A DNA stretch of 64,000 nucleotides from Melioribacteraceae bacterium (GTDB lineage Bacteria > Bacteroidota > Ignavibacteria > Ignavibacteriales > Melioribacteraceae). This document shows, piece by piece, positions 1 to 64,000 of this stretch. A program made the position numbers and the translations under genes. The notes under the pieces are model-generated. The model ran no database searches, was not told the origin of the DNA, and was given only the letters and a program-made list of their open reading frames with translations. The first letter of the stretch is position 1; every line of letters begins with the position of its first letter. The stretch is taken from positions 62,001-126,000 of the forward strand of contig JAIPBD010000011.1 in assembly GCA_021739765.1 (NCBI GenBank), given 5' to 3'.

Positions 1-1
1 A

Positions 2-1048
2 TTAATAGACGTTATTCAGCATTTGCTGTAAAAATTTTTCTTCCTCGTCAACTTGAAAATCAATTTTGAGATAATAAATATCTATATCATCCAATTCTTT
101 TGAAAATTTAATTAGTTTAACGGCATCCTTTTGAGTAGTAAGAACCGAATACGAATTGGTTTCATAAAACTCTTTTCGTATCTGCTGCACTTCTTTCTGA
201 GAGTAATTTTTATGATCGTTAAAAAGCATTTTATTGGTAAAGTCTACATTGTTGTCTTCCAAAACCCGAAGAAATGAGTACGGTTTTGCGATTCCACAAA
301 CAACCAGACTTTTTTGCCCTAGGAATTCGTTTATATGAAAAAATTCATGGGTTTTTAAATCATAAAAACCGGTTGCTTTGTAACTGCCGAAATACGTTTT
401 TTCATCCGGCAAGTATTTTTTAATTTTTTGGGGTAAATCCATTTTTTCTGAAAACTTTCGGTTGACAATAATTACATCTGCGCGTTTTGATTCCGAAAAT
501 CCTTCTCTCATTCTTCCCATCGGTAGCAGATTTTTTTCAAGAGAATTACCTTTGGTTAAAAACTTTTGGTCAAAAATTAGAATGTTGAAATCACGGTAGA
601 TCCAACGATGCTGATAAGCATCGTCGAGAACAATTGTATCAAGATCAAAAGATTCCAAAAATTTCTTCGCTCCATCAACTCGTTTCTCTGAGACCGAGGC
701 AGGCACCATGCATTCTTCCGCGGCCAAATAAATTTCATCGCCTGAATCTTCAACATTAAGCAAGTGTTTTTCACCATCGGCGATAATTTTAAATCCTTTG
801 GTTTTACGGCCGTAACCGCGACTTAAAATCCCGACTTTATGTCCCGACTTTTTTAAAAGGTTGGTTACATAAATCGTTGTTGGAGTTTTTCCGGTTCCAC
901 CGACAGTAATATTACCGACTGAGATAACTTTTGAATTTACCTTTACGGATTTAAAAACATTTTTGTCAAAGAACAGATTTCTTACTCTAATTACAAAAGT
1001 ATAGATTAAAGTAAATGGAAATAAAAATATGTTAAGTTTTGCTAACAA
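2..1048 (-). CDS. lpxK: Tetraacyldisaccharide 4'-kinase LpxK
   Basis: LpxK phosphorylates the 4' position of the tetraacyl disaccharide 1-phosphate, giving lipid IVA at the inner face of the inner membrane. The 348-residue protein has a hydrophobic N-terminal anchor (about residues 5-25), a P-loop GGTGKTP at 50-56, the SRGYG motif at 76-80 and the family DDAYQHR motif at 142-148. The stop codon lies at the very edge of the window, so the gene is complete. The start is TTG; no ATG lies nearby and the N-terminus aligns with the family. It overlaps the upstream acyltransferase gene by 17 bp, so it is the last visible gene of the lpxB-acyltransferase-lpxK run. Confidence 0.95.
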   Translation of the reverse strand: MLAKLNIFLFPFTLIYTFVIRVRNLFFDKNVFKSVKVNSKVISVGNITVGGTGKTPTTIYVTNLLKKSGHKVGILSRGYGRKTKGFKIIADGEKHLLNVEDSGDEIYLAAEECMVPASVSEKRVDGAKKFLESFDLDTIVLDDAYQHRWIYRDFNILIFDQKFLTKGNSLEKNLLPMGRMREGFSESKRADVIIVNRKFSEKMDLPQKIKKYLPDEKTYFGSYKATGFYDLKTHEFFHINEFLGQKSLVVCGIAKPYSFLRVLEDNNVDFTNKMLFNDHKNYSQKEVQQIRKEFYETNSYSVLTTQKDAVKLIKFSKELDDIDIYYLKIDFQVDEEEKFLQQMLNNVY

Positions 1049-1703
1049 TTTCTTCTGCTTTCTGTTGCATTCGATTCAACTTTTCCTGGCAATTATTAAT
1101 CAGTTTGTTTGTGTCATCATAATTCAAATTGGGGTTAATCAAAATCGGCTCCGAATAAATTGCCACACATTTACTAAACAACATAGGTATATTAAATCTA
1201 TCCCAACTTTTCAATATTTTTTTATTTTTATAAGCACAAGCTAAAAGCAATAAAGGAACATTTGATTTTTTTGCCGCAATCACGGCACCCGCTTTCATTT
1301 CCTGCGAAGGTCCTTTCGGTCCATCTGGTGTAATAGCAATCGAATATCCTTTTTTTGCTGATTCAACTAAAATATTAAGAGCTTCTTTACCTTTTTTACT
1401 GCTTGATCCTCGTTCCACATTGTATTTCCATTTTTTGAGGACTCGAGCTAATATTTCGCCATCTTTGCTGGTGCTTATTAATGCGCTAAATTTTTTATCA
1501 CGATGCAAATACCATGGAACAATCATTTGCCCATGCCAGAAAGCCACTACAAAATTTTGATTCTCCGATTCTAATTTTGATACAACTTCACTGTTCTCAA
1601 TCTTAAGTCGCAATGTTGCGCAAAGAAGTCTTATCAAATGAAAAAGAACAATGTTCCCAACCAACCTCAGAAAATTCCGGTACAGCAGTTTACTTTTTCC
1701 CAT
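1032..1703 (-). CDS. DUF374-type lysophospholipid/lipid A acyltransferase
   Basis: A 223-residue membrane-associated acyltransferase of the DUF374 family. It has a hydrophobic N-terminus (about 10-30), a FWHGQM motif at 55-60 in place of the usual HX4D box, and TPDGPKGP at 125-132. The family includes LpxJ of epsilon-proteobacteria, which adds a secondary acyl chain to lipid A. Sitting between lpxB and lpxK, with overlaps on both sides, it is a good candidate for the late lipid A acyltransferase here; no LpxL/LpxM-type protein occurs in the window. The exact substrate is inferred from position, not shown by sequence. Confidence 0.85.
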   Translation of the reverse strand: MGKSKLLYRNFLRLVGNIVLFHLIRLLCATLRLKIENSEVVSKLESENQNFVVAFWHGQMIVPWYLHRDKKFSALISTSKDGEILARVLKKWKYNVERGSSSKKGKEALNILVESAKKGYSIAITPDGPKGPSQEMKAGAVIAAKKSNVPLLLLACAYKNKKILKSWDRFNIPMLFSKCVAIYSEPILINPNLNYDDTNKLINNCQEKLNRMQQKAEEIVSKT

Positions 1704-2826
1704 CTACATTCAAAATTAGTGATGCAGCTTCAAACGAAGCATTTTTATTTCCAAGGATTTTTCTAATTCCGGATAATTTATGTTTAGTCTGATCATAGAG
1801 TGATTTATCCAGCAAAACTTTTTCGGAACATTTTACAATATTGTTTTCAGTCACTTCTTCTTGTAAAAGTTCATCAACAACTCTTTCACCAAGAATAATA
1901 TTTGCCATTGCGATATGATCAATTTTAACCAGTCTTTTGCCTATTGCGTAGGAGAGCTTACTCGTTACATAAACAACCACGCATGGTAACTCAAATATTC
2001 CAGCTTCCATTGTGGAGGTTCCGGACTTAATAATTCCGAATTTAGAATATTTTAGTAACTCATAAGTTGAATCTTTAATTACGCTAAAGTCTGAATTACC
2101 ACCCAGAGTCAACAATTTCTGTTCATCAATATTTGAAGCACAGGCAACGACAATTTGTAAATCGAATTTCCGGCTCAAAGTTTTTGCCGCATTAATTGCC
2201 GCAGGAAAAATTTTCTCGATTTCTTGTTCGCGGCTGCCCGGCATAACCAACAATATTTCTTTGGTTTTATTAAGACCATTAACAGCGAAGAACTCTTCCT
2301 TCTTTGTAAATTTATACTCGTTTATTCTTTCGATTAACGGATGTCCAACAAATTCAACATCAACCCCAGCATTTTCGTAGAGTTCCTTTTCGAATGGGAA
2401 AACGACAATCATTTTGTCAACGAGCTTTTTGATTTTGTGAATTCTTTTTCCACCCCAAGCCCAAATCTGAGGTGAGATGTAATAAAATATTTTCACACCG
2501 ATCTTATGTAACTTTTTAGCTAATCCAAGATTAAATCCGGGATAATCGATCAAAATCGCTGAAGTAATCTTCCTTTTTTTGCATTCTTCAATAATTTCTT
2601 TTTGTACCTTTTTAATAAAAGGTATGTGTTTAACAACTTCGGCGAATCCCAAAAAAGCTAAGTCTTTGTTGTGATAGATGTTAGTCAGCCCCGCATCTAT
2701 CATATTATTTCCTCCGACTCCAAAAAAAGAAAGATCTTTGTTTTGATCGAGCATTTCTTTCATTAATGCCGAGCCGTGTAAATCACCCGAGGATTCACCC
2801 GCGATTATCAAATATTCTTTGTTCAA
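1690..2826 (-). CDS. lpxB: Lipid-A-disaccharide synthase LpxB
   Basis: LpxB is the GT19 glycosyltransferase that joins UDP-2,3-diacylglucosamine and lipid X into the disaccharide lipid A precursor. Its 378 residues match the family length. GESSGDLHG at about 10-18 is the family N-terminal motif; the MPGSREQEI segment near 196-204 and SGTSTMEA near 267 belong to the nucleotide-sugar binding half. The start is TTG, overlapping the stop of the preceding methyltransferase gene in the tetranucleotide TTGA. The 3' end overlaps the acyltransferase gene by 14 bp. This points to translational coupling along the operon. Confidence 0.96.
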   Translation of the reverse strand: MNKEYLIIAGESSGDLHGSALMKEMLDQNKDLSFFGVGGNNMIDAGLTNIYHNKDLAFLGFAEVVKHIPFIKKVQKEIIEECKKRKITSAILIDYPGFNLGLAKKLHKIGVKIFYYISPQIWAWGGKRIHKIKKLVDKMIVVFPFEKELYENAGVDVEFVGHPLIERINEYKFTKKEEFFAVNGLNKTKEILLVMPGSREQEIEKIFPAAINAAKTLSRKFDLQIVVACASNIDEQKLLTLGGNSDFSVIKDSTYELLKYSKFGIIKSGTSTMEAGIFELPCVVVYVTSKLSYAIGKRLVKIDHIAMANIILGERVVDELLQEEVTENNIVKCSEKVLLDKSLYDQTKHKLSGIRKILGNKNASFEAASLILNVDGKK

Positions 2827-3407
2827 TTCACAAATAAAAATAGTGCGAATAAAATTGTTACTATAAATCCAAATGCTTGAAGTGTACGTGTTTCAGATTT
2901 TACCGCGGCTTTCAAATTCAATTTGGGTTGTTCTATTTCATCATTTTTATATCTGCTAAATTTTGGTAAAAACCTCGGGACCGACTTTTTATAATCAGAA
3001 TAATGTTCACCAAATGTTTTTTGCAGATACGCCTCCTCTTCGGCTATAATTACCCGATATTGGAAGTAGAAAAACAACAAAGCCGCAATTTGTAAATATG
3101 GAAATAACGCAAAGGACATAACGCCAACACCAACATAAAGCAGAATATTCCCAAGATAGAGAGGGTTTCTTGTGTAACCGAAGGCACCGGAAACAACTAA
3201 AAATGTACCGCCCACTGCTCCGGTAGTTCGTGTTTCGCTTCCCGCGTACGCGACACCCCAAAACCTAAATCCTTCACCAATCAGTGCGATTGTTAATCCA
3301 ATTAGCATACTTTCTACGGATGCTTTTTGAAAGATCAACATCAAAATTACAAAGGGAACGGGTGTATAACTTCTATATTTAAAAAATTTAGTTACTTGCT
3401 TTTTCAT
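2823..3407 (-). CDS. Isoprenylcysteine carboxyl methyltransferase-like membrane methyltransferase
   Basis: A 194-residue polytopic membrane protein of the ICMT/PEMT-type methyltransferase superfamily. Hydrophobic segments lie near residues 17-47, 64-78, 85-118 and 175-193. The SAM-binding signature is seen as RNPLYLG at 80-86, followed by an acidic stretch and a G-x2-Y-x2-Y pattern at about 123-140. Bacterial members methylate small membrane substrates and most lack a known role; the substrate here is unknown. It lies 3 bp from the phosphatase gene upstream and overlaps lpxB, so it is co-transcribed with envelope genes. Confidence 0.8.
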   Translation of the reverse strand: MKKQVTKFFKYRSYTPVPFVILMLIFQKASVESMLIGLTIALIGEGFRFWGVAYAGSETRTTGAVGGTFLVVSGAFGYTRNPLYLGNILLYVGVGVMSFALFPYLQIAALLFFYFQYRVIIAEEEAYLQKTFGEHYSDYKKSVPRFLPKFSRYKNDEIEQPKLNLKAAVKSETRTLQAFGFIVTILFALFLFVN

Positions 3408-3410
3408 TTA

Positions 3411-4148
3411 TTAACCTTGTAGATAAACATCACGCCTTTTTAATGAAGCTTGATGTCGTTTTTTAATCCGTTTTTTCTTACTTAATTCAATCAATACTTT
3501 CAGCACATCATCAAAAGTATTATACGGGTAATAGGAAATTCTGTTTTGTTCACAATATTTCAGCAATGAGTGTTTTGCGAAAATAAAGTCACAATATTGA
3601 GCCGGGCAAGTGTCGCTGAATCCATCCCCAATATAAATAGTAACGTCTTCATCACTGCTGCCGTTAATTATATGATTCCTTTTACAATTCGCGCATTTAG
3701 GACACTCTTCATCCGTGTGCGGGAACGATGGAACCGGTTTATTATTCTCTCCAAAACTGACGGAATTTGAAAAAAACTGTATTTCACTCAAACCGTTTTG
3801 TTTAAGGATTCTGCTTATATAATAATCTAATCCATCACTTAATATTTTAAGTTCGATGTTCGCATTTCTGCAATAATTGACGAACGGAATAAACGACTTA
3901 TCAATCTCGATATTTGAAATAAAATTATCGAATAAATTCAAATCGAGTGATTCAATGGTTTCGCATAATTGTTGCCAAGTCTGCACCGATGTAATTTTAT
4001 TATCGATCCATTCCTTAATTATTTCTTGAGCTTTTTGTGGGTCACCATATTCCAAAAACATTGCTTCACCAACATCGGTTTTTGTTATGGTACCATCAAA
4101 ATCAATAAAAATCTTAAAATTTATGTCGGTTACTTTATCTGGAAACAT
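3411..4148 (-). CDS. MtnX-like HAD-superfamily phosphatase
   Basis: A 245-residue HAD-IB hydrolase. Motif I is DFDGT at 16-20, where the first Asp is the nucleophile; SDG near 104 fits motif II; GDGFSD near 173-178 supplies the Mg-binding acidic pair. A CPKCANC cysteine cluster at about 149-155 is seen in MtnX-like relatives and could bind zinc. MtnX acts in methionine salvage, but no other salvage gene is nearby, so the substrate is uncertain. The start overlaps the smc stop in TAATG, so expression is likely coupled to smc. The basic C-terminal tail may be a lineage-specific extension. Confidence 0.8.
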   Translation of the reverse strand: MFPDKVTDINFKIFIDFDGTITKTDVGEAMFLEYGDPQKAQEIIKEWIDNKITSVQTWQQLCETIESLDLNLFDNFISNIEIDKSFIPFVNYCRNANIELKILSDGLDYYISRILKQNGLSEIQFFSNSVSFGENNKPVPSFPHTDEECPKCANCKRNHIINGSSDEDVTIYIGDGFSDTCPAQYCDFIFAKHSLLKYCEQNRISYYPYNTFDDVLKVLIELSKKKRIKKRHQASLKRRDVYLQG

Positions 4149-7100
4149 TAGTCAACCGGTAAATCTTCGGTGAATTGAACTGATGCAATTTTGGAAACTC
4201 CTTCGTCTTGCATTGTAACTCCATACATATTTTCAGCCGCTTCCATAGTTCTTTTATTATGAGTGACGATAATGAACTGAGTTTTACCGCTGAACTCCTT
4301 TAAAAGTTTTGTAAATCGGTCGACATTCGCGTCGTCCAAAGGTGCGTCAACTTCATCCAAAACGCAAAATGGACTGGGCTTAACCAGATAAATCGCGAAC
4401 AACAAAGCTGTTGCCGTAAGAGTTTTCTCACCCCCGGAAAGCAATTCAATACTGGTCGGACGTTTACCTTTCGGCTTCGCGATAATTTCAACTTTTGCCT
4501 CAAGAGGATCAACACCTTCCTGTAGAATCAAATCTGCTTCATCACCGGGATTAAATAGAGTTTGAAAAATAACTTTAAAGTTATCTCTAATCTCATGAAA
4601 GGTATTAATAAAAAGGTCCTTTGCGGTTGTGTTAATTTCATGAATTGTAGCGATTAAGTCCTTTTCAGAATTTATTAAATCATCCCGTTGTTGGAGCAAG
4701 AAGTCAAGTCTTTCTTTTTCTTCTTCGTATTCAGAATATGCGAGCAAGTTAATCGGCCCGAGTCCTTTAAGTTTTTGTTTTAGTTCATGAACTTCCGCCT
4801 TTCTTTCTTGAAAGGGAAATTCGTCCATATCTTCAAAATCTTTTATTTCCAGTTGAAGGGAATAAGATTCTTCAATATGTTCGATCAAATTTTCGATAGT
4901 GAGAGTAATTTTATTGCTTTGAATATCGAAATCATGAATAGAATCAGCGATTGATTGGCGTTCATTTCTAATATCATTTAGTTTGCCTTGTAACTCCGAG
5001 GCTTCTTCTCGAATGGATCTTAATTGTCTTTCGATTTGCGCTTCTTGTTCAACCAGTTTTTCTTTCTCTCCGCTCAAATTGTCGAATTCAATTTGGTCAT
5101 GGTCAAGATCGCGGCTTACTGTAATAATCTGATTCTCGGAATCGCGAATATCGTATTCTCTTCTTTCAATCGTATCACTAATACTTTCGGCATTCTCTTC
5201 AGCTCGAGTAATTTCATTTTTTGTATTAACAAGCTGTCCGTGCGCTCTTTCAATATCAACCTTTTTCGCATTCAGATCGCGTTGCGCGTTGTTAAATTTC
5301 TCTTCACTTTCGATTAATTCCGCTTCTAATTCATCCAACTTTTCTTGTTCGGAATTAAATACAGAATCTTTCTCTTCCAATTCAGAATTAGCCGATGAAA
5401 AATCATTATCGGTTTGATTTGCTTTTTCGGCAGCGGTTTTAATTTCTACTTGAAGTTTTTCAACTTCTTCATCTGATTTTTTCTTTTCAAATTCAAATTG
5501 AGAAATCTGTTTTTCTAAAGCGGTTATGTCATTCAGAAGAATCTTATTCTGCTCCTGAATACTTTTTAAGTCAATTTTTGATAATGCGTGCTCAGCATTG
5601 GAAATGTCGGCTTGCACTTTATTAAGGTGCTCTTGATATTTTGGTAATTCAGCTTTCAGATTTTCGAGAAGCTGTTTTCGGCCAAGCACTGTTTCATCCG
5701 CTTTTGGCAACGAACCTGCTTCGATAATCCCATCACGTGAAATTAAATCGCCTTCCAAAGTAGTAAAACTGAATCCCGGGTATTTTTTCTTGAGTGAAAT
5801 CGCATCATCAAGTGACTCTGTAACGCCGGTAAAATTTAGAATACTTTCGAAATAATTTTTCCACTTTTTATCGGTTTTAACAAATTCGTGAGCGAATCCG
5901 ATAAATTTATTTTCTTGCCTTAACTTTGTAATCTTCCTTCGCAGCGAATAATTATAGAGCTTATCAATCCAAGTCGTCGTTTGTGAACCATTTTTATTTA
6001 AAAGATAAAAAGAGGCCTTGCCCAGTTCGTGGTTTTTAAGGTGTTCAACAGCTTTCGATAATTCCTCAAAGTTTTCGATGAGCAGATTATTCAAAACATG
6101 TTTTAAGGCGGCATCAAGAGCGAAACGGTATTTATCCTCAGCATTTCCAACATCGGCAAGAAAAGTTTTCTCGCCTTCCGACCATTCTTTATTTTCCACT
6201 AAATCTTTTGAGCCTGAAGATACTCCTTCAAGATTGGTAAGCAGTGTTTCGAGAAATTCAATTTTATTTTTGAGGTTGCTTATAACGGATTTAGATTCAA
6301 GTTCTTTATCTCTGAATGATTGGATTTGTTTTTCAATCGTATCTTTTTCTTTTTGCTGATTGGCTAGGAGATTTTCAGATTCAGCCAATCTGTTTTCCGC
6401 CTCTTCCTTTTCATTCGCCAACTCTTCGAGGTAACCGACTGTTTTTGCGATATTGTTCGTTATTACCGCAATTCTTTCATTATTGGATTCGATTGAATCA
6501 TTAAGTCTTTTTAATTGCTGTTGAACGTTCGAGATTTCGTTCTCTTTTTTTGTAATCTCTTTTTGCAGTTCATTCAGTTTTGTGTTCTGAGCTTTAACTA
6601 ATTCACGCTTTTCTTCAACAGTTACTTTTTTCTCGGTTAATGAACTTTCTTCATTTTCAAGATCTTGTTGTTTTAACTCTATTTCACTTTGAAGTTCAAC
6701 TATTTTTTCCCGTTTATTCTTAACATCTTCGCGAATATTTATTTGTTTAACATGAAGTTCATCAATTTCATTTCTGTAGCGATCTTTGTTTTGATTGAGT
6801 GAATTGATTTTTTCTTCAGCAACTGAAATATTTTTTTGCAGGTTGAAGATATCATTTGTCAGATCGGCAACTTCACTTCTTTTGTCTTTCAACTCTATTT
6901 CGATCGTTTCAATTTTTCCGTTAAAAACCAAAAGTTCATTCTCAATTTCTCTAATTTCTTTGTCGATATTTCCTTTACGGACAAGAAGTTCACTTTTACT
7001 TTCTTCCAGTTCAGATATTCGTTTTGTGAGTTTCGCGTATTCGCGCTCACTTAAATCAATCTCTTTTTCCCTTAATACACTATTAAGTTGGTTGTACTTA

Positions 7101-7738
7101 TCGGCTTTTTTTGCTTGTCGTTCCAACGACCGCACAGTTTTATCAACTTCGGAAACTATATCGTTTACACGTGTTAAATCACCTTTTACTTCATCTAATT
7201 TTTTTAGAGAAAGCCGCCTTCGCAATTTATATTTATTAACACCGGCAGCTTCTTCGAACATAACTCGTCGTTCATCCGCACGGTTGCTTAATATTGTTTC
7301 GACCATTTTTAATTCGATAACCGAATAAGCATTGGTGCCCATTCCGGTATCCATGAAAAGACTGGTAATATCTTTCAGCCTGCATAGATTTTTATTTAGA
7401 AGATATTCGCTTTCGCCGGAGCGAAAAATTCTGCGGGTAATTGTAATTTCATCGTATTCGGTTGGAAGGAGACCCTGATCATTTACAAGTGAGAGCGAAA
7501 CTTCGGACATCCCCATTGGTTTTCTATCCTTCGTTCCGTTAAAAATAACATTTTCCATTTTATCGCTTCGAAGGGTAGAACTTTTTTGCTCACCAAGACT
7601 CCAGCGTAACGCATCCACAATGTTAGTTTTCCCGCAACCATTCGGCCCAACAATTCCTGTTATACCGCGTGTAAAATTGATTGCAGTTTTATTTGCAAAA
7701 GACTTAAATCCTTGTATCTCTAATTTTGATAGATACAA
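4148..7738 (-). CDS. smc: Chromosome segregation ATPase Smc
   Basis: Smc is the DNA-organising ATPase that acts with ScpA/ScpB in chromosome condensation and segregation. The 1196 residues show the full family architecture: N-terminal ATPase half with Walker A GPNGCGKTN at 31-39; long heptad-rich coiled coil to about 510; a globular hinge around 520-690; a returning coiled coil; and a C-terminal head with the ABC signature LLSGGEK and the Walker B segment CVLDEVDAPLD. The start is TTG immediately after the stop of the preceding gene; the family-typical N-terminus YLSKLEIQGFKSF supports it. scpA and scpB are not in this window. Confidence 0.98.
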   Translation of the reverse strand: MYLSKLEIQGFKSFANKTAINFTRGITGIVGPNGCGKTNIVDALRWSLGEQKSSTLRSDKMENVIFNGTKDRKPMGMSEVSLSLVNDQGLLPTEYDEITITRRIFRSGESEYLLNKNLCRLKDITSLFMDTGMGTNAYSVIELKMVETILSNRADERRVMFEEAAGVNKYKLRRRLSLKKLDEVKGDLTRVNDIVSEVDKTVRSLERQAKKADKYNQLNSVLREKEIDLSEREYAKLTKRISELEESKSELLVRKGNIDKEIREIENELLVFNGKIETIEIELKDKRSEVADLTNDIFNLQKNISVAEEKINSLNQNKDRYRNEIDELHVKQINIREDVKNKREKIVELQSEIELKQQDLENEESSLTEKKVTVEEKRELVKAQNTKLNELQKEITKKENEISNVQQQLKRLNDSIESNNERIAVITNNIAKTVGYLEELANEKEEAENRLAESENLLANQQKEKDTIEKQIQSFRDKELESKSVISNLKNKIEFLETLLTNLEGVSSGSKDLVENKEWSEGEKTFLADVGNAEDKYRFALDAALKHVLNNLLIENFEELSKAVEHLKNHELGKASFYLLNKNGSQTTTWIDKLYNYSLRRKITKLRQENKFIGFAHEFVKTDKKWKNYFESILNFTGVTESLDDAISLKKKYPGFSFTTLEGDLISRDGIIEAGSLPKADETVLGRKQLLENLKAELPKYQEHLNKVQADISNAEHALSKIDLKSIQEQNKILLNDITALEKQISQFEFEKKKSDEEVEKLQVEIKTAAEKANQTDNDFSSANSELEEKDSVFNSEQEKLDELEAELIESEEKFNNAQRDLNAKKVDIERAHGQLVNTKNEITRAEENAESISDTIERREYDIRDSENQIITVSRDLDHDQIEFDNLSGEKEKLVEQEAQIERQLRSIREEASELQGKLNDIRNERQSIADSIHDFDIQSNKITLTIENLIEHIEESYSLQLEIKDFEDMDEFPFQERKAEVHELKQKLKGLGPINLLAYSEYEEEKERLDFLLQQRDDLINSEKDLIATIHEINTTAKDLFINTFHEIRDNFKVIFQTLFNPGDEADLILQEGVDPLEAKVEIIAKPKGKRPTSIELLSGGEKTLTATALLFAIYLVKPSPFCVLDEVDAPLDDANVDRFTKLLKEFSGKTQFIIVTHNKRTMEAAENMYGVTMQDEGVSKIASVQFTEDLPVD

Positions 7739-10312
7739 TTAAACCCCCGCCTGAAGAATCTGATATTGTTTAATTGAATGTAGAATGTTGGAGATCGTGG
7801 ACTCTGTTAATTCAAAATACAGCAGTCCTCCGCCAATAACGACTACGAATATTATAATGCTCGATAAATAAACTTGCCAAGGATTTACATCAAATATTAC
7901 ATAAATGCCTTTGAAGAGTCTTTTGAATAACCAAATAATAAATAAAGCAATACCCGCATATATGTAATAATTGATAGTGTTGGCTTCCAATACTTTATAC
8001 AAAACTAAAAGGAGCGGAAGTAATAGGATAAATGGCAGAAACGACCAAGTAACAACAGAGTAAACACTTGCAAATACTACACGATTTTTTACGAATCCGG
8101 AAGTTGCCTTAATGATAAGCGTAAGCAGTAATGGGAATATAATACAGGCCAGTAAAATCCATAAAAAGGCATTTGTAGGGTGATACGCCAGATATGAAAA
8201 TGTATTTATCAGCGCAACACTATCAAAAGAAAGAAGAATTTTTTCTAACAACAAATTTGATCTGAAGAAAAAGAGTAAGTTGGTAATTAGCAGTGAAATA
8301 GTACCAGCGACAATTATCAGTAAAAAATTTGTATGTAAATCCGTTATTATTCTTTGGTCACGAATATCTGCAAAGAAATTATAAGGTCTTATCAAAGCCC
8401 GTGTTGCATCCTCTCTGAACTTTCTTTTCGAATTAATAATTATGGTCATTAAAATAGAAAGCACTAATCCGATAATTATAAACAACAAAGGAGATTCATC
8501 CTCTTTCCTTCCAATCGGAACAGATACTTTTTCTCCCTTTTTAGTCTTTGATTGGATGACTTTAAAGGAGAGTGTATTTGTATTTGATAGTGAGGGAATA
8601 ATGCCAACCCGAATTTCATCAGATTCAGAATAGCCTGTAAACATCCTATTGCCCGTTGCTTGAAAATCAGTAAGCGAGTTGATAAATATCCCACGAAGTT
8701 TATTGTCCCTCGCAAAGTTAAATACATCATTGAAATATTTAGCTTGAGCCTCATTTGAATATTTATTTGAATAACCGTTTTTATGACCTTCAAATGTTGG
8801 GTATACGATTTCGCTGAAAAAGTAATTCCTCAAACGTTCATCGTTCTGCAGCCGCGCAATACTTTCTGAAAAGTCAGCTGGATTTTGAGAATAGAGTTCG
8901 GCACCGATCCAATCAAGATTTTCATCCGAGAAGAAATTAAAACCATAGAATGAGCCGTAAACCAACTTATTACTTTTGTTTTTAATTTTGTTAGCAATAC
9001 GACTGACGAACTGCAATTCTGTTTGATTTCCGACAAATCCCGATCCAACACCAAATCCGATTACCGAATTGGAATTATTATAGGAATTGATAAATTCATC
9101 AACGAATTGATCAATTCTTTCATTAAAATTATCACCTTCAAAAACTTTTTTGGAAGCATTATTTAAAGGAATATCTATAAAACAATAAATTCCTTCTGAT
9201 TCGCACAACTTCAAAAAAGCCGGGTGCGGTAAATTGTTTTTAAAACGGATGGAATTAAACCCGAGTTCTTTCAAAACTCGAATATATTGTTTACCGGTTT
9301 TTAATGAAAATAGGGGATTTATACTTTCACTCCAATCCTGGTAAATCGTGCCGAAAAAGACCGTTTCGTAATTGTTGAATAAAACTCGCCCTGACTCATT
9401 AGTTGTTTTATACAAACTTTTTTCAGTGAGAATTTCATCAACAAGCTCGGATTGTTTGAGGAGTTTTGTTTTGATCATATATCTGTTCGGAACTTCAGGG
9501 GCCCAAAGTGCCGGATTTTTAAGTTCAAAAACAGATGTGAAATTTGCCAAACTAGCGTTTAGACTATCAAGCGATCCGGTAACGCTAAGAACCGGATTTT
9601 CAATATCACTTCTAAACAACTCTATTAAAACCGAATAATCACTAATATTCACCACATCATCATCAGAAGAAAAAACTGTTTCGCCACTAAGAGTAAATTT
9701 AGCGGAACTGAATTGATTATTCAGTTCGAACGAAAGGTCAAGATTGTTAAGATAATTTTTAGGGATGAAATTTAGACTTACCTCTCGTAACACACCTCCC
9801 ACTTCTTTTGATTTAAGAAAGGAACCTTTTAGGGGTATCGTCGAAAGGTCATCCGGTGAATAAGAAACATATATCGTTAATATGTTTGGTTGACTGAATT
9901 TTAACAGATCAGAAGGTATCAATACTTCAAAAGGCAGCAATCCGTTGTTATGTCTGTGGATGCGTTGATCATTAATTAAGATATCGGCGGAGTAACTTAT
10001 ACCCAAAAATTTGACAACGATATTATTTTGCGCTATATCAGATTCTGACAAATCAAACTTTGTCTGATAAACCAGTTCATCAACTCCTTCAAAAAAGTTT
10101 GGTATTGTAACTTTAACTTTCGATTGAGGATTATCGCTCTCAAAAACACTCCAATTTTCGGATAACATCTCTACCTTTCTTATTGATCCGCTGTATGAAT
10201 CAGGCTGCTCAATCGAGATTAATTCCGGTGAAACTTCGGTGATTTTTATTTGAGGAAAAATTGCTGTATTTAATAAAAATACTAAGAAAAACAGTAGAAT
10301 AGTTTTGGTCAT
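7739..10312 (-). CDS. Glycoside hydrolase family 2-like protein with C-terminal membrane domain
   Basis: An 857-residue secreted and membrane-anchored protein. A signal peptide (1-20) is followed by a galactose-binding-like jelly roll (about 45-180), an Ig-like sandwich (about 185-300) and a TIM-barrel-like region (about 305-560), the domain order of GH2 glycosidases. Six hydrophobic segments follow at about 608-626, 662-682, 714-735, 750-772, 781-797 and 812-832, resembling a Yip1-type domain. Where GH2 enzymes carry the acid/base Asn-Glu after the fourth strand, this protein reads GVGSGF at 421-426, so that residue looks lost; Glu501 could be the nucleophile. It is probably non-hydrolytic or much altered. 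First gene of the smc-lpx run. Confidence 0.7.
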   Translation of the reverse strand: MTKTILLFFLVFLLNTAIFPQIKITEVSPELISIEQPDSYSGSIRKVEMLSENWSVFESDNPQSKVKVTIPNFFEGVDELVYQTKFDLSESDIAQNNIVVKFLGISYSADILINDQRIHRHNNGLLPFEVLIPSDLLKFSQPNILTIYVSYSPDDLSTIPLKGSFLKSKEVGGVLREVSLNFIPKNYLNNLDLSFELNNQFSSAKFTLSGETVFSSDDDVVNISDYSVLIELFRSDIENPVLSVTGSLDSLNASLANFTSVFELKNPALWAPEVPNRYMIKTKLLKQSELVDEILTEKSLYKTTNESGRVLFNNYETVFFGTIYQDWSESINPLFSLKTGKQYIRVLKELGFNSIRFKNNLPHPAFLKLCESEGIYCFIDIPLNNASKKVFEGDNFNERIDQFVDEFINSYNNSNSVIGFGVGSGFVGNQTELQFVSRIANKIKNKSNKLVYGSFYGFNFFSDENLDWIGAELYSQNPADFSESIARLQNDERLRNYFFSEIVYPTFEGHKNGYSNKYSNEAQAKYFNDVFNFARDNKLRGIFINSLTDFQATGNRMFTGYSESDEIRVGIIPSLSNTNTLSFKVIQSKTKKGEKVSVPIGRKEDESPLLFIIIGLVLSILMTIIINSKRKFREDATRALIRPYNFFADIRDQRIITDLHTNFLLIIVAGTISLLITNLLFFFRSNLLLEKILLSFDSVALINTFSYLAYHPTNAFLWILLACIIFPLLLTLIIKATSGFVKNRVVFASVYSVVTWSFLPFILLLPLLLVLYKVLEANTINYYIYAGIALFIIWLFKRLFKGIYVIFDVNPWQVYLSSIIIFVVVIGGGLLYFELTESTISNILHSIKQYQILQAGV

Positions 10313-10345
10313 TTCTTGTGTAAAATAAAAAAATTAAAGACCCTA

Positions 10346-10374
10346 AATATACTACAGAAACGAGGGGAAATCAA
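10346..10374 (-). promoter_or_regulatory. Predicted sigma-70-type promoter for the 10312-to-2 operon
   Basis: Reading the minus strand, TTGATT (10374-10369) and TATATT (10351-10346) are separated by exactly 17 bases, 33 bases upstream of the ATG at 10312. The same -35/-10 pair and spacing occur before secD. Confidence 0.65.
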
Positions 10375-10413
10375 TTTAATCTTTAAGCAGTTCGCCGAGG
10401 ATAATCGGTTTTG

Positions 10414-10442
10414 AAAATGGAGGCTTGTTTAACTCAGCCTCC
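10414..10442 (-). terminator. Possible weak terminator after tpiA
   Basis: A perfect 7-bp stem, GGAGGCT (10419-10425) with AGCCTCC (10436-10442) and a 10-base loop, lies 20 bases beyond the tpiA stop. On the minus strand it is followed only by ATTTTC, so the T-tract is poor and termination may be partial. Confidence 0.45.
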
Positions 10443-10461
10443 ATAAATACTTTGTACTGCA

Positions 10462-11217
10462 CTATTTGCCGGCATTAATAATTGCAGCAAATGATTCTGC
10501 TTTTAAGCATGCGCCGCCAACCAATGCACCGTCAATATCTTTTTGGGAAAGGAGTTCTAATGCATTATCCGGTTTTACGCTTCCACCGTATTGAATGATA
10601 ATTTTCGATGCGGCTGAATCGGAATATAATTCTCCAATTAAGTTTCTGATTGTTTCATGCACATCCTGGGCTTGTTGTGGACTTGCAGTTTTACCGGTTC
10701 CAATCGCCCAAATCGGCTCATAAGCAATAATCACATTTTCGAGAGCTTCTTCCGAAACTCCGTCTAATCCCTTTTTCACTTGCTCGGAAACTACATCGTT
10801 CGTAACTCCCGATTCTCTTTGTTCCAGACTTTCGCCGATACAGAAAATTGGTTTTAATCCGGTTTCAAGTGCTTTATGAATTTTTTTATTAATTAATTCA
10901 TCCGACTCATTATAAATAGTTCTGCGCTCCGAGTGACCCAAAATTACATATTCGCATCCGACCGATTTTAGCATTGAATGGCTAATTTCTCCGGTAAAAG
11001 CACCACCATCCTCTTCAGACATATTTTGGGCGCCAAGTGAAATATCAGTTCCTTTTAATAATTCCGCAGCGGTTTCCAATGAAATAAAAGGCGGACAAAT
11101 TATTGCTTTTACATTTTCCGACGGTTCATAATTTCCTTTGATTCCGGAAATCAATTCTACTGCTCCGGAAAGATCGTTATTCATTTTCCAGTTTCCGGCG
11201 ATTACTTTTTTTCTCAT
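10462..11217 (-). CDS. tpiA: Triosephosphate isomerase
   Basis: TpiA interconverts dihydroxyacetone phosphate and glyceraldehyde 3-phosphate in glycolysis and gluconeogenesis. The 251-residue length is typical of the TIM barrel. Visible active-site motifs are GNWKMN near the N-terminus (catalytic Lys), ILGHSERR (catalytic His) and AYEPIWAIGTG (catalytic Glu); the phosphate-binding GGSVKP and GGACLK motifs are also present. The ATG is preceded by a GGAG-like site. It is the third gene after mrp and the NifU-like gene, 15 bp from the latter, and is followed by a weak hairpin. Confidence 0.97.
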   Translation of the reverse strand: MRKKVIAGNWKMNNDLSGAVELISGIKGNYEPSENVKAIICPPFISLETAAELLKGTDISLGAQNMSEEDGGAFTGEISHSMLKSVGCEYVILGHSERRTIYNESDELINKKIHKALETGLKPIFCIGESLEQRESGVTNDVVSEQVKKGLDGVSEEALENVIIAYEPIWAIGTGKTASPQQAQDVHETIRNLIGELYSDSAASKIIIQYGGSVKPDNALELLSQKDIDGALVGGACLKAESFAAIINAGK

Positions 11218-11232
11218 TACTTCTCCATTTGG

Positions 11233-11469
11233 TTAATTAACAGCTTCAACTCTTCGTATTCCCGGAACTTCCCTAATCAGAGCCCGTTCCACCCCGGCTC
11301 TTAAAGTCATTTGTGACATCGGGCAGCCAACACAAGCGCCCGTTAATTTTACTTCAACAATTCCCGACTCGGTAACTTGAACAAGTTCAACATCGCCACC
11401 GTCGGCTTTTAAATATGGTCTGATTGTATCAAGAGCTTTTTCTACTTTTTCATTAAGAATATTGCTCAT
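11233..11469 (-). CDS. NifU C-terminal domain (Nfu-type) Fe-S scaffold protein
   Basis: A 78-residue stand-alone Nfu domain, matching the C-terminal domain of NifU/NfuA. The conserved CVGC motif at 46-49 would bind a labile 4Fe-4S cluster across a dimer for delivery to target apoproteins. It lies directly downstream of mrp, whose product also carries Fe-S clusters, and the pair probably works together in cluster trafficking. The start is ATG with a GGAG-like site. No other Fe-S assembly gene is present here. Confidence 0.92.
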   Translation of the reverse strand: MSNILNEKVEKALDTIRPYLKADGGDVELVQVTESGIVEVKLTGACVGCPMSQMTLRAGVERALIREVPGIRRVEAVN

Positions 11470-11489
11470 TTTTTCTCCGATTTTTACAG

Positions 11490-12587
11490 TTAATCTAACT
11501 GAATTTCTACTTTCTGCGATGATTTATTCATGTTGCTTATACTTATTTGAGCAGCAAGATTTTGAGCAATTTCAATAATTTTATTTGCGTGTTCGGAATC
11601 CGGTAAAGCGTGTATTATCGGTCGACCGGAATCACCACTTTCGCAAATCCGAGGATCAATAGGCATTCCGCCCAAAAATTCGGTTCCCATTTCATCGGCT
11701 AATCTGCTTCCACCATCTTGTCCAAAAATCGTATATCTCTTTCCGGTGTCAGGTGCAATGAAATAACTCATATTTTCGATTATTCCAAAAACCGGAACAT
11801 TTACTCTTTCAAACATTTTTACACCTTTTTTAGCATCTATTAATGACACTTCCTGAGGTGTTGTAACAATAACCGAACCTGTTAAAGGAATAGTTTGAAC
11901 CAAAGTTAATTGAATATCTCCGGTTCCCGGAGGTAAATCAAAAATCAAATAATCTAACTCGCCCCAGTCAACATCAGTCATGAATTGTTTTACCGCTCCA
12001 CTGGCCATAGGACCGCGCCAAATCATCGCTTGATTATCTTCAATCAAAAATCCTATCGACATAAGTTTTACACCATAACTTTCAACCGGCATAAGTTTTT
12101 TTGTTGTCGGATCTTGATACATTTTGGGCTTTTCTTTAATTCCGAGCATCATCGGAATACTGGGGCCATAAATATCAGCATCGATCAATCCGACTTTTGC
12201 TCCTTGATGTGCAAGTGCGACCGCGAGATTTACGGCAATTGTACTTTTACCAACTCCGCCTTTTCCACTCGCAACTGCTATTGTGTTTTTAACGCCGGGT
12301 AATATTCCACCGGATTTACCGCTACCGGCAGAACTCACATTTGAAGTCATATTTATATTTATATCCGCGACATCAGGTATTTCCGATCGAATTGCTTCGA
12401 GACAATCAGACTTAATTTTATCTTTTAGAGGGCAAGCGGGGGTTGTTAGAACAACATTAAAACTGATATTTTTTCCATCAATTTTAATATCCTGTATCAT
12501 ATTAAGAGTTACCAAATCCTTTTTCAAATCCGGGTCATCAACATTTTTTAATGCTTTCAATACTGCATTAGGAGTAATTTCAGCCAT
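11490..12587 (-). CDS. Mrp/ApbC-family Fe-S cluster carrier ATPase
   Basis: A 365-residue P-loop ATPase of the Mrp/Nbp35 family, implicated in carrying Fe-S clusters to apoproteins. Residues 5-85 form the MIP18/DUF59 domain with TTPACPLKD. The deviant Walker A GKGGVGKST follows at about 112-120, then DADIYGPSIP and FDLPPGTGD. After ENMSYF, where many relatives have a CxxC pair, this protein has no cysteines, so cluster binding may use other residues. First gene of the mrp, nfu-like, tpiA run and divergent from the iron regulator gene at 12767. Confidence 0.93.
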   Translation of the reverse strand: MAEITPNAVLKALKNVDDPDLKKDLVTLNMIQDIKIDGKNISFNVVLTTPACPLKDKIKSDCLEAIRSEIPDVADININMTSNVSSAGSGKSGGILPGVKNTIAVASGKGGVGKSTIAVNLAVALAHQGAKVGLIDADIYGPSIPMMLGIKEKPKMYQDPTTKKLMPVESYGVKLMSIGFLIEDNQAMIWRGPMASGAVKQFMTDVDWGELDYLIFDLPPGTGDIQLTLVQTIPLTGSVIVTTPQEVSLIDAKKGVKMFERVNVPVFGIIENMSYFIAPDTGKRYTIFGQDGGSRLADEMGTEFLGGMPIDPRICESGDSGRPIIHALPDSEHANKIIEIAQNLAAQISISNMNKSSQKVEIQLD

Positions 12588-12712
12588 TACATTTCCTTTC
12601 TGATTTATTACACAAAATTATTGATTTTTATATCGATAACCAATCCGATATGATGGAATTTCAACTTGAAGGTTAACAAAGCAACTTAATAAAATAATTA
12701 AATAGCCTTGAT

Positions 12713-12734
12713 TATGATGTTAAGCATGCTTAAC
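12713..12734 (+). promoter_or_regulatory. Predicted -10 element and DtxR-type palindromic operator of the feo module
   Basis: TATGAT (12713-12718) is directly followed by a perfect 16-bp palindrome, GTTAAGCATGCTTAAC (12719-12734), ending 32 bases before the DtxR-family gene. Its symmetry and TTA-ends resemble DtxR/MntR-family operators. It would cover the predicted transcription start, as expected for repression by the first gene product. No good -35 was found at standard spacing. Confidence 0.6.
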
Positions 12735-12766
12735 TTTGTCTCATCAAAAAATAAAACAGAATACCG

Positions 12767-13432
12767 ATGCCGACAATTTCAAAAGAGGATTACATCAAAA
12801 CCATTTTCAATTTCCATAATGAAGACGGACTACCTGTAACTACTTCCAAAATTGCGAATAAATTGGAAGTAACCAATTCCGCGATAAGTGAAATGGCCAA
12901 AAAACTCGCGATGGAAGGTTATTTAGATTATTCAAAATATAAGGGAATGAATCTGACCCGGAGCGGTGAAAAGGTGGCTATGCAAATTTTAAGACGCCAC
13001 AGATTGTGGGAATTATTTCTGATTGAGGTTCTTGGATTGTCTTGGGATGAAGTACATGACGAAGCGGAGAAACTGGAACATTCCACTTCGGATTCGTTAA
13101 TAGATAAAATCGATGAGTATCTGGGGTTTCCTAAATTTGATCCTCACGGATCGCCCATTCCACAAAGAAACGGAATATTGCCCAAAATACCGAAAAGTAT
13201 TCCGCTAACTGATTGTGAGGTTGGAAATAGTTACTCGATAGTTCGAGTTAATGATTCCGACAACGAACTTATGGCTTATTTATTGAAGATTGGATTGGTA
13301 TTAAGTTCTTCGCTCTTTTTAAGTGACAGATTGTCTTTTGATAATTCGATAACAATTAAACTTGCCGATGCAACTTATTCCTTGAGTGAAAAAGTTGCCG
13401 AACAAATTTTTGTTGCCGAGGAGATATTATAA
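12767..13432 (+). CDS. DtxR/MntR-family metal-dependent transcriptional regulator
   Basis: A 221-residue metalloregulator. Residues 1-70 form the winged helix; 71-140 form the dimerisation and metal-binding domain with RRHRLWE (His78) and VHDEAEKLEH (His97, Glu99, Glu102, His105); about 145-220 is an SH3/FeoA-like C-terminal domain. Family members bind Fe(II) or Mn(II) and repress uptake genes when metal is replete. Directly upstream lies a 16-bp palindrome that may be its operator. The stop overlaps the next gene's start in TAATG. With feo genes downstream, Fe(II) is the likely effector, though sequence alone does not exclude Mn. Confidence 0.9.
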   Translation: MPTISKEDYIKTIFNFHNEDGLPVTTSKIANKLEVTNSAISEMAKKLAMEGYLDYSKYKGMNLTRSGEKVAMQILRRHRLWELFLIEVLGLSWDEVHDEAEKLEHSTSDSLIDKIDEYLGFPKFDPHGSPIPQRNGILPKIPKSIPLTDCEVGNSYSIVRVNDSDNELMAYLLKIGLVLSSSLFLSDRLSFDNSITIKLADATYSLSEKVAEQIFVAEEIL

Positions 13433-14457
13433 TGGGCGACCCGATTTTAGCTTTGATGATTGGCTCTGCCATTCTGGTCATTTTCACCTTTCTGTTTTTC
13501 CCAAGCAAAGGATTTTATTTCCGCTGGAAAAAATCAAAAAACATATCGGAGAAGGTGCTCATCGAAGATGCACTAAAATACATCTACGATTGTGAGTACA
13601 AAAATATCAATTGTACTGTTCAGAGCATTGCCGGAAATCTTGAAATTAGTTCGAACAACGCACTTGATGTTGTTAAAAGTTTGCAATCTCACAAGTTGAT
13701 TACTAGCAGTGAAAGATTAATAAATCTTACCGAGCACGGTCGATCTTACGCACTTAAAGTGATCAGAATACACAGACTTTGGGAAAAATATTTAGCGGAC
13801 GAAACCGGTGTTAATCCTGCTGATTGGCATGACGAAGCTGAAAGCAAGGAACATGAACTTACGGAGGAGAGGGCAAATGAACTGGCGGTACAAATGGGAA
13901 ATCCAATTAAAGATCCGCATGGTGATCCGATTCCAAACCGGAAGGGAGAAATTCCTCAATTCGAAGACCTTCATTTGAATTCCCTTAAAGCAAATGAAAT
14001 TGCGACAATTACTCACATTGAAGATGAACCTTCATCCGCGTATTCCCAAATTTTAGCACTCGGACTTAATCCCGGAATGCAAATAAAAGTAATTCAAGTG
14101 AGCAGTGAAAAAATAGTTTTTGAAGCCGAAGGAGATGAAAAAGTTCTGGCTCCGGTTTTTGCGTCAAATATTAGTATTCGAAAAATTAGGAAAGATGAAA
14201 AAATACAGGAAAATTTTAGAAACTTGCTTTCTCTTTCCAAAAATGAAAAAGCGCGGGTTATTGGAATTTCGAGATCATGCAGAGGTTTACAGAGAAGAAG
14301 ATTGATGGATCTCGGGATTGTCCCGGGTGCAAGGGTTTCGATCGCGATTAAAAGTCCGTCCGGAAATCCTACCGCGTACAATATTCGGGGTGCGTCAATC
14401 GCGTTACGAAACGACCAAGCATCTCAAATTTTTATCGAAGGAATATCACAGAATTAA
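13432..14457 (+). CDS. Membrane-anchored DtxR-like protein with two FeoA domains
   Basis: A 341-residue composite protein. A transmembrane segment (about 5-23) precedes a DtxR-like winged helix (about 40-112), a DtxR-type metal-binding and dimerisation segment with RIHRLWE and WHDEAESKEHE (113-175), and two FeoA-type SH3 domains (about 183-252 and 265-337). FeoA domains associate with FeoB and influence Fe(II) transport. The ligand His and Glu residues are conserved relative to the soluble repressor upstream, so this looks like a duplicated, membrane-tethered derivative. It may sense iron at the FeoB complex rather than, or in addition to, binding DNA. It is 12 bp upstream of the feoB GTPase gene. 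Confidence 0.85.
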   Translation: MGDPILALMIGSAILVIFTFLFFPSKGFYFRWKKSKNISEKVLIEDALKYIYDCEYKNINCTVQSIAGNLEISSNNALDVVKSLQSHKLITSSERLINLTEHGRSYALKVIRIHRLWEKYLADETGVNPADWHDEAESKEHELTEERANELAVQMGNPIKDPHGDPIPNRKGEIPQFEDLHLNSLKANEIATITHIEDEPSSAYSQILALGLNPGMQIKVIQVSSEKIVFEAEGDEKVLAPVFASNISIRKIRKDEKIQENFRNLLSLSKNEKARVIGISRSCRGLQRRRLMDLGIVPGARVSIAIKSPSGNPTAYNIRGASIALRNDQASQIFIEGISQN

Positions 14458-14469
14458 AATGGAATTTAA

Positions 14470-15306
14470 ATGAGTGTTCAAAAAGTAGATCATAATTGTG
14501 CTGATTGCCCGATTCACAATACCGGAAATCTTAAAAAGCTCGGCATTGATATGACCGATCATGATTATGTGGTTGCGTTAGCGGGAAACCCAAATACAGG
14601 CAAAAGTACGGTCTTTAACAGTCTTACGGGATTAAGACAGCATACAGGAAATTGGCCGGGGAAAACCGTTACTCGGGCGGAAGGCGCTTTTTCGTATAAC
14701 GATTCAAAATTCAAGATTGTAGATTTGCCCGGAACTTATTCGCTTCTTTCTACAAGCACCGATGAAGAAGTCGCGCGTGATTTTATTTTATTCGGGCAAC
14801 CGGACGTAACCGTAATTGTAGTCGACGCTACCCGTTTGGAAAGAAATTTGAACCTCGTTCTTCAAGTACTTGAAATTACAGATCGAGCAATTGTATGTTT
14901 AAATCTTATTGATGAGGCTAGTCGAAACAATATCGAAATTGATACAAGAACTCTCTCCAAGGATTTAGGAGTACCGGTAATAGCGACCGCTGCCCGGACA
15001 AATGTGGGAATGCAAGAATTGATCTCAAAGATAGAAGAAGTCTCATCCGGAAAATATATCTGCAAACCACATAGAGTTACAGGAAATTCAAGGAAAATTG
15101 ATAAAGCGATTAATGATCTTTCGGATAAAATCCATAAAGAATTCCCAAACCTTCCTAATCCTAAATGGGTGGCATTGCGGCTTCTGGAGGGTGATCAAAA
15201 AATAATTGACGCATTGAAAAACGGTGATCTTGGTGATTTAAAGAGTAACTACGAAATGATTCAATCGGTGCGGGAAGAGAGAAAGGAGACAATTGATGTC
15301 GCGTAA
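14470..15306 (+). CDS. FeoB small GTPase domain protein (FeoB-N half)
   Basis: A 278-residue protein equal to the cytosolic GTPase and GDI-like part of FeoB, the Fe(II) transporter of the inner membrane. G1 is GNPNTGKS at 39-46, G3 DLPG at 85-88 and G4 NLID near 145. Switch I carries the [10 protein letters not shown] segment typical of FeoB. The N-terminus has an unusual NCADCPIH cysteine motif at 9-16. The reading frame ends cleanly after the helical domain and overlaps the permease gene. A Shine-Dalgarno site sits just before that gene, so this is a genuine split, not an obvious frameshift. Confidence 0.92.
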
Positions 15307-16708
15307 AAATTTGTTGGTTGAGGCGAATGCATTGCGTTGGGAAATTGGAGATAATCTACACGATACGATTATGGAATCAATTTATGCTGATGCGTCAAAG
15401 ATCGCGTCGAGAGCATTGATCAAAAATGAAGAAGAAAATAGCTTCGTGATTGATCGAGTTATCGATCGTTTGATAACGAGCAGGTGGTTGGGATTTCCAT
15501 TAATGTTTCTGATGCTGGCAATAGTTTTTTGGATTACGATCGTCGGCGCAAACTATCCTTCGGGATTTTTAGCTTGGCTTTTAGTAGATCTCGGACAACC
15601 TTTTCTGAAAGAAACCGCTATGAGCATCGGTTTTCCGGCTTGGCTAAGCGGATTGATATTCGACGGAGCGTATCTTGCAATGGCTTGGGTTATTGCGGTG
15701 ATGTTGCCTCCGATGGCAATTTTTTTCCCGATGTTTACCTTGCTCGAAGATTTCGGTTATCTCCCTCGGGTAGCTTTTAACTTGGATAATCTTTTTCGAA
15801 AAGCGGGAGCGCATGGAAAACAAGCGCTATCGATGACGATGGGATTTGGGTGCAATGCAGCCGGAATAATTTCTACCAGAATTATCGATTCTCCGAGAGA
15901 GAGACTGATCGCCATAATCACAAATAATTTTTCGCTGTGTAACGGAAGATGGCCTACTCAAATATTGATCGCGACAATTTTTATCGGCGCTGCCGCTCCG
16001 GCTCATCTTGCGGGATTGCTTTCCGCGGGTGCTGTCGTTTTTATTGCTTTGCTCGGTATTGTTTTTAGTCTTTTGGTTTCATGGGGATTATCAAGGTCGG
16101 TACTAAAAGGAGAAGCCTCGACTTTCAGTTTGGAGCTGCCGCCTTATCGTCCGCCAAGAATAATGCAAACCTTGTACACATCATTAATTGATAGAACCAT
16201 ATTTGTGTTATGGCGCGCGATTGTTTTTGCGATTCCCGCCGGCGTAGTGATCTGGCTTACAGCAAATATCGATATTGCGGGAGTAAGTATTGCCGAACAT
16301 TTTATTTCATGGAGCAATCCATTCGGATTACTTCTCGGATTAAACGGCGTAATCTTGCTCGCTTATATTATTGCAATTCCCGCGAATGAAATAGTTATTC
16401 CCACGATTTTAATGCTGACTGTTCTTGTTACCGGAATGTCCGGTTTAGGCGAAGGGACAGGCGTTATGTTTGAGTTGGATTCCATTTCGGATACTTCGGG
16501 AATATTAGCCGCCGGAGGTTGGACGATGTTAACTGGAATCAATTTGATGCTTTTTAGTCTGCTCCACAATCCGTGTTCAACAACGATTTACACAATTTAT
16601 AAAGAAACCGGAAGTATAAAATGGACCGCGGTTTCTACTCTTCTTCCCGTTGTAATGGGTGTTGTAGTCTGTTTCTTTGTTGCCCAACTTTGGTATTTAT
16701 TTTCATAA
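15296..16708 (+). CDS. FeoB membrane permease half (FeoB-C)
   Basis: A 470-residue polytopic protein matching the membrane part of FeoB, with two Gate (nucleoside-recognition) domains. Conserved landmarks are FGCNAAG (the GCNVPA-like cysteine motif) near residue 182 and the [11 protein letters not shown] segment. Cysteines in these motifs are implicated in Fe(II) passage. AAAGGAG lies 7 bases before ATG 15296, which I prefer over the TTG three bases earlier. It overlaps the GTPase gene by 11 bp, so the two halves are probably made in equal amounts and reassemble in the membrane. Confidence 0.92.
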
Positions 16709-16728
16709 AAAATTTGGAATATAAAGAG

Positions 16729-19032
16729 ATGTTTTATCCCATTAAAAAGAAGACTCAATTTATCTGTTTGATCTTTGTGATTTCCAGTTTTATTCAGGCG
16801 CAATCTTTCGAAGATTTCAGTGGAAGAATTACAGATGAAAATAACAGACCCATTGTAGGAGCTAATATTTATATCAGGGAATTCGAAATCGGAACGACTT
16901 CTGATAATGATGGAGATTTTAATTTTGTCAAATTAAACAGAAAAATGTTCACTTTAGAAGTCAGTTTTATCGGATTCGAAAAATATTCAGAAACGATATT
17001 TTTAGAAGAAAAGGATTATTCCGATTTTACCGTAGTTCTGAAAAAAATCGATCTTGAATTGGATCCGATTTATGTTACCGGTACCAGAACCGAAAGAAAT
17101 CGTTCAGAAAATCCTTCAATAATTGGAGTGATTGATCATCGAAAATTTACTCAAACCAATTCATTGAATCTTTCGGAGGGGCTAAACTATTTGCCTTCGG
17201 TTCGTGTTGAAATCGATTGCCAGACTTGTAACTTTTCGCAAGTCAGATTAAATGGATTGGGAGGAGCATACTCACAAATATTGATTAACAGCCGCCCGAT
17301 ATTTTCTTCCTTAAACAGTCTTTATGGTTTAGATCAGATTCCAACCAATATGGTAGATCGAATCGAAATTTTACGCGGAGGTGGTTCAGCGATATTCGGA
17401 TCAAGCTCGGTCGGGGGAACTATTAATGTAATTACTAGAGAACCTTTAATTAGCGGTTATGAGTTAAAACTAAATAATTCCAGTATTGATGGATCGGCAG
17501 GTGAACAATCTCTCCAAATTAATTCGAGTTTTGTCAACGGGAATCGTTCGTCCGGAATTTCATTTTTTGGATTACTGAAGAAAAGGGATGAATATGATGC
17601 CAATGGCGACGGTTTCTCAGAAATTCCATTGATAAACAGTAATTCCTTCGGGCTGAATTCGTTTTTAAAACTAAGCGATTTTAGCAAACTTACAATTGAT
17701 GCCCACATGATTTATGAAAAAAGAAGAGGCGGAAACAAAAATGGTTTACCGCCCCACCAAACAGATCAATCGGAGGATAGAGTCCACAATATTTTTGGCG
17801 GGGGAATAACTTTTGAGAAATCTATTCTCTCCTTAAATGCTGATCTTTCTTTGTATGTTTCCGGTCAATTTACCGACCGTTTGCATTACACCGGAATTGG
17901 CGGCGCCGATGCTTACGGAACAACCGATGCTTATACATTGGTTTCAGGTGCTCAGATTACAAAGGAGATCTCAAATCCATTTGTTGGTAAATCTCTTACT
18001 TTAACAGCCGGAGTTGAGTCGATTGTTGACGATGTGCTTGATGAAATTCCCGGTTATAATTATTTAATCGATCAGCACACTCAACAATACGGATTGTTTA
18101 TTCAGAATGAATTATTGTTTGGTGATTTTAATTTTTTATTCGGAGCAAGAGTTGATAAACACAGCGCATTGGATGATTTAGTCGTAAGCCCAAGACTCAA
18201 TTTCCTTGTATTTATTAAACCCGAGCTCCAACTACGGGCTTCATTCTCCACCGGTTTTAGGGCACCTCAGGCTTTTGACGCCGATATGCATATCGCGTTT
18301 TCGGGTGGTGGAATTTCGTATATCAGAATAGATGAAAATCTTATTAAGGAAAGTTCGGTCAGTTACTCTTTTTCGCTCGATTATAATGATGCAATGAATA
18401 ATTTGATCTGGGGCTGGACACTTGAGTCTTTCTACACAAACTTAAAAAACACATTTATTCTCGAGGATTTTGGTGCCGATCCGGAAGATCCGCAAAACAC
18501 AATTTTGATGCGAAAAAATGGTGGAAACGCCACTGTACTTGGATTATCGGCAAATGCCAGAATGAATTTTAATAATCAAGTTGATTTGGATTTAGGATTA
18601 ACTTGGCAACGTTCATTATTTGAGAATAAAGTGTACTGGTCAAATGAGCTTGACGGAACAAAGGAATTTCTTAAATCACCAAATATTTATGGATTCTATT
18701 CTTTAGATTACAAAATCTATGATTATTATACTATAAGTCTTTCCGGATTATTCACGGGGGCGATGTACGTTCCTCATGTAGCCGGAGCTCCGGGTAATTT
18801 AGCTGATGAACTTGTAATTACAAAGCCGTTTCTTGAACAAGGTCTAAAAATTTCTTATAAATTAAAAGCTTTTGAACTCTTTGAAAATCTAAATGTCTTT
18901 TTAGGAGTAAAAAATATCTTCAATCAATACCAAAACGATTTTGATATTGGGAAAAATCGAGATTCAAACTATATCTACGGTCCTGCGGCACCGAGAACAA
19001 TTTACATGGGATTTAGCGTTAACGGGGACTGA
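16729..19032 (+). CDS. TonB-dependent outer membrane receptor
   Basis: A 767-residue outer-membrane receptor. The signal peptide is residues 1-23 (ending IQAQ), followed by a carboxypeptidase-regulatory-like domain (about 28-105), a plug (about 120-230, with DRIEILRGGGSAIFGSSSVGG) and a beta-barrel ending in an aromatic-containing strand. A CQTC pair at about 165-168 in the plug is unusual. I start it at ATG 16729 because a signal peptide begins there; an upstream in-frame start overlaps feoB and gives none. Its position 20 bp after feoB suggests import of an iron compound whose Fe(II) is then moved by Feo. Confidence 0.88.
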   Translation: MFYPIKKKTQFICLIFVISSFIQAQSFEDFSGRITDENNRPIVGANIYIREFEIGTTSDNDGDFNFVKLNRKMFTLEVSFIGFEKYSETIFLEEKDYSDFTVVLKKIDLELDPIYVTGTRTERNRSENPSIIGVIDHRKFTQTNSLNLSEGLNYLPSVRVEIDCQTCNFSQVRLNGLGGAYSQILINSRPIFSSLNSLYGLDQIPTNMVDRIEILRGGGSAIFGSSSVGGTINVITREPLISGYELKLNNSSIDGSAGEQSLQINSSFVNGNRSSGISFFGLLKKRDEYDANGDGFSEIPLINSNSFGLNSFLKLSDFSKLTIDAHMIYEKRRGGNKNGLPPHQTDQSEDRVHNIFGGGITFEKSILSLNADLSLYVSGQFTDRLHYTGIGGADAYGTTDAYTLVSGAQITKEISNPFVGKSLTLTAGVESIVDDVLDEIPGYNYLIDQHTQQYGLFIQNELLFGDFNFLFGARVDKHSALDDLVVSPRLNFLVFIKPELQLRASFSTGFRAPQAFDADMHIAFSGGGISYIRIDENLIKESSVSYSFSLDYNDAMNNLIWGWTLESFYTNLKNTFILEDFGADPEDPQNTILMRKNGGNATVLGLSANARMNFNNQVDLDLGLTWQRSLFENKVYWSNELDGTKEFLKSPNIYGFYSLDYKIYDYYTISLSGLFTGAMYVPHVAGAPGNLADELVITKPFLEQGLKISYKLKAFELFENLNVFLGVKNIFNQYQNDFDIGKNRDSNYIYGPAAPRTIYMGFSVNGD

Positions 19033-19053
19033 ATTCACCCAAACAATACTAAT

Positions 19054-19107
19054 AAAAAGTCCAACTTTTCTAGAATTACCTTTAGTTCTTAAAAGTTGGA
19101 CTTTTTT
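19054..19107. terminator. Bidirectional rho-independent terminator
   Basis: A perfect 16-bp stem, AAAAAGTCCAACTTTT (19054-19069) with its complement at 19091-19106 and a 21-base loop. It ends in T-runs on both strands, so it can serve the TonB receptor gene on the plus strand and ppk on the minus strand. Confidence 0.85.
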
Positions 19108-19110
19108 ATT

Positions 19111-19240
19111 TATAGCGCGGCGCTTCAGCGCCGTTAGTAATGGAAAAACTATTGTATCGGGTTTTAACCCAAAAGGTAATTTGGTTCAAGACTATGGTGC
19201 ATTCTCTTTGAAGAATCGACGCCATAAATGACGGCGTAAT
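19111..19240. repeat. Cluster of three small hairpins, REP-like intergenic element
   Basis: Three short hairpins lie in this non-coding gap: CGGCGC-TTCA-GCGCCG at 19118-19133; GGGTT-TT-AACCC at 19159-19170; and ACGCCAT-AAATG-ACGGCGT at 19219-19237 (one mismatch). GC-rich stems in AT-rich surroundings between convergent genes resemble repetitive extragenic palindromes. No second copy exists in the window and no REP-associated transposase gene is nearby, so the repeat status is inferred. Confidence 0.5.
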
Positions 19241-19310
19241 TAATAATCCTATTATTTCTTTATGGTGTTCTGATGCATAACTCCGGTTCAACAACAATTT
19301 TCTGATTGTT

Positions 19311-21449
19311 TTACGGATTTTTGTTTGAAACACTCACGCCTTCATCATCTTTTTTAACAACAGTCGAATAATGCATGAGCCATTCCTGCAAATTAATAGA
19401 TTCTTCAGTTTTTCGCGTATTAACCGGTTTGTAGGAACCACTCGGCAATAGCACCCTTGATTTGGTATTATCTTTGAGTGAAATATCCAATACTGTTTCT
19501 TTGACTTCCTTCAACAAATCTTTGTCTTCGATGGGGAATATTGTCTCGACTCTTCGATCAAGATTGCGAGGCATAAGATCAGCACTTCCCATGTAAATTT
19601 CTTCTTTTCCACCATTCCGGAAATAATAAATTCGGCTATGCTCTAAAAATCTACCGACAATACTAATAACTTGAATATTTTCGCTTATTCCTTTCAATCC
19701 CGGAATAAGACAACAGATTCCGCGAACTATTAAATCAATTTTTACATTATGCCGCGAGGCTTCGTATAAGGCAGTAATTAAAGTCGGATCAACAAGTGAA
19801 TTTGTTTTAAATATTAAATGTCCGGAAACTCCTTTTTTAGCCAGTCGAATTTCACGTTGAATAAGTTCAATCATTTTCGAGCGGATATTGAGGGGAGCGA
19901 CCAGCAATTTTCGATAATTCATCTGTTCGGAATAACCCGTTAAGAAATTAAATATTTCCGAAACATCCGCGCATAAATCTTCATCGTCAGTTAATAATCC
20001 ATGATCAGTATAAAGTTTGGCTGTAGATTGATTGTAATTACCCGTTCCAAGATGAACATACCTTTTAACTCCTTGGCTTTCCTTTCGAACAATTAACGTC
20101 ATTTTTGAATGAGTTTTTAGTCCAACCAATCCATAAACCACGTGAACACCGGCCTTTTCAAGTTCCCTTGCCCAGAAAATATTGTTCTCCTCGTCAAATC
20201 TTGCCTTTAATTCTACCAAGACCGCAACTTGTTTCTTTCTTTCGGCAGCCTCGATCAAATATTTCACAATAGGAGAATCAGATCCAACCCGGTACAAAGT
20301 TTGTTTTATTGCCAGAACGTGGGGATCCTGTGACGCTTTTTTTATAAGGTCTATCACAGGTGCAAAAGAGTCATAAGGATGATGTAAAAGGATATCTTTT
20401 TTTCGAATTGTTGAAAAAATGCTCTCGTCGTCATCAAAAAGTTTTGGAGCACGTGGTAGAAATTTTTTCTCTTTTAAGTTAGGTTTTGGAAGCCCATAGA
20501 GCTGCATAACGTCACTCATTCCAAGAGGACCGTTAATAATTTGTAGCTCGGACTTACTTATTTCGAGATTTTCGGTTAAAGTTGCAACCATAAATTCGGG
20601 CATGTCTTTTTCAACTTCAAGACGAACACACGACCCAAATTTTCTCTGTTTAATATTTTCTTCAACCGTTTCAAGCAAGTCATCCGCTTCGTCCTCTTGA
20701 ATTTCAAGATCAGTATTTCTGGTGATTCTGAATCTGAACGCGGCAAGAATTTTTACACCGGGGAATAAAATTTTAAGATTTTCTTTAATAATGTCATCGA
20801 TCCAAATTAGTCGTATCCGCCCGTTTTTACGACTTCGGGATGTTTGTAATAATTCGTCAATTCTAATTAATCTGGGTAATATTGCCGGAATTTTTACTCT
20901 GGCAAAATGTTTCTCTTTGTTCTTCTTTTCGATTACAACAGCATAACTTAAACTTAAATTAGACAGATACGGGAAAGGTCTTCCCGGATCAAATGCAAGC
21001 GGTGTAAGTACGGGATAAATTTCTTTTTTGAAATAATCGTTCAATTTTCTGGTTTCATTTCTTGATAACTCACCCAATCCGCATAAAGAAATATTGTTAT
21101 CCCGGAATTCCTTCAGGATTGTATTATTCCAGTAATCAAAAATTTTAGATAACATCGGTTCAACCTCGAGGGCAATTCTTTTTAACTGTTCCTGGGGCGT
21201 CATTCCATCGATCGTGGGTTCAAATACCTTTGCGCGGGTCTGTTCCTTCAGGCCGGAAACTCGAATCATATAAAATTCATCCAAGTTCGAAAAGAAAATT
21301 GAAATGAATTTTACCCGATCAAGAAGAGGTAATTCTGGGTTAAAAGCTTCGTCTAGTACTCTTCGGTTAAACTCCAACCAACTAAGTTCGCGGTTAAAAA
21401 AGTACTCTGGTTTTTTGTATTTTTTGAGAAAATCTTTCGTTAAGGGCAT
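19311..21449 (-). CDS. ppk1: Polyphosphate kinase 1
   Basis: Ppk1 reversibly makes inorganic polyphosphate from ATP. The 712 residues match the family: N-terminal helical domain with the FFNRELSWLEFNRRVL segment (about 17-32); a head domain; and two phospholipase D-like catalytic domains. The HLGTGNYN motif near residue 456 carries the phosphorylated His region, and LEHSRIYYF near 615 carries the second conserved His. GSADLMPRNLDRRVE completes the active site. The ATG is followed by a typical N-terminus. It stands alone, with its own predicted promoter, divergent from the T9SS protein gene. Confidence 0.96.
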   Translation of the reverse strand: MPLTKDFLKKYKKPEYFFNRELSWLEFNRRVLDEAFNPELPLLDRVKFISIFFSNLDEFYMIRVSGLKEQTRAKVFEPTIDGMTPQEQLKRIALEVEPMLSKIFDYWNNTILKEFRDNNISLCGLGELSRNETRKLNDYFKKEIYPVLTPLAFDPGRPFPYLSNLSLSYAVVIEKKNKEKHFARVKIPAILPRLIRIDELLQTSRSRKNGRIRLIWIDDIIKENLKILFPGVKILAAFRFRITRNTDLEIQEDEADDLLETVEENIKQRKFGSCVRLEVEKDMPEFMVATLTENLEISKSELQIINGPLGMSDVMQLYGLPKPNLKEKKFLPRAPKLFDDDESIFSTIRKKDILLHHPYDSFAPVIDLIKKASQDPHVLAIKQTLYRVGSDSPIVKYLIEAAERKKQVAVLVELKARFDEENNIFWARELEKAGVHVVYGLVGLKTHSKMTLIVRKESQGVKRYVHLGTGNYNQSTAKLYTDHGLLTDDEDLCADVSEIFNFLTGYSEQMNYRKLLVAPLNIRSKMIELIQREIRLAKKGVSGHLIFKTNSLVDPTLITALYEASRHNVKIDLIVRGICCLIPGLKGISENIQVISIVGRFLEHSRIYYFRNGGKEEIYMGSADLMPRNLDRRVETIFPIEDKDLLKEVKETVLDISLKDNTKSRVLLPSGSYKPVNTRKTEESINLQEWLMHYSTVVKKDDEGVSVSNKNP

Positions 21450-21473
21450 ATGTCATTTTTTGTTTCTGCAAAA

Positions 21474-21501
21474 ATAGTAAATAAATGAGCTATAAGTTCA
21501 A
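21474..21501 (-). promoter_or_regulatory. Predicted promoter of ppk1
   Basis: On the minus strand TTGAAC (21501-21496) and TACTAT (21479-21474) are spaced by 16 bases, 25 bases upstream of the ppk1 ATG. Confidence 0.45.
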
Positions 21502-21551
21502 AAATCGGGTTTTTTGAGGTGTATTTATTGTTGCGACTTAACTATTTCTAA

Positions 21552-21580
21552 TTGATTCTTGTTACTTTTTTCGATAATAT
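21552..21580 (+). promoter_or_regulatory. Predicted promoter of the T9SS-exported protein gene
   Basis: TTGATT (21552-21557) and TAATAT (21575-21580) are separated by 17 bases. Transcription would start near 21587, leaving a leader of about 36 bases that contains GGAGGAG just before the ATG at 21623. Confidence 0.6.
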
Positions 21581-21622
21581 TTTACACGTTATTACAAAGA
21601 TTTTACTCTCTATGGAGGAGTG

Positions 21623-24448
21623 ATGAAAAGAATATTTACAATACTTATTTCACTGATGTTTTGGGGTAGCATTTTTGCTCAACCAGCTAATTATTATTAT
21701 AACCCCGCTTTTGCAGGTGATGGTACCTTCACGCTCGATCAACCCGTCTCTGGTATCGTTACTCGAACTGACCAAGCATCATCTACTAATAACACATTTT
21801 ATATTGAGTGGGACTCGCAATTTAATGAATGGTTTAACACGTCAATAGACTATAACTCTGAGTTTACATTAACTTTTGAAGGCGCAAGTGGTTTAAATAA
21901 TACTAGTACACTTAATACAAATCCAACCTCTGGAAGATATTACACTTTACAAATTGACGGTCTTGCATATTCAGATCGATCTGCAGTATTTATGGAAACA
22001 GATAACAACCCTATAGATTTTGCAGCAAGCTCCCCTATATCTCCTGCATCCGCCACAGTTTATCCTGGGCAGGCAATTGAGTTTACAATTACTTTGTCAG
22101 GAAATAAATCGACTCAAGAGAAGGCGTTTGTAAGGTATTCAAACGATAGTTTTGCATCTGATGATAATGTGGCGGAAGTCAGTTTTTCTACAAGTACAGC
22201 TTCAACAGGAACTGTATCTATACCATCAATTGCGAATACTGCCGGAACATCCATAACGTATTATTTTTATACGACAACCGTTTCCGCAACGAGCTCCTCA
22301 AATCACGATTTGATAACTTTAGCAATAGAAAATAACAGCGGTTCCAATTATTCATATACCGTTGAATCTGCCTCATCAACAGATGCAGATGGAAACTGGA
22401 ATACTGCAACAAACTGGGCCGGAGATGCAATTCCACCTGATGGAACCCCAATAAATATCAATAATGACATCACTTTAGATATTGCTACGGTTTCGACCGG
22501 TGCAGTCACGGTCGCGTCAGGGAAAACTCTAGCGATTGGTTCAAACACACTAAATGCTGGAACGAACACAGTTTCAGGAGATGGAGCAATTACTGTTTCA
22601 ACAGGAAGTATAACTTCCGGTATTATAAGCCTAAATACATTGACTGCTACAGGTGCTGCAAGTGTTAATGTTACTGGAGCATGGAGTGTAGGCACTTTCA
22701 CAAAATCTACTTCAACAGTGACAACCACAGGCGATGCTTCTATTACTGTTGCTACAAATTTTTATAATTTTACAAATAATTCTGGCACGAGGACACTAGA
22801 TGCAAATATTGATATAGAAGGAACTTTGACTGTAAGTGGGGGGGATATGAGAGCATCCACTGGCAGAACTATTACAATGTCCGGAAATTCAGCTGTAATT
22901 AATGTTACTTCAGGAACAATTACTGGGACAGATGCTGGTGGTGGTAATGATATCTCACTCGTCATAAGCGGTGATGAAACGCAAGTTCAAGGCGGCGTTA
23001 GTTCGGGAGCAGGTTTATCTAGAAAGTTTTTTAATATAACTGTGGATAATGGTTCCAAGTTGATTTTGCAGAGGGGAATATTATGCAGATATGGAACATT
23101 CACCGTGAATGGAACTCTTCAAATAGATCCGAACGGGTTCGTTGAAACTCCCACAGCAGTAGCGGATGCAAAAAGACCGGCTTATCATGCTTCGACTGGT
23201 GTACTAATTTATAATACCGGTGGCGATTATACAACTGCGGGTGAATGGTCTCTCACAAATCCACCTCCGTCACTAACAGTTCAGAGCTCCACCGATTTGA
23301 AATTATCTGAATCTAAAGCGCTCACAAACGGTACTCTAACTTTAACATCAGGGACTATTGAATTAAATGGGGGAGGGTTAACGTTGGATAACGTGACAAT
23401 ATCGAATGCTAATTCAACTAATTTCATTATTACGAGTAGTACAAATTCCCTTACAATTAATAGTATTGGCGGCGCAACCACATTCCCAATTGGTCCGAGC
23501 GCATCTCTCTACAATCCCGTAATTCTTGATAATACATCTGGTACTTCTGATAATTTCTCGGTTCGTGTTAGCTCAGATTTCACAAACACTCCAGGTCATG
23601 AGGCAGCAACCGTTGATGCATATTGGACAATTTCCGAATCTACCGGTGGTGGTTCCGATGTTGCTTTGACTTTGCAATGGAATGGTTCGCAAGAGGGAGC
23701 AGAATTTGATAATCCGGGAGAAGGAATCAAAATCGGAAGAAATGATGGATTTGGACAAGATGGTTGGATTGGTACTTCGGCAACGATTAATGGTTCAGGT
23801 CCTTATACTGCTGCTGCTTCCGGATTCTCACAATTTGGTGAGTTCGCAATTGGCGAAGGTGATGCTGTTCCCGTTGAACTAGTCTCCTTCACCGGTCAAC
23901 TAATGAAAAACTCTGCTGAGCTATCCTGGAATACCGCAACCGAGATTGATAACTATGGTTTTGAGGTTGAGAGGTCTTCAACAATCGCAGATGGAAGCAA
24001 AAGCGAATGGACTGTTGTAGGATTCGTTGAAGGTCACGGAAATTCAAATGCGCCAAAAAATTATTCTTATTCTAATGAGTTAGATGAAAACGGAACGTAT
24101 TTTTACCGGTTAAAACAAATCGATTTTGACGGTGCTTATGAATTTAGTCCGACAATTGAAATTGCCTTCGAACAATTGATTGATGGATTTGTTCTCGAAC
24201 AAAATTATCCGAATCCGTTTAATCCGACAACAACGATTAAATTTGGTTTTGAAAATCCTACTAAAACAGTCATAACTATTTATAACTCACTCGGGGAAAA
24301 AGTTAGAGAATTATTTAATGGAATCGCCGATGCGGGTCGTATATACAATGTTGATTTTAACGGAAGCGGATTATCAAGTGGCATTTATTATTACAAGCTT
24401 GTAACTCCGGATAGAACCGAAATTAAGAAGATGATGTTGGTTAAATAA
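21623..24448 (+). CDS. Secreted beta-rich protein with type IX secretion sorting domain
   Basis: A 941-residue exported protein of unknown function. The signal peptide is residues 1-20 (ending IFAQ). The middle is rich in Ser, Thr, Gly and Asn with repeating short beta-strand patterns (about 250-600), suggesting a solenoid or adhesin-like fold. The C-terminal domain (about 855-941) starts with QNYPNPFNPTT and ends KKMMLVK, the type A sorting signal for export through the type IX system in Bacteroidetes/Chlorobi/Ignavibacteria. I use ATG 21623 with GGAGG before it. No T9SS component is encoded in this window. It is probably surface-attached; substrate or ligand is unknown. Confidence 0.85.
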   Translation: MKRIFTILISLMFWGSIFAQPANYYYNPAFAGDGTFTLDQPVSGIVTRTDQASSTNNTFYIEWDSQFNEWFNTSIDYNSEFTLTFEGASGLNNTSTLNTNPTSGRYYTLQIDGLAYSDRSAVFMETDNNPIDFAASSPISPASATVYPGQAIEFTITLSGNKSTQEKAFVRYSNDSFASDDNVAEVSFSTSTASTGTVSIPSIANTAGTSITYYFYTTTVSATSSSNHDLITLAIENNSGSNYSYTVESASSTDADGNWNTATNWAGDAIPPDGTPININNDITLDIATVSTGAVTVASGKTLAIGSNTLNAGTNTVSGDGAITVSTGSITSGIISLNTLTATGAASVNVTGAWSVGTFTKSTSTVTTTGDASITVATNFYNFTNNSGTRTLDANIDIEGTLTVSGGDMRASTGRTITMSGNSAVINVTSGTITGTDAGGGNDISLVISGDETQVQGGVSSGAGLSRKFFNITVDNGSKLILQRGILCRYGTFTVNGTLQIDPNGFVETPTAVADAKRPAYHASTGVLIYNTGGDYTTAGEWSLTNPPPSLTVQSSTDLKLSESKALTNGTLTLTSGTIELNGGGLTLDNVTISNANSTNFIITSSTNSLTINSIGGATTFPIGPSASLYNPVILDNTSGTSDNFSVRVSSDFTNTPGHEAATVDAYWTISESTGGGSDVALTLQWNGSQEGAEFDNPGEGIKIGRNDGFGQDGWIGTSATINGSGPYTAAASGFSQFGEFAIGEGDAVPVELVSFTGQLMKNSAELSWNTATEIDNYGFEVERSSTIADGSKSEWTVVGFVEGHGNSNAPKNYSYSNELDENGTYFYRLKQIDFDGAYEFSPTIEIAFEQLIDGFVLEQNYPNPFNPTTTIKFGFENPTKTVITIYNSLGEKVRELFNGIADAGRIYNVDFNGSGLSSGIYYYKLVTPDRTEIKKMMLVK

Positions 24449-24472
24449 ATATTGAATCTTGATTGACGAATT

Positions 24473-24508
24473 AAAGTCCGGTGCTGAATTGTACCGGACT
24501 TTTTTTTG
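24473..24508 (+). terminator. Rho-independent terminator after the T9SS protein gene
   Basis: Stem AAAGTCCGGT (24473-24482) pairs perfectly with ACCGGACTTT (24493-24502), with a 10-base loop, and is followed by eight T residues in total. It sits 25 bases after the stop codon. Confidence 0.85.
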
Positions 24509-24510
24509 TG

Positions 24511-25710
24511 CTATTTCTTTAATGTGATCAAGAAAACCGAACCCCGGCCAATTGCAGAGTCTTGCAGAATAATTTTGCCTTTGTGGTAATCTTCAACTAT
24601 TCTTTTGGCGAGGCTAAGACCTAAACCCCAACCCCGTTTTTTTGTAGAGTATCCCGGTCGGAAAATGTCTTTTCTATTTCTGAAGTCTAATCCTTTACCG
24701 TTATCTTTAACATAGATGTTTACCTGATCAGCTTTTTCTTCCAAAATCAATTCAATCTTGCCTTCATTACTTTCGATGGCGTCAAGAGCATTTTTAATCA
24801 GATTTTCCAACACCCATTCGAATAACTCTTTATTTAATTGAATATTTGTTTTTGGAACAGATTGATAAACTAATTCGACGTTTTTTCTTGCTTGGGGAAT
24901 TCTTCTTTTAAAATAGTTAATTACATTTTCGAATAATTCGTTTAGGTCGGTTTCGACCAGTTTGGGCGTAGAACCTATTTTTGAAAATCGTTGCGCGATC
25001 TTTTCGAGACGACTTAAATCATTCCCCATTTCTTCGGTCGCATCCAGAACCTTATCCGGACTTTTGAAATTCATACGCAGGATTTCAGTCCATCCCAGCA
25101 AACTCGAGATTGGGGTTCCAAGCTGATGAGCGGTTTCTTTGGCCATTCCAACCCAGATGTTGCTTTGTTCGGTTTTTTTTATGTAACTAAAGCTTACATA
25201 ACCGATAATTATAAATAGAAAAGCAATTATAATTTGAACAAAAGGATAATACTTTAAACTGTTGATTAAATCCGAATCCCCATAATGAATTTTGGATAGT
25301 ACAATTCCTCCGTACTCAACGGCAATTGGTGTATAAATGCGATCAAATGATTCGATCTTATCGGCGAAAAATTGCATTAATTCCTCATCGGTTTTAGTTG
25401 AATCATAGGCGAGGTTGCTTACTTCAAATCCGTCGAGGGATTTATTGACTACGTTCTCCGCATTCGTAAGGATGATCGGGAAATCAATTCGTTTTATAAT
25501 ATTTTCAAATAGGAAGGTGAAATCAGAACTTTCGGAAGCAGTGCTGATTATATATTCGTAGCTTTTTGCGTAAAGTTCAACAAACTTTTTTTGTCGTTCT
25601 TGTAAGTCTTTCACTATGCTTTGGGTGTAATACAATGTTCCGAAAGCAATTATCAGCGCCAAAAACAATAGCAGAATTTTAATATTACCTGAGTTCGGTT
25701 TCCCGGACAT
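24511..25710 (-). CDS. Orphan sensor histidine kinase
   Basis: A 399-residue inner-membrane histidine kinase. Two transmembrane segments (about 11-29 and 155-176) bracket an extracytoplasmic sensor of about 125 residues. The H-box is AKETAHQLGTP near 190-200, with the phospho-acceptor His. The HATPase domain shows ENLIKNALDA (N-box), DNGKGLDF and GWGLGLSLAKR (G-boxes). No response regulator lies next to it, so its partner is elsewhere. It follows purA by 66 bp. An imperfect hairpin in that gap could mask its AGGGG ribosome-binding site. Confidence 0.92.
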   Translation of the reverse strand: MSGKPNSGNIKILLLFLALIIAFGTLYYTQSIVKDLQERQKKFVELYAKSYEYIISTASESSDFTFLFENIIKRIDFPIILTNAENVVNKSLDGFEVSNLAYDSTKTDEELMQFFADKIESFDRIYTPIAVEYGGIVLSKIHYGDSDLINSLKYYPFVQIIIAFLFIIIGYVSFSYIKKTEQSNIWVGMAKETAHQLGTPISSLLGWTEILRMNFKSPDKVLDATEEMGNDLSRLEKIAQRFSKIGSTPKLVETDLNELFENVINYFKRRIPQARKNVELVYQSVPKTNIQLNKELFEWVLENLIKNALDAIESNEGKIELILEEKADQVNIYVKDNGKGLDFRNRKDIFRPGYSTKKRGWGLGLSLAKRIVEDYHKGKIILQDSAIGRGSVFLITLKK

Positions 25711-25715
25711 ATTTT

Positions 25716-25764
25716 CCCCTTAGTAATTTCTTCAAGTAATTCTAAAATTAAGAAAACTAAAGGG
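25716..25764 (-). promoter_or_regulatory. Imperfect hairpin overlapping the histidine kinase ribosome-binding site
   Basis: On the transcript, CCCTTT..AGT..TTTCTT pairs with AAGAAA..ACT..AAGGG through three helices of about 5, 3 and 6 bp separated by bulges. The 3' arm includes AGGGG (25720-25716), 5 bases before the kinase ATG. No T-tract follows, so it is not a terminator; ribosome-site masking is possible. Confidence 0.35.
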
Positions 25765-25776
25765 AAAGGAATATCT

Positions 25777-27129
<1,353 letters not shown>

Positions 27130-27135
27130 TTAATT

Positions 27136-27474
27136 CTATTTAAAGCTTTCAACAGCCTTTTCAACCGATTCGTAATGTTCAAAAATCGTGATAAGTTTAG
27201 TTATCATCAAAAGACTGTTAATTTTATCGGTAGCATTTGCGAGTTTAAAAAATCCCTCACCATTTTTCATCGTTGTAAATCCACTAATTAGCATTCCTAA
27301 TCCGGAACTATTCATGAATTTTACTCCGGCAAGGTCAACAACAACATTTTTTTTACCTTCATCGAGAAGTTTATGGAGCAATGTGTTGAATTCTTGCGCA
27401 TCCGGGCCGCCCATAACATTTCCTTTAAGTTCAATAACAGCAGCGCCATACTTTTCATTTACTTTAATTTTCAT
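27136..27474 (-). CDS. STAS-domain anti-sigma factor antagonist
   Basis: A 112-residue single STAS domain, as in SpoIIAA/RsbV. The FMNSSGLGML segment (about 53-62) holds the Ser that is phosphorylated by RsbW-type kinases. The unphosphorylated form normally binds such a kinase and frees its target. It is divergent from the ECF sigma gene at 27671 and is a second, separately transcribed antagonist alongside the STAS gene at 31622. It therefore probably feeds into the same partner-switching network. Its own terminator follows. Confidence 0.92.
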   Translation of the reverse strand: MKIKVNEKYGAAVIELKGNVMGGPDAQEFNTLLHKLLDEGKKNVVVDLAGVKFMNSSGLGMLISGFTTMKNGEGFFKLANATDKINSLLMITKLITIFEHYESVEKAVESFK

Positions 27475-27640
27475 GAATTCTCCTGAAGATTTTTTATAAA
27501 AAATTATTCAATTTCAATGGATCTTTAATGCGGGAATCCTTATTCAAACAATGAACAAAAGTTATGCATTCCAGGTAAAAAAATAAAGTTATATTTCATA
27601 AAATACTTATTTATTAGTAGATTTAGAGAAATCCGAAGCA

Positions 27641-27665
27641 GGAACAAATCACGAATTTTAGCGTC
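27641..27665 (+). promoter_or_regulatory. Predicted ECF-type autopromoter of the sigma factor gene
   Basis: GGAAC (27641-27645) and CGTC (27662-27665) are separated by 16 bases, the pattern typical of ECF sigma-dependent promoters. The ATG of the sigma gene is at 27671, only 5 bases after CGTC, so the transcript would start at or next to the start codon and be leaderless. No ribosome-binding site is seen, which agrees. Confidence 0.6.
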
Positions 27666-27670
27666 TAAAA

Positions 27671-28258
27671 ATGAGTAATTCTGAAAGATCAGATTCGATT
27701 AATGAACAACCGGTAGATGAAGATTTTGAGCTGATTAATAATTTTATCAGCGGCGATGAATCAGCGTTTAGTGAGCTTGTGCACAAGCATAAAGAAAAAG
27801 TTAGAAATTTAGTGTTTCTGACTCTGGGCGACACAGAGTATGTGGATGATATTTCCCAGGATGTCTTTATTAGTGTTTATCACAAATTGGGGGATTTTCG
27901 ATTTCAATCAAAATTCACAACTTGGCTTTACAGAGTAACCGTAAACAAGTGTAAAGACTATTTGAGGAAAAAGAAAGTCAGAAGCATATTTGTCCCTATT
28001 AAAGATAACGAACACGAATTAAGAGTCGGTTCCGGTACCGACAATATGGATATTCCCCAGCTTGTAAGACGAGCGATTGAGAAGCTGCCGGACAAGTTGA
28101 AAGTTCCGCTTATATTAAGAGATATTGATGGTTTCAGTTATAAAGAAATTGCTGAGCAGTTGGAATGTGAAGTCGGCACAGTAAAATCAAGGATTTTCCG
28201 TGCAAGGGAAAACCTAAAATTTATTTTGGAGCCATATCAGAAAGAGTTAAACTCGTGA
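27671..28258 (+). CDS. ECF-family RNA polymerase sigma factor
   Basis: A 195-residue group 4 sigma factor of the RpoE-like type. Region 2 (about 25-95) includes DDISQDVFISVYHKL and FTTWLYRVTVNKCKDYLR. Region 4 (about 135-185) includes the LPDKLKVPLILRDIDGFSYKEIAEQL helix-turn-helix and VGTVKSRIFRARENL. It lacks regions 1 and 3, as expected. It is followed after 6 bp by a membrane-anchored protein in the position where anti-sigma factors are usually found, and then by a partner-switching cluster. A matching ECF-type promoter lies immediately upstream, so autoregulation is likely. Confidence 0.95.
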   Translation: MSNSERSDSINEQPVDEDFELINNFISGDESAFSELVHKHKEKVRNLVFLTLGDTEYVDDISQDVFISVYHKLGDFRFQSKFTTWLYRVTVNKCKDYLRKKKVRSIFVPIKDNEHELRVGSGTDNMDIPQLVRRAIEKLPDKLKVPLILRDIDGFSYKEIAEQLECEVGTVKSRIFRARENLKFILEPYQKELNS

Positions 28259-28264
28259 TTACTT

Positions 28265-29506
28265 ATGAAAAAATTTGTTCAAAAATATGGTTTTTCGGTT
28301 GGATTAGTTCTTCTAACCATTTCTCTGATATTTGTATTTAAAGAAAAAGGCAACATTGTTGAAAGCAGCACTGATTCGTTTTTAGATTTCTACACTCAAA
28401 ACCTCAAGCCGTTAATTTTCGAAACTGATCTCACAAATGAAGATGTTTTCAATTTTGCTTTCTACCGAAATTTACCCGTAAACGAACAACGCGATCGAAT
28501 ACTTACAGTTTCGGAAGATTATTCTGATAATGACATTATTGAGATAAAATCAGCCCAGCTGCTTGATAATACTAAAAACTACGACAGATTTGTAACCTCT
28601 TTAGAATTATCATCCGCTGAAAAGGAAAGACTTGATTCCATTTTGTCATCGTATAAATCGGAAATTAACACCTTTGTTTTTGTCAGTGATAATAACACAA
28701 TCGCTGTTGATCCTAAAATTGGACTATTGAGCCAGCTCGTTTTAAATGATGTAATGCAATTTGCGAACAACGTTTCATCTAATGAAAATAAAACGAAAAC
28801 CCAATGGTCAACCGGCAAAGGTGCCGAAACGAATGCGCTGAATCTAATAAGAAAGTCTGTAAAATCTTCTGACCAAAAGGAATTAGTATTTATCGCGTCC
28901 GATACATCATTTAGTACTTCATGTGAAATTGACGATCTTGAGATTAAGGAATCGATCGCCAAAGCTAAGGGTAAATCAGAATGGAACGGTGGATCGGTAA
29001 CATTAAAGAATTATTTCAAAAAACCGGCAAAACCGTTCACCCCCACGATTCAAAATTTGAATGGAATCCAAGTCACTCAAGACAGTAAAACATCTTCAAG
29101 TCGAATACTGGTTTCCGACAATTTTATGAAAAGTATTCCTGTAGAGGAGATGAATGATTTCAAAAATCACATTGAAGAGATCAAACGGGAATATACAAAC
29201 TTTAGTTTTTCGGTCGGTTCAACCGATGAATCCGGTTCTTTAATATTTCATATGGATACCGGCTCGGATGATGAGCCTCAAATAAAATTTGAAATTAATG
29301 TTAAACAAATAGGCGATCTTGTTTCAGAATCGGTTGGAAAAGGCTTTGATGGGAATTTCCGGAATTGGAAAGAATTTGGATTGCAAATCGATTCATTATC
29401 TCAAAATATGAAATTGTTTGAAACCGATTCATCTATAAGGATAGAAGTTAAACCTAGTTCCTCTTCTGCAAGTTCAGCGGCAAAAGCAAAAAAAAGTAAC
29501 AAGTAA
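28265..29506 (+). CDS. Membrane-anchored protein of unknown function next to ECF sigma
   Basis: I do not recognise this 413-residue protein. It has one transmembrane segment near the N-terminus (about 9-25) with a short basic cytosolic tail, so the bulk should lie outside the cytoplasm. The region about 115-160 is helical and polar, about 240-350 is mixed, and the tail is Ser/Ala/Lys-rich low complexity. It has none of the HxxxCxxC zinc motif of ZAS anti-sigma factors, and only about 8 residues precede the membrane. It could still be a sensor or co-regulator of the sigma factor, since the two are 6 bp apart. That role is inference. Confidence 0.6.
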   Translation: MKKFVQKYGFSVGLVLLTISLIFVFKEKGNIVESSTDSFLDFYTQNLKPLIFETDLTNEDVFNFAFYRNLPVNEQRDRILTVSEDYSDNDIIEIKSAQLLDNTKNYDRFVTSLELSSAEKERLDSILSSYKSEINTFVFVSDNNTIAVDPKIGLLSQLVLNDVMQFANNVSSNENKTKTQWSTGKGAETNALNLIRKSVKSSDQKELVFIASDTSFSTSCEIDDLEIKESIAKAKGKSEWNGGSVTLKNYFKKPAKPFTPTIQNLNGIQVTQDSKTSSSRILVSDNFMKSIPVEEMNDFKNHIEEIKREYTNFSFSVGSTDESGSLIFHMDTGSDDEPQIKFEINVKQIGDLVSESVGKGFDGNFRNWKEFGLQIDSLSQNMKLFETDSSIRIEVKPSSSSASSAAKAKKSNK

Positions 29507-29549
29507 ACTTAATTTCAATAATTTTATAAGATAGGGTGGAACAAAACTG

Positions 29550-31622
29550 ATGTCACTTCCTTCAAGCGATTTATTGAACTCCCGGAAATTCGAAATCGCA
29601 ACCGCTTTATCTCTGTTACTTTTTCTATTCAGAATAGTTTTTTCGACAGTTAATTCCCCGCTATTGCTCATTCTGAATGAATTGCTGGTCCTTAGCTCAC
29701 TCTATTTTTGGATTCTCTACATCACTAACTTTATTAATGAAAAAGAACACACGCCAATTTCTCTTGTCTTAAATGCGGGCATTTTGAATGCGATTCTTTT
29801 TTTCATAATTGCGATTACGACCGTACTCTTTGATAAATTGCCCGAAGATGAGATAAGTTTTGGTTTTTTCGAAGCTCTCATTCTTTTACTTCTCGGCTTT
29901 ATAACCCTTGGGATAGCAACTTATATAATATCCGGTTTTAGTGAATTGATGAAATTGAAGCAGAAGCGCAATCCTGCCAAATACTTCAATTCGATGATGC
30001 TTTTCTTTCTCTTTTCTGCAATATTGTTTGCGTATAGCCAGTTTGATAACAGTTTGAAATCTGTAGATAACGCAGTTTATGTAGTAGCGATATGCTTAAT
30101 TACATTTAACGCGCTGCGGGTTTCCTGGATTGCGTTTTTAGTTAAAAAGCAGAAACTACAACTTTTAATTATCTCAATCGTCCTTATAATTCTCTTTGGG
30201 TTTAATTTTTCTTTTACGATGGAAAGTGATTTTTTCAATCAAGCGATGATTAATTTTTCACCGGGTATTTATAGGTCGCTGAATTTGATTATGCTTTATG
30301 GTGTAATTTATTTTGTGATTATATTTTTTACTGCGTTATTTCATCTGCCTACTGCTGAAGCGTTTGATAAAAAATCTGAAGAAATATCATCCCTTTTTGA
30401 TTTGAGCAAGTTGTTAACTTCGGTATTCGACTTCAAGGATCTGGCCGAGAATATAACATCGATTACCACTAAGGTTTATAATTCAGATTCAGCGTGGTTA
30501 TTAACGCGCGAAGGGGATGAGTATAAATTAAGTTCCGTTAGCGGAATTGGTTACATGCAGGCAGAAAAAATCACAGAATCTGTCTTGGAAAAATACGATT
30601 ACAATTTATCCGAAGTTTTAATTATTGATAAGAAGAAAATAAAATTTCGGGTACGGAATGATATTGTTTCGTTTAATTTTGATTCGATGGCAATCGCGCC
30701 TTTAAAAGTTCATAATCAGATTGAAGGATTTTTGTTCGTCGCGAGAAAATCGGATTCGCGTTTTGAAAGCGAGGATAAAAAAGCAATTGCGGCCTATGCC
30801 GATTACGCAGCCATTGCACTTGAAAATGCCAAACTGATAAAAGAATCGTTAGAGAAAGAACGGCTCGAAAAAGAGATGGAAGTTGCCCGGGAAATCCAAT
30901 ACAAATTGCTTCCCAACAAAATTCCCAGCTTTAAAGATCTTGAAATTTCAGCTGTGTTTATCCCGGCATTTGAAGTTGGCGGTGATTATTATGATTTTTT
31001 TGAAGTGGGGGAGAAAAATCTCGCATTCGTTGTTGCTGATGTTTCCGGCAAGGGAATTTCCGCGGCGTTCATAATGGCTGAAATTAAAGGAATATTTGAG
31101 TCATTGTCTAAAACAATATCCCAACCAAAAGTATTATTGAATTATGCGAACGACATAATAAATCAGAGCCTTGAGAAAAAATATTTTGTTACGGCCATTT
31201 ACGGAATAATTGATATGCAAAACGGCAAACTTACCTTTGGCCGTGCAGGGCATACACCGCTTCATCTTTTCAGGGATAACTCGGTTAAAAGACTTCGTCC
31301 GAATGGTATCGGGCTCGGACTTGATCATGGTAATAAGTTTGCATCTACATTAGAGGAGATGGAAATTCAGTTAAATAATAACGATATTTTAATTCTATAT
31401 TCTGATGGCATAACTGAGGCACAAAACGGAATAAACGAAGAGTTTGGGTACGATAAATTAGATACGATTGTGACTGAAAATTGGCGGAAAAATGCTTCAG
31501 AAATTTCTAATGAAATTATCAAAAACGTAACAACATTTTCAAAAGATAAAGCCCAGCATGATGATATCACGCTGGTAGTTTTTAAATCAAATTTTAATAA
31601 CAAACAGATTGAGGTAGGTTAA
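29550..31622 (+). CDS. Membrane-bound GAF-SpoIIE (PP2C) serine phosphatase
   Basis: A 690-residue phosphatase that would dephosphorylate STAS antagonists. About eight transmembrane helices occupy residues 10-260. A GAF domain follows (about 279-430), then a charged coiled linker (KERLEKEMEVAREIQYKLLP) and the SpoIIE-type PP2C domain (about 464-690). Metal-binding and catalytic motifs are GGDYYDFF, VADVSGKG, RAGHTPL, YSDGITEAQ and HDDITLVVF. The stop overlaps the STAS gene start in TAATG, a strong sign that the STAS protein is its substrate. First of three PP2C genes in this cluster. Confidence 0.92.
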   Translation: MSLPSSDLLNSRKFEIATALSLLLFLFRIVFSTVNSPLLLILNELLVLSSLYFWILYITNFINEKEHTPISLVLNAGILNAILFFIIAITTVLFDKLPEDEISFGFFEALILLLLGFITLGIATYIISGFSELMKLKQKRNPAKYFNSMMLFFLFSAILFAYSQFDNSLKSVDNAVYVVAICLITFNALRVSWIAFLVKKQKLQLLIISIVLIILFGFNFSFTMESDFFNQAMINFSPGIYRSLNLIMLYGVIYFVIIFFTALFHLPTAEAFDKKSEEISSLFDLSKLLTSVFDFKDLAENITSITTKVYNSDSAWLLTREGDEYKLSSVSGIGYMQAEKITESVLEKYDYNLSEVLIIDKKKIKFRVRNDIVSFNFDSMAIAPLKVHNQIEGFLFVARKSDSRFESEDKKAIAAYADYAAIALENAKLIKESLEKERLEKEMEVAREIQYKLLPNKIPSFKDLEISAVFIPAFEVGGDYYDFFEVGEKNLAFVVADVSGKGISAAFIMAEIKGIFESLSKTISQPKVLLNYANDIINQSLEKKYFVTAIYGIIDMQNGKLTFGRAGHTPLHLFRDNSVKRLRPNGIGLGLDHGNKFASTLEEMEIQLNNNDILILYSDGITEAQNGINEEFGYDKLDTIVTENWRKNASEISNEIIKNVTTFSKDKAQHDDITLVVFKSNFNNKQIEVG

Positions 31623-31975
31623 TGGCAGATTTCAACGTCAATACTCGAGAAGTTGGATCTGTAAGAGTCATCGAGCTGAAAGGGTACTTGGATGCTCATA
31701 CCGCTCCTGAACTTGAGAATACTTTCAACAGCCTGATTAACGATGCTAACTTTAAAGTTGTTGTTAATTTTAATTCCCTGAAATATATCAGTAGTGCGGG
31801 ATTAGGCGTATTTATGGCTTACGTTGAAACTATGAGGGAAAACTCCGGTGATATTAAATTCACCAATATGAATAAGGATGTTTATAATATTTTTGACCTC
31901 CTTGGTTTCCCTATGCTATATGAATTCTTCGAAGATGAAGATTTGGCTATTCAAAAGTTTAATAATTCTTTATAA
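31622..31975 (+). CDS. STAS-domain anti-sigma factor antagonist (RsbV-like)
   Basis: A 117-residue STAS domain protein. YISSAGLGVFM (about 57-67) contains the Ser expected to be phosphorylated by the kinase encoded next. In the RsbV/RsbW scheme the dephosphorylated antagonist binds the kinase and releases its target. It overlaps the phosphatase gene upstream by one base, with a good GAGGTAGG site, and precedes the kinase gene closely. This gives the classic order phosphatase, antagonist, kinase. Confidence 0.95.
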   Translation: MADFNVNTREVGSVRVIELKGYLDAHTAPELENTFNSLINDANFKVVVNFNSLKYISSAGLGVFMAYVETMRENSGDIKFTNMNKDVYNIFDLLGFPMLYEFFEDEDLAIQKFNNSL

Positions 31976-31998
31976 TCTTGCAGAATCCGAACCATACT

Positions 31999-32412
31999 AT
32001 GAACAAAGAATTAGTTATAAAAAGTACGACCGACAACTTGGCACGAGTTCGTGATTTTATAACTTCAACCGCGAAAGATGTTGGATTTAATAATGAAACT
32101 GTTGGTGAAATGGTATTGGCTGTGGATGAAGCTTGTACAAACGTAATTAAACATGCTTATAAATACTCACCGGATAGAACAATTACCGTAAATATCGAAT
32201 TCGTGGATGGAAAATTTAGAATATCCATCACCGATAATGGAATACATTTTAATCCCAGTACAGTTCCCGATCCAGACATTAAAGTATATCATAAAGAAAA
32301 ACGAACAGGTGGATTAGGTATGTTTCTAATGAAAAAGTTAATGGACGAAGTTAGTTATAACACTCTTAATGAAGACCGCAACCAAGTAATATTAGTTAAA
32401 TATCTTAATTAA
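31999..32412 (+). CDS. RsbW-like anti-sigma serine kinase
   Basis: A 137-residue GHKL ATPase of the RsbW/SpoIIAB family, which phosphorylates STAS antagonists and sequesters a target such as a sigma factor. DEACTNVIKHAY is the N-box, DNG the G1 box and GGLGMFLMKKL the G2 box. A TTG 21 bases upstream is possible, but ATG 31999 gives the family-typical N-terminus NKELVIKSTTDNL. No SigB-type sigma factor is encoded in the window, so the target may be the nearby ECF factor, a sigma factor elsewhere or a non-sigma output. Confidence 0.93.
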   Translation: MNKELVIKSTTDNLARVRDFITSTAKDVGFNNETVGEMVLAVDEACTNVIKHAYKYSPDRTITVNIEFVDGKFRISITDNGIHFNPSTVPDPDIKVYHKEKRTGGLGMFLMKKLMDEVSYNTLNEDRNQVILVKYLN

Positions 32413-32416
32413 TTTT

Positions 32417-34099
32417 ATGCTCGCTAAAGATAATTCCACAGCAATAGGGAATCTTTCGGCACTCGTAGATTTTAGCAATCTTATAAATTCCAGTCTTGAT
32501 CTCGAATTTGCGTTAAATAATATTCTGCTTACATGTTTTGGAAAATTTCATACAACTAAAGGTCTTATAGCGCTCACAGATAATTCCGGTTATGTATCCG
32601 CATCCGCATCGAAAGGCATATCTAAAGAAGTCATTGATTCATTCCCAAAATTAAACGAAGATAATCTCAAAAATGAATCCGTTGAATTAAATGAATTCAT
32701 GAGTAAAAATAATCTTGAGATTAAAAGAATAATTGAAACTTCTTCCGGAATTCTGGGAATAATTATTCTCGGAAAAAGATTTACAAAACAACCATACTCG
32801 GATGAAGATTTAGATTTCCTCAAAACGATCACCAACATAGGTTCGACGGCAATCGAAAACTCCCTCGCTGTTGATAAACTGAGGAAGGTCAATCGTGATT
32901 TGGATGCAAAAGTGAATCAACTAAGCTCGTTGTTTGATTTAAGCAAAGAATTCAGTGGAATCTTATCGAAGGAAAGAATCACAAAACTTTTAACATATTC
33001 TATCATTGGCCAACTTTTAGTTACCAAATACGCCATAATCTATTGTGACGATCATAATTACGATATTTTAGAATCAAAATTTGATGAAGAGAAGTTGACA
33101 AGTTTGTTCCAAAAGAACAATTGTGCTACAATCAGCGAACCGTTATTTGGAGATAATTTAAATAATAATTATTCCGGTTTAACCGAAACCGGAGTTGAGA
33201 TCGTCGTTCCGATGTTGATAAAAGGCAAGACTAAGGGGCTGATTCTTGTAGGCAGAAGAAGAAATTTACAACCATTTACAAAATCCGATATAGAATTTGT
33301 TTCCTCGGTTGGGGGCTTGGCAATAATCTCGATCGAAAACGCCAGCTTGTTCGAAGAGACACTTGAAAAGCAAAGACTGGAGAAGGATCTCGAAATCGCG
33401 AGAAATATTCAGAGAAATTTGTTGCCGGATAAGATTCCGAATCTCAATTACGCAGAAATTGCGGCATATAATCAATCTGCTCGACAAGTTGGGGGTGATT
33501 ACTACGATGTAATAAAATTAGATGATAAAAGAACCGTCGTTGCGATTGCAGATGTTTCGGGGAAAGGTGTTCAAGCGGCATTGCTAATGGCTAATCTTCA
33601 AGCTTTTTTACGGGCAATTAGTAAACAGAACATTGACATTAGTGAAGCGTCAAATCTTATAAACGATTTGGTGTCGGAAAATACTATGGGCGGTAGTTTT
33701 ATTACATTTTTTTGGGGCATTTTAGATGAAGATAAAAAATCATTTAAATATGTAAATGCCGGACATAACCCACCTTTGCATATCAGCCAAGGCAAAATGG
33801 CGAAATTGAAAACCGGTGGAATGATTTTCGGCGTAATGGAAACATTAATTCCGTACAAATCTGAGACTGTTAGTCTATCATCCGGAGATTCTATAATACT
33901 GTTTACAGATGGAATTACGGAAGCCATGGATGTTACAAAAACTGAGTATAGTGATGAAAGATTGGAAGAATTGGTTTTAACTAAATGTAAGAATTCTGCC
34001 CAAGAAATAATTAATTCTGTTGTTGATGACGTAAAACTTCACACCAAAGGTGCTAATCAGTCTGATGATATCACATCATTAGTCATCAAAATTAAGTGA
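32417..34099 (+). CDS. Cytosolic tandem-GAF SpoIIE (PP2C) phosphatase
   Basis: A 560-residue soluble phosphatase with two GAF-type regions (about 10-150 and 171-314), a coiled linker (RLEKDLEIARNIQRNLLP) and a SpoIIE/PP2C domain (about 341-560). Catalytic motifs GGDYYDVI, IADVSGKG, NAGHNPPL, FTDGITEAM and SDDITSLVI are intact. Unlike its two neighbours it has no transmembrane segment, so it should respond to a cytosolic signal. It begins 4 bp after the kinase gene and is clearly related to the 29550 and 34104 phosphatases, which suggests local duplication with replacement of the sensory part. Confidence 0.92.
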   Translation: MLAKDNSTAIGNLSALVDFSNLINSSLDLEFALNNILLTCFGKFHTTKGLIALTDNSGYVSASASKGISKEVIDSFPKLNEDNLKNESVELNEFMSKNNLEIKRIIETSSGILGIIILGKRFTKQPYSDEDLDFLKTITNIGSTAIENSLAVDKLRKVNRDLDAKVNQLSSLFDLSKEFSGILSKERITKLLTYSIIGQLLVTKYAIIYCDDHNYDILESKFDEEKLTSLFQKNNCATISEPLFGDNLNNNYSGLTETGVEIVVPMLIKGKTKGLILVGRRRNLQPFTKSDIEFVSSVGGLAIISIENASLFEETLEKQRLEKDLEIARNIQRNLLPDKIPNLNYAEIAAYNQSARQVGGDYYDVIKLDDKRTVVAIADVSGKGVQAALLMANLQAFLRAISKQNIDISEASNLINDLVSENTMGGSFITFFWGILDEDKKSFKYVNAGHNPPLHISQGKMAKLKTGGMIFGVMETLIPYKSETVSLSSGDSIILFTDGITEAMDVTKTEYSDERLEELVLTKCKNSAQEIINSVVDDVKLHTKGANQSDDITSLVIKIK

Positions 34100-34103
34100 T
34101 AAA

Positions 34104-36665
34104 ATGGAACGCTTTGCCATTCTTGCAAGGAATAGGATAAGAATAATTAAAATATTGACGACGTTCCTAATCTTTCAAGGACTTGTTAATTTTTACTTTC
34201 TATTTGAGATTAATCCGTCCCCAAATGATGAATGTATTTGGTTCCCTATATCCGTCAATTCGGATAGTACCGTTTATGAATTTCGTGATGTAAAGTTTGA
34301 AGGAGCCGCATGGAACGCGGGAATCCGGGATGGTGATCACCTTATTAAGATAAACGGGATTCAGACCACAGATCCTTTTACAGCTAACAATTCGATGTTA
34401 ACAAGATCAGAAGGGAATGTTGCCACTTATTTAGTTTCCCGAGATGGCAACAGATTTGAGACTAAAGTTGAATTTAAAAGACTCATAAATTTTAATGCTC
34501 TTGCGGTAAATTTAGTTTCAATCTTTTGGCTGATGATGGGTTATGTAGTAATTGTCTCTAAACCGGAGGGGAAATCTCAAAGGCTGTTCTACAAAATTGG
34601 CGTCTCAGGAATGCTATTCTCTCTCATCTGTGTGCAAGTGATAAATGGTTCGGCAAACCCGATTTATTTCTATCCCGTAATCACTGTTTTAATTGATTTA
34701 TTGCAAGCCGTTGGGATGGTTTGGACTCCCTTCCTAATTATTAACTTCTTTTTACATTTTCCGAGAGAAGTAGGAATAATTCATAAAAAAATATTTAAGA
34801 AAATCTTTTTCTTTACGCCGATTGCTCTTTACGTCTTATTGTTGATTTACAAGGTTCTATTTCTATACAATGAGACGCTTGCGAGGGGAATCGCAAGCAT
34901 TAATTTTCAATTTTCGGTATTCGGAATTCTTTTCGTGATTTCAGTCTTGCTATCTTCGATATTTCTAATTCGTGGATATCTAAAAATTGAATCTAAAAGA
35001 GAGAGAAGTTCAGTATTTGTAATTATTATTGCTTCAATTATTGCAATAGTTTCCGTTATATATACAGCTACCTTGGCACCCGCAATAGCGACAAATATTT
35101 ATAATGATCCACAATATTTTGCGCCGATATTTTTGATAGTGTTGATTCCGATATCGTTCGGTTATTCCATATTCAGATACTCTTTAATGGATGTTTCGGA
35201 TGTTGTTAAGAATACAATTTTGTATGGATTAGCGACAATCGCAATCGCGGCAGTATATTTTTTAACGATTTATATATTAGGACAATGGATAAGCCAAGCA
35301 CTGACCGAACAATATCAAGCAATACTTGCTGGGATGATTTTTATAATTTTTGCGGTAATATTCCAATCATCAAAAGATCGAATTCAAGAGCTAATTACAC
35401 GCAAGTTTTATCCCGAGCAATTTGCGTTTCAAAATGTATTGGTGAAATTCAGCAAAGACATTAACACAATTGTCGGTCTCGAAAATATTTTGGACTCAGC
35501 CAACACAACTTTTGTGGATTCACTCAATCTGCAAAATTTTGGAATAATTTTGAGATGTGAAGAATCCGGGCATTATAAATTTATGCGGACTTTTAACATC
35601 GAACATTCTGAAAAAGATATTTTTGTTAATGACTCAGCCGTGCTTGAATTAATGAAGAACAAGGAGAAACAACAATTACCCCAGGTGCTTGATAAGTCAG
35701 AATTTGCCGCTGTTGTTTCTGAAGGGGAAATCGAAATTAATCTCGAACAGATTTATACCATTCTTCCACTGATAAACAAAGATAATGTTTTGGGATTTCT
35801 CTTTTTTAGTCTAAAAAGATCTGGTGCGCAATTTGCTGGGAAGGACTTAGAACTTTTATCCGCCTCCGCAAATCAACTTTCCGCTTCAATTGAAAACGCC
35901 CGTCTGTATGAATCCGAAGCCGAAAAAATGCAAATGGAGCGTGACCTTGATAACGCGAGAGCGATACAAAGTCATTTACTTCCAAAAGCGATTCCGAGTC
36001 TGAGAGGATTAAATATGGCCGGAATAATGACACCCGCGAACCATGTTGGCGGTGATTATTATGACTTTATAACAACGGAAAAGGGAAATGTTTTCATCAT
36101 TGTTGGTGATGTTTCGGGTAAAGGTTTGTCGGCCTCATTTTATATGTCAAAATTACAAACAATTGCAAAACTCTACTGTAAAGAAGGTAAATCGCCCAGG
36201 GAAATAATTATTGAAATGAATAAACAAATTTTTGGGCAAATTGATCGTAGTTGGTTTATTACAGTTTCATTAGCCTATTTTGATACCAAAAATAAAAAGA
36301 TGAGTTTAGTTAGAGCCGGACACACACCAACTTATTTTATTACAGGCAATAAAATCCAAGAATTAAAACCGGATGGAATTGGAGTCGGACTTGAAAAGGG
36401 AGTGGTTTTTGAAAAGGCATTAACACAACTTGATATTGATTATTCTGCCGAAAACTGGTTCGTTTTTTACTCTGATGGAATTACGGAAGCTCAAGATTCT
36501 GATAAGAATTTTTACGGTGAAGTGAGATTTAAAAAATTACTTCTCGAAAATAAGGATTTGGAAACTTCTGAATTGATGGAAAGGGTTAATGAGGATCTTA
36601 AAGCATTCCGCGGTTCAGCCAACCAGAATGATGATATCACACTTGTTCTCGCAAAATCTTATTAG
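34104..36665 (+). CDS. PDZ-containing membrane GAF-SpoIIE (PP2C) phosphatase
   Basis: An 853-residue phosphatase. Transmembrane helix 1 (about 14-33) is followed by a PDZ-like domain (about 57-125, with GAAWNAGIRDGDHLIKING), placed outside the cytoplasm. A block of about eight further helices reaches residue 430, then a GAF-like domain (about 445-610), a coiled linker and a PP2C domain (about 632-853). Motifs GGDYYDFI, VGDVSGKG, RAGHTPTYF, YSDGITEAQ and NDDITLVLA are intact. PDZ domains bind peptide C-termini or membrane-protein tails, so an envelope signal is plausible. Third phosphatase in the cluster. Confidence 0.9.
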   Translation: MERFAILARNRIRIIKILTTFLIFQGLVNFYFLFEINPSPNDECIWFPISVNSDSTVYEFRDVKFEGAAWNAGIRDGDHLIKINGIQTTDPFTANNSMLTRSEGNVATYLVSRDGNRFETKVEFKRLINFNALAVNLVSIFWLMMGYVVIVSKPEGKSQRLFYKIGVSGMLFSLICVQVINGSANPIYFYPVITVLIDLLQAVGMVWTPFLIINFFLHFPREVGIIHKKIFKKIFFFTPIALYVLLLIYKVLFLYNETLARGIASINFQFSVFGILFVISVLLSSIFLIRGYLKIESKRERSSVFVIIIASIIAIVSVIYTATLAPAIATNIYNDPQYFAPIFLIVLIPISFGYSIFRYSLMDVSDVVKNTILYGLATIAIAAVYFLTIYILGQWISQALTEQYQAILAGMIFIIFAVIFQSSKDRIQELITRKFYPEQFAFQNVLVKFSKDINTIVGLENILDSANTTFVDSLNLQNFGIILRCEESGHYKFMRTFNIEHSEKDIFVNDSAVLELMKNKEKQQLPQVLDKSEFAAVVSEGEIEINLEQIYTILPLINKDNVLGFLFFSLKRSGAQFAGKDLELLSASANQLSASIENARLYESEAEKMQMERDLDNARAIQSHLLPKAIPSLRGLNMAGIMTPANHVGGDYYDFITTEKGNVFIIVGDVSGKGLSASFYMSKLQTIAKLYCKEGKSPREIIIEMNKQIFGQIDRSWFITVSLAYFDTKNKKMSLVRAGHTPTYFITGNKIQELKPDGIGVGLEKGVVFEKALTQLDIDYSAENWFVFYSDGITEAQDSDKNFYGEVRFKKLLLENKDLETSELMERVNEDLKAFRGSANQNDDITLVLAKSY

Positions 36666-36669
36666 ATAA

Positions 36670-37281
36670 TTGATCTCTCAGTACGATTATATCTACATTG
36701 CTTTAACTGTACTTGCTATTCTGAGCCGGTACAAATTTTACAATTATTACAAATTTATAAAAATCCTTCCGGTCGTTTATCTTATAATAATTTTACTATT
36801 TAACACCACGGGCATTGTTACTAATTTTTTATTTATTGGCTTATTCCTCTGTGGTATTGGTGATGTTTTATTGGCAAACGAAAAAGATACTTTCCTCTAC
36901 GGATTGCTGAGTTTCTTAATCGCTCATGTATTTTATATAATTGCGTTTTTGTCAGTTTCCAAAATTCATTTGAATTATTTCCTTTTCATTTTACCATTGA
37001 TTTCAATCGTGTTGCTTTATGGCTTTCGAGCTAAATTGAAAAAACACTTCATTCCGATTTCGTTTTATCTATTGGTATTAAATCTACTTCATTTTTCAGG
37101 ATATTCTTTCAGTTACACAATTAATGATTTCTCGGCATTTTACGGCGTCATCATTTTTATACTATCCGATCTAATTTTGGCTTTCGACCGATTTGTTTTT
37201 AAAATTAAATTCGCCCAATTAATGATTTTATCTTTCTATTTTCTTGCTCAATATTTAATCGTGAAAGGATTGGTAGTGTAA
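36670..37281 (+). CDS. YhhN/TMEM86-family membrane protein
   Basis: A 203-residue protein with about seven to eight transmembrane helices and the family landmarks CGIGDVLLA near 58-66 and a conserved FILSDLILAFD near 160. The mammalian homologue TMEM86B is a lysoplasmalogenase; bacterial members are poorly characterised. The only usable start is TTG at 36670, 4 bp after the phosphatase stop. Its overlap with the next gene in TAATG places it in the same transcript. Confidence 0.8.
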   Translation: MISQYDYIYIALTVLAILSRYKFYNYYKFIKILPVVYLIIILLFNTTGIVTNFLFIGLFLCGIGDVLLANEKDTFLYGLLSFLIAHVFYIIAFLSVSKIHLNYFLFILPLISIVLLYGFRAKLKKHFIPISFYLLVLNLLHFSGYSFSYTINDFSAFYGVIIFILSDLILAFDRFVFKIKFAQLMILSFYFLAQYLIVKGLVV

Positions 37282-38057
37282 TGTGTTTGGTTGCTTTTGC
37301 CTACAAATCTCATCCTAAGTATAAATTGATTATGGTTGCAAATCGAGATGAGTTTTTGGATCGTCCTACAGCTGCGGCTAATTGGTGGGAGGAACATCCG
37401 GAAATATTATCGGGGAAGGATTTGAAAGCCGGCGGTTCATGGATGGGCATAAATAAATATGGCAAAATTGCTGTTCTGACAAATTACAGGTTGCCTGAAT
37501 TAAACATAAATTCCAGCAACTCAAGAGGTGAAATTGTCATCAACTTTTTAAAGGAATCGTTGGAAGCAAAAATTTATTCACAACAGTTGGTTGCGGAAAA
37601 GTTTGCCGGGTACAATCTAATTTTTGGCAATGTCGATGAATTATTTTACATCAATAATAGAAAATCGAGTTTGCAAAAGATTGATAATGGAATTCATTTA
37701 CTGAGTAATGCAGAATTAGATACACCGTGGTTCAAAACAGAAAGAATTAAAGGCAGATTTACTGAAATTATAAAAAGTGACAAGATCAATTCTGGGGATT
37801 TGTTTGAAATGATGAAGGATACTAAGAAGGCAAATTTTGGAGAATTGCCAAACACCGGGATTGGGCGCATTAAGGAGAAATTAATCTCATCTGCATTTAT
37901 TAAATCACCTACCTATGGTACAAGATCCACAACTATTTTAAAGATTGGTAATTCCGGTCAGGTTACTTTTATCGAGAGGAGTTTCGATAGGTTATTTAAA
38001 GGAAGGGTAACACGGAAGATTGACTTTGATTTGGACAAAAAAAAGCCGGCTAATTAG
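37281..38057 (+). CDS. NRDE-family (TANGO2-like) protein
   Basis: A 258-residue Ntn-hydrolase-like protein of the NRDE family, named for the Asn-Arg-Asp-Glu motif seen here as NRDEFLDRP at about 21-29. It begins with MCLVAF, so the Cys2 typical of the Ntn fold is present. GSWMGIN near 52-58 and STTILKI near 215 are also conserved. TANGO2 in eukaryotes affects Golgi organisation and lipid/heme handling; the bacterial role is unknown. The stop codon lies inside the loop of the downstream terminator. Confidence 0.85.
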   Translation: MCLVAFAYKSHPKYKLIMVANRDEFLDRPTAAANWWEEHPEILSGKDLKAGGSWMGINKYGKIAVLTNYRLPELNINSSNSRGEIVINFLKESLEAKIYSQQLVAEKFAGYNLIFGNVDELFYINNRKSSLQKIDNGIHLLSNAELDTPWFKTERIKGRFTEIIKSDKINSGDLFEMMKDTKKANFGELPNTGIGRIKEKLISSAFIKSPTYGTRSTTILKIGNSGQVTFIERSFDRLFKGRVTRKIDFDLDKKKPAN

Positions 38058-38066
38058 CCGGCTTAT
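38043..38066. terminator. Short hairpin terminator between convergent genes
   Basis: AAGCCGGCTA (38043-38052) pairs with TAGCCGGCTT (38055-38064) with a 2-base loop. The TAG stop of the NRDE gene is within it. Flanking A- and T-rich runs are stronger on the minus strand (TTTTTTT), so it can serve secF as well. Confidence 0.75.
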
Positions 38067-38090
38067 ATAAAAAACAAGATGAATGATGTT

Positions 38091-39230
38091 TTAGAATTCC
38101 AACTTTTTCTTGGATTTTTTTACATATTCTAAAACGAAAGGACTTGCCACGAAAACTGATGAGTAAGTCCCAACAATAATTCCCAAGAATAATGTAAACG
38201 CGAAACCTCTTAAAACTTCACCACCCGCAAAAAGTAATACGGTAACAACGAATAACGTTGTGGCGGAAGTAATAATCGTACGAGGCATCGTCTTATTTAT
38301 GGCACTATTGATATTATCTTCTAATTTTGCAGTTTTATGAATCTTTAAATTCTCTCTTACGCGGTCAAAAACAACCACTGTATCGTTGATTGAGTAACCG
38401 ACCAGTGTCAAAAATGAGGACACAACGTAAATAGATATTTCGAGATTCAATCCTGGAATCAAACCATAAAACAAGGAAAATACACCTAAAGTAATTAGAA
38501 CGTCATGAAACAACGCTGCAACGGCGCCAACCGCAAAAACAAATTTAAACCGGAAACCGAGATAAACAAGTATTCCGATCAAAGCAAGAACTACGGCGAT
38601 GATTGCATCAGTTTTTAATTCGTTACCAATTTTTGGACCAACGCGACTTGATTTTTGAACAACAAATGGATTATCTGAGTATTCTTCCTTCAAATTTTCT
38701 TCAATCCAATCGGCAATTCCAATTCTAACGATTAATTGTGTGTTCTCCGGCTCTTCCGAAACTTTTGAAGTTTGCAATCCTTCTTCAAATAGACGATCGG
38801 AAAGATCATTTGCAATTTCGGCGGATTGAAAATCGTAAGTAACATAATTTATTGCCGAATCAACAATAATCAGATCAATATCCGGATAATACTTGTTGAT
38901 TTCTCTTCCTGTTGCCGCGACAACTTGGCTATAAACATTCGCAGGTATTTCTTGAAGTTCGGTTCTAACTAATATCCCTTCATCACCACCAAAAGTTTTT
39001 ACCTCAACATTTCCAAGTCCAAGAGTATTTATTTTATCTCTTGCCGCAGAAATATCAATAGGTTTTTCAAATTTAAGTGCTACTTCGGTACCACCTTTAA
39101 AGTCAATTCCTAACTCTAATCCTCTAACAGCCAAACTGATTATTCCTGCAAGAATTAATACGCCCGAAATAATATAGGCGGTTTTTCTCTTGCTGAGGAA
39201 ATCAATATTAAGTTTTTCGAATATACGCAT
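38091..39230 (-). CDS. secF: Protein translocase subunit SecF
   Basis: SecF forms a complex with SecD and pulls exported proteins through SecYEG using the proton-motive force. The 379-residue protein has helix 1 (about 17-35), the GIDFKGG motif at about 42-48 and a periplasmic P4 domain. Five further helices follow from about residue 205, with DTVVVFDR near 288. Its length is larger than E. coli SecF because of an extended periplasmic part. It is 20 bp downstream of secD. Confidence 0.95.
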   Translation of the reverse strand: MRIFEKLNIDFLSKRKTAYIISGVLILAGIISLAVRGLELGIDFKGGTEVALKFEKPIDISAARDKINTLGLGNVEVKTFGGDEGILVRTELQEIPANVYSQVVAATGREINKYYPDIDLIIVDSAINYVTYDFQSAEIANDLSDRLFEEGLQTSKVSEEPENTQLIVRIGIADWIEENLKEEYSDNPFVVQKSSRVGPKIGNELKTDAIIAVVLALIGILVYLGFRFKFVFAVGAVAALFHDVLITLGVFSLFYGLIPGLNLEISIYVVSSFLTLVGYSINDTVVVFDRVRENLKIHKTAKLEDNINSAINKTMPRTIITSATTLFVVTVLLFAGGEVLRGFAFTLFLGIIVGTYSSVFVASPFVLEYVKKSKKKLEF

Positions 39231-39250
39231 TTAATGAAAGCTCCTCTTTA

Positions 39251-41140
39251 TTAACCAACATCAATTTTGGCACCTTTTGATGCCATAAAATCAAAAACTA
39301 ATCGTGTTACTACAAGTGCCGCAAAAAGACTGGATGCGATACCAATCATCAATGTGAGCGCGAATCCTTGAACGGGACCGCTACCAAATTGATAAAGGAT
39401 AATACCTGTAAAAAACGTTGTAATATTCGAGTCAAAAATGGCCGAATATGAATTTGAATATCCGCCTTCAATAGACGCTCGAACAGTTTTACCGGTTGCA
39501 AGTTCTTCTCTAATTCTTTCAAATATCAGAACATTTGCGTCCACTGCCATACCGATGGTAAGAATTATACCGGCGATACCGGGCAATGTTAATGTCGCTT
39601 GAAAACCGGCCAGGATTCCCATTATAAAAACGATTGTAAAGAATAAAGCCAAGTCTGCAACCATTCCCGATTTTTTATAATACCAAACCATAAATAATGC
39701 GACAACAATAAAACCGATGAAAATTGAATTGAAACCTTGGTTAATAGAATCTTGTCCAAGTGATGGTCCAACAGTCCTTTCATCAATAATATCAATAGGT
39801 GCAGGAAGTGCACCGGCTTTTAATACAATTTCAATTAGTTTGGCCTCTTCCATATTGTCCAAACCTTCAATTTGTGATCTTCCACCAACAATTTTACCGT
39901 TAATGTTTGGTGCCATGTAAACAAAATTGTCGAGAACAATTGCCAAACGTTTATTGATGTTCGATCCCGTAATTCTAGCCCATTCTAATGAGCCTTCAGA
40001 ATTCATTTGCATTGAGACAATCGGTGAAGTGGTGCTTGGATCAATATTCGCCTGTGCGTCCTCTATTACACCACCGGTTAATTCAGCTTGTTTATTAACA
40101 AGATAAAGTTTGTAGAACTCGACAGCTTCCTGCGTTGTGACGGGCTTCGCTGAAAATTTGAATTCAACGTTGTCTGGAATAATTCTTTGCACTTCTTCAA
40201 GTTGAAGATAATTGTAAAGTTTATCCCTATCGTCAGCTTTTACGTATGCATCAGCAACAGGGCTTTGAGGAATCACTTGCGCAATTGAGTAAAATGGATG
40301 TTTTTTCCTAAATTCTTCCTCACTCAAATCTGCTTCCGATAATGAATCAGTTTCAACCGAAGTTGTATCTTCACCATATAAAGCTTTTGCGAGAACTTCA
40401 TCCACTCGATTCATAATCGGTACAGTGAAATCAGGTTCTTTAACCAATTTGAATTCGAGCAGAGCTCGTCCTTGAATTAATCTTTTAGCCTCTTCTTCTC
40501 GGGCAATACCCGGAAGTTCGACTATGATTCTCCTGGCACCTTGTTTTTGGATACTCGGTTCCGAGACACCATATTGATCAACCCGGTTTCGTATAATTTC
40601 TATTGCGCGCGTAACCGCATCTGATTCTTGCTCTTCCAAATTTTCGATAATATCTTCATCGCTCTCTCGAATAGAACCGAAGTATCGGCTAAGGCGAATT
40701 CCTTCTTGTTGAAGTTTATTTGCCAAAAGTGTTACAACATTTTCATCCGAATCTCTCGATTCAATCTCAGCTTCTTTTAGAAGTTTATTATAAACTTCAT
40801 CAGGATCGTTTGCCAACCTTTCCAAAAGCTTTGCCGTATTAACTTCCATCACAAGATACATACCACCTTGAAGGTCCAAACCAAGCTTAACACGTTTTTC
40901 TCTTGCGTCTTTGTATGTTTCGTTCGATAGTCTTAAACTATCAGCTTTAACTTCGAGTAAAAGTTCCAGGTCCTCATCAGAAATGGTGGGTGACTGAACT
41001 TTAATATTCTCTTTAATTACAGCTAACTCTTCTTCAATTTCGCTATTGTTTTGGATATCTTGGTAAGTAGGATAGAGAAGGAATAAACTGAACAGAAAGA
41101 GTGCTGTAATTAGAACAATTCTAAATCTAAATTCTTTCAT
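39251..41140 (-). CDS. secD: Protein translocase subunit SecD
   Basis: SecD is the larger partner of SecF. The 629 residues show an N-terminal helix (about 6-24), the KLGLDLQGG motif at about 85-93, a long periplasmic region with IRNRVDQYGVSEP (P1 fold) and TGSNINK, and six C-terminal helices with GMAVDANVLIFERIREE. The linker about 30-80 is rich in charged residues and longer than in E. coli. A well-formed promoter lies about 54 bp upstream, so secD-secF is its own operon. Confidence 0.96.
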   Translation of the reverse strand: MKEFRFRIVLITALFLFSLFLLYPTYQDIQNNSEIEEELAVIKENIKVQSPTISDEDLELLLEVKADSLRLSNETYKDAREKRVKLGLDLQGGMYLVMEVNTAKLLERLANDPDEVYNKLLKEAEIESRDSDENVVTLLANKLQQEGIRLSRYFGSIRESDEDIIENLEEQESDAVTRAIEIIRNRVDQYGVSEPSIQKQGARRIIVELPGIAREEEAKRLIQGRALLEFKLVKEPDFTVPIMNRVDEVLAKALYGEDTTSVETDSLSEADLSEEEFRKKHPFYSIAQVIPQSPVADAYVKADDRDKLYNYLQLEEVQRIIPDNVEFKFSAKPVTTQEAVEFYKLYLVNKQAELTGGVIEDAQANIDPSTTSPIVSMQMNSEGSLEWARITGSNINKRLAIVLDNFVYMAPNINGKIVGGRSQIEGLDNMEEAKLIEIVLKAGALPAPIDIIDERTVGPSLGQDSINQGFNSIFIGFIVVALFMVWYYKKSGMVADLALFFTIVFIMGILAGFQATLTLPGIAGIILTIGMAVDANVLIFERIREELATGKTVRASIEGGYSNSYSAIFDSNITTFFTGIILYQFGSGPVQGFALTLMIGIASSLFAALVVTRLVFDFMASKGAKIDVG

Positions 41141-41193
41141 AATAGTGACTTAACCCAATTTAATTATTTGATTCAAATTAATTCAGAACAACG

Positions 41194-41222
41194 AATATAG
41201 AGAGTAACCCCAATAAAATCAA
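41194..41222 (-). promoter_or_regulatory. Predicted sigma-70-type promoter of secD-secF
   Basis: On the minus strand TTGATT (41222-41217) and TATATT (41199-41194) are separated by exactly 17 bases, 53 bases upstream of the secD ATG and just past the terminator of the ribosomal operon. Confidence 0.7.
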
Positions 41223-41263
41223 CGATAACTTGGAGTTTAGAGTCCCGGTTAATCATTGCTCTA

Positions 41264-41293
41264 AATAAAAAAAGCTGTCCTACAGGACAGCTT
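41264..41293 (-). terminator. Terminator of the prs-to-rplI operon
   Basis: A perfect 10-bp stem, AAGCTGTCCT (41272-41281) with AGGACAGCTT (41284-41293) and a 2-base loop, followed on the minus strand by a T-run and ATTTAG, 18 bases after the rplI stop. Confidence 0.88.
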
Positions 41294-41311
41294 CAACAAA
41301 CTTGATATCTG

Positions 41312-41755
41312 TTATTCCCTGACAACCCAGGTTTTAACCGCAGCAACAACTTCAGGGTGCAATTTGATATTTACTGTATAAATGCCAAGTGATTTGATGG
41401 TTTCAGAAATTTCGATTTTTCTTTTATCTAATTCAAAACCTTTTTCTTTCAAGGAATCTGCAATCATTTGAGTAGTTACAGTTCCGAAGATTTTATCTTC
41501 CTCACCAACTTTAACCGGTATCGTGATTGAAACCTTTTCAAGTTCGCCAGATAACTTTTGAGCCGTTTCCAACTCTTTTTGCTCAACTTTAGCTACTTGT
41601 TTTTTCTCTTCTTCTAAAGATCTTATGCTACCGGCGGTTGCAGGATAAGCGATTTGCCTCGGGAAAAGGAAGTTATTCGCATATCCGTCTTTTACGTCAA
41701 CAATTTCGCCAATTTTCCCGAGTATGTCGAAATTTTTTCTAAGTATTACTTTCAT
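41312..41755 (-). CDS. rplI: 50S ribosomal protein L9
   Basis: L9 binds 23S rRNA domain V and bridges out from the L1 side of the large subunit. The 147-residue length is standard. The N-terminal domain starts MKVILRKN and has GYANNFLFPRQIAYPA; a long charged helix (about 45-75) leads to the C-terminal domain. It is the last gene of the rpsF-ssb-rpsR-rplI set and is followed by a strong terminator. Confidence 0.97.
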   Translation of the reverse strand: MKVILRKNFDILGKIGEIVDVKDGYANNFLFPRQIAYPATAGSIRSLEEEKKQVAKVEQKELETAQKLSGELEKVSITIPVKVGEEDKIFGTVTTQMIADSLKEKGFELDKRKIEISETIKSLGIYTVNIKLHPEVVAAVKTWVVRE

Positions 41756-41768
41756 TAATATATCCTCA

Positions 41769-41984
41769 CTACTTAACTGCTTCTGATACGAAAGGCATGA
41801 CAGCTATTTGTCTTGCTCTTTTTATTGCTCGAACGAGCTCTCGATGCTGTTTAGCACTAAGACCCGTAATTCTACGAGGAATAATTTTACCTTGATCAGT
41901 TACAAATTTTTGTAATTTTTTTGAATCTTTGTAATCAATGAATTCATCGATTACGCGTCTTGCTCTTTTTGTTTTCATTCTCAC
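41769..41984 (-). CDS. rpsR: 30S ribosomal protein S18
   Basis: S18 pairs with S6 on the platform of the small subunit. The 71 residues contain the family core [17 protein letters not shown] and [24 protein letters not shown] keep GTG 41984 as the start because GGAG is 5 bases before it; ATG 41978 is two codons on. The start overlaps the ssb stop in GTGA, indicating coupled translation. Confidence 0.96.
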
Positions 41985-42484
41985 TTATTCTCCTTTTTTT
42001 CCTCGTCATTCATAAGCTTTGATTCATCCTCTGATAAAAATTTATCGAAGGAATCAGCTTCATAATTGTCTTCGTCGCCAGAATCTCCGATAGTATCATC
42101 AATATCGTATGATTCATCATCTTCATCGTCAGATTTATTAAATTTATTAAGGAATTGAATTCGTTTTGCTTTTATTTCAACAATCGTTCTATTCCTTTCC
42201 TCGTCAGTTCTAAAAGTCCGGCTTTGCAATTCACCGTCAATCAAAACAGCGCTTCCTTTTTTAAGTCTGTCTCTGCAGCTATCAGCGAGTTTGTTCCATG
42301 CCACAACACCAACATAACAAACATCTTCTTGCCATTGATTAGAACTATCTTTATATCGTCTATTAACAGCAATATGAAAGTTTACAACTGGTGTTCTATT
42401 TGATGTTTCCCTAAACACAGGGTCTTTTGTTAAATTACCGGCAACAATAACGGTATTTAATTCAGGCATTTTTAAATCAGCCAT
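41981..42484 (-). CDS. ssb: Single-stranded DNA-binding protein with atypical C-terminus
   Basis: Ssb protects single-stranded DNA and recruits replication and repair proteins. The 167-residue protein has the OB fold (about 8-112, with VAGNLTKDP and [10 protein letters not shown]) and then an acidic Asp/Glu-rich tail. The usual hydrophobic tip DDDIPF, which contacts partner proteins, is absent; the protein ends EEKKENK and the stop is in frame with no sign of a frameshift. The position between rpsF and rpsR is the canonical one, so this is the conserved locus with a changed tail. Confidence 0.94.
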
Positions 42485-42502
42485 AAATTACCTCCATCCA
42501 GC

Positions 42503-42919
42503 TTATTCTTTAGTATCATTTGATGTTGAATCATCACTTTCTGTTGGTCCGCTTACAGCAGACACTTCATCGGTTACGGCTTCTAGTTCAGCTTTTTCTT
42601 TCACGCTAGCGTAGTATTCTACAGCATTTTTATCTAATTGAATTGTAAGATAACGGATGATGTTTTCATCCAAACGGAAATTTCTTTCTAAGTCGCTGAT
42701 AAGAATTGAAGGAGCGGTAAATCTGTAAACAGCGTAATACCCTGTTTTAGATTTTTGGATTGGGTAGGCGAGTCTTTTTCTTCCCCATTTCTCAGTTTCT
42801 GAAATTTCTCCGCCTTGAGATTTGATGAATTCTTCAACTTTTGATAGAGATTCATCAATTTGTGCATCTTCCAATGCTGCGTTAAGTAACACAACACTTT
42901 CATAGTGTCTATTCGTCAT
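42503..42919 (-). CDS. rpsF: 30S ribosomal protein S6
   Basis: S6 binds S18 on the 30S platform. The core (about 1-98) carries RHYESVVLLN, GRKRLAYPIQKSKTGYYAVYRF and NFRLDENIIRYL. About 40 residues of acidic low-complexity sequence extend the C-terminus beyond the roughly 100-residue core. E. coli S6 also has an acidic tail that receives glutamates, but RimK is not in this window. A strong GGGAGG site precedes the ATG. Confidence 0.97.
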   Translation of the reverse strand: MTNRHYESVVLLNAALEDAQIDESLSKVEEFIKSQGGEISETEKWGRKRLAYPIQKSKTGYYAVYRFTAPSILISDLERNFRLDENIIRYLTIQLDKNAVEYYASVKEKAELEAVTDEVSAVSGPTESDDSTSNDTKE

Positions 42920-42943
42920 ATTTCCTCCCTTTGGTCTTGACGT

Positions 42944-42972
42944 CCCTCTAACTCAAAAAGTTGAGAGAAGGG
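42944..42972 (-). promoter_or_regulatory. Hairpin in the rpsF leader
   Basis: In the 68-base gap between hppA and rpsF, CTCAA and TTGAG form an inner 5-bp helix with a 4-base loop, and CCCT/AGGG an outer 4-bp helix, separated by an internal loop. There is no T-run, so it is not a terminator. S6:S18 feedback sites lie at this position in many bacteria; the conserved bulge of that motif was not confirmed. Confidence 0.3.
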
Positions 42973-42987
42973 TCTACTAATATAAAA

Positions 42988-45054
42988 TTATTTGATCAGT
43001 GGTGCAATAACTAAAGAAACCACCGACATTAACTTGATTAAAATGTTTAATGATGGACCGGATGTATCTTTGAATGGATCACCCACGGTATCACCAACTA
43101 CTGAAGCTTTATGAGCATCAGATCCTTTTCCGTAAAGAAAACCGTCAACTTTTAATCCACCTTCTATTAATTTTTTTGCATTGTCCCAGGCTCCACCGGC
43201 GTTTGATTGAAAAATGGCCATCAATACACCACTTACTGTTACTCCTGCCAAAACTCCGGCTAACATTTCCTTGCTGACAAAGCCAACGGCAACCGGAACG
43301 GAAACAGCTAAAAGCCCCGGAAGTATCATTTCTCTAATTGCAGCTTTAGTCGAAATTTCAACACATTTGGAATATTCGGCAACCGCTGTGCCTTCTCTTA
43401 ATCCTTTAATTTCTCGAAATTGGCGACCAACTTCAATTATCATCTCTTTTGCCGCTCTACCAACAGCACCCATTGCCATGGCCGAAAATAAAAATGGAAG
43501 CATAGCACCAAGAAATAATCCGCCCATAATAACAGGTTTAGAAATATCAATCGTACTAATCTCAGCTTGTATCATGTAAGCTGAAAAAAGAGCAAGCGCC
43601 GTTAATGCGGCAGATCCTATAGCAAATCCTTTACCGATTGCGGCTGTTGTATTTCCAACTGCGTCCAGCTTGTCGGTTCTTTCCCGAACCTCTTTAGGTA
43701 AATTTGCCATTTCCGCGATTCCACCGGCGTTATCGGAGATCGGACCATAAGCATCAACTGCCAATTGAATTCCTGTTGTAGAAAGCATACCCAATGCAGC
43801 AAGCGCAATTCCGTACAAATTAGCAAAATGAAATGCACTGATAATCGCGGCAACGATAAGCATTACGGGAATAGCTGTTGACATCATTCCGACTCCCAAT
43901 CCCGAAATAATATTTGTAGCTGATCCGGTGATTGATTGGCTCGCTATGTTTTTCACAGGTGCATATTCAGTACCTGTATAATATTCTGTAACAAGTCCAA
44001 TTGCGCTTCCTGCCGCAAGTCCAATTACAGATGCAAAAAATACACCCAAACTTGTATATGTAAATTCATTATATATCCATGATTCTGGAAGAACGGCTGT
44101 AATAAGGAAATAAATTCCTACAACCATCAAACCGGCGGTTCCGAATTCACCCAAATTCAAAGCTTTCTGAGGATTGCCACCTTCTTTTACCCGGACAAAA
44201 AATGTACCGGCAATTGAAAGAACAATTCCAAGTGCCGCAACGAATAAAGGAAGCAAAACTGCGGATAGAGTAAAACCTTCGGGCATCACAACAGTGAATG
44301 CAGCGCCTAAAACCATGGAGCCGATTATTGCGCCGACATACGATTCAAAAAGATCTGCCCCCATTCCGGCAACATCCCCAACATTGTCTCCAACATTATC
44401 GGCAATTGTCGCAGGGTTTCTAGGATCATCTTCGGGGATACCTTCATAAACTTTTCCAGCCAAATCAGCTCCGACATCAGCGGCTTTTGTATAAATACCA
44501 CCACCAACACGAGCAAATAGGGCTATCGATGATGCGCCAAGCGAAAACCCGGAGAGCACATTTATCACTTTAACTAAATCCCAATTCATATTTGAATAGG
44601 CAATGAAAAGCGCACTAAGCCCAAATATTCCAAGACCAACAACATTCATTCCCATTATCGAACCACCGGAAAAAGCAATTTGAAGTGCGGGACCCAAACC
44701 CTCACGGGCAGCATGGGTTGTTCTCACGTTTGCTTTCGTCGCGGCGATCATTCCAAGAAATCCAGCTAAAGCCGAACAGACGGCTCCAACGATGAATGAT
44801 ATCGAAATAAGCCATGATGAGTCGTCCCTTCCACTATTGGAAAAAGCCAACAATACGGCAACAACGGTTACAAAAATTGCCAGGGTTTTATATTCTGTTT
44901 TTAAGAAAGCAATTGCACCATCTTTAATATGACCGGCAATTTCGATCATTTTATCGGTGCCTTGTTCTTTTTTGGTAATCCACGTATTCTTAAAAAATGA
45001 GAAAAGCAAGGCTAATAAGCCTGAAGCCGGAATGAGATAAATCAGCATATCCAT
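42988..45054 (-). CDS. hppA: Membrane-bound ion-pumping pyrophosphatase
   Basis: HppA hydrolyses pyrophosphate and pumps H+ or Na+ across the membrane. The 688 residues give about 16 transmembrane helices. The substrate site shows [20 protein letters not shown]-like and [19 protein letters not shown] motifs, and the C-terminal [14 protein letters not shown] is conserved. [11 protein letters not shown] near 470 has Ala where K+-independent enzymes have Lys, pointing to the K+-dependent class. Whether Na+ or H+ is pumped cannot be decided here. A GAGG site precedes the ATG. Confidence 0.93.
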
Positions 45055-45063
45055 AGTGTGCCT

Positions 45064-45666
45064 CTATGTTCCTTTTTGATTTGGTTCTTCATTTAATTTA
45101 TTATTTGTAGCTGCGAAATGATTTAGCATTGCACTACTTCCACCGCGGATAAAATTTTCGATCAATTCAACAGAATAATCAATCGGTTTTTTTATTTCAG
45201 TGAATTCATCATCAGAAATTCTATCCAGAACGTAAGCAGCCATTTTACCTTTGCTAAAATCACTCCCAATTCCAAACCGAAGGCGTGGGAAATTTTCCGA
45301 TTGTAAATGATAGATTATGGATTCAATCCCGTTGTGTCCACCTGTGCCTCCTGACTTCCTAATCCGTATTCTCCCGGAAGGAAGATTTATATCATCAGTA
45401 ATTACTAATAAATCCGGTATTTCAATACCATATCGTTCAGTAATATCTTTGGCACATAAACCACTGTTATTAACGTAAGTAGTGGGTTTAATTAAGCCAA
45501 AAGAAGCGGCATCCAAGGACCCGCTTCCGAAAAAACAATCAAACTTTGATGCCTTGAAACTAATTTGATGTTTCTCTGCAAATTTATCTAAAATAATAAA
45601 TCCCAGATTGTGTCTTGTATTCTCATACTTCAATCCGGGATTTCCAATTCCTAAAACCGCTCTCAA
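45064..45666 (-). CDS. pth: Peptidyl-tRNA hydrolase
   Basis: Pth releases tRNA from peptidyl-tRNA dropped by ribosomes. The 200-residue protein has GIGNPGLKYENTRHNLGF (catalytic His near 19), KPTTYVNNSG, the catalytic Asp in VITDDINLP and GGTGGHNGIESI. The start is TTG with AAGGAA 5 bases upstream; a nearby out-of-frame ATG runs into a stop at once. It lies between rplY and hppA, 21 bp after the former. Confidence 0.96.
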   Translation of the reverse strand: MRAVLGIGNPGLKYENTRHNLGFIILDKFAEKHQISFKASKFDCFFGSGSLDAASFGLIKPTTYVNNSGLCAKDITERYGIEIPDLLVITDDINLPSGRIRIRKSGGTGGHNGIESIIYHLQSENFPRLRFGIGSDFSKGKMAAYVLDRISDDEFTEIKKPIDYSVELIENFIRGGSSAMLNHFAATNNKLNEEPNQKGT

Positions 45667-45687
45667 TACATTTCCTTCGATACTAAC

Positions 45688-46344
45688 CTATTCGGATTCA
45701 GAGTCAGTTTTGCCTTTACCAATAACTTCAGGACCTTCCGGTTCTTCGCCAATTCCTAATTCATCAACTTCTTCGGTAGCAACTTCTTCTTCTAATCGCG
45801 GAGCTTGAATTGCAACGACCATTGTCTCTTCAGAACTTACAATTTTAATATTTTCGAAATTAAGATCCTTAACAAAAATAGAATCACCCATTTTTAAGGC
45901 TGAAGCATCAACTTCTAGATGATCAGGAATATTTTTTGGTAAACAAGAAACTTCCAATCTGTGGGCACCAATTGTAAGAATTCCACCCTCTTGAACTCCT
46001 TCCGGCTTTGAACCTGTAATTAAAACAGGAATTTCCATTTGAAGTTCTTGCCCTGCCGTAAGACCGTAAAGATCAAAATGCATCACTTCGTCGGTAACCG
46101 GATGAAATTGAACATCTTTAATAATGCATCTGTTCTCTTCGCCGCCATCGACAGATAAACCTATGATATTTGATGAAGATGTAAAAACAAAAGGATTGAT
46201 CTTGTTTTTCGGAACCGTGATAACCGTGGGTTCATTGCCGCCGGAATAAAACACACCAGGAACAAATCCTTCTTTTCTGAGTGTATTAAGATTACCTTTG
46301 GTCATCGGTTCTCTTTTTTTTGCTTCTAATTTAGTATCGGACAT
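45688..46344 (-). CDS. rplY: 50S ribosomal protein L25/general stress protein Ctc
   Basis: L25 binds 5S rRNA. The 218-residue protein is the long Ctc/TL5 type: an N-terminal 5S-binding domain (about 1-92, with GFVPGVFYSGG and HFDLYGL) and a beta-rich C-terminal domain (about 93-185), followed by an acidic Glu/Pro-rich tail. It follows prs by 27 bp and precedes pth, a common gene order. Confidence 0.95.
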   Translation of the reverse strand: MSDTKLEAKKREPMTKGNLNTLRKEGFVPGVFYSGGNEPTVITVPKNKINPFVFTSSSNIIGLSVDGGEENRCIIKDVQFHPVTDEVMHFDLYGLTAGQELQMEIPVLITGSKPEGVQEGGILTIGAHRLEVSCLPKNIPDHLEVDASALKMGDSIFVKDLNFENIKIVSSEETMVVAIQAPRLEEEVATEEVDELGIGEEPEGPEVIGKGKTDSESE

Positions 46345-46371
46345 TTTTAGTACCTCTTATAATTTTCAAAC

Positions 46372-47316
46372 TCAGCTTTTATCTATATCAAAAAGAGAAC
46401 TAATAGATTCTTTTCGATGTATTCTTATAATTGATTCGGCAAAAAGTTCTGAGCAACTTTTCACCTCAATTTTACTCGATTTTTTATTTCCAAGAGGAAT
46501 TGAATCGGAAACATATAATTTTTCTAGCTCCGAATTGTCAATTCGTTCTACTGCCGGGCCAGACAATAAAGGATGTGTAACAGCCCCAAAAATTCTTTTC
46601 GCACCCTTTTGTTTCAGCGCATCGATAGCAGAAACAAATGTTCCACCGGTGTCAATCATATCATCAACTAATAAAATATCTTTTCCTTCGACTTCACCGA
46701 TAATATTCATCACTTCTGCTTTATTTGCTTCTGGACGTCTTTTATCAATTACTACAATTTCGGCGTTCAATCTTTTCGCATACGAACGCGCAAGTTTTAT
46801 ACCTCCAACATCGGGAGAAACAACCGCCAAATTGTCAAATTTATTCTGAAAAGCCCTCGTAAAAATTGGCGAGGAGTAAAGGTGATCGGAAGGAATATCA
46901 AAAAAGCCCTGAATTTGGGCTGCGTGTAAATCCATTGATATAAATCTGCTGGCACCCGCTGCGGTTATCAAATTTGCAATTAGTTTTGCCGTTATTGCAA
47001 CTCTCGGTTGATCTTTACGATCTTGTCTGGCATAACCAAAATAAGGAATCAATGCAGTAACACTTTTTGCAGAGCTTCTTTTAGCCGCATCAAGCATTAT
47101 TAATAATTCCATCAAATTTTCAGCAGGGGGCATAGTAGATTGTACAATAAAAACATCCCTTCCACGGATATTCTCTTTGTATTTAGCCCAAATCTCACCA
47201 TCGCTAAATTGCTTTAAAGCAACCTTTCCGGGTGTCAGTCCGAGATAATCAACAATTTTTTCAGTTAATTCCGGATTTGATGTTCCCGAAAATATCCGTG
47301 GTTCGTTTTCCTCCAT
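46372..47316 (-). CDS. prs: Ribose-phosphate pyrophosphokinase
   Basis: Prs makes PRPP from ribose 5-phosphate and ATP for nucleotide, histidine and tryptophan synthesis. The 314-residue length is standard. FSDGEIWAKYKENIRGRDVFI, DLHAAQIQGFFDIP, the PRPP-binding DDMIDTGGT motif near 215-223 and VTHPLLSGPA are visible. First gene of the prs, rplY, pth, hppA, rpsF, ssb, rpsR, rplI run, with a clear promoter 30-60 bases upstream. Confidence 0.97.
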   Translation of the reverse strand: MEENEPRIFSGTSNPELTEKIVDYLGLTPGKVALKQFSDGEIWAKYKENIRGRDVFIVQSTMPPAENLMELLIMLDAAKRSSAKSVTALIPYFGYARQDRKDQPRVAITAKLIANLITAAGASRFISMDLHAAQIQGFFDIPSDHLYSSPIFTRAFQNKFDNLAVVSPDVGGIKLARSYAKRLNAEIVVIDKRRPEANKAEVMNIIGEVEGKDILLVDDMIDTGGTFVSAIDALKQKGAKRIFGAVTHPLLSGPAVERIDNSELEKLYVSDSIPLGNKKSSKIEVKSCSELFAESIIRIHRKESISSLFDIDKS

Positions 47317-47352
47317 GCCTCATACACAATATTTCAAAATAAAAAGATTCTA

Positions 47353-47381
47353 AATATAGTAAAACCGCTAAGGTATGTCAA
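47353..47381 (-). promoter_or_regulatory. Predicted sigma-70-type promoter of prs
   Basis: On the minus strand TTGACA (47381-47376) and TATATT (47358-47353) are separated by exactly 17 bases. The -35 matches the general consensus perfectly. Transcription would start near 47346, about 30 bases before the prs ATG. Confidence 0.75.
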
Positions 47382-47403
47382 TTAAACAATTTAGAGTAAT
47401 TAA

Positions 47404-48066
47404 TTACTTTTTTTTGCTGAACAGATAAACGGTAACAGTTATCAGTACCAATAAACATAAAATGTATATCCAAGTAGGAGTTTCTTTCAGTTTCCAAGGC
47501 TTATAAGTCGCGGTAATTAGCTTACCCCTTCCGATATCTTCTAAATTAAAATTCCACTCAAGCTTATTATTGGAAATACTGTTTGCATTGTGCGAAAGAA
47601 TTTTTCCGGGCAAGTAATAAATATACTTCAGGTTTAGCTCGGTTTTTTCAACTCCAAATGGAGTAAAGAAAGGGGATATAAATTGAGAGAATATTTTTGT
47701 GGCGCTTGGCCCAGCCTCAACGCGAAAATTTGCACCTTTTAGCGCGGGAACAGAGTTTATGGAATCGAATTTGGTAAATGTAAATTCAATTTGGGCGTGG
47801 ATAGTGCTATCGGTAAAATTGTTAAAAATAACGATCGATTCAATTTCAGTAAATTTTGAAGTGAACTCTTTACTAATTGATAATGAATCAAAAACGCCAA
47901 TTTCATTATATAATGTTGTATCGGAAGGTGTCCTAAATTTGGCGAAATAATGAATGAACATTTTTCCGCTGGTATCTGTTTTAAGAGTTGTAACCTGTTC
48001 GTAGTTTAGGCATCCAATAAGAAATAGAAAAATTAGGAATAGGTATTTTTTCAATTTTTTTCGCAA
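47404..48066 (-). CDS. Predicted lipoprotein with C-terminal membrane helix
   Basis: I do not recognise a named family. The product has a short basic start, a hydrophobic stretch and a lipobox FLIGC, so it should be a lipoprotein. About 170 residues of beta-rich extracytoplasmic sequence follow, and a C-terminal transmembrane helix (final 25 residues) with a KKK tail. No ATG exists at the 5' end; TTG at 48090, 48066 or 48054 could start it. I choose 48066 because it gives MRKKLKKY ahead of the hydrophobic core, a typical lipoprotein signal. Confidence 0.6.
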   Translation of the reverse strand: MRKKLKKYLFLIFLFLIGCLNYEQVTTLKTDTSGKMFIHYFAKFRTPSDTTLYNEIGVFDSLSISKEFTSKFTEIESIVIFNNFTDSTIHAQIEFTFTKFDSINSVPALKGANFRVEAGPSATKIFSQFISPFFTPFGVEKTELNLKYIYYLPGKILSHNANSISNNKLEWNFNLEDIGRGKLITATYKPWKLKETPTWIYILCLLVLITVTVYLFSKKK

Positions 48067-48109
48067 GTAATGATTTGCAAAGATAAACAATCAAATTAGA
48101 TTAATGTAT

Positions 48110-48137
48110 TTGATTTTGATATTAATCTGGATATTTT
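48110..48137 (+). promoter_or_regulatory. Possible promoter of the FmdB-type gene
   Basis: TTGATT (48110-48115) and TATTTT (48132-48137) are spaced by 16 bases, 27 bases before the ATG at 48165. Confidence 0.45.
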
Positions 48138-48164
48138 TGCCCGACAATTTTATGGAGATCTAAA

Positions 48165-48443
48165 ATGCCGACATATGAATATAAATGCACCGGTTGTAAT
48201 CACAGGTTCGAAACTTTTCAGAAGATAACCGACGATCCGATAACGGAATGTCCGGAATGCAAAGGTGTTGTAAAGAAACTAATCAGCGGGGGAATGGTTC
48301 CGATATTTAAAGGTTCCGGATTTTATGAAACTGATTATAAAAAGGGAAAGACTGAGAAATCAAACGCTCCAAAAACCGAAACCACTACTCCGGTAAAAAC
48401 AACCAAAGAATCGAAAACTGATACTAAAAATACAGCTGCATAA
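48165..48443 (+). CDS. FmdB-family zinc-ribbon protein
   Basis: A 92-residue protein with the FmdB-type zinc ribbon. [16 protein letters not shown] supplies the first CxxC (8-11) and CPECKG the second (about 29-32). The C-terminal 35 residues are Lys/Thr-rich low complexity. FmdB proteins were first linked to formamidase expression but their role is generally unknown. It is a single plus-strand gene between minus-strand genes, with its own possible promoter and terminator. Confidence 0.88.
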
Positions 48444-48470
48444 AAAAAGCCGGATCAGCCGGCTTTTTTT
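48442..48470. terminator. Bidirectional rho-independent terminator
   Basis: GCCGG (48449-48453) pairs with CCGGC (48459-48463) across a 5-base loop, extended by seven A-T pairs on each side. T-runs on both strands let it end the FmdB gene (plus) and the 1072-residue protein gene (minus). Confidence 0.85.
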
Positions 48471-48472
48471 AA

Positions 48473-51400
48473 TTATAAATCCAATCCAATTGAGAATAAA
48501 TAACGGGGTTGAGAAAAACTTTTCACATCGTATTTCCACGCGATGTCGAATTTCCACAGAAAGATAAAATACGTCCTGAATCCTATTCCGGTACTCATCA
48601 GAACATCTTCGGAAACAGTTTCCCCAAATTCATTTTTTCCAAAAAATTTCAAAGATTCAGTATTATCCCACGCAGCTCCGATATCAAAAAAGACTGTCCC
48701 GAGTATATTTTGGAATAATAAAGGCAATCCACCCGTAAGCAAATAGCGAATAATCGGCATTCTCAACTCGACGTTTAACAAAGAATACTTTGTTCCGATT
48801 TGTTCAGCGTAGTCATACCCTCTAAGCGGAAGTGCAGGTGTAAGGAAAGCAAAATCGGATGCATTATTAAAAGGCAATTCCCCTGTAGCGAAGGAGCGGT
48901 TAATCCAATTTTCTGTTCCACCAAGAATAAATCTTTGTGCATTTGCGCCACCGCTTAATCCGCCTGAAAAACGAATGAGAAATCCGTTGTCGTACCAGAA
49001 ACGAAAATACTTTCGAAAATCTCCTACTACTGAATAGAAACTTTTGCTTTTGCCGGTTAAACCGGGAGAACCAAATGCCGTAACTTTATAACGGGAACCT
49101 TCGATTGGGGAGTAATACCCGAACAAAGTGTTATCGTGGACAATGCTGAGCGATGGAATAACATAACTTATCTCTTCCATCGGTATTGTAAAGTTGTCAA
49201 GATTTTCGGATGAAATATTTAGATAACTTAAACTTCCTTCTATTCTTTTGAACCTGGAGATCGGATAACTAAGTGAAACTACACCGCCAAAGTTTCTGTA
49301 TCTGTAGAGATCGGTTGAGAAAATTCCGCCTATGTAAACGAATCGTGCAGTGTGAAATGCTTCAATTCCAAGGTTCCATCTCTCGCCTAAATAGTAATAT
49401 GCCAGACCGTAGTCGCTATTTTTTAAATCAATCTGTAAAGAAGTAACACCAATCAACCTATGGTTACCGAGCATATCGCTAAATGAAAGAGTTGTTGTTC
49501 CGAGCAGACCATAAAAAGTACTATAGCCGGCATTCGCGTAAACCAGATCGGGAGAAAAAGAAACTTTGTATTTATTCACAAGGTAATTTCCATCATCATC
49601 AAGTTTTTCAATAAATAAATCTTCTTTATCAACCATTTGAAATGTTGAATCATTTACAAACTCATCCTTCCCAAATATGTAATTGCTGTAATCAACAGGA
49701 GTATCTGAAGTATCGGATTTTTGGTCTTCATCTTGAACAAATTGCCCTGTGAATATTTTTTTCTCATTTACAGATAGTGTGGTGTCAGGTTTTATTGTTT
49801 GTTTGTTAAGAACCGAGGCGGCATTAGAAACTTGCATGCTGATCTCTTCATCGTCCGATTTTTCCTCTTTTTTAGGTTCAATTTGGGCCATTCTAAATTC
49901 AGTTAACGCTAATTTTGACTTCTCGTTCTCCGGATCAAAAGGATTATCAACCAGGTAAATATTATATCCACCTTTGAAGAGAGAAGAAAAAACTAATTTT
50001 TTCCCATCATAAGAGAGTGACAGCTGATTTATTTCATTTAAAGAATTTGTGATTGGAACCGATTCAATCTTAGCCAGAGATGCGACTTCGTCTTCTTCGG
50101 AATAAATAATTCTTTTTTTATAGATATTATTTATTCCGCTGATATCAGAAATAAATAACATTTCCTTTCCATCTTCCGAAATAACGGGGAATCGTTCACT
50201 CGAGTTTGGCCAATCAGTCAGACGCAAAGTTTCTTCTGATTCTAATCTAATTTGATAAAGATCAGTCTGACGGTAATTATGTTTTATTATCGAAAAACTT
50301 TCATCGTCCACATTTGCCCTCAAATAGTCACCTCTGTCTGAGGCATAAATAACTGTTTTGCTGTCGGGAGTCCAAACCGGATCGCTATCGGTAAAAATAT
50401 CATTTGTTAAATTTGTAACCTCATCAGTTTCGAAATTGTACAAGTAAATATCATTTTGCTGGTGATTATGACCGACAAAAGCAATTTTATCTCCATCAGG
50501 TGACCAAGCAACTGATTCAATTCCGCCAAATTTTAATGGAAGATCATAACTTTCACCGGTTTCAACATTAACAATATAAATCACATCAAATCCGCCACTT
50601 TTTGAGGACATCGCGATTCGTTCATTATCCGGAGCCCAGGTTAAAGTCGGGTAAAGCACATTGAGTTCTTCAAAGTCGGAAGTTTTACCGCTGCTCACCA
50701 CTTTATCGATAATTTCGCCATCGAAAGCATTCATTACGTAAACATCCAAGTAAATATCACGATCAGAAATGAACGCGATTTTATCACCTTGAGGAGAAAT
50801 TGCCGGGCTGGTATTATAAAAGCCACCGGTTTTTTTGTTGTTGGTCATCCTTCTGGCAAATTCGTCAGGATCTTGTTTTTCGGCAATCGCCGGCCAGTAA
50901 GTTTTTTTAAGGTCTTTTTTCCAACGCTCGTTTAATTCTTCAATAGTTAATCCTAAGGAGGATTTAATACCTGATTCAACTCCGCCGACACCTTTAATTC
51001 GGAACAACATTTCGCCTATTTTTTCACGCCCATATTTCTCGGCAATGTATTTAAATAATGCTTGTCCTCCCCGATACGCGAAATAACCATTTAGTTGATT
51101 AATATCGGGCAAATATTCATTAATGATTGCATCGCGAATAAACATATCTGATTTGGTGTCCCACTCGGATGACAGATATTCCGCCATACCTTCATGATAC
51201 CAAGTTGGAAGTTGCAGAGTTATTCCTTTTTGGATAATATTTTGCACTGTTCCGCCATACAACAAATCTCTCATTACGGCGTGAACCAATTCATGCTTTG
51301 TTACATGGGCAAATTTTTCGTAATCGCCTTCGAAAGGAAAAACAACGCGGTTTTTGAATGGTTCGGTGAACCCACCAATTCCTTGACTCAAATATCCGTC

Positions 51401-51691
51401 CGTAGTATTTGTTTCCTGAAAATCATTGTGCGAGTTATATAGAATAATAGAAATCCGGTTGTTGATTTGATAGTCAAGATCTTCTTGAATTTCCTCGACA
51501 GCTTTTTCGGCCGTGTGAGCAGTAAATTCCGCAATCTTACTAGATTCTTGAGCGAAGTAAATATCAAAATGTTTGGTTTGAATAAAAAACCAATCGTAGT
51601 TTTTATAAGTCACACGGTTCTGCCCAAATTGCGCGAATACGGTCGATGATAACATGACAATTATTATCAATAAAAATTTCTTATTAAGCAT
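48473..51691 (-). CDS. Outer-membrane protein: gluzincin-like peptidase, WD40-like propeller and Omp85-like barrel
   Basis: A 1072-residue exported protein. A signal peptide (1-20) precedes a peptidase-MA-like domain (about 25-265) with a zinc motif HELVH near 132 and a downstream Glu in WYHEGMAEYLSSE. PD40/TolB-type propeller repeats follow (about 285-570, for example SPDGDKIAFVG and TPDSKTVIYASDRGD), then an acidic linker (about 600-710) and a C-terminal beta-barrel resembling the surface antigen/Omp85 domain, with FILGGTENW and LRGYDYAEQ. It may process or help place surface proteins; the combined function is inferred. It lies 41 bp downstream of rnr. Confidence 0.75.
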   Translation of the reverse strand: MLNKKFLLIIIVMLSSTVFAQFGQNRVTYKNYDWFFIQTKHFDIYFAQESSKIAEFTAHTAEKAVEEIQEDLDYQINNRISIILYNSHNDFQETNTTDGYLSQGIGGFTEPFKNRVVFPFEGDYEKFAHVTKHELVHAVMRDLLYGGTVQNIIQKGITLQLPTWYHEGMAEYLSSEWDTKSDMFIRDAIINEYLPDINQLNGYFAYRGGQALFKYIAEKYGREKIGEMLFRIKGVGGVESGIKSSLGLTIEELNERWKKDLKKTYWPAIAEKQDPDEFARRMTNNKKTGGFYNTSPAISPQGDKIAFISDRDIYLDVYVMNAFDGEIIDKVVSSGKTSDFEELNVLYPTLTWAPDNERIAMSSKSGGFDVIYIVNVETGESYDLPLKFGGIESVAWSPDGDKIAFVGHNHQQNDIYLYNFETDEVTNLTNDIFTDSDPVWTPDSKTVIYASDRGDYLRANVDDESFSIIKHNYRQTDLYQIRLESEETLRLTDWPNSSERFPVISEDGKEMLFISDISGINNIYKKRIIYSEEDEVASLAKIESVPITNSLNEINQLSLSYDGKKLVFSSLFKGGYNIYLVDNPFDPENEKSKLALTEFRMAQIEPKKEEKSDDEEISMQVSNAASVLNKQTIKPDTTLSVNEKKIFTGQFVQDEDQKSDTSDTPVDYSNYIFGKDEFVNDSTFQMVDKEDLFIEKLDDDGNYLVNKYKVSFSPDLVYANAGYSTFYGLLGTTTLSFSDMLGNHRLIGVTSLQIDLKNSDYGLAYYYLGERWNLGIEAFHTARFVYIGGIFSTDLYRYRNFGGVVSLSYPISRFKRIEGSLSYLNISSENLDNFTIPMEEISYVIPSLSIVHDNTLFGYYSPIEGSRYKVTAFGSPGLTGKSKSFYSVVGDFRKYFRFWYDNGFLIRFSGGLSGGANAQRFILGGTENWINRSFATGELPFNNASDFAFLTPALPLRGYDYAEQIGTKYSLLNVELRMPIIRYLLTGGLPLLFQNILGTVFFDIGAAWDNTESLKFFGKNEFGETVSEDVLMSTGIGFRTYFIFLWKFDIAWKYDVKSFSQPRYLFSIGLDL

Positions 51692-51731
51692 TTCAGAACC
51701 CGTTTTGTTTTTGCAAAAAATTAATAATTCT

Positions 51732-53825
51732 TCATTCCTTTAAAAGCACAAAATCTATCTCTCTTTTTTCAATATCCGCTCTAATGAGCTTAACTTCTAC
51801 TTTATCACCAAGGCGATAAATTTTTCCCGTAGATCTGCCCTTTAGTTGATATTTTTTTTCATCGTAGAGATAATAGTCATCGTCCAAATCCCTAATTTTT
51901 ATCAAGCCTTCAGCAAGGGATTCACTTAGTTTAACAAAAATACCAAAGTTTGTGATTCCCGAAATGATGGCGAAAAATTCTTCCCCTATTTTATTGCTCA
52001 ATAATTCAATTTGCTTCAGTTTTATCGAAAGTCGTTCAGCATTAACAGCATTTCTTTCTTGGGCTGAACATTGATCACAAATTTTATCAAGATCTTTTAT
52101 TCCAAACTTTTCAGAAGAGTCATTTTCTATATAATTATAAATTAATTTATGAACTATCAAGTCTGGAAATCTGCGAATAGGTGATGTAAAGTGAGAATAA
52201 TACTTAAACGCCAATCCATAATGCCCAATATTATGGGTTGAATAAACGGCTTTTGCCATTGACCTTATCGCTATTTCATTTAACAATGCTTCCTCCGGTT
52301 TATGTTCCGCAGAGGTTAATAATTGTTGAAATTCCTTTGGACGAGCGGCATTATTTTTATCAAAATTATATCCGAGAGTTTTTACAAAATTGGAAAATTC
52401 GTTCAGTTTTTCGGGGTCAGGCACATCGTGTATACGATAAACAAATGACTGAGGGTCTCTCGATTTATTAATATGCGTCGCAACAAGTTTGTTTGCCAAC
52501 AGCATCAATTCTTCAATTAGGCTATGACTTTCTTTCAACTCCTTTACTCCGGCTGTGACGGGGAAGCCAGATTCATCCAACTTAAAAACCACTTCCGAAG
52601 TGTGAAAATTAATACTTCCGGATTGGTTTCGTTTTTTCTTCAAAGTTCGGGAAATTTTATTCAAAAGTTTTAGCTTGTCAAAAAAGTCACCTTCATTCTT
52701 TGTTAAAATTTCTTGCACCTCATCATACGTAAATCGTCTTTTACTGTTAATTACCGATTTTTTGATTTTATAGTTCACAATTGAACATTGCGGCGTAAGC
52801 TCGGCAATAACGGAATATGTTAATCTATCTTGATTTGGAACTAAGGAGCATATATTATTGGATAATTTTTCGGGGAGCATTGGGATTACTTTTCCAACCA
52901 GATAGATGCTGGTAGCCCTTTTAAAAGCTTCTTTATAAAGATTTGATTTTTGCGGAATGTAATGACTTACATCTGCGATATGAATTCCCACAGAATAATT
53001 GCCATTATTCAAGACTTCCACCGAAACGGCATCATCGAAATCTTTTGCGTCGTCGGGATCAATTGTAAAAATATCCTCATCGCGTAGATCAATTCGTTTG
53101 GCAATTTCTTTATCCGAAATCGTATCCGGAATGAGTGAAACTTCTTCAAGAACCGATGCGGGAAAATCAACATCTACATTAAATTCTTTCGCAATTGAAT
53201 TGATCTCAGTTTCGTAGCTGCCGGATTTGCCAAGAATTTCAATAATCTCGCCTTCGGGATTTAGTAATTTAGATTCCCACTCAATACCGGAAACAACAAC
53301 TTTGTCATTCGGTGTGGCTCCATTTAATAAATTTTTCGGTATATAAATATCCCGGTGCATTTTTTTATCATCGGGAATTACAAAGTAAAAAGCTTTTGTT
53401 TTTTTTAATGTTCCAACAATTTCTTTTTTGCCTCTCTCTAGAACCTCAATAATTTGACCTTCGGGATTTTTTCCCTTTTTCTTTGCAAAGAGTTCAACTT
53501 TTACTCTGTCGCCATGAAGCGCTGTGCCAAGATTTCTTTCGGCAATAAAAACATCTTTTATTGTGCTGTCGTTTAAGTTCACAAACCCGAAGCTCCCATC
53601 ATCAAGAATTTCCAATTTACCTTCCAGGTTTCCAAAATCCTGGTTGGCTAAAACAAATCTTTTGCCTTGTCGTTCGAGAATACCTTCCTTCGTCATTTTA
53701 TGAAGAACCGCTTTTAATTCGGCATATTCATAATTTGTTTCGATATCCAATCTGTTGGCAAGTTCCCTAGTTTTTATTTTAAGGGAAGGGTGTGAATTAA
53801 AAAACGCTTTAATTTCTTTTTTCAT
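51732..53825 (-). CDS. rnr: Ribonuclease R
   Basis: RNase R is a processive 3'-5' exoribonuclease that degrades structured RNA. The 697-residue protein has an N-terminal winged-helix region (about 1-65), two cold-shock/OB domains, the RNB catalytic domain with DPDDAKDFDDAVSV near 250 (Asp cluster binding Mg) and HYGLAFKYYSHFTSPIRRFPDL, and a C-terminal S1 domain. It lacks the long Lys-rich tail of E. coli RNase R. The ATG follows the tamB stop directly (TAA-ATG). Confidence 0.96.
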   Translation of the reverse strand: MKKEIKAFFNSHPSLKIKTRELANRLDIETNYEYAELKAVLHKMTKEGILERQGKRFVLANQDFGNLEGKLEILDDGSFGFVNLNDSTIKDVFIAERNLGTALHGDRVKVELFAKKKGKNPEGQIIEVLERGKKEIVGTLKKTKAFYFVIPDDKKMHRDIYIPKNLLNGATPNDKVVVSGIEWESKLLNPEGEIIEILGKSGSYETEINSIAKEFNVDVDFPASVLEEVSLIPDTISDKEIAKRIDLRDEDIFTIDPDDAKDFDDAVSVEVLNNGNYSVGIHIADVSHYIPQKSNLYKEAFKRATSIYLVGKVIPMLPEKLSNNICSLVPNQDRLTYSVIAELTPQCSIVNYKIKKSVINSKRRFTYDEVQEILTKNEGDFFDKLKLLNKISRTLKKKRNQSGSINFHTSEVVFKLDESGFPVTAGVKELKESHSLIEELMLLANKLVATHINKSRDPQSFVYRIHDVPDPEKLNEFSNFVKTLGYNFDKNNAARPKEFQQLLTSAEHKPEEALLNEIAIRSMAKAVYSTHNIGHYGLAFKYYSHFTSPIRRFPDLIVHKLIYNYIENDSSEKFGIKDLDKICDQCSAQERNAVNAERLSIKLKQIELLSNKIGEEFFAIISGITNFGIFVKLSESLAEGLIKIRDLDDDYYLYDEKKYQLKGRSTGKIYRLGDKVEVKLIRADIEKREIDFVLLKE

Positions 53826-56800
53826 TTAAAAAACAAATTTGTACTTCAAACCCAGCTCGCTAATTTTTTCTTCGATGCCATAAGTTTGAATTACAGGATC
53901 CTTTCGTTCCAATCTAATTAAAAAATTCGGGCTAAAAATATATTCCAGCTTCAAGTCCGCTTTATCGATATTTTCAAACACTTCGGTTGTACCGCCAATT
54001 TTGTATCTAATATTTTCAATTCGTCCCGATACATTAAATTTAACTCTTTCAGTTCCACTTTTATTCGAATTACTCAACTGTATATTATTAACAACATCGC
54101 CAACAGCAGAGTTTACAAAGTTGGTAAGTACCGAACCAAGCAAAGAAGTTGCCGTATTTGATAAAGCGCTGGTTTGCACTGCTGCCGAAGTTTTATCACT
54201 TGCTGTTAAATCATCTTTAAATTTCCCGACTAAAATAAAGGACAAAGCATCCGCGGCATCATATCGGTTGTCAACAACTCCATCCTGAATATTTCTGGCA
54301 CCTTTCAGCACCTGAATATTTTCCGGATTATTTGCGAGTTGTTGTCCGAGACCACTTAGCGGGGAATCGAGTACGATTTTAATCGCGACCGGTTCCGTAA
54401 CTCCCGTCGGGTCTGTAGGATCAATGTAATCATTCTGATAAGTCGCAACAATATCCAGGTATGGATCAGTTAAATTACTTTCGAATCGTATAGTTCCTTC
54501 CGCATCAAAGGATTTAAAGAATTCCAATTTGGAGCCGGGTAGCAGAATGAACTCGCCTTGTGCGAGGGTTTGACCGTTAACGGTTTCATAGTTCAGATCG
54601 CCTGTGGCTTCCACATAAAGCCGCTGATTGGCCAGTTGTGAAAATATGAACTGAATATTAGCGATATTCTGAATTTTTATTCCCAAGTCATAATCAAAAA
54701 TTTGCGAAGCATTCGTCGAGCTTTTTTTTCCGGAAACGGTTGTAGATTCAAGAAAAGTTTGGAATCGTTTTTCCTCTTTATCAACTTTTGTTGTATCCCC
54801 GACAATCCGATAAGTTATTTTATTATTCGTCGAGCTATATTCATTCTGGTCGGCAATAAAAGACACATTTGTGTTTTTTAATAAAACCTGTCCCGCGAAA
54901 TTCCATTTGTTATTCTGATATGTAAGATCCCAAGAATCTTGTGAACCAATAAGCAAATCTCCAAATAATGTACTTTTTGATGTTCTGCTTGAAGGTCCGA
55001 GAAGACCTATATCACCGGTAAATTTCAACTCGGCTTTTTGCGGTTTAAATCCTTCCAATTCCACAAAACCGGTTCCTTTCAACTCTCCCGTGAGCAAGGA
55101 GCCTCCGGCATTTTTCATCGAAAATTGATCAAGTATTAATTTATCGCGATTCAACAATACTTTGGTACTAAGTGAATAGACAAGATTATTCGATCTTAAA
55201 GCGAAATTCGCGTTTTTAAATTCAAGATAACCATCATAAAATATTTCATTATAATTTCCTTTGATATCTACATCAGCAAAAAGCTTTCCTTTTTGGTTTT
55301 TAATTACCGGCAGTACATTCCCGAAAACAGTGACATCAAAATTATTTGAAAACATTTTTGCTTGAATCTCACGATCATTTATTAACCTTTCACCCGCGTC
55401 AGTAAATCTTAAATCGATCGGAAATGATCCCGAAATATTAAGCAAGGTATCTTTCAAATTTTCAGCATTCTGCAAAAAGTTTATATCCACAATGAGTGTT
55501 TTGTCTGAATAATTGATATCCCCGGTTAAATCACCAAGATTAGTTTCTGAGATTGTAAGATCCTTGATAGAAGTGTTTCCAACGATTAACGGATCGGATA
55601 AATTTCCTTTTATTGTAGTGAGAAATTCAATATCAGCAATTAATTCTGAATTCGGGTCATTGAGAGCATAGTTTGCAAATATATCACCCCTCATATTTTG
55701 GGCGTGAATAAATATATCCTGCTCACCGGAAGATTGAAGTTTTCCACCAAATTCGATTGATGAATTTTTATTGAACAGTTTTAATCCGGTCAAGTTGAGG
55801 TAATCGCTGTTAAAAAATAATTTAACCGGTTCACGAATTTCCCAATTCATGTTTTTATAATTGAGCAGCAAGTTTTCGAATACAATTTCTTGCTCCGCCG
55901 GTTTCATACCGATAATACCATCAAAGGAAGTTGTAAACAAACTGTCTACATTTAAAGAAGCATTGTAGTAAATATTGCTTTCGGTAAAAATCAAATCCGC
56001 TTCAATATCGCTTAATTCGGTTCCGGTGTAAAACCGTTTTCCATCCAATGAAAAAATTCCGAATAAATTGTCGAATGAATTAGAATTGTTATCACGTGTA
56101 AAGTTAATATCGACCAATACGTCGGATAAATAAAACTGGGAATCTTCGTCTCTGTTGATGAAGTAATTAAGATTAATCTCGGAAGAAACTTTAAAATTGT
56201 CGGCATCATTTGAAATACTTCCTTCCCCGGCACCCGAGATATCCAAAAATTGTTCATCGAGCAGTTGAGCAATTAAATCAATATTTTTAAATTCGAATGA
56301 ATAATCCAAATTCAAGTCATCGTAAGCGTATTCCGGAATTTCTATCTCGGCTTCAACAACTAAGCTTTCTTCTTCAATAATACTGAGTGGATTTAACTCT
56401 TCTATTTTTTTTGTGATTATCTCTCCGATACTCGTCGATTGGTAACTGATAATCTCAATCGCGTCCTTTAACGAAAATTCTCCATCCAATTCAAGATCCA
56501 TAAAATCAGAGCTTACGGTAATTGATCTATTTCCGGTGCTGTCCTTGTTTAACTTAAAATCAAGGCGACTTTCCTCAATCAATTGATCTCTGATAAAGGA
56601 GGTTGTGAGCAGAAGGGAGTAATCTCCGGTTATCTCATCCAAATCGAAATCTTTGCCATTTAATACGTATTGAAAATTCAAATCTGTTGCGGATGTTGAA
56701 TCATGATTAAATTTTGCCAAATCCAAACCGTTGATGTTTCCTTCCAGAAAGTATTTAGGCGGATTATTATCCTGAAAAGTAATTCTACCTTGTGAAGCGA

Positions 56801-58313
56801 CAAATGCCTCATTAATACTTCCGTTTAAGAAAATGTCAAAATCGTTTTTGAAAAGATCGACTTTAAGTGATAAATCTGAAAGGTCATATCCATTAATTCT
56901 TGAGTTCTTTGTGTTAAAAGTCAAATTAGAATTCAGATCGGAGGGCGTTGTACCTGTGCCTTTAAGCGTAATGCCGGAAGTTAACCTGGAGTCAATACCG
57001 ATAAATTTTTTTAAATCAATATCTTTTGTATCGGCTACAATATCATATTGAATTGGTTCCGCCTCAAAATTTAAGTTTGCCTTCGCGTCAATTTTCCCTT
57101 TAGATGTATTGGCAATTATCTCGGCATAGAAGTTTGATGGTTCCCCTCTGAATATACCTTCGAATGATGAAAGTTTCAATTTATCATAATCGGGCAAATC
57201 CAAGTTAGGAAGCAGTGCTTCGGCATCATCCAATTGTGAAAATCCGTTTTTGAATTTTACATCTAGGAATAGATTTTCGGGATCGTGAAGATTTTTCAAT
57301 TTTCCATTGGCTTCGAGGTGCGTTGAAGAATAATCTAAAACTAAATCAGAAATAAGTAGATCCCCGTAATTGCCTGAAGCGTTAAGATCCAAGTTTATTT
57401 TCCCCTTGAGAATACTCGTCGCACCAATAAAAGATGAAAGATCATCAAAATCGAAACTATTTGCGGATAGTTTTAATTCGACAGGATACTTGTCAAATTC
57501 AAAGTAATTTATATCCCCAAATAAATTTAATCCATCTACATGAGTTGATAGAGTAAGATTACTTGCGTCGGTTTCAATTTTAAGTGAACGGATATCAACA
57601 AATTCTTCAGTCAAATGAATAAATGTTGAGAAATTCTTTAAGTCAAAAATTCCAAAATTAGGAGATACGGTTAAAGATTTGAGATCCAACAAATATTCAT
57701 TTCCCGAAATATCAGCAAGAATAGCGGCTCTCAATCCAAAATTATTGAATTGGAGATTGTCAGGATTCAACCTCCGGCTATAAAGTGAATCTTGATAACC
57801 AAAAGCTTTTTTAGAAATTGAAATATTTTTAAGATTGAGATCAATTACTTGAATTATATATGAAAAATCGCCGGATGTTGAATCAGTTTCTTCACCGGGA
57901 TTGGTCAATTTGTCATAATTCCATACTCCGTCGGAATCTTGATTAAGATTAATATCAAGACCATCAATAACGAGAGTTCTCAGGTAAATTTTATTAATCA
58001 TTAATTGGAGCGGACTTACAACAACTTCGGCTTTATCAAGTGATAGTAGTTTTAAGGAGTCTTGATAAATTTTAGTGTCTCGAAGAATGATGGATGTTAA
58101 AAGTGTACCTTCAATTTCACCGATCGAAAATGTTCCGTTTATCTCATCATTTACAATCGAAACGATTTGATCGCGAACGTAGTTTCTAAATGTAGAGGTT
58201 TGAGAAAACCCAAAGAATACCACCAACAGAATTACTGATATTAAAGCTAAGGTTAAAGCACCGTTTATTATTTTTCTGAAGATCGTTCTCTTCGTTTTTT
58301 CTTTTTCTGCCAA
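53826..58313 (-). CDS. TamB-family translocation/assembly module protein
   Basis: A 1495-residue AsmA/TamB-like protein. It has one N-terminal signal-anchor helix (about 13-31) and a very long beta-rich region expected to form a hydrophobic taco-like groove spanning the periplasm. The DUF490 domain lies at the C-terminus (about 1080-1495), ending in an aromatic residue (KYKFVF). TamB homologues carry phospholipids toward the outer membrane and, with TamA, assist some outer-membrane proteins. No separate TamA gene is present. The start is TTG, 2 bp after the heptose adenylyltransferase stop. Confidence 0.9.
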   Translation of the reverse strand: MAEKEKTKRTIFRKIINGALTLALISVILLVVFFGFSQTSTFRNYVRDQIVSIVNDEINGTFSIGEIEGTLLTSIILRDTKIYQDSLKLLSLDKAEVVVSPLQLMINKIYLRTLVIDGLDINLNQDSDGVWNYDKLTNPGEETDSTSGDFSYIIQVIDLNLKNISISKKAFGYQDSLYSRRLNPDNLQFNNFGLRAAILADISGNEYLLDLKSLTVSPNFGIFDLKNFSTFIHLTEEFVDIRSLKIETDASNLTLSTHVDGLNLFGDINYFEFDKYPVELKLSANSFDFDDLSSFIGATSILKGKINLDLNASGNYGDLLISDLVLDYSSTHLEANGKLKNLHDPENLFLDVKFKNGFSQLDDAEALLPNLDLPDYDKLKLSSFEGIFRGEPSNFYAEIIANTSKGKIDAKANLNFEAEPIQYDIVADTKDIDLKKFIGIDSRLTSGITLKGTGTTPSDLNSNLTFNTKNSRINGYDLSDLSLKVDLFKNDFDIFLNGSINEAFVASQGRITFQDNNPPKYFLEGNINGLDLAKFNHDSTSATDLNFQYVLNGKDFDLDEITGDYSLLLTTSFIRDQLIEESRLDFKLNKDSTGNRSITVSSDFMDLELDGEFSLKDAIEIISYQSTSIGEIITKKIEELNPLSIIEEESLVVEAEIEIPEYAYDDLNLDYSFEFKNIDLIAQLLDEQFLDISGAGEGSISNDADNFKVSSEINLNYFINRDEDSQFYLSDVLVDINFTRDNNSNSFDNLFGIFSLDGKRFYTGTELSDIEADLIFTESNIYYNASLNVDSLFTTSFDGIIGMKPAEQEIVFENLLLNYKNMNWEIREPVKLFFNSDYLNLTGLKLFNKNSSIEFGGKLQSSGEQDIFIHAQNMRGDIFANYALNDPNSELIADIEFLTTIKGNLSDPLIVGNTSIKDLTISETNLGDLTGDINYSDKTLIVDINFLQNAENLKDTLLNISGSFPIDLRFTDAGERLINDREIQAKMFSNNFDVTVFGNVLPVIKNQKGKLFADVDIKGNYNEIFYDGYLEFKNANFALRSNNLVYSLSTKVLLNRDKLILDQFSMKNAGGSLLTGELKGTGFVELEGFKPQKAELKFTGDIGLLGPSSRTSKSTLFGDLLIGSQDSWDLTYQNNKWNFAGQVLLKNTNVSFIADQNEYSSTNNKITYRIVGDTTKVDKEEKRFQTFLESTTVSGKKSSTNASQIFDYDLGIKIQNIANIQFIFSQLANQRLYVEATGDLNYETVNGQTLAQGEFILLPGSKLEFFKSFDAEGTIRFESNLTDPYLDIVATYQNDYIDPTDPTGVTEPVAIKIVLDSPLSGLGQQLANNPENIQVLKGARNIQDGVVDNRYDAADALSFILVGKFKDDLTASDKTSAAVQTSALSNTATSLLGSVLTNFVNSAVGDVVNNIQLSNSNKSGTERVKFNVSGRIENIRYKIGGTTEVFENIDKADLKLEYIFSPNFLIRLERKDPVIQTYGIEEKISELGLKYKFVF

Positions 58314-58315
58314 TT

Positions 58316-58798
58316 TTAATCTTTGTAAGTCTCAAGGATTTTTTCAATTATTTGAGATGTGGATTGATTAGTTACGAACTCTATTGTTTTTACTTCACCG
58401 CCATTTTCTTCAACAATATCTTTACCGACAATATTATCAAGATTCCAATCCGCACCTTTAATTAAGACATTTGGGATGAGTTTAGCAATGACATTATGGG
58501 GTGTTTCCTCATCAAAAAAGGTAACATAATCAACAGGTTTAAGATTTGCCATGATAAATGCTCGTTGATTTTCGGGCACAACGGGGCGATTTTCACCTTT
58601 TATTCTTTTTACGGATGCGTCAGTATTTAATGCAACAACTAAAACATCGCCGGCATTCTTTGCTTTAATTAAATAATCTACATGTCCGGCGTGTAAAATA
58701 TCAAAACAGCCGTTTGTGAAAACTACTTTTTTATTAGCTTTTTTTAATTGCTGAATAATTATTGATAATTCTTCGACTGATTTAATATTATTCATCAT
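58316..58798 (-). CDS. rfaE2: D-glycero-beta-D-manno-heptose 1-phosphate adenylyltransferase (RfaE2/HldE-C type)
   Basis: A 160-residue nucleotidyltransferase matching the C-terminal half of E. coli HldE. FTNGCFDILHAGHVDYL (about 27-43) holds the HxGH ATP-binding motif; the cytidylyltransferase-fold continues with RIKGENRPVVPE and KGADWNLDN. It activates the heptose phosphate to ADP-heptose for lipopolysaccharide core. Two adjacent ATG codons are possible. It overlaps the kinase gene by 11 bp, so the two halves of the E. coli enzyme are separate but coupled here. Confidence 0.94.
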   Translation of the reverse strand: MMNNIKSVEELSIIIQQLKKANKKVVFTNGCFDILHAGHVDYLIKAKNAGDVLVVALNTDASVKRIKGENRPVVPENQRAFIMANLKPVDYVTFFDEETPHNVIAKLIPNVLIKGADWNLDNIVGKDIVEENGGEVKTIEFVTNQSTSQIIEKILETYKD

Positions 58799-59786
58799 TC
58801 GCTTCTAATACTTTATCAAATAATTTTTCTTTCTCGATAGGTATAATTCCAACTTCTTCACAAACAATTCCCGCTGCATAATTCGCAAGATAAGTGGCTT
58901 CTTCGATTGTTGCACCTGCAGATAACGCAATTGTTAGAGTCGAAATAACAGTATCTCCGGCACCAGAAACATCAGCTACATTTCGGGCTTTTGTCGGAAT
59001 CGTTTTTTCTGGTTCGCCATCCTTAAATAAAGCTATACCTTCCGAGCCGAGAGTAAGCAGCAAATATTTAGGATTAAGCTTTTCTTTTAATCTGTTGCCA
59101 GCGTTAAGAATTTGCTCCTGCGTTTTTATCCTCATTCCCAAAGCGTCTTCCGATTCTTTCCGGTTTGGCTTAAATACCGTAACATTTTTGAATTCATAAA
59201 AGTTGTGAAATTTGGGATCGACGGTTATAATCTTGTTATTATTATTGGCGATCGCAATAATTTCATTGATTAATTCTTTACTGAGCACTCCCTTGTTATA
59301 ATCCTGTAAAATAAACGCATCAATCTTGTCAATTTTCGAACGAATTAGATTTAGAACTTCATCGGCCGTTTTTTTCTGAATGTTGGATTTACTCTCTTTG
59401 TCCAATCTTACCACGTGCTGCCCGTCAGCAATTACTCTGAACTTAGAAGTTGTCGGACGACCATCCTCCTTAATAATACCTTCCGGATTAATTCCGGATT
59501 CGAACATAAGTGAAGCGAATATTTCACCATCACTGTCATTACCAATTACACCAATTGGTAATGGGTTACCAGATAGAGTGAGAATATTATAGGCGCAGTT
59601 TGCAGCTCCGCCGAATCTGAAAAATTCCTTTTCAACTTCTACGACAGGGACCGGTGCTTCGGGTGAAATTCGGTTAACATCGCCCCAAATATATCCATCG
59701 AGCATCATGTCGCCAATTATTGCGATGGTTTTTCCTTCGAAATTCCTTCCTAATTCTTCAAGCCGTTCTTTCGTGAAATTAATCAA
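58788..59786 (-). CDS. rfaE1: D-glycero-beta-D-manno-heptose-7-phosphate kinase (RfaE1/HldE-N type)
   Basis: A 332-residue PfkB/ribokinase-family enzyme matching the N-terminal half of HldE. GDMMLDGYIWG near 26-36 and the catalytic-site motif DVSGAGDTVISTLTIAL near 273-289 are visible, with FKPNRKESE between. It phosphorylates heptose 7-phosphate at C1 in ADP-heptose synthesis. The start is TTG, overlapping the propeller gene's stop in TTGA. Partner of rfaE2 directly downstream. Confidence 0.94.
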   Translation of the reverse strand: MINFTKERLEELGRNFEGKTIAIIGDMMLDGYIWGDVNRISPEAPVPVVEVEKEFFRFGGAANCAYNILTLSGNPLPIGVIGNDSDGEIFASLMFESGINPEGIIKEDGRPTTSKFRVIADGQHVVRLDKESKSNIQKKTADEVLNLIRSKIDKIDAFILQDYNKGVLSKELINEIIAIANNNNKIITVDPKFHNFYEFKNVTVFKPNRKESEDALGMRIKTQEQILNAGNRLKEKLNPKYLLLTLGSEGIALFKDGEPEKTIPTKARNVADVSGAGDTVISTLTIALSAGATIEEATYLANYAAGIVCEEVGIIPIEKEKLFDKVLEANDE

Positions 59787-60856
59787 TGAATTGCCCCAAA
59801 GTTTGCAAAGTCGTTATGTAAATCTAATCTTAAAACTCCCGATTTCGTTCCAAACCACATATCTTTTCCATCATAAAACATAGTAAATACAGTTTGAGGA
59901 AGAAAATCAAAGTATAACATTTCTGCTTTTTCTGTTACTCTGTCAATTATCGCAATCCCTCTTCCGAATGGCTCCGCAGTCGCACGATCAAACTGATATA
60001 ATCCTGCCCAAATATATTTCCCTGTCATTTCAAGACAGTAAATTCCATTTCCCGAGAGCCCATTTCTGGTTGAAAATTTGTACCAATCATTCTTGCGGTT
60101 ATATTTGAAAAGTCCGCCGATATTATAATCCGGATTGTCTGAAGTGATAAATTCATCCAGTCCGATCCATACACTTTCTTGCTCGAACAAAATTGAAGTG
60201 ACAGAAACTTTTTCACCTTCGGCATTAAAGTAGTTCAAACTGTTATCGAAAAATGTAGTTGCCCCTTCGGATTCAATGTCTTTCCTTTTATCATATCGAT
60301 GTAATCCGGCTTCAGTTCCAAACCAAACCAAGCTATCCGCGTCAACCGCAATCGAAATAATTGTATTTGATTTAATATCTCCATCAACCGTTAAATCATA
60401 ATCATAAAATCGTCTTTTCCTGATCTCATATTTTGAAAGATATTTAAATCTTCCGATCCACAAAGCGTCTTCATATTTGTCATACGCTATAGAACGAATC
60501 CAATTGCTTAATTGACCTCCTTTACCAAATTTTCTTTTTTGCCAATTTTCTGATCTTTTACTCATTATAAATAATCCGTCGGTCGAACCGGCAAAAATAA
60601 ATTCTTTACTCGACGCAAGCGAATAGAAAAAGTCGTGGTTTAGGTTTCCTGAATTTGTTGAAAAGTTTGCCCAGTTATCAGTAGCGGGTTCATATTTAAA
60701 TATTCCTTGCCCTCTGGTCGCGATCCAAACAACACCGTCATCTCCATGAATGTCGGTAATTTCTATTCCTTCAAGATATTTTTCATAACTTGCTTCCTGA
60801 GCGAGGAGAGTAGAAAATGATAAGAATAGAATAATTTTTAATAAATAGAATTTCAT
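59783..60856 (-). CDS. Secreted beta-propeller protein
   Basis: A 357-residue exported protein of unknown function. The signal peptide (about 1-19, ending LLAQ) is followed by repeated blades of the two-component-regulator propeller type, recognised by spaced VWIATRGQGIFKY, LWIGRFKYLSKY, VWFGTEAGLHRYD and MWFGTKSGVLRLD units. I start at ATG 60856 since it gives a clean signal peptide; an upstream in-frame start would overlap panB by 20 bp. Position between panB and heptose genes gives no firm clue. Confidence 0.75.
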   Translation of the reverse strand: MKFYLLKIILFLSFSTLLAQEASYEKYLEGIEITDIHGDDGVVWIATRGQGIFKYEPATDNWANFSTNSGNLNHDFFYSLASSKEFIFAGSTDGLFIMSKRSENWQKRKFGKGGQLSNWIRSIAYDKYEDALWIGRFKYLSKYEIRKRRFYDYDLTVDGDIKSNTIISIAVDADSLVWFGTEAGLHRYDKRKDIESEGATTFFDNSLNYFNAEGEKVSVTSILFEQESVWIGLDEFITSDNPDYNIGGLFKYNRKNDWYKFSTRNGLSGNGIYCLEMTGKYIWAGLYQFDRATAEPFGRGIAIIDRVTEKAEMLYFDFLPQTVFTMFYDGKDMWFGTKSGVLRLDLHNDFANFGAIH

Positions 60857-60863
60857 AGTAAGA

Positions 60864-61679
60864 TTAGTAGCTTTCGGATTCATTTGGAAATGAGGATGAC
60901 CTTACATCTTCGATATACGACTTAACGGCTGATGATATATGGTCCGCCAGATTGTTGTATCTTCGCACGAATCTTGGATTAAAATCTGTGGATAATCCAA
61001 GCATATCATTTATTACCAAAATTTGTCCGTCACAGAACGGTCCGGCACCTATTCCGATCGTAGGAATATTAATCGATTCCGTGATATTTTTTGCAAGTTC
61101 GGCTGGCACCTTTTCAATCACAAGGGCAAAAACGCCGGCTTCTTCCAAAATTTTGGCATCCTTTAAAATTTCGTTTGCTTCTTCTTCATTGGTTCCACGA
61201 GCTTTGTAACTTCCGAATTTGTGAATACTTTGAGGAACTAAACCAATATGTCCCATAACGGGAATTCCGTATCCGGTTATTTTATTAATAGTTTCGGCCA
61301 TTCTTTCGCCGCCCTCGAGTTTTACCGCGCCTGCATGAGTTTCCTTTAGTATCCTGCCGGCATTTCGAAATGCTTCGTCCATATTAGTTTCGTAAGTCAT
61401 AAATGGCATATCAACAACGAGCATCGCGCGATTTATTCCTTTTGCTACGGCTTTTGTATGGTAAATCATTTCGTCCAAAGTAACCGGGAGGGTAGTGTCA
61501 TTTCCTTGAAAAACGTTACTGACGGAATCACCGACGAGTATTAAATCTATGCCCGCACTATCAACTAAATTGGCGGTCGTGTAATCATAGGCGGTTAGAG
61601 CACTTATCTTTTTATTCTTTGCCTTCATTAATTGAAGAGCTTTGGTGGTAACTTTTGTAAATTCTTTATGTGTACTCAT
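60864..61679 (-). CDS. panB: 3-methyl-2-oxobutanoate hydroxymethyltransferase
   Basis: PanB transfers a hydroxymethyl group from methylene-tetrahydrofolate to ketoisovalerate, making ketopantoate for pantothenate and CoA. The 271 residues match the family. [53 protein letters not shown] and [14 protein letters not shown] are all present, with the Mg-binding Asp/Glu. The ATG overlaps the stop of the upstream acyltransferase gene in ATGA. panC is not next to it. Confidence 0.97.
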
Positions 61680-62422
61680 AAATGCGGAATTTCCTCGTTT
61701 TCAAATTGAATACCGAAGTATTCCTGAACTCCTACTACTAAACAATTACCAAGTTCTTCATAGTCAATTTTCTCTGATGTAATGTCTTCGATAGAGATTG
61801 TTTTTTCAAATAATTCCGATTGAAGTTTTTCTTTTTCGGTATTTTCGATGTTTAAATATCGGGGCAATTCAAGGTGATTATTACCACAAAGTATTGAACC
61901 ATGCTGAAGAATAACATTCTGGAATTTACGCTGCGCACTTCCAATTAACTTTTTGTGCTCAAATTTAACCTCATTTTTCGCTGTACTCGCAAAACATAAA
62001 GATCCTGAAGGTTCCTTCAACAAACGAGAAAAATCCGGTTGTATGTCTTCCATTGATAAGGTGCTGAGTTTTGAATTATAATTTATCAATCCCTTAATGA
62101 GCGCTTCCGATATTTCCAAATAGATTTGCTTCGCACTCTTGCCGATCGAAGTCGGAAGAATAATTGAATATGTCAGTTCTTCGGAATGTAAAATTGCTCT
62201 ACCTCCGGTCGGACGTTTTACAACTTCAATTCCGTTTGCTTTAGCGAGGCATGAATCAATTTCATCAAAATCTTGGTTAAACCCAATCGAGATACAATAA
62301 GGGTCCCATCTGTAGAGCCGAAAATAAACTGTATTTTCGTTTAATTCCCTCGCCATTTCCAGATCAAGATCCATATTATATTGGCCGGAATTTGCACCCG
62401 AATTGATCAGAATCCATTTCAT
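61676..62422 (-). CDS. Lipoate-protein ligase/LipM-type octanoyltransferase family protein
   Basis: A 248-residue member of the biotin/lipoate ligase fold. [12 protein letters not shown] near 70-81 is the family lipoyl-binding motif, and [12 protein letters not shown] near 160 has the conserved Lys. A Cys in SGSLCFAST near 142 matches the region of the acyl-accepting Cys of LipM, so octanoyl transfer from ACP is more likely than ATP-dependent lipoate ligation. This choice is an inference from that residue. It is translationally coupled on both sides (TAATG, ATGA). Confidence 0.8.
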
Positions 62423-63198
62423 TACTTCAGCAATCCTCTTTTGCTTTCTTCAACGAAAGTAACAATGTTTTGCACATGTTGGTCGGAATATATTTCATCG
62501 TTTCTAATTTGTTCAATTGCTTGAGTTCTATTTAATGCTGACGCATAGAGTAATTTATAAGCTTTTTTTAGAGCGTTCACTTGATCATTGGTAAAGCCCT
62601 TTCGACGGAGGCCGACTAGATTTAATCCTCGAAATTGAGCCGGTTTACCTGCGGCAACTATATAGGGAGGAGTATCTTGCGGAAGATATGTTCCGGCCCC
62701 AACCATTGTATTTTTGCCAACAGTAACAAATTGATGTATCAAAACACCGCCGCCACATATAACATTATCATGAATTGAAACATGTCCCGCCAATTCTGTA
62801 CAGTTTGCTAAAATAACATTATCACCCAGTATACAGTCATGAGCGACATGCGAATACGCCATAAGTAAACAATTTTTACCAACTTTAGTATAGCCCAAAT
62901 CACTGGTACCACGATGTAATGTCGCGAATTCCCTTATTTGGGTTCCTTCACCAACATAAAGCAGACTCGGTTCGTCCTCAAATTTCAAATCCTGAGGCAC
63001 ATTAGCAACTGATGCTCCTTGATAGACATGAACATTTTTATCGAGACGGGCGCCATCATAAATTACGGCGTGCGAATCGATTATTGCACCTTCTCCGATT
63101 TCGACATCGTCATGAATAATTGAAAATGGTCCGATCTTTACATTTTCTGAAATTTTAGCATACGGACTAACAATTGCTGTGGAATGAATATTATTCAT
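62422..63198 (-). CDS. lpxA: UDP-N-acetylglucosamine acyltransferase LpxA
   Basis: LpxA transfers a 3-hydroxyacyl chain from ACP to UDP-GlcNAc, the first step of lipid A synthesis. The 258-residue protein is a left-handed beta-helix built from hexapeptide repeats (about 3-190) with a helical C-terminus. SHVAHDCILGDNVILANC (about 116-133) contains the catalytic His, and GLRRKGF near 205 is family-typical. The ATG is 11 bp from lpxC-fabZ. Confidence 0.97.
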   Translation of the reverse strand: MNNIHSTAIVSPYAKISENVKIGPFSIIHDDVEIGEGAIIDSHAVIYDGARLDKNVHVYQGASVANVPQDLKFEDEPSLLYVGEGTQIREFATLHRGTSDLGYTKVGKNCLLMAYSHVAHDCILGDNVILANCTELAGHVSIHDNVICGGGVLIHQFVTVGKNTMVGAGTYLPQDTPPYIVAAGKPAQFRGLNLVGLRRKGFTNDQVNALKKAYKLLYASALNRTQAIEQIRNDEIYSDQHVQNIVTFVEESKRGLLK

Positions 63199-63209
63199 GG
63201 TGTTGATTC

Positions 63210-64000
63210 CTATTCGGGTTTTTGAGTTGGTTTATCCTGAATACTCGCCATTAATTCTGCTTCAGCCACTAATTTATCATCGACATAAGCTTTCCCTGAA
63301 AAAACCATCATTTTTTCCCGTTTGCTTATTACTTCGGCTTCCAAAATTAGTTGATCCCCCGGTACAACCGGTCTCCTAAATCTCGCTTTGTTAATTCCCA
63401 TAAAGAAAATTAATTTTTCGGCAGGGTTGAGCGAAGAGTTCAGCATTAAAATTCCACCGAGTTGAGCGAGAGCTTCGATAATAAGCACACCCGGCATAAC
63501 TCTCTGGCCTTCGAAATGTCCTTGAAAAAACTGCTCATTAAATGTTACACTTTTAATTCCAGTTGCCTTTTTTTCCATATCAAGATGAACTACCTTATCA
63601 ACCAGAAGTAAGGGGTAACGATGCGGCAAAATTCTTTGAATTGCCTCAATATCAAAAACAATTCCTTCCTTTTTGATGAATTGATATTTCTTTTCAAGCT
63701 TTTTCTGTTGGTAGAGTTTTCTTATAATTTTTGCAAATTCGATATTCGATTTATGTCCCGGTCGCGCGGCGAGAATTTGAGCTTTAATCGGAGCGCCGAT
63801 TAGTGCCAAATCACCAATCATATCAAGTAGTTTGTGCCTGACAGGTTCATTTCGAAAACGAAGAGATTTATCATTCAAAAATCCACTTGCACCAACTTTA
63901 ATCTCTTTTTCGAGCTTCAAATGGGTTTGTAATTTTTTAAGATCGCCGTCATCTAAATCGTGATCAACAATAACGACGGCATTATCGAGATCACCGCCTT
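63210..64000 (-). CDS. LpxC-FabZ fusion, C-terminal part (runs off right edge)
   Basis: The frame stays open to 64000, so the gene is cut at its 5' end. The first visible residues (GGDLDNAVVIVDHD) and RHKLLDMIGDLAL plus RPGHKSN are the C-terminal half of LpxC, the zinc deacetylase that commits UDP-acyl-GlcNAc to lipid A; the His and Asp zinc ligands and the catalytic His are present. After a short linker comes a complete FabZ dehydratase domain (from about 63790) with LPHRYPLLLVDKV and FFQGHFEGQRVMPGVLIIEA, holding the catalytic His and Glu. Such fusions are known in Bacteroidetes and Chlorobi. lpxA follows. Confidence 0.95.
   Translation of the reverse strand, partial: GGDLDNAVVIVDHDLDDGDLKKLQTHLKLEKEIKVGASGFLNDKSLRFRNEPVRHKLLDMIGDLALIGAPIKAQILAARPGHKSNIEFAKIIRKLYQQKKLEKKYQFIKKEGIVFDIEAIQRILPHRYPLLLVDKVVHLDMEKKATGIKSVTFNEQFFQGHFEGQRVMPGVLIIEALAQLGGILMLNSSLNPAEKLIFFMGINKARFRRPVVPGDQLILEAEVISKREKMMVFSGKAYVDDKLVAEAELMASIQDKPTQKPE

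What the first reader, a model, noticed from the sequence alone, without database searches (positions are those of the whole stretch)
27641..36665. ECF sigma factor beside a partner-switching module with three phosphatases
The plus-strand order is ECF sigma, unknown membrane protein, PP2C phosphatase, STAS antagonist, RsbW-like kinase, PP2C phosphatase, PP2C phosphatase, with a second STAS gene divergent. All catalytic motifs look intact. Each phosphatase has a different input: about eight helices plus GAF; two cytosolic GAFs; and a PDZ-like domain plus about eight helices plus GAF. So three signals (membrane, cytosolic, envelope) could converge on one or two STAS proteins. No SigB-type factor is present. 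Partner-switching kinases are known to act on SigB/SigF-type factors or other outputs; whether this one touches the ECF factor is open.
Basis: partly seen in the sequence, partly recalled or inferred. Interest (0 to 1): 0.72.

Follow-up and report, generated by a model that had tools for sequence, protein, structure and literature searches.

The report
Sigma factor that lost its anti-sigma
In one group of environmental bacteria, an envelope-stress type gene switch has lost the protein part that normally keeps it off and now sits in one operon with a kinase-phosphatase relay, which is a plausible but untested replacement.

Summary
The genes are as described. The finding's start, 27641, is an ECF-type promoter (GGAAC-N16-CGTC) ahead of the sigma gene. 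By its nearest named relatives the window is from Melioribacteraceae (Ignavibacteriales).

The "unknown membrane protein" is the stump of this ECF factor's transmembrane anti-sigma factor. In outgroup families of the class, the ECF factor has a normal partner (anti-sigma domain, membrane helix, periplasmic domain). The PP2C-STAS-kinase-PP2C operon lies elsewhere, with no orthologue of this sigma gene beside it. In Ignavibacteriales the two loci merged, and a third phosphatase appears. In the window's clade the anti-sigma domain was lost once: found in 0 of 32 fetched ECF neighbourhoods, against 38 of 38 in the sister family and 20 of 20 outgroup loci. Some members lost the membrane protein too.

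After that loss, sigma gene and module stay together (57 of 57 decidable genomes). In the sister family they part in 5 of 37. The factor is not decaying, and its old anti-sigma contact region has become variable.

My working model: the RsbW-like kinase took over restraint of the ECF factor. Binding is unshown, and the kinase carries no clade-specific signature. The history is well supported; the hand-over is a hypothesis (about 0.42).

The parts
27641..27665 (+). ECF-type promoter GGAAC-N16-CGTC, 5 bases before the ECF start codon
   Evidence: only exact match in the window; same motif upstream of the orthologue in f1 18/27, f2 5/5, f3 36/38 and 17/20 outgroup loci (18/20 outgroup with a wider stretch)
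27136..27474 (-). STAS2, divergent anti-sigma-antagonist-like protein
   Evidence: Pfam STAS 46 bits, TIGR00377 61 bits; beside purA and divergent from ECF in most relatives
27671..28258 (+). ECF sigma factor (sigma2 + sigma4, no region 3)
   Evidence: Pfam r2 54 and r4_2 67 bits; orthologue in 38 of 38 relatives searched at 52-79% identity
28265..29506 (+). truncated transmembrane anti-sigma factor: membrane helix and periplasmic domain kept, cytoplasmic anti-sigma domain missing
   Evidence: homologous to sister-family and outgroup proteins (411-644 aa) that begin with a zf-HC2/RseA_N-like domain
29550..31622 (+). PP2C-A: about 8 membrane helices, GAF, SpoIIE-type phosphatase
   Evidence: SpoIIE 149 bits, GAF_3 29.5 bits; hydropathy
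31622..31975 (+). STAS1, candidate antagonist with Ser-Ser-Ala-Gly motif
   Evidence: STAS 53.5 bits; motif S[SA]AGLG in 28/28 f1, 5/5 f2, 37/38 f3, 8/8 outgroup
31978..32412 (+). RsbW/SpoIIAB-like serine kinase
   Evidence: HATPase_c_2 109 bits; nearest solved structures RsbW 6m36 and SpoIIAB 1til
32417..34099 (+). PP2C-B: cytosolic GAF + SpoIIE-type phosphatase
   Evidence: SpoIIE 160 bits, GAF_3 32.5 bits
34104..36665 (+). PP2C-C: helix, PDZ-like segment, about 9 helices, GAF, SpoIIE-type phosphatase; a third phosphatase at this place was seen only within the order
   Evidence: SpoIIE 127 bits, PDZ_6 21 bits below cut-off; third PP2C in 40/46 f1+f2, 32/33 f3, 0/17 decidable outgroup modules

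Best explanation
The locus is a merger of two signalling systems. (1) Shown by comparison: an ECF sigma factor with its own ECF-type promoter and a transmembrane anti-sigma factor, and a class-wide PP2C-STAS-kinase-PP2C module, were separate and became one operon in Ignavibacteriales. (2) Shown by comparison: the anti-sigma domain was then lost once, on the stem of the window's clade, leaving a membrane-plus-periplasmic stump. (3) Inferred: the module, most likely the RsbW-like kinase, took over restraint of the ECF factor. At rest the kinase holds the ECF factor and phosphorylates STAS1. A membrane, cytosolic or envelope signal activates a PP2C phosphatase, dephosphorylated STAS1 takes the kinase, and the freed ECF factor transcribes its own operon from the GGAAC/CGTC promoter. 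(4) Also inferred: the kinase keeps an older second output, because it persists where the ECF factor is absent. The confidence is for the whole chain including step 3; steps 1 and 2 alone I put at about 0.93.
For: Anti-sigma domain: 0 of 32 fetched f1+f2 ECF neighbourhoods, 38 of 38 ECF-bearing f3 genomes, 20 of 20 outgroup ECF loci; one change on the tree; the f3 versus f1+f2 split also appears in PurA alone, support 0.997. Not moved elsewhere: best hits in f1/f2 genomes 43 bits or less, against 90-109 in f3. ECF and kinase together in 57 of 57 decidable f1+f2 genomes against 32 of 37 in f3 (Fisher 0.008, or 0.02-0.06 under stricter counts, not corrected for relatedness; branch-length argument 0.031). 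The ECF factor is not decaying: rate relative to PurA 1.55 in f1+f2, 1.63 in f3. Promoter kept in 23 of 32 f1+f2 genomes, so an unrestrained factor would be expected to drive itself. Its sigma2.1 region, where anti-sigma helix 4 sits, is the one tested region more variable in the domain-less clade, while the sigma2-sigma4 linker is tighter. No region-3 sigma factor in the genome other than two RpoD-like ones.
Against: No binding data. The kinase has no position fixed differently between the clades and no regional shift in constraint, so nothing in it marks a new ligand. Distance-matrix correlation cannot tell ECF-kinase from any other pair. The kinase is present without an adjacent ECF orthologue in 20 of 20 outgroup loci and persists where the ECF gene is lost (G225) or broken (G281), so it has another output. 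The 16 contact positions chosen beforehand are, as a set, not significantly relaxed (p 0.19), and the five f2 sequences alone do not show the sigma2.1 shift. [quoted passage not shown] In 6 of 8 f1 genomes without any membrane protein the ECF promoter motif is missing too, which fits loss of control as well as hand-over.
Confidence: 0.42

Rival explanations
1. The ECF factor in this clade has no protein inhibitor. Its amount is set by transcription, turnover or weak self-activation, and it serves to boost expression of the module. The kinase acts only on its older, unknown target.
For: Kinase and module are class-wide and persist without the ECF factor. No clade-specific change in the kinase. 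26 of 33 exact GGAAC-N16-CGTCTAA sites in 39 genomes are the ECF operon's own promoter. The promoter motif is missing in 6 of 8 genomes without the membrane protein. A review read in passages says orphan ECFs may rely on transcriptional control alone (PMC8103513).
Against: The promoter motif is kept in 23 of 32 f1+f2 genomes and 13 of 16 further f1 loci, and self-activation without restraint should run away. It gives no reason why sigma and module should stay together only after the domain was lost.
Confidence: 0.36
2. Another anti-sigma factor, encoded elsewhere in the genome, now holds the ECF factor.
For: Most f1/f2 genomes hold other anti-sigma-domain proteins (window genome: three weak hits, 22-27 bits).
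Against: Hits are far weaker than the lost domain (43 bits or less against 90-109) and several lie directly after other ECF genes. The sigma2.1 surface that such domains bind has become variable.
Confidence: 0.12
3. The membrane stump itself still holds the ECF factor at the membrane through its short cytoplasmic tail.
For: The stump is still next to the sigma gene in 24 of 32 fetched f1+f2 genomes and its periplasmic part is conserved.
Against: In the window only about ten residues precede the membrane helix, and the tails vary. 8 of 32 fetched f1+f2 genomes have no recognisable such gene, yet keep the ECF factor.
Confidence: 0.06
4. The shared operon is a co-transcription accident with no functional link between sigma factor and module.
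For: In the sister family the two come apart in 5 of 37 decidable genomes, in both directions.
Against: 57 of 57 linkage in the domain-less clade; gene order kept across highly diverged genera.
Confidence: 0.04

Closest known systems
ECF sigma / class I transmembrane anti-sigma pairs (RpoE-RseA, SigW-RsiW type)
   Same: ECF factor with a GGAAC/CGTC promoter ahead of its gene; sister-family and outgroup members have the adjacent, often overlapping, transmembrane anti-sigma partner
   Different: In the window's clade the anti-sigma domain is missing while helix and periplasmic domain remain
B. subtilis RsbU/RsbP-RsbV-RsbW-SigB partner switching
   Same: PP2C phosphatases, STAS protein and RsbW-like kinase in one operon
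   Different: Only RpoD-like region-3 sigma factors in the genome; the only sigma gene in the operon is an ECF; three phosphatases
Bordetella BtrU/BtrV/BtrW with ECF factor BtrS and anti-sigma BtrA
   Same: An ECF gene and partner-switching genes in one locus (PMC7498569, passages read)
   Different: A different anti-sigma protein, BtrA, is described for BtrS, and none of BtrU, BtrV, BtrW is described as a negative regulator; no truncated anti-sigma gene in the listed locus
Alphaproteobacterial EcfG-NepR-PhyR
   Same: The known case of partner switching on an ECF factor (PMC8103513, passages read)
   Different: Uses a sigma-mimicking response regulator and NepR; no such domain among the locus proteins scanned

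Membership tests
ECF sigma factor | sigma2 and sigma4 without region 3 | tested here: met
   Pfam r2 and r4_2/r4, no region 3 match, 195 aa
ECF / class I anti-sigma pair | adjacent anti-sigma factor with N-terminal anti-sigma domain | tested here: not met
   absent in the window protein and in 32 of 32 fetched f1+f2 neighbourhoods; present in 38 of 38 f3 and 20 of 20 outgroup. The HMM was built from 33 of those f3/outgroup loci, so the other hits are the independent ones
ECF / class I anti-sigma pair | autoregulated promoter ahead of the sigma gene | tested here: inconclusive
   an ECF-type promoter motif is at 27641-27665 and in most relatives; that this factor uses it was not measured
RsbU-RsbV-RsbW partner-switching module | SpoIIE-type PP2C, STAS with serine motif, HATPase_c_2 kinase, together | tested here: met
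RsbU-RsbV-RsbW partner-switching module | kinase reaches the curated RsbW model cut-off | tested here: not met
   NF003144 77.6 bits against 145
RsbU-RsbV-RsbW partner-switching module | SigB/SigF-type target sigma factor | tested here: not met
   two region-3 sigma factors in the genome, both scoring best with RpoD models, under cut-off; no SigB/F/G-subfamily model at E 1e-40; one actinobacterial model named SigB scores 241-250 bits against a cut-off of 464
RsbU-RsbV-RsbW partner-switching module | kinase phosphorylates STAS and binds a sigma factor | not testable with these tools
   needs biochemistry
EcfG-NepR-PhyR | PhyR response regulator or NepR in the locus | tested here: not met
   no response-regulator or NepR domain among the ten proteins scanned against Pfam

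The most novel reading that the evidence does not exclude
[quoted passage not shown] It took over from a classical transmembrane anti-sigma factor whose sigma-binding domain was deleted after the two operons merged, and the living families show the steps: separate, merged with both, domain lost, membrane protein lost.
Probability: 0.4. Interest if true: 0.82.

Novelty: new variant of a known kind. Interest (0 to 1): 0.62.

Why it matters
A published coevolution study notes that only 6% of ECF factors in Bacteroidetes sit beside a class I anti-sigma factor and asks whether other modes of control dominate there. [quoted passage not shown] This locus is a case, placed on a tree, of an ECF factor losing its anti-sigma domain while staying conserved and tied to an RsbW-type module. 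It gives a ready set of natural before-and-after pairs for testing how control of a sigma factor is handed over.

Tried and rejected
Regulon prediction: exact promoter matches outside the operon (7 in 39 genomes) do not exceed the backward-pattern control (18), so no regulon is claimed. Of the eight other sites in the window genome with up to one mismatch, four lie before a reading frame, one does not, and three were not located by my script; not used.

Mirror-tree test of ECF-kinase coevolution: all pairs correlate, uninformative. Search for clade-specific residues in the kinase: none; regional constraint in the kinase: no window below p 0.05; in STAS1 two of seven windows at p 0.028 in opposite directions, not interpreted.

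Anti-sigma contact positions: 15 from PMC7406223 Table 2 plus RpoE R178; as a set not relaxed, p 0.19. The numbering offset between the 1or7 chain and RpoE used there is recalled. The sigma2.1 regional test was framed after seeing per-site results, with six regions compared; treat its p of 0.012 as suggestive.

Direct coupling analysis was not tried: too few sequences. I found no tool here for predicting a complex.

Papers: the ECF re-classification paper is not held. Searches for a described RsbW-type anti-ECF factor, or for this locus in Ignavibacteria, showed none in the listings and passages I saw (searches returned no paper). I opened five papers, by passages; other listed papers were not opened, and the library lacks most subscription journals. 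A Rhodobacter study set up two-hybrid assays of an RsbW-like protein against sigma factors including ECFs (PMC3999984, passages on ECF); I did not read its results section.
Full report
WHAT IS THERE. The eight genes are present as described, in one tight plus-strand run from the ECF gene to PP2C-C with gaps of 43 bases or less, STAS2 diverging. An exact ECF-type promoter, GGAAC-N16-CGTC, begins at 27641 and ends five bases before the ECF start codon. The window genome (G000) is unnamed; the named loci closest to its ECF gene are labelled Melioribacteraceae, Melioribacter, Stygiobacter, Ignavibacteriae, Chlorobiota or Bacteroidetes, and contig lengths tie some of them to the window's own family (for example L092 and G013). 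Below, f1 is the window's family, f2 and f3 are two other families of the same order, 'outgroup' are other families of the class; these are the tool's codes. f2 falls inside f1 on my tree.

CONSERVATION. The ECF orthologue was found in 38 of 38 relatives (52-79% identity over), with listed paralogues at 41% or less, and the kinase in 38 of 38 (in G021 the gene is cut by a contig end). Neighbourhoods fetched were read by ORF and BLAST against the window proteins. The order STAS2, ECF, membrane protein, PP2C-A, STAS1, kinase, PP2C-B, PP2C-C recurs, usually with purA and a histidine kinase beyond STAS2.

THE MEMBRANE PROTEIN IS A TRUNCATED ANTI-SIGMA FACTOR. In f3 the gene after the ECF gene usually overlaps its stop codon, is 489-559 aa long (644 in one genome), and begins with an ~80-residue domain ('LSAYLDGEL...') before the membrane helix. 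Nine such f3 and outgroup proteins scanned against Pfam all hit zf-HC2 at that place (one over the cut-off, 26.4 bits; the others 15-21 bits) and three hit RseA_N below threshold. Outgroup ECF loci have the same kind of partner. A profile of this domain, built from 33 f3 and outgroup loci, is found at 38 of 40 f3 genomes (the other two have no working ECF gene), 20 of 20 outgroup ECF loci, and none of the f1 and f2 loci: 32 fetched neighbourhoods with an ECF gene, 16 more f1 loci and 27 named f1 loci (the named ones overlap with the others). In f1 and f2 the protein starts a few residues before the same membrane helix and keeps the periplasmic motif '(N)LKPL...NEDVFNFA'. Gaps between ECF and membrane gene in f2 (30-272 bases) hold no forward reading frame that looks like the domain (by eye). 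A genome-wide search in 39 genomes scores the domain at 90-109 bits in 11 of 11 f3 genomes and at most 43 bits in any f1 or f2 genome, several of those hits lying beside other ECF genes. It was lost, not moved.

HISTORY. In a class-wide draw the kinase is found in 282 of 392 genomes (E 1e-24) and the ECF orthologue in 159 of 392 (E 1e-38). In 20 of 20 outgroup kinase loci fetched, the kinase follows PP2C-A and STAS1 (PP2C-B follows in 19; the other ends with its contig), and no orthologue of this ECF gene is in the stretch; one locus (L162) has another ECF gene (29% identical) three ORFs downstream of PP2C-B. In 20 of 20 outgroup ECF loci no STAS1, kinase, PP2C-A or PP2C-B is recognised in the stretch (5-20 kb, some cut by contig ends); one (L105) has a SpoIIE-type fragment five ORFs upstream. 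So two separate loci became one in Ignavibacteriales. A third phosphatase follows PP2C-B in 40 of 46 decidable f1+f2 loci and 32 of 33 f3 loci, but 0 of 17 outgroup loci. On a five-protein tree of 79 genomes (G331 and G360 dropped as too gappy) f1+f2 is one clade (0.96), f3 another (1.0), and presence of the anti-sigma domain needs one change, on the f1+f2 stem; three genomes without a fetched ECF gene were left open. PurA alone gives the same split with 0.997. Gene trees of ECF, PP2C-B and STAS1 also give f1+f2 (0.998, 1.0, 0.815); the kinase tree alone does not recover it. Within f1 the membrane gene is not recognisable in 8 of 32 fetched f1+f2 genomes: a deep clade of seven, and G001 on its own.

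NATURAL EXPERIMENTS. In f3, sigma and module can part. G225 and G281, on separate branches, keep STAS2 and the module but have no working ECF gene. In G225 no trace was found at the locus; in G281 the promoter motif and a frameshifted ECF remnant remain; in both the membrane gene is gone too. G331 keeps the ECF pair and no module follows, with no kinase at E 1e-24. In G377 two other genes lie between pair and module; in G395 the pair is followed by other genes and the kinase is on another contig. Three more f3 genomes (G303, G320, G360) are undecidable because of contig ends; in G360 no kinase was found at E 1e-24. G266 counts as linked, its module running across a contig break from PP2C-A. 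That makes 5 of 37. In f1+f2, 32 of 33 fetched genomes have ECF and kinase together (G022 undecidable, contig ends) and 25 of 25 further f1 genomes of the class draw have them on one contig about 3-4.5 kb apart by the coordinates (16 of these later confirmed): 57 of 57. Fisher 0.008; 0.022 if the G377 insertion is not counted; 0.057 with the 32 fetched f1+f2 genomes alone; 0.058 if only the three gene losses count. With equal total branch length in the two clades, five events all falling in f3 has probability 0.031. None of these is corrected for relatedness.

STATE OF THE ECF FACTOR. It evolves no faster relative to PurA in f1+f2 (1.55) than in f3 (1.63). The GGAAC-N15..17-CGTC promoter motif is upstream in 18 of 27 f1, 5 of 5 f2, 36 of 38 f3 and 17 of 20 outgroup loci (18 of 20 with a wider stretch). 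Of 33 exact GGAAC-N16-CGTCTAA sites in 39 genomes, 26 are at this operon. Column entropy in 61 f1+f2 and 38 f3 sequences shows one tested region more variable in the domain-less clade, residues 20-48 (circular-shift p 0.012), which includes the sigma2.1 positions that contact anti-sigma helix 4 in published structures (PMC7406223 Table 2, first part of section 7 read; mapping by the alignment). The sigma2-sigma4 linker, 98-128, is tighter. Comparing f3 subclades or random f3 halves does not give this shift; f2 (5 sequences) does not show it by itself, the deep f1 clade weakly. The contact set alone is not significant (p 0.19).

THE KINASE. It has no column fixed to different residues in the two clades at the thresholds used and no regional change in constraint. 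Either it could already hold the ECF factor before the domain was lost, which would explain why the domain became dispensable, or it does not touch it. The genome has only two region-3 sigma factors, both RpoD-like; f1 genome G020 has one, RpoD-like. So no SigB/SigF-type target was found; the kinase's older output is unknown.

MECHANISM AND VERDICT. Shown by comparison: merger, single loss of the anti-sigma domain, retained and constrained ECF factor, linkage kept afterwards in every decidable genome. Inferred: restraint by the kinase, release by STAS1 after dephosphorylation by one of three phosphatases, positive feedback through the operon's own promoter. Main rival: an ECF factor without protein inhibitor. 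I give the hand-over about 0.42 and the rival 0.36. Literature consulted by passages only (PMC7406223, PMC8103513, PMC7498569, PMC3999984, PMC10733313) shows no RsbW-type anti-ECF factor in what I saw; the Actinoplanes system found (PMC10733313) involves a sigma-B/F/G-type domain.

Noticed in passing
window 27641-27673 and relatives: The first in-frame start codon of the ECF gene lies 4-8 bases after CGTC in 51 of 59 promoter-bearing genomes of the order, so the ECF mRNA is probably leaderless.
   Followed up: partly
[not shown]
   Followed up: partly
L150 and L168: In two outgroup genomes STAS2, secF and secD lie directly beside the module; in the window secF and secD are just downstream (38091-41140). 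STAS2 and secDF may be old neighbours of the module.
   Followed up: no
f1 genomes G017, G019, G047, G275, G337, G349: Loss of the membrane gene goes with loss of the ECF promoter motif (6 of 8 against 3 of 24), all six in one deep clade: control of the ECF gene may have changed again.
   Followed up: partly
G000 contigs C1 and C31: The genome has 14 SpoIIE-type phosphatase matches and further RsbW-like matches, e.g. a kinase at C31:96394 near phosphatases at C31:98134 and 101960.
   Followed up: no
window 24511-27048: A membrane histidine kinase and purA are frequent neighbours of STAS2 across the order.
   Followed up: no
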